NCBI GenBank assembly: GCA_019412865.1
Contig: DXOJ01000301.1
Span: forward strand, 1 to 26,628
DNA: 26,628 bases
Direction of reading: 5' to 3'
Origin: Bacteroides sp.
Lineage (GTDB): Bacteria; Bacteroidota; Bacteroidia; Bacteroidales; Bacteroidaceae
Shown: positions 1-26,628 of the stretch, in pieces
How positions within the stretch are numbered: position 1 is the stretch's first letter
Layout of the letters: each line of letters begins with the position of its first letter
Position numbers and translations under genes: made by a program
The notes under the pieces: generated by a model
Told to the model about the DNA's origin: nothing
Database searches by the model: none
Seen by the model: the letters and a program-made list of their open reading frames with translations, nothing else

Positions 1-29
1 GTGGGCTCGGAGATGTGTACAAGAGACAG
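1..29. other. Sequencing library adapter (Tn5/Nextera-type end), not genomic
   Basis: Bases 1-29 agree with the end of the Nextera read-2 transposase adapter, including the 19-bp Tn5 mosaic end at 11-29, at 28 of 29 positions. The only difference is C instead of T at position 20. The GH2 reading frame on the minus strand makes good sense down to about base 30 and then loses family resemblance. This is untrimmed adapter at a contig end, not a transposon in the organism. Confidence 0.93.
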
Positions 30-318
30 TACCGGTACGTCCTGTTTTCAAGGAAGCCTTTTTCTCGAAGTTCTGTGTTACAGCTACATTCTGCAGGTCA
101 TTATTCATATCGAATGGACCGAAAATCGCCCAATCATGCGGAATAACAACCGACTCCCATTTAGTGTCATTAAACTCCGGCTGGCTAGCCTCTTTAAAAT
201 CTCCTTTACTGAATTTCCAGTTTTTCTCGAGCAGCGTCTCACTGCGTTGCGCTTGCAATGTGCAAGCGACGCCCATCAAAAGTACAGCTAATAACTGTTT
301 TTGGTGTTTCATGTTCAT
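30..318 (-). CDS. Glycoside hydrolase family 2 beta-galactosidase, N-terminal fragment
   Basis: Only the first 96 or so codons are present; the gene runs off the contig through the adapter at 1-29. Translation from ATG at 316-318 (or the in-frame ATG at 310-312) starts with a hydrophobic signal segment, then the N-terminal jelly-roll of GH2, with WESVVIPHDWAIFGPF as the family hallmark (tryptophan, then PHDW and GPF). Bacteroides GH2 proteins with this start are usually exo-acting beta-galactosidases of 800 residues or more. As the last visible gene of the galactan operon, 65 bp after GH53, it probably removes galactose from galacto-oligosaccharides in the periplasm. The catalytic glutamates lie outside the window, so specificity is inferred from context. 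Confidence 0.85.
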
Positions 319-383
319 TTTTGCTTTTCAGGTATAAAATATTTTGGATTCGGGGTAAAGTTATAAAAAATGATTCAATAATC

Positions 384-1472
384 TTATCTCTTGAAAGCAT
401 TAAATGCGCTGGTGGGTTTACCGGTATCGTCAAACAAGCCTTTGTGATAGCCTTTCCAACCACCGTAACTTTGAGGTTCCCAAGTGAAAACACCGAGGCA
501 TTGATCTATTTCTTTAGCTTTAGTCATGAAATCGGTAAAAAACTCTTCTGCTTCTTCATAATTCCAGTAAATACCAAGCTCACACATCATGACAGGTGTA
601 TTATATCGTTCAATCAGACTTTTCATATTAGCAATACAATCATTGTTTAATTGTCGCCAGTCTTGGGTATCCGGTTCCGGATAAAGAGACATGCCGATTA
701 TATCCCATTTTCCCCCATCAGCTTTCAGACCGTCAAACAGCCAGATATATCGATTGGGATTATTGCCCTGATCGATATGTACGATAACTTTAGCTTCCGG
801 GTAGATTGTTTTAACGGCATCGTATCCCGCTGTTACCAGTTGAGCGAAGTTGGCGGTTTTTCCGCTGCTAGCAGCTCCGTCAGGTTTTAACATGCCTGTA
901 CGTGTCTCATTACCCACCTGCACCCATTCTACATCGATACCTCTTGCTTTGATTGCACTTAATACTTCAGTGGTATGGTCGGCTACTGCTTGTTTTAATT
1001 CATCAAAGGATAGGTCGGCCCAAGCCGCCGGTTTCTCTTGCCGTCCCGGATCCGCCCAAATATCACTATAATGGAAATCAATCATAATACGGTAGCCTAA
1101 GTTGTGAGCGCGCCACGCCTTGGTCACTACATCGTCTTTATCACACCATCCTTCCGGATTAAAGAAACCTTCCTCTTCCGACCATCCCTGATCGGGATTT
1201 ACCCATACACGTAGACGGATGGCATTCATGCCCAAATCCCGGAGTAGTGACATACATTCATGTCCGTTTCCTTCAGCATCATAGAATTTGTAACCTTCCT
1301 TTTCCATTTCTGTCAACCAACTGACATCGGCTCCTTTGGCAAAACCAGACATGTCATAGGCTTGATCTTGATTTTCCGGAAATACCGGTTTATCATCATT
1401 GTTGTCACAGGCTGTGAAGAAGGCTCCGCACAGTAGTGCGGAAGCCATCAATATATTTTTGAATCGTTTCAT
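384..1472 (-). CDS. GH53 endo-beta-1,4-galactanase, surface lipoprotein
   Basis: A 362-residue protein that cuts the beta-1,4-galactan side chains of pectin (and related galacto-oligosaccharides) internally. Residues 1-21 form a lipoprotein signal peptide ending at Cys22; the acidic stretch DNNDD that follows resembles the Bacteroides surface-export signal, so it probably sits on the outer face of the outer membrane. The rest is one GH53 (clan GH-A) barrel. VQVGNETRTGML contains the acid/base Glu189 and VMMCELGIYW the nucleophile Glu298; DFHYSDIWADPGRQ is a strong family signature. Length is normal for a single-domain GH53. It sits 23 bp after the SusE-like gene and 65 bp before GH2, in the same operon. 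The product should be short galacto-oligosaccharides imported by the SusC/SusD pair. Confidence 0.95.
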   Translation of the reverse strand: MKRFKNILMASALLCGAFFTACDNNDDKPVFPENQDQAYDMSGFAKGADVSWLTEMEKEGYKFYDAEGNGHECMSLLRDLGMNAIRLRVWVNPDQGWSEEEGFFNPEGWCDKDDVVTKAWRAHNLGYRIMIDFHYSDIWADPGRQEKPAAWADLSFDELKQAVADHTTEVLSAIKARGIDVEWVQVGNETRTGMLKPDGAASSGKTANFAQLVTAGYDAVKTIYPEAKVIVHIDQGNNPNRYIWLFDGLKADGGKWDIIGMSLYPEPDTQDWRQLNNDCIANMKSLIERYNTPVMMCELGIYWNYEEAEEFFTDFMTKAKEIDQCLGVFTWEPQSYGGWKGYHKGLFDDTGKPTSAFNAFKR

Positions 1473-1495
1473 AATTATATACTGTTATCTAAAGG

Positions 1496-3238
1496 TTATT
1501 TATTAGAAGCGGAATAAGTACCGTCTATCAGATTGACTGTGATAGTATAAGTTCCGGCAGTCAATGGAATACCGTCGTTGCTGTTATAATATAGTTTTCC
1601 ATTGCTTCCTCCATACGCTCCGGTCCAGTCATCTTTTATATAAAATTTGATACCCCAGTTAGAATCTTGTGATAACGTAATCGTTCCCGAATATTCTCCG
1701 GTAGTTCCTGTTGTGGCGATAGGATATAAATTGTTATCCCCCTCTATTCCATAATAACAATAGATGTTATTTCCAACTGCATAAGTTTTATAGGTCAACT
1801 CTTTTAATGAAACGTCAAACAGATAAAGATCGGCAGCAGGTGCAGGAATATTCTTTGCTTGTCCATTTACAAGAGTTCCAGCTTCTGCCGTACTTTCCGA
1901 GTCATCATTGGCAATGGTGTACATTTTGTCGGTGTCCCATGCATCTCCTGATGAGAACAGGGTCATCGCATAATTTCCGTATTGTGAGTTGACATCCACT
2001 ATACCTGCATATTTTTGTTCTTCCTTATAGTACACTTCAATTTTATGATCGTATGTCCAGTCGCTACCTTGGCCGATTCCCGGCAAATACAAATATTGTC
2101 CCTCTTCCGGTTCCGGCTCCGGTTCTATAGAACCTTCTTCTACTGATACAGTCCATTGTTGAGGGTTGCTTAGATCGATAGAAAGCGTACACTCTCCTGC
2201 CTGTGGCACATTAACTGTTATGTCTCCAGCTGTTTCTCCGAGATTTAACGCTGTGCTGCTGCCGCTGAATGCCATAGGAGTATCTTTAGCTTTCGTGTCA
2301 TCAATGTCGTATCCACCATTATCATTCGGATTGGCACATGTATGGTCATATAATTTACCCGTTCCACTGATTTGGATAGTCATACTTCCGGCTGCATTAG
2401 CATTGAATGTAGCTGTCCATTTTCTGCTTGTTTGGTTAAATTCCATTGTTGCATCGATATCTCCACTGACGTTCAATGTTGGTATTTGTATTCCGTTCCA
2501 TTGCTTATTATTCGTGTCAAATGTGATATAATAACAACCTCCAACTCCTGGGAACCAGCATTTCCAATCCCCTGCTGTAGTTAGTAAGAACGGCATTCCG
2601 GTTTCGTTGTCATTTCTCCAGATCGTTCCGTTGGCTTCTTTAATCAGGAAGTTGTACCAGGCATTTACTCCTACAAATCCTTTGTATACACCATCTGTAT
2701 TTACTGAAAATAAACTCATACCGGTGTCTGTGCCGTTTTGATCCAGCATGCTGGCGAAACGCATATCCAGTTCATAAGGAGTGATGTTGATTACTTCCAC
2801 ATTGCTATATGCCGGTTCGATGTTGTTCCCCGTTGTTCCTTTCAGTCTGAAATAGAATTTAGTGGCTACATTGGCTTCAACCCCCAGATTATTGGTGACA
2901 ATATTTAATTCGGCTCCATTGTAAGTCTTGGAAAGAGAGGTTTCGGTAGACTCAACGATCGTTCCGGAGAAATCTTCGTTTAATGCAACCTGTATACTTG
3001 TTTTCAATAAGTTGGTTGGTTTGAAATCCGGATTGTTGATAGCCAATGTCCGGTCGGTCCATGCCAGTGACAGAACATTCTTTTGTGCGATATCTTCCGT
3101 CAATACAATGTTGTTTGTAGAAGCTATCAATTCATTTTCTGTCAGGCTCGATAAATAATATTTATCTGCGTCATCTTCACAGGCACTCCATATAAAGAGA
3201 GCCGCCAATGCAAGGAACAGACTATTTATAGTTTTCAT
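1496..3238 (-). CDS. SusE/SusF-like surface glycan-binding lipoprotein
   Basis: A 580-residue lipoprotein with a signal peptide to Cys20, followed by the acidic residues EDDAD as expected for surface display. The N-terminal part (about 25-150) has the SusE look, with the VLSLAWT motif and an immunoglobulin-like beta pattern. Several beta-rich modules follow, then a PEPEPEE linker near residue 375 and two C-terminal modules rich in Trp and Tyr, of the kind that bind sugars. No catalytic motif is visible. Such proteins hold polysaccharide at the cell surface for the neighbouring endo-enzyme and transporter. It follows susD by 23 bp. The ligand is inferred to be beta-1,4-galactan from the operon; binding residues cannot be named from sequence alone. 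Confidence 0.85.
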   Translation of the reverse strand: MKTINSLFLALAALFIWSACEDDADKYYLSSLTENELIASTNNIVLTEDIAQKNVLSLAWTDRTLAINNPDFKPTNLLKTSIQVALNEDFSGTIVESTETSLSKTYNGAELNIVTNNLGVEANVATKFYFRLKGTTGNNIEPAYSNVEVINITPYELDMRFASMLDQNGTDTGMSLFSVNTDGVYKGFVGVNAWYNFLIKEANGTIWRNDNETGMPFLLTTAGDWKCWFPGVGGCYYITFDTNNKQWNGIQIPTLNVSGDIDATMEFNQTSRKWTATFNANAAGSMTIQISGTGKLYDHTCANPNDNGGYDIDDTKAKDTPMAFSGSSTALNLGETAGDITVNVPQAGECTLSIDLSNPQQWTVSVEEGSIEPEPEPEEGQYLYLPGIGQGSDWTYDHKIEVYYKEEQKYAGIVDVNSQYGNYAMTLFSSGDAWDTDKMYTIANDDSESTAEAGTLVNGQAKNIPAPAADLYLFDVSLKELTYKTYAVGNNIYCYYGIEGDNNLYPIATTGTTGEYSGTITLSQDSNWGIKFYIKDDWTGAYGGSNGKLYYNSNDGIPLTAGTYTITVNLIDGTYSASNK

Positions 3239-3261
3239 ATATCGTTTGTATTAGAGGATGA

Positions 3262-4839
3262 TTAATAATTTTCATTATATAAATTGGGATTAGCCGTCAG
3301 TTCGGTAGCCGGTATCGGATAGATATTATACTTGCTATTTACAGCTACGCCACCTTTTTCACCACCTTTCCATTGCCACAGATATTTGTCGGTAGTGAAC
3401 ATTCCGAAACGGATTAAGTCGGTGCGACGGTATCCTTCCCAATAAAGTTCACGGGCACGTTCTTTCAGGATAAAGTCCAGTGTCAGGTCGGCTTCCGTTT
3501 TATTATGAGAGTCGTCGCCATAAGCACGTTCTTGCAGTTTATTGATATATCCCAATACAGTTCCTTTATCACTACCCGTTCCGCCACGTACCACAGCTTC
3601 CGCCATCATCAGATATACGTCTGCCAAACGGAATAAAGGATAATCTGTATTTACACCACCATCTGCAGTGTTGGAAGCAGTTGCTCCGGCATCTGTCAGG
3701 TTAGTCCATTTTTCTACAAAATATCCGTTTGACTGGTTATCTATCACATCCAGATATTGTGTTTGTCCGTCAGTGAAGAACATATAGCGCTTATCATCAG
3801 TTCCGCTAAATAAGACCGGAATTTCTCCGCGTACACGGAACATTCCCCAACCGCTTTTCACACCATAATTTTCAGGAATCTGTTTGTCGGAAGTATTACT
3901 TACGGCACCACAGACGATGTAGGTGGAAGAACCCCAAGATACGGTATGTGTAGCGTCCACAGGTAAGGTGAATATAATTTCGTTGGCAGTACGCTTATCA
4001 TTATCCGCATTGAATAGTTTGCTGTAGTCATCTTCCAATGAATATCCCTGTGCGATAGCCTGTTGACAGGCAGCGATACATTCTGTATACTTCGACGTTT
4101 CAATATACACCTCTGCGTTCAGATAAAGTTTGGCAAGCAATGTATAGGCGGCTCCTTGTGAAGCACGTCCATAAGGACAATCCCCTTTGCTAAGCATATC
4201 ATTTGTAATGGCATTTAATTCAGATTCTATATAACTGAAAATTTGTGCAGACGTATAACGTGGAGGCAGATAGCCGACAGTCGGGTCATTCTCTGTTATG
4301 AACGGGATGTTGCGGAATAAGTCCATTGCATGGTAGTAGAATAAAGCACGCATGAAACGAGCTTCAGCCCGGTAATGGCGGATTTCAGCTTGATCCTGTT
4401 CGCTAAATTCTGCCAGCTTTTCATCGGTTGCGTTACGGAGAAATTCATTGCACAATGCTATGTTATAATAAATCCGATAGTACATGTCCGATACCCAAGG
4501 ATCATTAGCATCCCAACTTAAATAAGTCAATCCACTCACATTATCACCTGACAACCAGGTAGAGGCCACCTCGTCTGTTCCACATTCCTGCAGGTTGAAG
4601 AAGCAACGCATATAATCCTGTCCACTATTACTGCTCAAGTCTGGATCACCCCCTTTTTCCTGTCCGGTGGTCACCATGGCAGCATATATCTTACCTAAAA
4701 CGGCTTTATAGTTTTCAGCATTGGTATATATCGTAGAAGATGTTTCGTCTTCATGCGGATATTGGTCTAAGTCGCCTATGCAGGAGTTCAGCAATAATGC
4801 ACTGCAAAAATAGAAGGCTGTATATAATATCTTTTTCAT
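3262..4839 (-). CDS. susD-like: SusD/RagB family glycan-binding lipoprotein
   Basis: A 525-residue outer-membrane lipoprotein that acts as the lid and glycan-binding partner of SusC. The signal peptide ends in LLNSC with Cys20 as lipidation site. The body has the usual SusD helical TPR-like repeats: the DQAEIRHYRAEARFMRALFY segment is the classic family helix, and RLADVYLMMAEAV followed by ILKERARELYWEGYRRTDLI marks the C-terminal RagB half. The protein ends in the common IYPIPATEL...NPN pattern. Length is typical. It lies 21 bp downstream of susC, so the two are co-transcribed. It should bind galactan oligosaccharides released by the GH53 enzyme. Confidence 0.96.
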   Translation of the reverse strand: MKKILYTAFYFCSALLLNSCIGDLDQYPHEDETSSTIYTNAENYKAVLGKIYAAMVTTGQEKGGDPDLSSNSGQDYMRCFFNLQECGTDEVASTWLSGDNVSGLTYLSWDANDPWVSDMYYRIYYNIALCNEFLRNATDEKLAEFSEQDQAEIRHYRAEARFMRALFYYHAMDLFRNIPFITENDPTVGYLPPRYTSAQIFSYIESELNAITNDMLSKGDCPYGRASQGAAYTLLAKLYLNAEVYIETSKYTECIAACQQAIAQGYSLEDDYSKLFNADNDKRTANEIIFTLPVDATHTVSWGSSTYIVCGAVSNTSDKQIPENYGVKSGWGMFRVRGEIPVLFSGTDDKRYMFFTDGQTQYLDVIDNQSNGYFVEKWTNLTDAGATASNTADGGVNTDYPLFRLADVYLMMAEAVVRGGTGSDKGTVLGYINKLQERAYGDDSHNKTEADLTLDFILKERARELYWEGYRRTDLIRFGMFTTDKYLWQWKGGEKGGVAVNSKYNIYPIPATELTANPNLYNENY

Positions 4840-4860
4840 GATTCGCTTGTTTTTAAATAG

Positions 4861-7791
4861 TTAGAAGTTGAAACCTACATTCAGTGAGAAGGTGCGCGGA
4901 CGTGGATAGAAGGAATTATCCACACCATTAGGAACCTCCGGGTCGACACCGCTGTACTTGGTGATACAGAATACGTTCTGAACCATAGCACTCACATTCA
5001 GGCTACATCCTTTGCAGATTTGACCGAAATTATAGTTCAACGATAGATTATCCATTTTCAGGAAAGAAGCATTTTCTACATAATAGTCGGACAAGTACTG
5101 ACGGGTCTGGAATCCGGTTTTCAGATAACTTGTAGACAGGTTATTCAATTGATAGGAGTTGTAGCTTACTGTTTCCCAGGCTCCAGCGTTCATAGCCATG
5201 GCATTATAGACATAGTTGCCGATGTTTGCACGCAAGCTTGTACTCAAGGTCCATTTTTTCCAGCGCAGTGAAGTACTGAAACCGAGAATGTAATCCGGAG
5301 CGGGAGAGTGGTAACGATATAAATCGGAAGAGTTGATTTGTCCGTCTCCATTCACATCAAGATAGGCACCTTCTACCGGTTTTCCTGTTTTTTCATCATA
5401 GAGTTGATGATAAACGTAGAACATATAAGGGGCGTATCCCTCACTTAATGTTTGTACTTGGTAACTGTCGATATATGGACCTACTGAAGTATTTGTAGCG
5501 ACAGTTCCGGCAGATAAAGACAGATTTTTTACCTTCATCTTTTGCCAAGTCATGTTGAAGCTGACATCCCAGTTCCAGTCTTCTGTCTGGATAGGAGTTG
5601 CATTCACGCTGAATTCAATACCCTGACTGTCCACATTTCCCACATTGGTGGTGATGTTACGGTCGAAGGTGGTACCTGCTGCGGCGGGAACTGTTGCAAT
5701 CAAATCTTTAGTTTGGCGAGTGTAGTAGTCAAAGCTACCGGTAATACGGTCTTCCAGAAAGCCGAAGTCGAATCCTATATTCCATGAAGTAGTGGTTTCC
5801 CATTTCAAGTCAGGGACGTAAGAGCTGGGACGGTAGGTATGAATATATTCATTTCCCATGATACCTTCCGCACCATTTTGGCTTTGAGTATAGATAGGTA
5901 GATAATTGTAGTTACCAATACCGTCCTGTTGTCCGGTCACACCGTAACTGGCACGAATTTTCAGATTGCTCAATACTTTATTATCTTTCAGGAAAGATTC
6001 TTCTGTCACTCTCCATCCCAAGGCTACAGAGGGGAAAGTACCCCAACGTACATTCTTGGCAAAGCGTGAAGTAGCGTCCCGGCGGATGGTGGTAGTTAGC
6101 ATATAACGTGAATCGAACGAATAATTCAGACGACCGTAGTATGAAAGTAGTACATGGCGTTCGTCTTTAGCCTTTGAAGTCTTTTGTATTTCTCCCAGCG
6201 TGTTCATTTCGTAGTAAAGCGGAGTTGTAACTTTCCAGTACTGATAATCGTAACCGGCTGTTACGTCAAAACTACTTTTAATCGATTCTACCAATTTGTT
6301 GTAGTTGGCATACAAAGTCAGCAGGCGATTTTCTTTCTTCTGTGGACCGTAGCTGTAATCCAGACCGGAAGTGGTGTAATTCTGTGCAGCTTCCGCCGGA
6401 ACATATACACTTCCCTTACCTTGTGCATAGTCGTAACCTAATGTAGCGTGTAGCTTTAAATCGGGGAAGAAATGAACACGATAGTCCGCATCGATATTTC
6501 CGATGAAACGTCTTACGTTACTTTGGGAATCATTCATTTTGATAAGTCCCACCGGGTTCATTACAGCACCGTTGGCTGGTGCACCTGTATTGTCTATTGC
6601 TTCCGTGTATCCTCCAAAAGTATCCAGTCCTGAATAAACAGGGATGGTTGGATTCATTGTAGAAGCTGCCCAGATAGCATTCGTGTTACCAAATGTGTTG
6701 TTGTTAATAGACCCTTTCGCATTAATATTCAGTTTCAAGTGGTCTTTGAAGAAAGAGGGGGTTACCATGATGCTTCCCGTGTAGCGTTCTGCGTTGTCTG
6801 TGCGTAACAAACCGCTTTGATTGTAATAACCTACTGATATACGAAATGGCCAGTTTTTAGCAATTTTTCCGGAGATACTAAGATTATTATCCGTACCGAA
6901 AGCATTCTGGTAAATCTCATCATTCCAGTCCGTATGGGCTGTGCCGAGTAGAGATTGTTGGGCAGTCGTTCCTTGCGTACGGATGGTGTTGACAAATTGG
7001 TCATAACTTAGCATATCAGCCAGCTTGGTACGTGTCTGGATGGAATTTGTCGTACTGAATGTAATCTTCAGTTTATCCGAACTTCCTTTCTTGGTAGTAA
7101 TCAGAATAACCCCGTTGGATGCACGCGAACCGTAAATGGCAGTCGAAGAAGCATCTTTCAGAATGGTCATACTTTCAATATCGTTCGGGTTGATGAGGCT
7201 AAGGAAGTTCCCGTCATTACCGCTGATGCCTCCCTGTTCCAAAGGAACGCCGTCCAGTACGATCAAAGGGTCATTACTAGCGTTCAGTGAAGCACCACCA
7301 CGCACACGGATCGTACTTCCCGCAGTGGGAGAACCACTGTTGGACATGATTTGCACACCGGAAATCTTACCATTAATCAGTTGCTCGGGAGAGCTGACCA
7401 ACCCCATGTTGAAGTCCTTGCTGCTGACGTTAGTTACCAAACCTGTCAGGTCACTTTTACGCTGCGTACCATAGCCGATTACTACAACGTCGCTCAATAC
7501 CTGTGAATCACTTTTCAACTGGACATTCAAAGTAGTACTGTTGGCAGGAACTGGTACTACCTTTGTTTCATATCCTACATAAGAGAATTGCAACTCTTTG
7601 CTGCCCTGTGGCACATTGAGTGTATAATTACCGTCGAAATCGGTCACTGTTCCGGTAGAAGTACCGACAATGAGGATACTTACTCCGATCATCGGTTCCT
7701 TGTTCTCGTCAATCACTTGTCCGGTGATTTTCTTGCCTCCTTGTTGGGCGAAGGCAGGAATGGTGCCTCCTAAAAAGGCTGTACACAACAT
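4861..7791 (-). CDS. susC-like: SusC/RagA family TonB-dependent transporter
   Basis: An outer-membrane beta-barrel that imports oligosaccharides with SusD and TonB energy. From the ATG at 7789-7791 the product is 976 residues: a carboxypeptidase-regulatory-like domain (about 20-95), a TonB box region (VVVIGYGTQRKSDLTG), a plug with IRVRGGASLNASNDPLIVLDG and the SusC signature around GSRASNGVILITTKKG, then the barrel ending in NVGFNF with terminal Phe. The start is doubtful. From this ATG the signal peptide is only about 15 residues with no basic N-terminal part. The frame stays open upstream to 7843 and encodes a better signal peptide (basic KVK then NLRHLTVLL), but has no ATG, GTG or TTG start. 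The true start may be non-standard or the ATG may be lost. Confidence 0.95.
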   Translation of the reverse strand: MLCTAFLGGTIPAFAQQGGKKITGQVIDENKEPMIGVSILIVGTSTGTVTDFDGNYTLNVPQGSKELQFSYVGYETKVVPVPANSTTLNVQLKSDSQVLSDVVVIGYGTQRKSDLTGLVTNVSSKDFNMGLVSSPEQLINGKISGVQIMSNSGSPTAGSTIRVRGGASLNASNDPLIVLDGVPLEQGGISGNDGNFLSLINPNDIESMTILKDASSTAIYGSRASNGVILITTKKGSSDKLKITFSTTNSIQTRTKLADMLSYDQFVNTIRTQGTTAQQSLLGTAHTDWNDEIYQNAFGTDNNLSISGKIAKNWPFRISVGYYNQSGLLRTDNAERYTGSIMVTPSFFKDHLKLNINAKGSINNNTFGNTNAIWAASTMNPTIPVYSGLDTFGGYTEAIDNTGAPANGAVMNPVGLIKMNDSQSNVRRFIGNIDADYRVHFFPDLKLHATLGYDYAQGKGSVYVPAEAAQNYTTSGLDYSYGPQKKENRLLTLYANYNKLVESIKSSFDVTAGYDYQYWKVTTPLYYEMNTLGEIQKTSKAKDERHVLLSYYGRLNYSFDSRYMLTTTIRRDATSRFAKNVRWGTFPSVALGWRVTEESFLKDNKVLSNLKIRASYGVTGQQDGIGNYNYLPIYTQSQNGAEGIMGNEYIHTYRPSSYVPDLKWETTTSWNIGFDFGFLEDRITGSFDYYTRQTKDLIATVPAAAGTTFDRNITTNVGNVDSQGIEFSVNATPIQTEDWNWDVSFNMTWQKMKVKNLSLSAGTVATNTSVGPYIDSYQVQTLSEGYAPYMFYVYHQLYDEKTGKPVEGAYLDVNGDGQINSSDLYRYHSPAPDYILGFSTSLRWKKWTLSTSLRANIGNYVYNAMAMNAGAWETVSYNSYQLNNLSTSYLKTGFQTRQYLSDYYVENASFLKMDNLSLNYNFGQICKGCSLNVSAMVQNVFCITKYSGVDPEVPNGVDNSFYPRPRTFSLNVGFNF

Positions 7792-7897
7792 AAGTAGTAC
7801 AGTCAGATGGCGTAGATTTATTGATAATATATTTATTTTTACTTTTTATTTAAAAATCAGCGGCTTTTCCCTTTCTGTCTCTTCCGTTTGCTACCCC

Positions 7898-8008
7898 CTT
7901 TCAGAAGGCTTCAGACGTGGTTCAGACGAAAGATTTGTTCCTCACCGAGGAAGACCTTGTTCCTCACCGATGAACGACCCTTTCCTCACCGAGGAACGAA
8001 GGCTTCGA
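7898..8008. repeat. Phased short repeats between the GH147-like gene and susC
   Basis: Three copies of TTCCTCACCGAGGAA (the second with T for G at the twelfth base) start at 7938, 7960 and 7982, exactly 22 bp apart. Copies 1 and 3 are perfect inverted repeats: 6-bp arms around ACC. Two copies of TTCAGACG start at 7910 and 7921, 11 bp apart. The 9-bp palindrome GAAGGCTTC flanks the array on both sides at 7904-7912 and 7998-8006. Spacings of 11 and 22 bp keep the copies on one face of the helix, as in binding sites of AraC-type proteins. As transcribed RNA they could also form short hairpins in the leader of susC. No consensus -7 promoter is visible in this gap. Confidence 0.8.
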
Positions 8009-8030
8009 CAACGGGGAACTTTAAGAACGA

Positions 8031-10640
8031 TTATTCCAGCCAGATATTTCCTAGTTCAATCTCAACTAACTCTTTCTTGTTTCCTGACATTGACAACTCC
8101 AGCTTTTCAATCCTTTCCGGTAAAAATGCAATTTCCGTTTCCGGATGGAAATACTGTTTCAAAAATGTCGGATAAGCTATCGGCAGCAGTGCCGTGTCTG
8201 TCTGGCGTAAATCTTTCAACGGTATTCGTATGATTCCCTCCGATGATGGAGCAGGACAAGGGCTTTTATAAGTATATCCGTCTGACGTTACGAAACCGGC
8301 ACTGAATCCTTCCGGAAGTGTTTTCGTTCGATTTACCCGGATACAGAGAACGCTACAATCCTTTACTCTTTCTTTTCTTTCTTCAATCAGGTTCTTTACG
8401 AACGTGCGGAGGAAATAGTGCGGATTTTCTCCTTTAGGAGTAAACCGGAACCGGAGCAAAGGTTTTTCCACCGGAGAAGAATCAACCAAAGTACGTTGGA
8501 GATCATTCCATTCGGGAAGCGTGTATGCTTCTATCCGGCTATCTGCATCCGTAATAGCCAATAGTGGTATCGCACTATCTGGGGCAACAACACGAGTAGT
8601 CCAATAGGCTCCGGAAGTATAATTCCAGTCCAGTGGATTTCCCTTTATTCCTGATGATGAATTCCTGTAACCGGAATTTCCTGTGGGATAAGTGCGAGTG
8701 CTGTTGCCCCGGCATACGATGATGTTATACCTGAAACAATCATCCTTTATTTCTCTAGCGGGTATCGTTGCCTGATAGGTATATCCGCTTGTACGTTTCA
8801 TCTTGATATATGAATTATGCTCATTCCAAAAAGATATCTTATCGGTGTAGATAATCACTGAATCCGGGAGTTCGGTTCCTACTACCTGTGCATTAATCGT
8901 CAAATCCTTATTTGCTTCAGTGGTTGCCGATGGAATATGAACGACTTTATAATCTGTCACACGTGGAGCAGGAGCCACATATTCTCCGATGCGGATGGAA
9001 TTCCATTGAGAGTCTGCCTGCCAGTTCTGTTTGGGCGTACAGTTTTTACGTTTCAGCAGATAGGTACCCGGACGAAGTCCGCGGATAATCCCGTCTGTCA
9101 CATTTCCTTTCTGCTGATTTCCTTGATTGAGGGCCGTAAAGGTAAATTCCATCCCTAAATCAGGTATTTGCAAAGCCATGTCCCAAGCACCATAAGCGAT
9201 GGTAACCACTTCTTTGTTGAGTGACGGTTTGGCAAACGGATCGTTCACTACTACTGCGTCCGGCATCACTTCCAGTCTCCAGACTCCCGGTTCGAGGCAA
9301 TCCATGAAATAAGCACCTGTTCCCTCATAATGAATAACCGGGGAACTGCCACAACCGGCAATGGAAACAAGTTGTGACGCATCTTTGGGCCGGGTGTTGG
9401 TATGATTGGAATAATAGAATTTCTTTCCATTATTTAATTCGCTCAAGTCCTCCGTATAACTGACGCGAAAACCATCACCAAATAAAGTGTCCTGTGGATA
9501 GCTGCCGTATGATTCACCTCTTTTCAGACTGTGTGCAGCTTCGGCAGCTATCTTCATACTGATAGCTTTATGAGGCGTATAGGCAAGATTCAAGAAATGA
9601 GTCTGATATTCCGTATTGGCATAAGCGATATCCATCGGATCATACGCAAACTGGGTAATCCATTGGAAGCCTGCCGTACGGAAAGTGCGTACCATGGCCG
9701 GATACATATAAGAATACATGATATCTGCCGGATCGAACTCATATACCATCCGTGTTTTCTTATCGAATCCTTTCACTTTATCCGAAAAGGGAATATCATA
9801 GCGGTCTATATAAGGAAGGAAATTTCCCTGCTGTGTCTGTCCGGATACCAGTCCGATGGGATACCATTGATAAGTAGTTCCCTGAATGGCAGTTTCGTAA
9901 TAAGACTCTACTACATATCCGTTGTGGCTTACATTATAGAATACAGGTTTGCGGTTTCCTGTTTTATTGATCGCTTTCAGCATCCGGTTGATATAGGCTT
10001 TTACCTCTTCTTTCGTACCGGAATGACAAGGTTCATTATTGATTTCGAATCCAACAATGGAGGGATCGTCTTTATAAGCTAACCCCGTATATGGATTGAC
10101 GTGCTTCACCAAACCATGAAGATAGGTTTCTTGTGCAGCGATAGCTTCCGGATGGGAGTGCATATCGCATTTATCATATTTATAGGAGAAGCCGCCCGTC
10201 TGTATGTTTCGTTCGGGATATCCGTTCCCGAAGTTGGTCTGTGCGGTAATCACAATATGAATATTACGTTCTTTGAGTTTGGCAATCAGGTAGTCCATCA
10301 AGTCGAGATGCTCGTTTTCGAGGAGATTTCCCTGTCCGTCTGTCAGTTCCACATCCCATAAATGAATACGGTAAGCATTCAGTCCCAGACGGGAGATATG
10401 ATATACATCTTTGTCTATAGCAGCTTTGCGGTCCAGTCCCAAATATCCAATGGCACGGTAAGCATGGGCGAAAGGCAGCGTATAATTAACACCGAAAAAG
10501 GAAGCCTCCCGGCGGGTGTCACTCCAACGCATCACCCCATTTCCATCTATATATATAATAGGTGTAGAGGATGATTTGCCTTGCACTTTGACAAAGGCAG
10601 ATATCAAACAAATAAAGGTAAGGATCAACAGTCTTTTCAT
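8031..10640 (-). CDS. Clan GH-A glycosidase, probable GH147-type beta-galactosidase
   Basis: An 869-residue secreted enzyme with a signal peptide of about 21 residues and no lipobox cysteine, so probably periplasmic. Residues 40-360 form a TIM barrel of clan GH-A: GFEINNEPCH gives the acid/base Glu203 after Asn202, and RMVYEFDPAD the nucleophile Glu301, the expected places at strands 4 and 7. Residues about 420-560 and 560-869 are beta-rich accessory domains, possibly sugar-binding. GH147 was founded on an exo-beta-galactosidase acting on pectic galactan in Bacteroides ovatus; length, barrel layout and this galactan operon fit, but I assign the family from recollection. It is the first gene of the operon, with a candidate promoter 30 bp upstream. 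Other clan GH-A families such as GH5 or GH42 relatives remain possible. Confidence 0.72.
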   Translation of the reverse strand: MKRLLILTFICLISAFVKVQGKSSSTPIIYIDGNGVMRWSDTRREASFFGVNYTLPFAHAYRAIGYLGLDRKAAIDKDVYHISRLGLNAYRIHLWDVELTDGQGNLLENEHLDLMDYLIAKLKERNIHIVITAQTNFGNGYPERNIQTGGFSYKYDKCDMHSHPEAIAAQETYLHGLVKHVNPYTGLAYKDDPSIVGFEINNEPCHSGTKEEVKAYINRMLKAINKTGNRKPVFYNVSHNGYVVESYYETAIQGTTYQWYPIGLVSGQTQQGNFLPYIDRYDIPFSDKVKGFDKKTRMVYEFDPADIMYSYMYPAMVRTFRTAGFQWITQFAYDPMDIAYANTEYQTHFLNLAYTPHKAISMKIAAEAAHSLKRGESYGSYPQDTLFGDGFRVSYTEDLSELNNGKKFYYSNHTNTRPKDASQLVSIAGCGSSPVIHYEGTGAYFMDCLEPGVWRLEVMPDAVVVNDPFAKPSLNKEVVTIAYGAWDMALQIPDLGMEFTFTALNQGNQQKGNVTDGIIRGLRPGTYLLKRKNCTPKQNWQADSQWNSIRIGEYVAPAPRVTDYKVVHIPSATTEANKDLTINAQVVGTELPDSVIIYTDKISFWNEHNSYIKMKRTSGYTYQATIPAREIKDDCFRYNIIVCRGNSTRTYPTGNSGYRNSSSGIKGNPLDWNYTSGAYWTTRVVAPDSAIPLLAITDADSRIEAYTLPEWNDLQRTLVDSSPVEKPLLRFRFTPKGENPHYFLRTFVKNLIEERKERVKDCSVLCIRVNRTKTLPEGFSAGFVTSDGYTYKSPCPAPSSEGIIRIPLKDLRQTDTALLPIAYPTFLKQYFHPETEIAFLPERIEKLELSMSGNKKELVEIELGNIWLE

Positions 10641-10671
10641 GCTATCAAATTTATCGGTTTATTGACAGCAA

Positions 10672-10679
10672 CAAAAGTA
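10672..10679 (-). promoter_or_regulatory. Candidate -7 promoter element for the galactan operon
   Basis: On the minus strand these bases read TACTTTTG, a full match to the Bacteroides -7 consensus TAnnTTTG. The start site would fall near 10665, giving a leader of about 25 nt before the ATG at 10638-10640. No clear TTTG is present at the -33 position, as is common for activator-dependent promoters. Confidence 0.55.
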
Positions 10680-10710
10680 ATTTATTGGTCATTTCAATAA
10701 AAGCACAGAT

Positions 10711-10735
10711 TGGACATATAAGGATAAAAATAGGA
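10711..10735 (-). promoter_or_regulatory. Helically phased TCC motifs, candidate activator site
   Basis: On the minus strand TCCT (10732-10735), TCCT (10721-10724) and TCCA (10711-10714) are spaced 11 and 10 bp apart. They lie about 45-70 bp upstream of the predicted start site, where an AraC-type activator would bind. The neighbouring sensor-regulator is the obvious candidate. The motifs are short and chance is possible. Confidence 0.3.
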
Positions 10736-10755
10736 CGAAATGCCCCAAAACACCT

Positions 10756-13700
10756 CTACAGGTCTTCATTAAGGTACTGACGTGGCGTTTTTCCGAATTC
10801 TGCCTGAAAACATTTGGAGAAATAAGAATGATTGGAAAAGCCTACCATATACATCACTTCGGCAACGGTAAACTTCTTTTGTTGCAACAACATGGCCGCC
10901 TTTTTCATCCGGATCGATTTGATGTATTCCACTGGAGACATTCCGGTCAGCTGTTTAATTTTCCGGTAAATCTGCTTATTACTGATACCGGATAATTCAC
11001 AAAGCGCATTCACATTCAATTCCGATTCAGAAAGATGATCCTCAATCAGGCGGATAATGTTCGACAGAAATTTCTCATCTTGAGATTCTGCTTCGATTGG
11101 TTTAAGAACAGGCAACGATTCCAACTGCTTTTTCACTTGTGTCGCCGGAATCTCTTCTTTCTCTACGGCGATGACAGGAATATTCAGCCCAATGGAAGTT
11201 CCTTTTCCTTCGTTCGAGGTGACTCCGTTGATGTGACCGCCATGAAGTTCCGTATAAGTCTTGACCAGATAAAGTCCGATACCCGTACCTTCCTTATTGC
11301 CGGTATGTGGAGACTGGAAAAAGCGCTGGAAGATATATGGAATATCTTGTTGCGGGATTCCGGTTCCTGTATCAGAAACACAAATATCCAACAATTCCGT
11401 TTCTTCACGATAGAAAAGAGACAGGCGGACGCTTCCGCCATCCGGGGTGAATTTGACGGCATTTGAAAGCAGATTATCTAAAATCACTCCAAGTTTGATG
11501 GCATCCATATCAGCATAAATCTTGGCTTTATTCGTCTCGAAATGGAATGTGATCTGTTTGTTTTCCTCATAGACGGAAAACAGGCTACGGCTGAATGACA
11601 CAAGTTCGATACGCGACAAAATCAGCAGCGAATCTTTATTATCCTCTATCCGGTTGAAGTTTAATACCTGATGAATCAATGAGTTTATTTTCATTGCATT
11701 ACGCTGCACCTCCTCCAGTGTCTGTTTCTCATGCACTTCTTCTGCAACGGGGAGCAATTGACTGACAGGAGCGATGATCCGGCTAAGCGGTGTTTTTAAT
11801 TCATTAGACAAATGGGTAAAGAAAGTCATTTTCTGGCGTGATTGCTCCAGAATCTTCTCTTTTTCCATCCGTTCCATTTTCAGACGGTTCTTGACACGGA
11901 AAAAGTTGATAACCCAGGCAATGAGGCTCAAGAATAAAAGAATGTAGACAATCTTTGCCCAAAGTGTGTAATACCATGGAGGGAGAATTTTAATATTCAG
12001 GATATATGGATGCTCGGAAGGAGAACCGCTCTTTTCTACTTTGCTGATTACTAGCTGATAATCCCCATAACCCAAATTACTGTACGTAATGCGATTCGTG
12101 TTGGATTGCAGGAAATTCCATTCTTTGTCCATACCTTCCAGCCGGTAGACGAATTCATGTTTTTCTTCCAGCGAGTAGGGCAGGTCTGAAAGTTCGAAAG
12201 CCAGGTTGTTCTGGTCGTATTTTAGTTCGATAGCATCGGTATAGCGGATGTTGGGAATATCCTCTCCGGTATGCGGAGACATCAGTTGATTGTTGATATA
12301 TAAGGCAGTCAGTAAAATGGAGTGTTCCGGCTGACTCATGGCTTGTATTTCGGGACGGGATATGCCGAACCCGTCTGCACCTCCCAGATAGATATTTCCA
12401 TCTTCCGGATCAAACATGAGACTGGTGAAACGTTTATCCGTCAGGCTTTGCTGGCGGGCATCCATTGTTCTCCGGTCGATGATCCAAAGTCCGTTAGTGG
12501 TGGAAACCCAGATATGTTCTTTTACAGAGGTCATAGACAGAATCTCGTTATTGCTGAAATTGCCGAAAGAGATACTTTGCTGACTCGAGTCTTTGGGATT
12601 GATACGCATCACCCCTCCGTGAAATCCTACCCAAAGCATGCCGTCTTCATCCCGTAAAAGGTAGTTCGGGCTCTTCTCGCCACTTAATTCATCGGCAAAC
12701 AGCTTTGTCACTTGCCGCGTACGGGCATTGATTTTGTCTATTCCTTTGCTGTTGTATAACAATACCCATACATTACCTTCCGCATCAGGGACAATCTGAT
12801 TAATGAACATCCCCGACAGCCCATTATGAATGGAATAATTTTGATCGGCCACATACGATCTTCCGGCAGATTGTATCAGTTTATGTTTGTCCACAACAAA
12901 GATACCTCCGAGACAGGTGGCGATCCAAAGCTTCCCGTCAGTATCTTCAAACAGGTAATAAGCCCAGTTGGTATTATAAGTTCCTGTACTGTCTACGATG
13001 TTGTAATGTACAAATTGATGGGTATTATAGTCATAGCGGTTGATACTTCCGTCTGTGGCTATCCATAACTGCTGTTCTCTATCCTCGTAGATGTGCCGTA
13101 TCCGGTTGTGGGATAACGGATGGTTTTTATCCCCCATTCTATACCAGATAGCATCGTGTTTATTGCCTGCCGGATGGGTGAACCGGATCACTCCGTTTGT
13201 ACCTCCGAACCAATAGAATCCTTTGGAATCCCGGAACAGGGAATAGAACTGATTTCCGTCTCCTGTGCCTGTGATTTGAGAAATCGGTACAAATTGCAGC
13301 GCACTGTTATAGCGTGACAGGGAAATGCCATAATCTGTTCCCAGCCAGATATTATGTTCCTGATCCGAGAATATGTTCCAGATAATATTGTTGGTTAGTG
13401 ACTGGATATTGCGTGAATCGTGAATGATATGCTGCAAAGGTTCTTTGTCATTCTGGTACACATAAAGCCCGTTGTCTGTACCTGCCAGCAAATTTTCATC
13501 TCCGTCCAGTGCCAGTGATTTGATGGAGTTGTTATGAAATACCTCTATCGCCTTCATCTCTCCTATAGTGGGATTGTATTGGAAGAGATAACCTTCCATC
13601 CCGATCCAGATACATTGTCGGGTGGTGTCTTCCAACAGAGAATTGACAAACAAATTGCTGCCTCCCCGGTTAACGGGCAAAAGGATGTTTTCAAATTTTC

Positions 13701-14280
13701 CACTTGCCTGCACATAGCGGCATAATCCGTTGTAAGTACCTATATAAATTTGATTATCTTTTGTATGAATGATGGAATAGATGGTGTTATGAGGCAATCC
13801 GGTCTGTTTGCTGTCGAAATGATTCAGTTGACGGCTTTTTAACTGATAAGTATATAATCCGTTCAACGAACCTATCCACAATGTATCTCCCTGGAGTACC
13901 ATGGTACGGACATCCGTTGGGAAATCAGTATCCGGTTGCTCATATTTGTCTGTTCGATAGTTATAAACAAGAATCCCGTTATCTGTTCCCAGATATAAAT
14001 AAGTGTTATCTGCTATAATACCGCAGTAGATACGTGTGTTAGTACGTTCTCCATACGTGAAATGCTGTTGTGTGGAATAACCGTCATAACTGAATAAACC
14101 CTTGTTGGAACCCACCCATATCAGTCCCTCGCTATCTTGCAGGAAGCAACTAATCACCGAAGCTTCGGCCCCGAGATAGATGTTGTCGAATTGCTGATAA
14201 TTTACTTTTTGCCCATACACATTGCCACTGCTACAGTAGGCAAGGATGAGAAAAAGAATTGTTGTCATTCGTTCGCGCAT
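10756..14280 (-). CDS. HTCS-like sensor/AraC regulator lacking phospho-His and receiver domain
   Basis: A 1174-residue regulator, started at ATG 14278-14280 because a signal peptide (MRERMTTILFLILAYCSSG) begins there; an upstream ATG would add 21 unlikely residues. Order: periplasmic two-part beta-propeller of Reg_prop repeats (about 25-700, for example LIWVGSNKGLFSYDG), Y_Y_Y domain (705-765), one membrane helix (775-794), dimerisation helices (810-880), ATPase domain (925-1036, with DNLLSNAVKFT, DTGTGIP and EGTGIGLYLV intact) and an AraC-type HTH (1074-1174). Two things are odd. The H-box reads FFTHLSNELKTPL, with Asn826 where the phosphorylated His normally sits. Only about 37 residues join the ATPase to the HTH, so the usual receiver of about 115 residues is absent. 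It should still sense galactan oligosaccharides and activate the adjacent operon, but by direct conformational coupling. Confidence 0.93.
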   Translation of the reverse strand: MRERMTTILFLILAYCSSGNVYGQKVNYQQFDNIYLGAEASVISCFLQDSEGLIWVGSNKGLFSYDGYSTQQHFTYGERTNTRIYCGIIADNTYLYLGTDNGILVYNYRTDKYEQPDTDFPTDVRTMVLQGDTLWIGSLNGLYTYQLKSRQLNHFDSKQTGLPHNTIYSIIHTKDNQIYIGTYNGLCRYVQASGKFENILLPVNRGGSNLFVNSLLEDTTRQCIWIGMEGYLFQYNPTIGEMKAIEVFHNNSIKSLALDGDENLLAGTDNGLYVYQNDKEPLQHIIHDSRNIQSLTNNIIWNIFSDQEHNIWLGTDYGISLSRYNSALQFVPISQITGTGDGNQFYSLFRDSKGFYWFGGTNGVIRFTHPAGNKHDAIWYRMGDKNHPLSHNRIRHIYEDREQQLWIATDGSINRYDYNTHQFVHYNIVDSTGTYNTNWAYYLFEDTDGKLWIATCLGGIFVVDKHKLIQSAGRSYVADQNYSIHNGLSGMFINQIVPDAEGNVWVLLYNSKGIDKINARTRQVTKLFADELSGEKSPNYLLRDEDGMLWVGFHGGVMRINPKDSSQQSISFGNFSNNEILSMTSVKEHIWVSTTNGLWIIDRRTMDARQQSLTDKRFTSLMFDPEDGNIYLGGADGFGISRPEIQAMSQPEHSILLTALYINNQLMSPHTGEDIPNIRYTDAIELKYDQNNLAFELSDLPYSLEEKHEFVYRLEGMDKEWNFLQSNTNRITYSNLGYGDYQLVISKVEKSGSPSEHPYILNIKILPPWYYTLWAKIVYILLFLSLIAWVINFFRVKNRLKMERMEKEKILEQSRQKMTFFTHLSNELKTPLSRIIAPVSQLLPVAEEVHEKQTLEEVQRNAMKINSLIHQVLNFNRIEDNKDSLLILSRIELVSFSRSLFSVYEENKQITFHFETNKAKIYADMDAIKLGVILDNLLSNAVKFTPDGGSVRLSLFYREETELLDICVSDTGTGIPQQDIPYIFQRFFQSPHTGNKEGTGIGLYLVKTYTELHGGHINGVTSNEGKGTSIGLNIPVIAVEKEEIPATQVKKQLESLPVLKPIEAESQDEKFLSNIIRLIEDHLSESELNVNALCELSGISNKQIYRKIKQLTGMSPVEYIKSIRMKKAAMLLQQKKFTVAEVMYMVGFSNHSYFSKCFQAEFGKTPRQYLNEDL

Positions 14281-14318
14281 GGTGTTAGGTTTGCAGGTTT
14301 TTAAATCTGTAATTGTTG

Positions 14319-14326
14319 TAAAAGTA
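14319..14326 (-). promoter_or_regulatory. Weak -7-like element upstream of the sensor gene
   Basis: The minus strand reads TACTTTTA, one base off TAnnTTTG. A start site near 14312 would leave a leader of about 32 nt before the ATG at 14278-14280, which supports that start over the ATG at 14341-14343. No -33 box is evident at normal spacing. Confidence 0.3.
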
Positions 14327-14427
14327 TTCCTTCTTTCCTGCAAATGTAGGAAAAATGTCGGTTACACTTGTAAATATCCCGCTCTTTTTGTTCCTTTGCT
14401 ATCTATTTATAAACAGAAAACTTACGT

Positions 14428-14979
14428 ATGAGAAAACTAATTTATTGGCTTTTATTGCCGTTGGCAGTGGCTGTGAGTGCATGTGGCGGTAAAAAAGGAT
14501 CTTCAGATAATACGTCGACATTGGCGATGATAGACAGTGTGGATGCTCACGGATTGCAGCGTATGCAGACGTCTAAGAGCGAAACCGACTTTAAATTTAA
14601 GGGGAAAGATTATCATTCCCTCGTTTCGCGTACTCCGGATGAAAATCTGCCCCATGTGACAAACGAGCTGGGAGATACCTATGTCGACAATAAAATAGTG
14701 TTGCACCTGACTCGTGGTAATGAAACCGTGTTGAACAAGACCTTTACCAAGAATGATTTTTCATCGGTAGTCGATGCGAACTTCCTATCTAAGTCTATAT
14801 TGGAAGGCATTGTATATGACAAGACCACTCCGCAGGGAATTGTGTATGCAGCGAGTGTTTGTTATCCGCAGACTGATTTGTATATGCCGCTTTCTATAAC
14901 GATCACTGCCGATGGAAAAATGAGTATACAGAAAGTAGATATACTTGAAGAAGATTATGACGATGAAGCCCCCAATTAA
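14428..14979 (+). CDS. Small lipoprotein, DUF4738-like, function unknown
   Basis: A 183-residue lipoprotein: the signal peptide ends in VSAC with Cys19, followed by GGKKGSSDN, which has no acidic export tag, so it may stay on the inner leaflet of the outer membrane. The remainder is a single globular domain of alternating strands, with an acidic tail (EEDYDDEAPN). It resembles Bacteroidetes proteins annotated as DUF4738, an assignment from recollection. It is divergent from the sensor gene, with 147 bp between the two starts, and is closed off from the heparin lyase gene by a terminator. No catalytic motif is seen, and no function can be stated. Confidence 0.8.
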   Translation: MRKLIYWLLLPLAVAVSACGGKKGSSDNTSTLAMIDSVDAHGLQRMQTSKSETDFKFKGKDYHSLVSRTPDENLPHVTNELGDTYVDNKIVLHLTRGNETVLNKTFTKNDFSSVVDANFLSKSILEGIVYDKTTPQGIVYAASVCYPQTDLYMPLSITITADGKMSIQKVDILEEDYDDEAPN

Positions 14980-15011
14980 GTTTGTAGGCGGGTGTTGACA
15001 GTAAAATTACA

Positions 15012-15029
15012 CAAATGTGAAAACATTTG
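15012..15029. other. Hairpin with GAAA tetraloop
   Basis: CAAATGT and ACATTTG form a perfect 7-bp stem closed by GAAA, a stable GNRA-type tetraloop in RNA. It lies 32 bp after the stop of the lipoprotein gene and just before the terminator, so it would be in that mRNA's 3' end. As DNA it is also a possible operator for the following gene. Confidence 0.5.
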
Positions 15030-15037
15030 AGACAAAA

Positions 15038-15072
15038 GAAAGGCAGCCAATGAGGTTGCCTTTCGTATTTTT
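15038..15072 (+). terminator. Rho-independent terminator after the small lipoprotein gene
   Basis: An 11-bp stem (15038-15048 with 15054-15064, one G-T pair) around the loop AATGA, followed by CGTATTTTT. It separates the lipoprotein gene from the heparin lyase gene. The stem also begins with an A-rich side, so it might act in both directions. Confidence 0.75.
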
Positions 15073-15073
15073 G
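15066..15073 (+). promoter_or_regulatory. Candidate -7 promoter element for heparin lyase I
   Basis: TATTTTTG fully matches TAnnTTTG and lies 30 bp before the ATG at 15103. It overlaps the T-tract of the preceding terminator. No TTTG at the usual -33 spacing was found. Confidence 0.5.
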
Positions 15074-15102
15074 CACCGTCAAAAAACTTAATACCGAATA
15101 GA

Positions 15103-16281
15103 ATGAAGAAAAACATTTTTGCTATCTGTGTGGTAGCAGTAGGATGTACGGCACTGACCGCTCAAACCCAAGATACACAAACGTTGGTTCCACTTACGGA
15201 ACGGGTAAACGTGCAGGCGGATTCGGCACGCGTCAATCAAATTATAGACGATTGCTGGGTAGCAGTAGGGACTAAAAAGCCTCATGCAATTCAACGCGAC
15301 TTCACACGTATGTTCAACGGTAAGCCTTCCTATCGTTTTGAATTGAAGGAAGATGATAATACCCTGTCAGGATATGCCAAAGGGGAAACAAAAGGGCGTG
15401 CGGAATTGTCTTATTGTTATGCAACTTCCGATGATTTCAAAGGCCTGCCTGCCGATGTTTATCAGAAAGCGCAGATTACTAAAACCGTATATCATCATGG
15501 GAAAGGTATTTGTCCGCAAGGAGCTTCCCGCGACTATGAGTTTTCCGTATATATTCCTTCTTCATTGGGTAGCGATGTTTCGACAATTTTTGCCCAATGG
15601 CATGGGATGCCGGATCGTACATTGGTACAAACTCCACAGGGAGAAGTGAAGAAACTTACGATTGACGAGTTCGTTGAACTGGAAAAGACTACAATCTTTA
15701 AAAAGAATGAAGGGCACGAGAAAGTAGCCAAGCTGGATAAACAAGGTAATCCGGTGAAAGACAAACAAGGAAATCCTGTATATCAGGCCGGAAAGGCCAA
15801 CGGATGGCTCGTGGAACAAGGAGGCTATCCTCCATTGGCGTTCGGGTTCTCCGGCGGATGGTTCTATATCAAAGCAAATTCCGACCGTAAGTGGCTGACG
15901 GATAAAGACGACCGTTGCAACGCAAATCCCGAAAAAACACCGATTATGAAACCTGTAACATCAGACTATAAAGCATCGACCATTGCTTACAAAATGCCTT
16001 ATGCCGATTTTCCGAAAGACTGCTGGATTACATTCCGCATTCATATCGACTGGACAGTCTATGGCAAAGAGGCGGAAACGATTGTAAAACCGGGTATGCT
16101 CGATGTGCAGATGGACTATCAGGAAAAGGGGAAAAAGGTTAGTAAACACATTGTAGACAATGAAAAAATCATGATTGGACGTAACGACGATGATGGTTAT
16201 TACTTCAAGTTCGGTATTTACCGTGTAGGTAATAGCACTAAGCCGGTATGTTACAATCTGGCAAACTATTCAGAAAAGTAA
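15103..16281 (+). CDS. Heparin lyase I (PL13)
   Basis: A 392-residue secreted enzyme with a signal peptide of about 20 residues ending at LTAQ. It cleaves heparin and highly sulfated heparan sulfate by beta-elimination, giving unsaturated oligosaccharides. The PL13 jelly-roll is clear: FAQWHGMPDRT carries the catalytic His167, and YYFKFGIYR near the C-terminus contains Tyr373, whose distance of 206 residues from the His matches the His151-Tyr357 pair I recall for the B. thetaiotaomicron enzyme. Lys/Arg-rich surface segments (about 195-235) fit an anionic substrate. Length is normal for the family. It has its own promoter candidate and terminator and no SusC/D or sulfatase beside it, so it appears to be a stand-alone member of a heparan sulfate system whose other genes lie elsewhere. 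Confidence 0.93.
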   Translation: MKKNIFAICVVAVGCTALTAQTQDTQTLVPLTERVNVQADSARVNQIIDDCWVAVGTKKPHAIQRDFTRMFNGKPSYRFELKEDDNTLSGYAKGETKGRAELSYCYATSDDFKGLPADVYQKAQITKTVYHHGKGICPQGASRDYEFSVYIPSSLGSDVSTIFAQWHGMPDRTLVQTPQGEVKKLTIDEFVELEKTTIFKKNEGHEKVAKLDKQGNPVKDKQGNPVYQAGKANGWLVEQGGYPPLAFGFSGGWFYIKANSDRKWLTDKDDRCNANPEKTPIMKPVTSDYKASTIAYKMPYADFPKDCWITFRIHIDWTVYGKEAETIVKPGMLDVQMDYQEKGKKVSKHIVDNEKIMIGRNDDDGYYFKFGIYRVGNSTKPVCYNLANYSEK

Positions 16282-16306
16282 TTAGTCGGAAGGTAGAAAG
16301 AGAGTG

Positions 16307-16347
16307 ATATCCGGATGTCCTTTCAGTGAGCATCCGGATATTTTTTA
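16307..16347 (+). terminator. Rho-independent terminator after heparin lyase I
   Basis: ATATCCGGATG (16307-16317) pairs perfectly with CATCCGGATAT (16331-16341) over an 11-bp stem with a 13-base loop, followed by a run of T. It begins 25 bp after the stop codon. Confidence 0.9.
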
Positions 16348-16386
16348 TTCTTCCCGTTTCGGGCATACTCTAACCGGTCTGTTTCT

Positions 16387-16675
16387 TTATCGCTTGTTCG
16401 TCAGTGCGGTAATGATATACTTTCCCGGTGCATCCATCTTGCTCCAGCTGGTACTGGAAAACAGCCTCCGTACCTGCGTGCCTTTTCTTCTATAATCCGA
16501 TAGTCGGAGAATCGTCTGCTTCTCCTCCGGATCAGTCACTTTGTATCGGTCCAGACTTTCAATCACCCCATTGATATTATGAGTAGTCTGATTGTAGGCA
16601 TATTCCGGGGTTTCAAGCGAAGTATCTATCTTTTCCGTGATATTCGCAATGGGGATATGGATGCTGCCTTGTGCC
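16387..16675 (-). pseudogene. Possible minus-strand coding remnant, unidentified
   Basis: The minus strand is open for about 95 codons down to TAA at 16387-16389, with no ATG at its open end; a TAG lies just upstream of it. The translation looks protein-like rather than random: segments such as NINGVIESLDRYKVTDPEEK and WSKMDAPGKYIITALTNKR have normal composition and a natural C-terminal basic tail. I do not recognise the family. Its upstream third overlaps the plus-strand PD-(D/E)XK remnant, so only one strand can be truly coding at 16579-16675. It may be the stranded C-terminus of a gene cut by the same event that decayed its neighbour, or chance. Confidence 0.25.
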
Positions 16676-17010
16676 GTCTACAGACATTCTTATTTACGGT
16701 TCTTCAATGTGACAATACAAAATATGAAGGTCATTATCAACAGGTTTTCTATATCATATTTAGTTTGTTGGATTATTATGTAGATGTGGAAGTGCGTACT
16801 CCCTGCGGTCGGGTAGATATGGTATTGCGTACCAAGACCACACTGTATGTGATGGAATTGAAACTGGATAAGTCTGCAAACGAAGCGGTGGACCAGATTG
16901 ATTAAAAAAATTATCCCGAACGCTTTGCTTTATGCGGGCTGCCGATAGTGAAGGTTGCCGTCAGCTTTGACAGAGAACGTTGCACAATTGGAGAATGGAA
17001 GATAGAATAG
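16579..17010 (+). pseudogene. Decayed PD-(D/E)XK nuclease-superfamily protein (AAA-ATPase-like type), C-terminal end
   Basis: Residues from about 16 on match the C-terminal part of the Bacteroides AAA-ATPase-like proteins that carry a PD-(D/E)XK nuclease domain: YLFRDIRNGDMDAALCRLQ, then GHYQQVFYIIFSLL, GRVDMVLRTKTTLYVMELKL (D, then ExK of the nuclease core). An in-frame TAA at 16903-16905 interrupts it. The same frame continues beyond the stop with KNYPERFALCGLPIVKVAVS and FDRERCTIGEW, the normal end of the family, to TAG at 17008-17010. The large N-terminal ATPase part is missing. Intact relatives are about 500 residues. It is therefore a truncated, nonsense-mutated remnant. Confidence 0.8.
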
Positions 17011-17052
17011 ATTGTTCTTGTGATAAATAGAGTTGGGCATACTTTTAAAATT

Positions 17053-17088
17053 TAAAACAACTAATCCATTGCGGATTAGTTGTCTTTT
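17053..17088. terminator. Bidirectional terminator between the remnant and ablB
   Basis: ACAACTAATCC (17057-17067) and GGATTAGTTGT (17073-17083) form a perfect 11-bp stem with a 5-base loop, flanked by AAAA on the left and CTTTT on the right. It can end transcription of the minus-strand osmolyte operon, whose last stop is at 17134, and of anything coming from the left. Confidence 0.85.
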
Positions 17089-17133
17089 AATTGTCTTCAA
17101 ATATTTTGTAGGATGATATCTATACCAGAAAAG

Positions 17134-17997
17134 TCAGACATGCTTATAGAAAAGATTCATACTTTCTATTCCTCCTGAAATATTAGTATTGTTGATTAAT
17201 GTTCCTGCATATTTATAACCGAGCCTTAAAAAAGTTTTGTTCATCGGGATGGATGTAGACCGTGCAATAGTATAGAGGGTCATTATTCCCTGCAGTTGCA
17301 TTTCATATTCCATCATTTCCAGTAGTGAGCAGGACAAATTGTGCCCGGCATGTGTTTTGTGAGTAGCGAAGTCGGTCATTTCTGCATTCTTTGCGTTGAA
17401 GTCGACCTCTGCTGAGGCTAAAGCTACCAGTTTGTTTTTCTTGAAAGCACCAAAATATTGGACATGCCTACCCATCGTTTCTGCTATATAGCTAGGATTG
17501 TAAATGGGAAAAGGATAACTCACGAATGTTTCGGCATAGAGAGAAGCAATTTCCAGAATGTTTTTTATACCGAGTTTGCGAATGGTATATTCGGTATTAA
17601 TCAGGTAACTCTTTACATCTATCCGATTTTGCAAAAGTTGATAAAGAGTTTCCAACTCACTATGTGGATAATTTAAGAGCCTTCGGTCTGTTTTCGGAAA
17701 TCGTGAAACGAAGAAGGCATCTTCTTTCCCTTCATAAAATTGGGGTATATGTCCTTCGAGGATATACCCTTGTGCCAGAAACAATGGAGCAATCTGGGTG
17801 GGTACTTTACAAAAAACTTTAGAATAACCGTGTCGCGCTACCAAGTTTGCAATCTTGTCGAAGACAAGAGCAATGTCTTCTTTTAGTAATTTCATTAAAT
17901 AAATACGGTCATTCAATTTCCCGTGTTGAAGAATGGAGCCTTTTCCAAGGCGTACAATTGTGTCTGGCTTATTCATTTCGTCTCTGTATTCTTTCAT
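17134..17997 (-). CDS. ablB: Beta-lysine N6-acetyltransferase AblB
   Basis: A 287-residue cytoplasmic enzyme that acetylates L-beta-lysine on N6 to give N-epsilon-acetyl-beta-lysine, a compatible solute. The N-terminal half (about 1-125) has the AblB-specific part with [17 protein letters not shown] and [18 protein letters not shown]. The C-terminal half (about 135-280) is a GNAT acetyltransferase fold; [15 protein letters not shown] is in the acetyl-CoA binding position and [12 protein letters not shown] is the typical final strand-helix. The gene overlaps the end of ablA by 29 bp (or by 8 bp from the ATG at 17974-17976), so the two are translated together. This tight pairing with a lysine 2,3-aminomutase is the main reason for the specific name. 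Confidence 0.93.
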
Positions 17998-19282
17998 TGT
18001 CTTCGGGGATTAATGCAATTGTATCGTTGGCGTCAGAGAGTAACTTTTCGATGCCGATGGTTTCGAATTCGTCTGTATCAGTAGGAGTCACTTGAAGAGT
18101 GCATTTCTCACAATCATTGTTACATATCGTTGATTGATAGACGTTTGGTTCGGTGTAGGTGGTCATTATGCCTTCATAATTTCTTAGAATAAGTTTATTG
18201 ACTGAACGTGAAATAACATAATTAGGCATTATCGGGATTTTACCACCACCTCCGGGAGTGTCAATTACAAATGTAGGGCGGGCGAATCCACTGGTGTGCC
18301 CAATGAGACTTTCCATGATTTCGATACCTTTCCCAACAGGGGTTCTGAAATGGGATAGCCCTTCTGACAAATCGCATTGATAGAGGTAGTAAGGACGTAC
18401 TCTGTTCTCTACTAGTTTATGCACTAAGGATTTCATTATCTTCGGGCAATCATTGACTCGTGCCAAAAGGACAGACTGATTTCCTAATGGAAATCCTGCG
18501 TCGGCAAGCTTTGCCAATGCTTCCCGGGATGAATCGGTAATTTCATTCGGATGATTGAAGTGAGTGTTGATCCAAAGAGGTTGGTATTTTTTCAAAATAG
18601 AGATAAGAGAGTTTGTTATTCTGTAGGGGAGCACTACCGGCATTCTTGTTCCTATACGAAGGACTTGAACATGGGGGATGCGGATTAGTTCGGACAAAAG
18701 CCAGTCGAGCATCTTGTCGGAAAGCATCAGGGGATCACCGCCGGAAAGTAGTACATCTCTAACTTGCGGAGTTTTTTTTATGTATTCTATACCTTCCGTA
18801 AGTTGTTCTTTTGATGGGATGTAATCAATATCTCCTACTTTTCGTTTACGTGTACAATGCCGGCAATACATAGAACAGATATTACTGACGTGGAATAGTA
18901 CCCTATCGGGATAACGGTGAGTGATTCCCTCAACGGGACTGTCTTTTTCTTCCGACAGGGGGTCGGTACATTCTGATTTCAGAGTGATTAATTCTTCGGG
19001 ACTTCCAAATGATTGTTTGAAAACCGGGTCATGTCGATAGTCTTTTCGGCGAATAAGTGAGAGATAATATGGAGTAATGGACAGAGGAAACTTCTCAAAT
19101 GTCTGTTGGAGTTGTTCTGTTTCTTTGGATTCAAATTTTATTCCAGTCAGGTTTTCAAACTGTTCAAGCGTTTTTATCGAATGGCGTAATTGCCATTTCC
19201 AATTTGTCCAGTCTGATATCTCAGCTTTATTGTCGATTTTCTGTGCAATTTCTTGTTGTACTTTATTATATATCATAATCAT
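17969..19282 (-). CDS. ablA: Lysine 2,3-aminomutase AblA (radical SAM, PLP)
   Basis: Converts L-lysine to L-beta-lysine. Counted from ATG 19280-19282 it has 437 residues, close to the clostridial enzyme (416). The radical-SAM cluster motif [13 protein letters not shown] supplies Cys136, Cys140 and Cys143; [10 protein letters not shown] is the SAM-binding [13 protein letters not shown] contains the PLP lysine, Lys348. The C-terminal ICNNDCEKC (Cys387, 391, 394) matches the zinc site of the family. The start is uncertain: an ATG at 19334-19336 overlaps the opuAC stop as ATGA, adding 18 residues unlike the family, and another ATG lies at 19274-19276. With AblB immediately downstream, the role is compatible-solute synthesis rather than lysine fermentation, since none of the fermentation genes are present. 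Confidence 0.94.
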
Positions 19283-19332
19283 TTTTGTTTTTAATATAGT
19301 TAATACAATACAGGAAGAGGTAGCATATACCT

Positions 19333-20208
19333 TCATTTTTCCTCTTCTGTCATTACATCAGGAATCCAGCTGTTTACAATGTCCCAATGTGCGTGCATCC
19401 AGAGACGTGCTGCTTCGCCTTCAGTATTTACAGTATTTTCTACGGCGGACATGAGGGAGCTGATTTGTTCGTTTGTTAGATGAAGATTGGCGAGTATGGT
19501 GGCGGCAAATGGATCTTTTTCACTGAAACCTTTCCATGCGATGACTTTGACGTTTTCAGCTTCTCCATATACTTTTTTAGGATCTTCAAGCATTTTCAGT
19601 TTGAAACGATCAAACATCCAATGCGGAGTCCATCCTGTTACAACAATCCATTCGTTCCGGTCAATTGCTTTTTTCAGTGAGGCGGTCATAGCCGGTCCAC
19701 TGGATGTGAGCAGCTTATATTTTAGTCTGTACTTTTCGATGGCTTTATCCGTTGCTTGCATTATTCCGGCTCCGGCATCAATGCCTACTATTTTACCAAA
19801 AAACTTTTCTCTATGCTTGTTCAGGTCTTCAATAGAATTTGTCTTCACATATTCGGGAACTACTAATCCAATGCGGGCACTGTCATAAATATTTCCAATT
19901 TCTTCCAGTTTATTGCCGTATTGTTCCATATAATCTGCATGGGTGACAGGGAGCCAGGTGTCCATAAATACGTCTGCCTTCTGATTAGAGATCGAAGCAA
20001 AAATAGGAGCAATATCTGCATTTTGCAGTGTTACTTCATAACCTTGTTCTTCGAGGATGGCTTTTGCGAGATGAGTGACGGCAATGCCTTCCGCCCAATT
20101 GGCATAGGCGATAGTGATTTGTTTTTTGGGTTTTACCAGATTACATGAGAAAAATGCAACTAAAATAATCGCGGTGGCTAATATGCCTAAAAATAGATAT
20201 TTACTCAT
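19333..20208 (-). CDS. opuAC: Glycine betaine/carnitine-type substrate-binding lipoprotein OpuAC
   Basis: A 291-residue binding protein of the OpuAC/ProX family, serving the ABC permease encoded upstream. A hydrophobic signal segment (4-20) ends in FFSC with Cys22, so it is probably anchored to the inner membrane. Trp residues expected in the aromatic cage for a quaternary ammonium group are present: Trp38 (ANWAEG), Trp85 (DTWLP), Trp193 and Trp197 (TGWTPHW). [15 protein letters not shown] is a conserved hinge segment. Length is typical. The substrate is a betaine-like osmolyte by family; whether it also binds acetyl-beta-lysine cannot be told. It lies 63 bp after proW and touches the start region of ablA. 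Confidence 0.92.
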
Positions 20209-20271
20209 AAATGATTGTTTTATGAAGCAGGTGTGCTTCTGGTTTATAGTTGATCTTGTGTAGTTTTATAT

Positions 20272-21093
20272 TCACTTTTTCTTTTTCTGAGCTATTCCTT
20301 GTGTGATGCGGTCTAGTATGATGGCAAGAATGACAACTGCAATACCTCCTTCGAATCCCAGTCCTATTTTCATTTGAGTAATTCCTTTCAGAACTACTTC
20401 TCCGAGTCCTCCGGCTGAAATCATAGCGGCAATGACTACCATTGAGAGTGACATCATGATTGTTTGATTCACTCCCGTAAGGATGGTTGGCAGCACCAAT
20501 GGGAACTGTACTTTGTATAGCAGTTGCCAGGGAGTGGCACCGAATGATAGGGAAGCTTCCGTTATTTCGAGGGGAACCTGCCGGATCCCTAATCCAGTGA
20601 GTCGCACCACAGGTGGCATGGCAAAGATGATGGTTGCAAATGCTCCCGGCACAGTCCCTAATCCGAAAAACAGGACGGCAGGGATAAGATAGACAAAAGC
20701 AGGCATTGTCTGCATAAAGTCCAAAATGGGACGCACTATTTGATTACAGCTTTTGTTATATGCTGTCCAAATACCTAATGGAATACCTAATAATAGAGCA
20801 ATGCTGGTTGAGGAAAGGACAAGAGCCAGTGTCTGCATCGTAGCTTCCCAAAATCCCATGCTGTAAATCAGCCATAATCCTAATAATGTGAAGACTGCTA
20901 TGCTTTTTCCTACTTTATACCATCCAAGCAAAGCGAGGGCAGGTATCATAATATAAGCCGGTATTGCATAAAGTATGTGCTGGAAGCCTTCAATAAAGCC
21001 TCCTACTATTGCATTTAGAGTGTCGAAGAAAGGGGCGAAATAGTCTGTTAGCCAATTGATGCCCTGTTCAATGTAGTTTCCGATGTGAATCAT
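20272..21093 (-). CDS. proW: Glycine betaine/proline ABC permease ProW/OpuAB
   Basis: A 273-residue inner-membrane protein with about six or seven hydrophobic helices, of the binding-protein-dependent permease family. The EAA loop that contacts the ATPase is intact: LEITEASLSFGATPWQLLYK. LLLGIPLGIWTAYN and MPPVVRLTGLGIRQVP are also strongly conserved in ProW/OpuAB. The start overlaps the proV stop by 4 bp (ATGA), so it depends on translation of proV. Its normal partner ATPase is the truncated proV next door, which lacks the Q-loop that would meet the EAA loop. Confidence 0.94.
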   Translation of the reverse strand: MIHIGNYIEQGINWLTDYFAPFFDTLNAIVGGFIEGFQHILYAIPAYIMIPALALLGWYKVGKSIAVFTLLGLWLIYSMGFWEATMQTLALVLSSTSIALLLGIPLGIWTAYNKSCNQIVRPILDFMQTMPAFVYLIPAVLFFGLGTVPGAFATIIFAMPPVVRLTGLGIRQVPLEITEASLSFGATPWQLLYKVQFPLVLPTILTGVNQTIMMSLSMVVIAAMISAGGLGEVVLKGITQMKIGLGFEGGIAVVILAIILDRITQGIAQKKKK

Positions 21094-21530
21094 GAGTCTA
21101 TAGAGTTTTGAATGATTTCATTAATTTCTGTTTTGTTCTTTCCTGTTATTTCTGTAATGAGTCTTGACAGGGGAATGGTGCATTGAAACTCTCGTCGATT
21201 GTTTACTACCCAGACCGGTGAGTTAGTACGGGTCAGCAGAGGCAGGATGTCTTCGAGTAGAAAAACCATTGCCAGCACTTTTCGACGCATCTGTATCAGT
21301 TCCTTTTTCGAGGTTTCTGTTATATTGGTTCCATTAATGGAGATTTCTCCAGAAGTGCGATGTTTTAATCCATTTATACACCGCAACAGTGTCGATTTTC
21401 CACTTCCGGAAAGTCCCATGATGACGAATATCTCACCTTCTTGGATAGATAGGTTCACATTGTTCACAGCAATTACACATCCATCTTTGCCAAAGACAAG
21501 ACAGAGATCTTTAATTTCAATCTTATTCAT
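21090..21530 (-). pseudogene. proV: ProV/OpuAA ATPase with large in-frame internal deletion
   Basis: From ATG 21528-21530 the product is only 146 residues, against about 400 for ProV/OpuAA. Residues 1-90 are a normal ABC ATPase start: Walker A GLSGSGKST at 39-47 and MRRKVLAMVF just before the Q-loop. At Phe90/Leu91 (about 21258-21263) the sequence jumps to LEDILPLLTRTNSPVWVVNN, which looks like the last part of the second CBS domain, and it ends normally. The Q-loop Gln, LSGGQ signature, Walker B, H-loop and first CBS domain are missing, about 255 codons. The frame is kept and proW coupling is preserved. The protein cannot hydrolyse ATP in the usual way. A real deletion or a collapsed assembly are both possible. 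Confidence 0.88.
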
Positions 21531-21541
21531 ATATATGGGTC

Positions 21542-22681
21542 TTAGAAATAATAACCAATGTTCATATTCAGACGGGCATTCCATTCTGCTGAGGGATTGC
21601 CTTGGGCAAAAGCAGTGTTCCAGTCATTGCCTAGCCACGCTTGATTTTTCCCTAATGCATAGTCGATGTACATGTAGACAGGTCCCATACTCAGGAGACA
21701 TCCGGTGACATTCATGAAACTATCGTTGAACCCTTCTGTATATTTGTGCATCATACTGAAGTCATTGTATAGTTGGATATTATCCAAAATACCTTTATTG
21801 ATAGGGAATGTATATGCGAGTGCCGCTGTATAAGTATCAGCCTTGGCAGCAATCTCATACGAAGAACCATAAGCTACTGTTGTAACCTGCTTTCTACTTT
21901 CTTCCTCTTTATTTATGGGACTTATACGATAAGTGGTATATTGTATTTTTAAATTCCAGTTCTTATAGCTGGTAACGTAATGTGCGGCAAAAGCAGATCG
22001 AGAACCTACTTTCTTTGTATCCAGATTGTAGATACCACCCAACATGGCGGATACTCCAATTTCTTGTGTCCACTTCTCTCCCCAGCGATAAGCTATGCGT
22101 ACGTTCCCTTGAGTTGTTTCTTTGTTTCTCCCACCAATGTCATACGCATAACGATCGGGAGAGGCTTCGGTATCTTCACTGAAATCCAGTATGTCAGCAT
22201 TTTTGAAAAATGCTATTGCTACATCCCAATGCCCCTTCTGATAGAGATATTTGATACCCATGTCCGCATCATCTTCCAATCCGAGATAATAGTTGATATT
22301 AAAGAAATAATTGTTAGCCGTATATGGAAGGATACCGAATGGGACAGTTGTTAATCCTAGCTGAATTTGATGGTTATTGTTGAACTGATAACCCATCCAG
22401 CCATGTTTTAGCATGCCACCGCCTGAAGATGTGGTATAAAAGCGATATTCAGCATCCAATATGATCTTTTTATAAGCCCCATTGATATTCAGCCGGAATA
22501 CATCGAAGCCAAAATCACCTCCACGTTTCTTATTACCATTCTTCCAATCTGAATAATTATAGTTAAATCGCAGAGCTCCTCCTAATTTCACAGTTGGTTT
22601 CTCTTGAGCTGGGATAAGCAAAGAATAACATAAGGATAAGAGGCATATAATGAGTTGTAATGATCTGTTTTTTCTTTTCAT
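21542..22681 (-). CDS. Outer-membrane porin, Porin_O/OprP-like
   Basis: A 379-residue beta-barrel with a signal peptide ending near LIPAQ. The mature protein begins VKLGGALRFNYNYSDW, then alternates short strands rich in Tyr, Trp and Asn with turns, and ends in NIGYYF, the terminal Phe needed for barrel insertion. Segments such as FGFDVFRLNINGAYKK and LDAEYRFYTTSSGGGMLKHG are typical of Bacteroidetes phosphate-selective-porin-like proteins. It is the first gene of the osmolyte operon, only 11 bp before proV, which suggests that it lets the transporter's substrate across the outer membrane. The substrate is inferred from position only. Confidence 0.82.
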   Translation of the reverse strand: MKRKNRSLQLIICLLSLCYSLLIPAQEKPTVKLGGALRFNYNYSDWKNGNKKRGGDFGFDVFRLNINGAYKKIILDAEYRFYTTSSGGGMLKHGWMGYQFNNNHQIQLGLTTVPFGILPYTANNYFFNINYYLGLEDDADMGIKYLYQKGHWDVAIAFFKNADILDFSEDTEASPDRYAYDIGGRNKETTQGNVRIAYRWGEKWTQEIGVSAMLGGIYNLDTKKVGSRSAFAAHYVTSYKNWNLKIQYTTYRISPINKEEESRKQVTTVAYGSSYEIAAKADTYTAALAYTFPINKGILDNIQLYNDFSMMHKYTEGFNDSFMNVTGCLLSMGPVYMYIDYALGKNQAWLGNDWNTAFAQGNPSAEWNARLNMNIGYYF

Positions 22682-22745
22682 GAAGGTAATAATTGAGCAT
22701 CGGAAACATAATTGATGTCTCCGTTACGAATGAATAATTAAGGTG

Positions 22746-22772
22746 AAAAAGATAATTAGTTGATAACTAATT
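22746..22772 (-). promoter_or_regulatory. AT-rich hairpin in the porin leader, possible attenuator or operator
   Basis: AATTAGTT (22754-22761) and AACTAATT (22765-22772) form a perfect 8-bp inverted repeat around GAT. In the minus-strand RNA the stem is followed by AUCUUUUU, the form of a weak intrinsic terminator, 65-91 nt before the porin start. It could equally be a protein-binding palindrome. Confidence 0.4.
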
Positions 22773-22953
22773 TCTTCATTTTCCGGGTTTTAGAACTCTG
22801 TTTTGATTAAAATACTCTACTTTCATCGCTTTTAGTGTTATAGGTTAATACTGTTGCTAATCCGTACGAACGCGCTTCAACAAGCTTTTACTAGACTGGT
22901 TGGAGAAACAGGGGGAAAGAATGTAAAACCACAATAGGTAAATACATATAAAA

Positions 22954-23115
22954 ATGAGGAGAGAAAAATCGGATAGTAAAGTCAAACAAAGACAATTCAA
23001 TTTCTCAAAAGCACCTGAAACTCGCTTGGTTTTAATTTTAAATTTCTACAAAGCTATAAATCAAATAGTTCAAAAACAAGCAATTAAATATTCTTTTGTA
23101 TATCTTAACAAATGA
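22954..23115 (+). CDS. Doubtful 53-residue open frame
   Basis: An ATG at 22954 opens a frame of 53 codons ending in TGA at 23113. The product would be basic (it begins MRREKSDSKVKQRQ) with a mixed hydrophobic tail. No family is recognised and there is no signal peptide. It is antisense to the proposed porin leader and may be chance in AT-rich DNA. Confidence 0.12.
   Translation: MRREKSDSKVKQRQFNFSKAPETRLVLILNFYKAINQIVQKQAIKYSFVYLNK
23049..23079 (-). promoter_or_regulatory. Candidate promoter for the porin/osmolyte operon
   Basis: The minus strand reads TAGCTTTG at 23056-23049, matching TAnnTTTG, and TTG at 23079-23077 is 20 bases upstream, near the usual -33 position. It would produce a leader of about 360 nt before the porin ATG, which makes the hairpin at 22754-22772 part of the mRNA. 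Confidence 0.35.
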
Positions 23116-23272
23116 AGACTAGGTGGTAGTTGCATGCCGAGAACTAAAAAATGGTGGTTAAAGAATACAAAAAAAGAGCAAACTCACCATGTTCCCAAAT
23201 CTTTCCAGAATCTGTATCGTTATTTGCTGTATGAAATGAAAATATAGTATTAACGCTAAAAGAATAACGATT

Positions 23273-23719
23273 ATGAAGAAAATTCTATCTTTACTTGTGT
23301 TGGCTATTGTAGCCGTACAGTTCTCATTCACAAAAGATGTAATTACCAAAGACATGAATCAGTTACCGCTTTCGGCACGTAATTTTATCAACAGCCATTT
23401 TACAAATCCTCAGGTAGCTCACATTAAAATTGATAAGGAAATGATGGAGTCTACCAAGTATGAAGTATTATTGATGGATGGTACGGAAATTGATTTTGAC
23501 AGTAAAGGAAATTGGGAAGAGGTAAGTGCAAAGAAAGGACAGGCTGTTCCTGTTAGTATTGTTCCGGGATTTGCTGTCAATTACTTGAAAACTCATAATT
23601 TTGTGAATGAAGGAGTGACAAAAGTGGAACGTGACCGCAAAGGGTATGAAATTGAATTGTCGACAGGGCTTTCTTTCAAATTTGATAAGAAAGGGAAGTT
23701 CATCAAAGCTGATGATTAA
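23273..23719 (+). CDS. PepSY-like exported protein
   Basis: A 148-residue protein with a signal peptide ([19 protein letters not shown]) and no lipid cysteine, so probably periplasmic. Two repeats of the PepSY-like (DUF2874) type are visible: [20 protein letters not shown] with [20 protein letters not shown], and a second with [14 protein letters not shown] and [19 protein letters not shown]. The GxEIxFDxxGxW pattern is the family hallmark. Such proteins are common in Bacteroidetes, often beside two-component systems, and their role is not established. It lies 41 bp before another PepSY-like gene, so the two probably form one transcript. Confidence 0.85.
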
Positions 23720-23760
23720 TGAAAGATTTGCGATAGATAGACCTAAACAAGAAGATAGCT

Positions 23761-24261
23761 ATGTGGAAATTTAAGTTTAGCGCTTGGGCGGTGATATTGA
23801 TAATGACTGCTCTTTCGTTCAGCGCATGTGATGATGACGATAATGATACTTATGTTCCGCCCAGTAGTATTACAGAAGCCTTGAAGCAAGTGTATCCGGG
23901 TGCCCAAAATATAGAATGGGAAATGAAAGGTGTTTATTATGTAGCTGACTGCTGGGTGACTGGAGATGAACTGGAAGTCTGGTTTGATGCGAATGCCAAT
24001 TGGGTGATGACAGAGAATGAATTGAATAGCATTGATCAGCTGGTACCCGCTGTTTATACGGCTTTTATGGATTCTAAGTATAATGCGTGGGTCGTAACAG
24101 ATGTATATGTATTGACATTTCCGCAGAATCCTATGGAGTCTGTGATTGAGGTGAAACAAGGTAGTCAACGCTACTCGCTTTACTTCTCACAAGAAGGTGG
24201 ATTGCTGCATGAGAAGGATATCAGTAATGGAGATGATACGAATTGGCCTCCAACTGAATAG
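23761..24261 (+). CDS. PepSY-like surface lipoprotein
   Basis: A 166-residue lipoprotein: the signal peptide ends in FSAC with Cys23, followed at once by DDDDND, a strong match to the Bacteroides surface-export signal. The mature part has two PepSY-like repeats, ITEALKQVYPGAQNIEWEMK with LEVWFDANANWVMTE, and VPAVYTAFMDSKYNAW with YSLYFSQEGGLLHE. It belongs to the same broad family as the upstream gene, but it is surface-tagged while the upstream one is not. Its transcription ends at the strong terminator just downstream. Function is unknown. Confidence 0.83.
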   Translation: MWKFKFSAWAVILIMTALSFSACDDDDNDTYVPPSSITEALKQVYPGAQNIEWEMKGVYYVADCWVTGDELEVWFDANANWVMTENELNSIDQLVPAVYTAFMDSKYNAWVVTDVYVLTFPQNPMESVIEVKQGSQRYSLYFSQEGGLLHEKDISNGDDTNWPPTE

Positions 24262-24271
24262 CTTTTAATCC

Positions 24272-24324
24272 TAAAAATCAAAACGGACTATTTCTATAAA
24301 AGGAATAGTCCGTTTTGATTTTTA
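24272..24324. terminator. Bidirectional terminator between convergent genes
   Basis: Bases 24272-24292 and 24304-24324 are perfect inverted repeats of 21 bp (core ATCAAAACGGACTATT) with an 11-base loop. A-runs on one side and T-runs on the other give both strands a stem followed by U. It ends the PepSY-like pair on the plus strand and the serine ammonia-lyase gene on the minus strand. Confidence 0.95.
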
Positions 24325-24327
24325 TAA

Positions 24328-25536
24328 CTACATTTGTTTGTAATCCTTAGCCAATCCTCCTTCACTTGTTTCTTTGTAGAGTGACGGAAGGTCGTGTCCG
24401 GTCTGTTTCATAACTTGCACTACTTTGTCGAAAGAGACGCGATGCATACCGTCTGTGAAAGCTGAATAAAGATTAGCATCTAACGCACGTGCGGCGGCGT
24501 ATGCATTTCGTTCGATGCAGGGTATTTGTACTAATCCGCATACGGGATCACAAGTCATTCCTAAATGGTGTTCCAATCCCATTTCTGCTGCATACTCAAT
24601 CTGCGCCGGGCTACCTCCGAATAATTGATTAGCGGCAGCTGAGGCCATTGCACAGGCAACGCCTACTTCTCCCTGACAACCTACTTCTGCTCCGGAAATA
24701 GATGCATTGAATTTGACAATGTTGCCAAACAATCCGGCAGTGGCTAATGCACGTAGAATGCGCATATCACTGAAATCACGGCTTTTCTGGAGATGATATA
24801 ATACGGCAGGCATCACTCCGCAGGAACCACAGGTAGGAGCGGTCACTATTTTTCCACCGGAAGCATTTTCTTCACTTACTGCCAAAGCATAAGAAAAGAC
24901 AAGTCCTCTGGATTGCAGGGATTGTTTGTATCCGGTAGCGCGTATATAATAGGTGGAGGCTTTTCGTCTAAGATTTAGTGGGCCGGGAAGTACTCCTTCA
25001 GCTTCCAGTCCACGGTGAATGGCATCTTTCATGGTGCCCCATACTTCAGCCAGGTAATCCCATATATCTTCTTCCTCACATTCCTTCACGTATTCCCAAT
25101 AACTTTTTCCGGTATCCTCACACCATTGGAGTATTTCGGTCATGTTTTCCATGCCATATACATCGGGGCTTTCGATAGTTGGATTATCATTATTTTCTGC
25201 CAGTGCACCGCCACCAATACTGTAAACAGTCCAGTTCTCAAGCACTTTATTATTGTTATCCAAAGCCGCAAATGTCATTCCGTTCGGATGGAACGGTAGA
25301 AAGACTTTGGGTTGCCATACAATTTCTACTGGTGCAGTGGGCTGTAAGGTGTCTATAATGGCTACATCCGTCATGTGTCCTTTACCGGTAGCGGCTAAAC
25401 TGCCGTAAAGGGTGACTTTAAAAGATGCAGCATCCTGATGACGTTCCAAAAACATTTCGGCAGCTTTGCGCGGTCCCATAGTGTGGCTACTGGAAGGTCC
25501 TGTGCCTATCCTGTATAGCTCTTTAATCGATTTCAT
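24328..25536 (-). CDS. sdaA: L-serine ammonia-lyase (single-chain, iron-sulfur)
   Basis: Deaminates L-serine to pyruvate and ammonia with a [4Fe-4S] cluster. From ATG 25534-25536 it has 402 residues; an ATG at 25591-25593 would add 19 unrelated residues and overlap corA. The N-terminal beta domain begins KSIKELYRIGTGPSSSHTMG, the family signature. The alpha domain follows from about residue 140, with APTCGSCGVMPAV, GCQGEVGVACAMA and TCDPVCGLVQIPC, where the cluster cysteines are found. EMGLEHHLGM is also conserved. Length fits the fused alpha/beta form of Bacteroidetes. It begins 19 bp after the corA stop, so the two may share a transcript, though no functional link is evident. Confidence 0.95.
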   Translation of the reverse strand: MKSIKELYRIGTGPSSSHTMGPRKAAEMFLERHQDAASFKVTLYGSLAATGKGHMTDVAIIDTLQPTAPVEIVWQPKVFLPFHPNGMTFAALDNNNKVLENWTVYSIGGGALAENNDNPTIESPDVYGMENMTEILQWCEDTGKSYWEYVKECEEEDIWDYLAEVWGTMKDAIHRGLEAEGVLPGPLNLRRKASTYYIRATGYKQSLQSRGLVFSYALAVSEENASGGKIVTAPTCGSCGVMPAVLYHLQKSRDFSDMRILRALATAGLFGNIVKFNASISGAEVGCQGEVGVACAMASAAANQLFGGSPAQIEYAAEMGLEHHLGMTCDPVCGLVQIPCIERNAYAAARALDANLYSAFTDGMHRVSFDKVVQVMKQTGHDLPSLYKETSEGGLAKDYKQM

Positions 25537-25555
25537 GACTGATGATGTGTTTTTG

Positions 25556-26608
25556 TTAATACCATTTCTTTTTTCTGAAGTACAAATATACAATAATACC
25601 GATAATTGCCATTACAATCCAGGCAAATAAATACCCGTACTGCCATTCCAGTTCCGGCATCCATTTGTAATTCATTCCCCATACTCCAACCAGAAATGTT
25701 AAAGGAATAAAAATTGTGGATACGATGGTCAGCCTCTTCATGATATCGTTCATACGTAAATCATTGTTGGAGATATAAAGATCGACTAATGAAGAAAGGG
25801 TTTCCCGACAGATTTCGATGGTTTGTAATACAAATTGTAGGTGGTCGTTTACATCATTGAAAAAGGCGCGGTTCACTTTATGGATGAGCAGGTTTTCTGC
25901 CCTCAGTAGCTTTATATATTGTTCTTTCAAGGGGAGGATTGCTTTTTTCATTAGCATATATTGGCGTCGTAATGCCTGAATCTGGATACCGATGTCATCT
26001 CCGTTGGTGATAGTAAGCAGTTCCTCTTCCAAATCTTCGAGTGCGTCATCGATGGAAGAGATGGTTGAAATATAGTTTCCCATCACGCTGTTGAGCAGTA
26101 CGCTAAGCAGATAATCTGTTTGACGACTGCGTATCTTCAGGACATCATTACGCAAGGCTGAACTGATATCATCGAAGAAATCAGTTTCTTTTTCGAGGAA
26201 AGTCAGTACATAATTATTTCCTATGATAAGGCAGACTTGCTGTTGGAGCAGTTCGTCCAGTTCATTTTCTTCTTTATGTTCGTTCGGATAGAATATTTTT
26301 AAGATCAGAACAATGTATTTATCATGCTCTTCTATCTTGGTCGGATGATCCGCATTTAATATATCCTGTAAGACAAGGAAGTCTATTTCGAAATGACTGC
26401 AGATTTCCCGGATAGTTTCTGTATTTTTCATTCCGTGTATCTGTAGCCAGTTGATTTGATCGTTGTTCAGCGTACCTTTGATGGCTTGAAAAGTATCACT
26501 AGAACTTTCCTGCATCTCGGTAGCATTGTAAGTACAAAGATGTAAATGGGTAGGAGTAAGACTTTCTCCTGTATAAATAAGCTTTTCGCTTAACAGATTA
26601 TTCTTCAT
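25556..26608 (-). CDS. corA: CorA family magnesium/divalent cation transporter
   Basis: A 350-residue inner-membrane protein that forms a homopentameric Mg2+ (or Co2+/Ni2+) channel. The large N-terminal cytoplasmic domain (about 1-285) ends in a long helix with VLQTIEICRETLSSLVDLYI and NDLRMNDIMKRLTIVSTIF. TM1 (about 290-310) leads to the GMN motif at 311-313 (GVWGMNY), followed by the acidic loop MPELEWQ. TM2 spans about 326-343, with a basic tail FRKKKWY inside. Length is typical. It lies just upstream of the serine ammonia-lyase gene. Its own promoter would be beyond the window end, as only 20 bp precede the start. Confidence 0.95.
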   Translation of the reverse strand: MKNNLLSEKLIYTGESLTPTHLHLCTYNATEMQESSSDTFQAIKGTLNNDQINWLQIHGMKNTETIREICSHFEIDFLVLQDILNADHPTKIEEHDKYIVLILKIFYPNEHKEENELDELLQQQVCLIIGNNYVLTFLEKETDFFDDISSALRNDVLKIRSRQTDYLLSVLLNSVMGNYISTISSIDDALEDLEEELLTITNGDDIGIQIQALRRQYMLMKKAILPLKEQYIKLLRAENLLIHKVNRAFFNDVNDHLQFVLQTIEICRETLSSLVDLYISNNDLRMNDIMKRLTIVSTIFIPLTFLVGVWGMNYKWMPELEWQYGYLFAWIVMAIIGIIVYLYFRKKKWY

Positions 26609-26628
26609 GCTTTATTCTCGTTTTAGAA

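Follow-up and report, generated by a model that had tools for sequence, protein, structure and literature searches.

In gut Bacteroides the use of glycans is regulated by hybrid two-component systems (HTCSs), which are known for signalling by phosphorelay. Bacteroides thetaiotaomicron BT4673 has been counted among them (PMC3878776), and Table 2 of PMC3243724 gives growth of its disruption mutant on pectic galactan as 21.6% of wild type, although the mutants are described there as plasmid-insertion disruptions, so that a polar effect is possible. By the account of a review (PMC8002723), the protein recognizes small galacto-oligosaccharides. Two structures of its sensor domain are titled 'putative one component system' (PDB 3ott) and 'putative hybrid two component system' (3va6), and I found no statement of mechanism in either record. 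An HTCS that lacks the phospho-accepting histidine (BT4236) and a pseudo-histidine-kinase (DivL) are known already. I found no description of BT4673 as lacking its histidine or its receiver domain (REC) in the main texts of the open-licence literature, nor any account there of a series of REC, histidine and kinase losses in the galactan family.

A galactan-locus regulator and its domains

The regulator encoded in the window (the whole stretch of 26,628 nucleotides of Bacteroides DNA analysed here) is, judged by sequence, the ortholog of BT4673, and its sensor is 82% identical to structures 3ott and 3va6 over the aligned residues. The frame, read from 14280 to 10756 on the minus strand, gives 1,174 amino acids, arranged as follows.

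10756..14280, minus strand: regulator gene, 1174 aa, ortholog of BT4673 (HTCS_Pga)
11971..14217, minus strand: periplasmic sensor, two beta-propellers plus Y_Y_Y, residues 22-770 (Pfam; PDB 3ott/3va6 of BT4673 align over 22-770)
11848..11964, minus strand: transmembrane and signalling helix, residues 773-811 (AlphaFold2 model)
11626..11847, minus strand: DHp (HisKA) domain, residues 812-885 (Pfam; own profile)
11803..11805, minus strand: Asn826, AAT codon, where the phospho-accepting His is expected (sequence; family comparison)
11173..11595, minus strand: ATP-binding (CA) domain, residues 896-1036, checked N/G1/G2 residues intact (Pfam, profile, family comparison)
11083..11172, minus strand: linker, residues 1037-1066, mostly of low model confidence
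10768..11082, minus strand: AraC-type double HTH, residues 1067-1171 (Pfam; AlphaFold2 model)

An earlier note on this DNA had claimed that both phosphorelay sites are gone from an otherwise intact sensor kinase, and the claim stands. The reading frame and the H box, FFTHLSNELKTPL, place Asn826 where histidine should be. Pfam finds Reg_prop, Y_Y_Y, HisKA, HATPase_c (926-1035), HTH_18 and HTH_AraC in the protein, and the residues checked in the N, G1 and G2 boxes are intact. Pfam finds no Response_reg, a domain that the same library detects at 83.5 bits in a REC-bearing relative (L007), and the family's own REC profile likewise has no match in the regulator. The receiver of REC-bearing relatives sits where this protein has the linker 1037-1066. 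In the AlphaFold2 model helix 773-811 (assigned to the membrane from sequence and model) runs unbroken into the first DHp helix, up to residue 842; the model is of a monomer and is uninformative on HTH docking.

The protein thus keeps the propeller/Y_Y_Y periplasmic sensor, the DHp and ATP-binding domains and the C-terminal AraC-type HTH of an HTCS, and lacks the phospho-accepting His, the receiver with its phospho-accepting Asp and the S/CHIP clamp of REC on the HTH that is described in PMC11253607. Its His is replaced while the other kinase motifs are intact, as in a pseudo-histidine-kinase of the DivL kind. It also has input, membrane helix and DNA-binding output in a single polypeptide, as in a transmembrane one-component regulator, and would likewise pass its signal without phosphotransfer.

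The rest of the locus lies beyond the regulator gene on the same strand.

10700..10736, minus strand: candidate operator, GTCC-N17-GTCC direct repeat (21-bp period) and the conserved stretch after it
10672..10679, minus strand: candidate -7 promoter box TACTTTTG (TAnnTTTG), 32 bp beyond the operator core
8031..10640, minus strand: first gene after the operator, glycoside-hydrolase-like, 869 aa (PF00150, 25.4 bits against a cut-off of 23.5)
4861..7791, minus strand: SusC-like transporter
3262..4839, minus strand: SusD-like protein (Pfam)
1496..3238, minus strand: SusE-like protein (PF14292, DUF5111, DUF5114), probably surface glycan-binding
384..1472, minus strand: GH53 endo-galactanase (Pfam)

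A site upstream of susC was rejected: the gap there holds unrelated repeats in the window and in L002, and I therefore searched ahead of the first gene. In that position each of the 37 loci examined has GTCY-N17-GTCY (against a resampled mean of 0.18 and a maximum of 2), followed at 34 of them, 32-33 bp past the operator, by TAnnTTTG, which I take to be the -7 box consensus. Eight of the 37 belong to REC-less regulators, two of these kinase-deleted. The candidate operator, at a fixed distance from the -7 box, is common to regulators with and without REC. By its sequence it is a direct repeat of the kind that PMC3878776 gives for HTCSs, with a mean period of 21 bp. No convincing operator was found at four of eight Prevotella loci scanned (L054, L064, L068, L077), at L080, or at L202, the locus of kinase-deleted L057, where I found no galactan genes either.

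Relatives and a probable series of losses

The missing residues cannot be put down to faulty assembly or to the decay of a single strain, since the ortholog in the nearest genome compared (G001), 99% identical, has the same Asn and no REC. Elsewhere in that genome His and REC go together: they are present in 37 of its 38 Y_Y_Y proteins that match the HisKA profile, and only the window's ortholog lacks both. G001 also encodes two propeller-Y_Y_Y-HTH proteins with no kinase (L157 and L169). Whether Asn and REC loss co-occur across species, as the earlier note had asked, can be answered: orthologs in several species have neither His nor REC, five further loci (L001-L005) are in the same state, as is L027 (with Asn), and so is BT4673 itself, whose H box reads FFTNLSNELKTPL. 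BT4673 was studied as P0080, a fragment missing the first part of the sensor, which has 100% of tested octamers in common with the C-terminal stretch of PDB chain 3ott. B. cellulosilyticus, by contrast, has an ortholog with REC (L043).

That His and REC were lost together is true in the main. Across the 96 rows compared, 8 of them left out, the H position is His in 70 of 70 REC-bearing rows and is not His in 17 of the 18 REC-less rows with a kinase core (Asn in 7/7 of the BT4673 clade; not His in 10/10 from Prevotella). But L087 keeps His without REC, as do three further proteins (P0299, P0314, P0328), so REC loss alone does not imply lost autophosphorylation. Among the 109 proteins that could be parsed out of 121 (the window's own included, 12 unparsed), none has His at the H position.

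Beyond the relay residues, relatives differ in what is left of the kinase. Every ATP-site residue checked is invariant in the seven rows of the BT4673 clade. In the ten REC-less Prevotella rows the N/G1/G2 motifs are scrambled, though one of these proteins, L063, nonetheless models as a kinase fold. Four relatives (L033, L042, L057, L142) have no CA domain at all. The L142 type is represented by 120 listed of 745 matches, 947-990 aa long, and none of those listed has a HATPase domain; L057 falls inside the BT4673 clade on the sensor tree, on a long branch. The states form a series, from REC lost with His kept, through the window protein with its ATP site intact, to the scrambled sites of Prevotella and the kinase-less forms. 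Short forms are uncommon in an order-wide draw of 393 genomes, 20 of which gave matches at E 1e-170 or better: besides G001 there were 18 frames of 1265-1349 aa and one (773 aa) that runs into a contig end.

Then there is the phylogenetic evidence. The sensor-only tree requires at least five changes of REC state, which I take to be losses, and a single origin of all REC-less forms is rejected by the AU test (p 1.4e-10; quick tree, LG+G4, 67 rows, with 34 of the 96 rows omitted as near copies, long branches or fragments and 5 database proteins added). Both trees carry tool warnings of long branches meeting and uneven letter make-up. Within the BT4673 clade dN/dS is 0.025 for DHp, 0.056 for CA and 0.027 for the HTH, rough values since dS is near saturation (1.1-1.7).

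None of the 71 REC-bearing relatives has the HTH-clamping His of REC (S/CHIP motif). A broader idea is that the phosphorelay is dispensable in principle throughout this family: once the ancestor no longer had its HTH clamped by REC, there would have been no reason to keep REC, and at least five reversions to one-component signalling would have followed. All would have taken the same route, with REC going first, His second, the ATP site third and the entire kinase last, while promoter layout stayed unchanged; even in full-length members it would be the sensor that directly moves the pair of HTHs. I offer this tentatively and think it rather doubtful as a whole.

A proposed switch without phosphotransfer

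I propose that the window regulator is a working activator of the galactan locus, derived from an HTCS, that no longer uses phosphotransfer and whose DHp-CA core is a scaffold or conformational relay to the tethered HTHs. This seems to me quite probable. With His and REC both missing, also in several relatives independently, the sugar signal probably passes to the DNA by shape change alone. A galacto-oligosaccharide would bind the dimeric propeller/Y_Y_Y sensor in the periplasm; movement would travel along the membrane helix and on into the long helix of DHp; and the DHp-CA core, acting as a pseudo-histidine-kinase, would free or position two tethered AraC HTH domains, which would act on the 21-bp direct repeat just upstream of the locus promoter. 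Movement alone would then switch the HTH, and CA or DHp would hold it off without ligand. The HTH Asp and Lys that contact REC in other HTCSs are retained in 21 of 23 parsed REC-less rows, which is unexpected under simple release of the REC contact, unless they serve DNA binding.

An alternative view gives ATP a necessary part, with ATP binding and closure of the CA lid obligatory for the switch in the BT4673 clade. The invariant ATP site and the low dN/dS of CA speak for it, while the scrambled Prevotella motifs and the loss of CA from L033, L042, L142 and even L057, of the same clade, speak against; it is a serious possibility, though I lean the other way. The fully conserved ATP site would also suit a kinase still acting on something. 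The regulator might form mixed dimers with another HTCS, its CA phosphorylating the partner's His, or might cooperate with a receiver on a separate protein: the acidic H+1 residue is intact in the clade, and among the Y_Y_Y proteins of G001 there are 37 others that have both His and REC. It is hard to see this as other than improbable, given that the HTH output sits on the regulator's own REC-less chain, that 19 of the 20 stretches scanned on either side of REC-less genes showed no receiver ORF (nearby genes only; the sole match to the family REC profile, which I do not accept as an orphan receiver, is a 460-aa ORF in L075), and that the operator layout is kept beside two kinase-deleted relatives.

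Least credible is phosphorylation of another residue, such as His823, one turn from Asn826. The earlier note had thought this histidine an unlikely replacement, and rightly: position -3 is Asn in 92 of the 109 parsed proteins, Thr in 10, His in only 6 and deleted in 1, and there is no REC to take the phosphate. Nor is it at all likely that the regulator is decaying and non-functional. It has lost two defining features, but dN/dS is low in all domains, the operator is conserved, the same state recurs at L001-L005 and L027, and the mutant phenotype reported in PMC3243724 contradicts decay, unless the mutation is polar. What the earlier note had suggested, a one-protein switch without phosphotransfer, draws support from the orthologs of several species, the scarcity of receiver ORFs and the unchanged promoter layout. 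Position and operator suggest a function for the kinase-deleted forms as well.

If the galactan regulator works without a relay, the way in which HTCSs are usually read fails for one known functional system at least. The family supplies natural intermediates that range from loss of REC to loss of the kinase and act on apparently one operator, and these make the open question of how a tethered HTH dimer is held off and switched on a simple set of domain swaps.

Likeness to known systems

A regulator free of phosphotransfer has precedents in DivL, BT4236 and the 'one component' PDB title. HTCSs such as BT4663 and BT4124, as described in PMC11253607 and PMC3878776, share with the window regulator the propeller/Y_Y_Y sensor, membrane helix, DHp-CA fold and AraC HTH, the location in a polysaccharide locus and a direct-repeat operator of about 21-bp period (here a prediction from the DNA). 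Unlike them, it lacks both the phospho-accepting His and the receiver, and so has neither a phosphorelay nor a clamp of REC on the HTH. BT4236 also lacks the His (Gln848 there), and its authors suggested a phosphorylation-independent mechanism, but by the same account it keeps its receiver, with the REC motif CSIP (PMC11253607). Nor has BT4236 been linked with the galactan family or with repeated loss of REC.

DivL of Caulobacter is not known to have a DNA-binding domain. As presented in PMC4211667, its His is replaced (by Tyr), its other kinase motifs are retained and it functions without kinase activity, in all of which it resembles the window regulator, but what it controls is the pathway of another kinase, and the response regulator that it reads is phosphorylated. 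The transmembrane one-component regulators treated in PMC10269533, like L157 and L169 of G001, combine sensor, membrane helix and HTH in a single chain and use no phosphotransfer; what sets the window regulator apart from these is its DHp-CA core, still conserved and with the ATP site intact.

A regulator without the relay residues

The gene in question is:

14280-10756, (-) strand, regulator gene encoding 1,174 residues

A Pfam search of the whole 1,174-residue protein detects no receiver (REC), as the earlier note had claimed; the domains that do match are propeller repeats, Y_Y_Y, HisKA, HATPase_c and a double AraC HTH. The earlier note's other claim, Asn in place of the phospho-accepting His, is borne out by the H box, FFTHLSNELKTPL, where an AAT codon puts Asn826 at the expected His. 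In an AlphaFold2 model (mean pLDDT 81.8; 62 aligned sequences), a single helix, 773-842, spans the membrane segment and continues beyond Asn826. The ATP-binding (CA) domain ends near 1035, the HTH helices begin at 1067, and residues 1040-1065 have pLDDT below 50, mostly about 30.

Residues 22-770 match, at 82% identity over 739-742 aligned residues, PDB entries 3ott (titled 'putative one component system') and 3va6 ('putative hybrid two component system'), both the sensor of BT4673 from B. thetaiotaomicron. To judge by sequence, BT4673 itself very probably lacks both His and REC, because P0080, a database protein of 706 aa that begins late in the sensor, contains every tested octamer (100%) of 3ott's C-terminal stretch and, in its cytoplasmic part, reads FFTNLSNELKTPL at the H box and lacks REC. 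The genes past the regulator encode a glycoside-hydrolase-like protein, SusC, SusD, a SusE-like protein and GH53, a set of the pectic galactan locus type. A BT4673 mutant, disrupted by plasmid insertion, grew on pectic galactan to 21.6% of wild type (Martens et al. 2011, PMC3243724), a phenotype that, as published there, shows that the gene matters and is silent on the mode of signalling. According to a 2021 review, BT4673 recognizes small galacto-oligosaccharides (PMC8002723). Ravcheev et al. 2013 entered it as HTCS_Pga and reported a receiver in all identified hybrid two-component systems (HTCSs; PMC3878776), a generalization that, as worded there, does not hold for this protein.

All 46 places with a Y_Y_Y match were examined in G001, the nearest genome compared, and 38 of these proteins match our own HisKA profile. 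His and REC are present in 37; the one protein without either is the ortholog of the window gene, 99% identical to it, which speaks against the strain-specific decay or assembly error that the earlier note had considered. The H position could be parsed in 109 of 121 proteins, the window's own and its 120 near homologs, giving Asn 107 times, Asp once, a local deletion once and His never; two of the 12 unparsed homologs were inspected and both have Asn. The B. reticulotermitis JCM 10512 ortholog (L027, 9974-13525), with H box FFTNLSNELKTPL, is broken up over three reading frames, which assembly errors may explain.

Probable graded loss of relay parts

The family set, 80 loci plus genome searches, comes to 96 rows once 5 duplicates are removed. 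Kinase residues were compared in all but 8: L033, L042, L057 and L142 (kinase-less), L026 and L061 (cut short), L027 (broken) and L081 (a near copy of the window). REC-bearing rows have His in 70 of 70 and the checked N, G1 and G2 residues in all. The seven rows of the BT4673 clade have Asn at the H position and every other checked kinase residue intact, in keeping with the earlier note's reading of the ATP-site boxes. In ten Prevotella REC-less rows His is replaced by R, Q, V or S, and the N, G1 and G2 motifs are scrambled. Absence of His and absence of the receiver do not strictly go together, for L087, P0299, P0314 and P0328 are REC-less and keep His. In L087, P0299 and P0314, Met replaces Thr at H+4, a position we take to be needed for phosphatase activity.

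The kinase core is absent altogether from L033, L042, L057 and L142. The L142 type is common, with thousands of members in some clusters; the 120 matches listed of 745 span 947-990 aa, and none of those 120 has a HATPase domain. G001 also encodes L157 (945 aa) and L169 (866 aa), natural one-component relatives with Y_Y_Y, an AraC HTH and no kinase match; L183, L189 and L196 resemble them, with weak HTH matches. A possible further broken relay in G001 is HTCS-like L172 (ORF from 1610, 1319 aa), whose kinase our HisKA and HATPase profiles miss and whose receiver match is low, at 29 bits.

How frequent the REC-less state is depends on the genomes drawn. In a draw from the genus, 26 of 99 genomes match at E 1e-200 or better, and nine of the 26 are REC-less: G001, G002, G013, G086, G091 and G093, with frames of 1189-1228 aa, and G062 (L087), G053 (L027) and G006 (L057); G002, G013, G086, G091 and G093 were called by frame length plus a full-length match, or as copies of L001-L004. 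Across the order, a draw of 393 genomes gives 20 that match at 1e-170 or better, with lengths of 1265-1349 aa except for G001 and one frame ended by a contig edge. Mean dN/dS, rough because dS is near saturation, is 0.048 (sensor), 0.025 (DHp), 0.056 (CA), 0.093 (linker) and 0.027 (HTH) over six BT4673-clade genes, and 0.098, 0.059, 0.105, 0.176 and 0.043 over six REC-bearing relatives. By this measure the clade's kinase core does not resemble a sequence in decay.

A candidate operator common to both kinds of regulator

Of 81 sources (the window and L001-L080), 37 have the glycoside-hydrolase-like gene within 600 bases of the regulator, and in all 37 a direct repeat of 21-bp period, GTCY-N17-GTCY, lies between the two genes. 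Resampled controls give a mean of 0.18 and a maximum of 2 of 37, and other periods from 14 to 29 bp occur at most 3 times each. In 34 of 37 a TAnnTTTG box, presumably the Bacteroides -7 consensus, lies 32-33 bp past the repeat, against an expectation of about 1.6 for the box at any position within the following 75 bases; the 37 rows are related and so are not independent trials. Eight of them are REC-less, including two with the kinase deleted, L033 (box one letter off) and L042.

A matrix built from the operator sites, minus three near copies, was used to scan 18 other loci. Strong matches appear in L001, L006, L007, L010, L029, L030, L043 and L200 (the L087 locus). Between regulator and susC, L063 (28.4 vs 5.1) and L075 (11.8 vs 5.6) exceed the resampled maximum, and L067 (15.9 vs 12.6) and L070 (19.5 vs 16.0) narrowly do. 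The scan is unconvincing for L054, L077 and L080, under the maximum; for L068, under it though by susC; and for L064 and L202, above it but away from galactan genes. Since the candidate operator is common to REC-bearing and REC-less loci, relay-bearing and relay-less regulators appear to use one DNA layout, and its format agrees with the 21-bp mean reported for HTCS operators (PMC3878776).

About 2.7 kb separates regulator from operator in L001 (13507-16286), where the operator still adjoins the hydrolase gene; in L005 (13516-13916) the hydrolase-like gene past the operator is reduced to a 71-bit match. The gap before susC in the window (7792-8030) contains a TCGGTGAGGAA-type element in three closely similar copies, and L002 has other repeats at the same place.

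Proposed receiver loss and direct signalling

In several HTCSs REC keeps the HTH off, holding it by an S/CHIP motif; the motif's His, 91% conserved, is predicted to touch an Asp and a Lys of the HTH (Gao, Wu and Stock 2024, PMC11253607). REC-less members are missing from that study's sequence set because retrieval required a response-regulator domain, and its main text does not mention BT4673. The S/CHIP His is present in 34 of 38 REC-bearing G001 proteins and missing from all 71 REC-bearing galactan-family rows (Thr in 53). In this family, release of the clamp seems to have come ahead of REC loss, which would be a possible reason for the repeated loss. Against this, the HTH-side Asp and Lys persist: of the rows that could be parsed, 21 of 23 without REC and 51 of 57 with REC retain them (14 of the 71 REC-bearing family rows and 24 of the 38 G001 proteins went unparsed). 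On the HTH side, then, nothing points to release, unless the two residues have a role in binding DNA.

I propose that the sensor dimer would pass a conformational change directly to the two tethered HTHs, the likeliest mode of signalling. ATP may take part in the BT4673 clade, where its site is conserved, but other REC-less lineages have lost that site.

A literature search found no account of the double loss of His and REC in BT4673, nor of repeated double loss or of stages leading down to kinase loss on a single operator. What is already known are His-less regulators and transmembrane one-component regulators, the latter described in PMC10269533. Like the window regulator, DivL (PMC4211667) and BT4236, which has Gln848 (PMC11253607), are without the phospho-accepting His.
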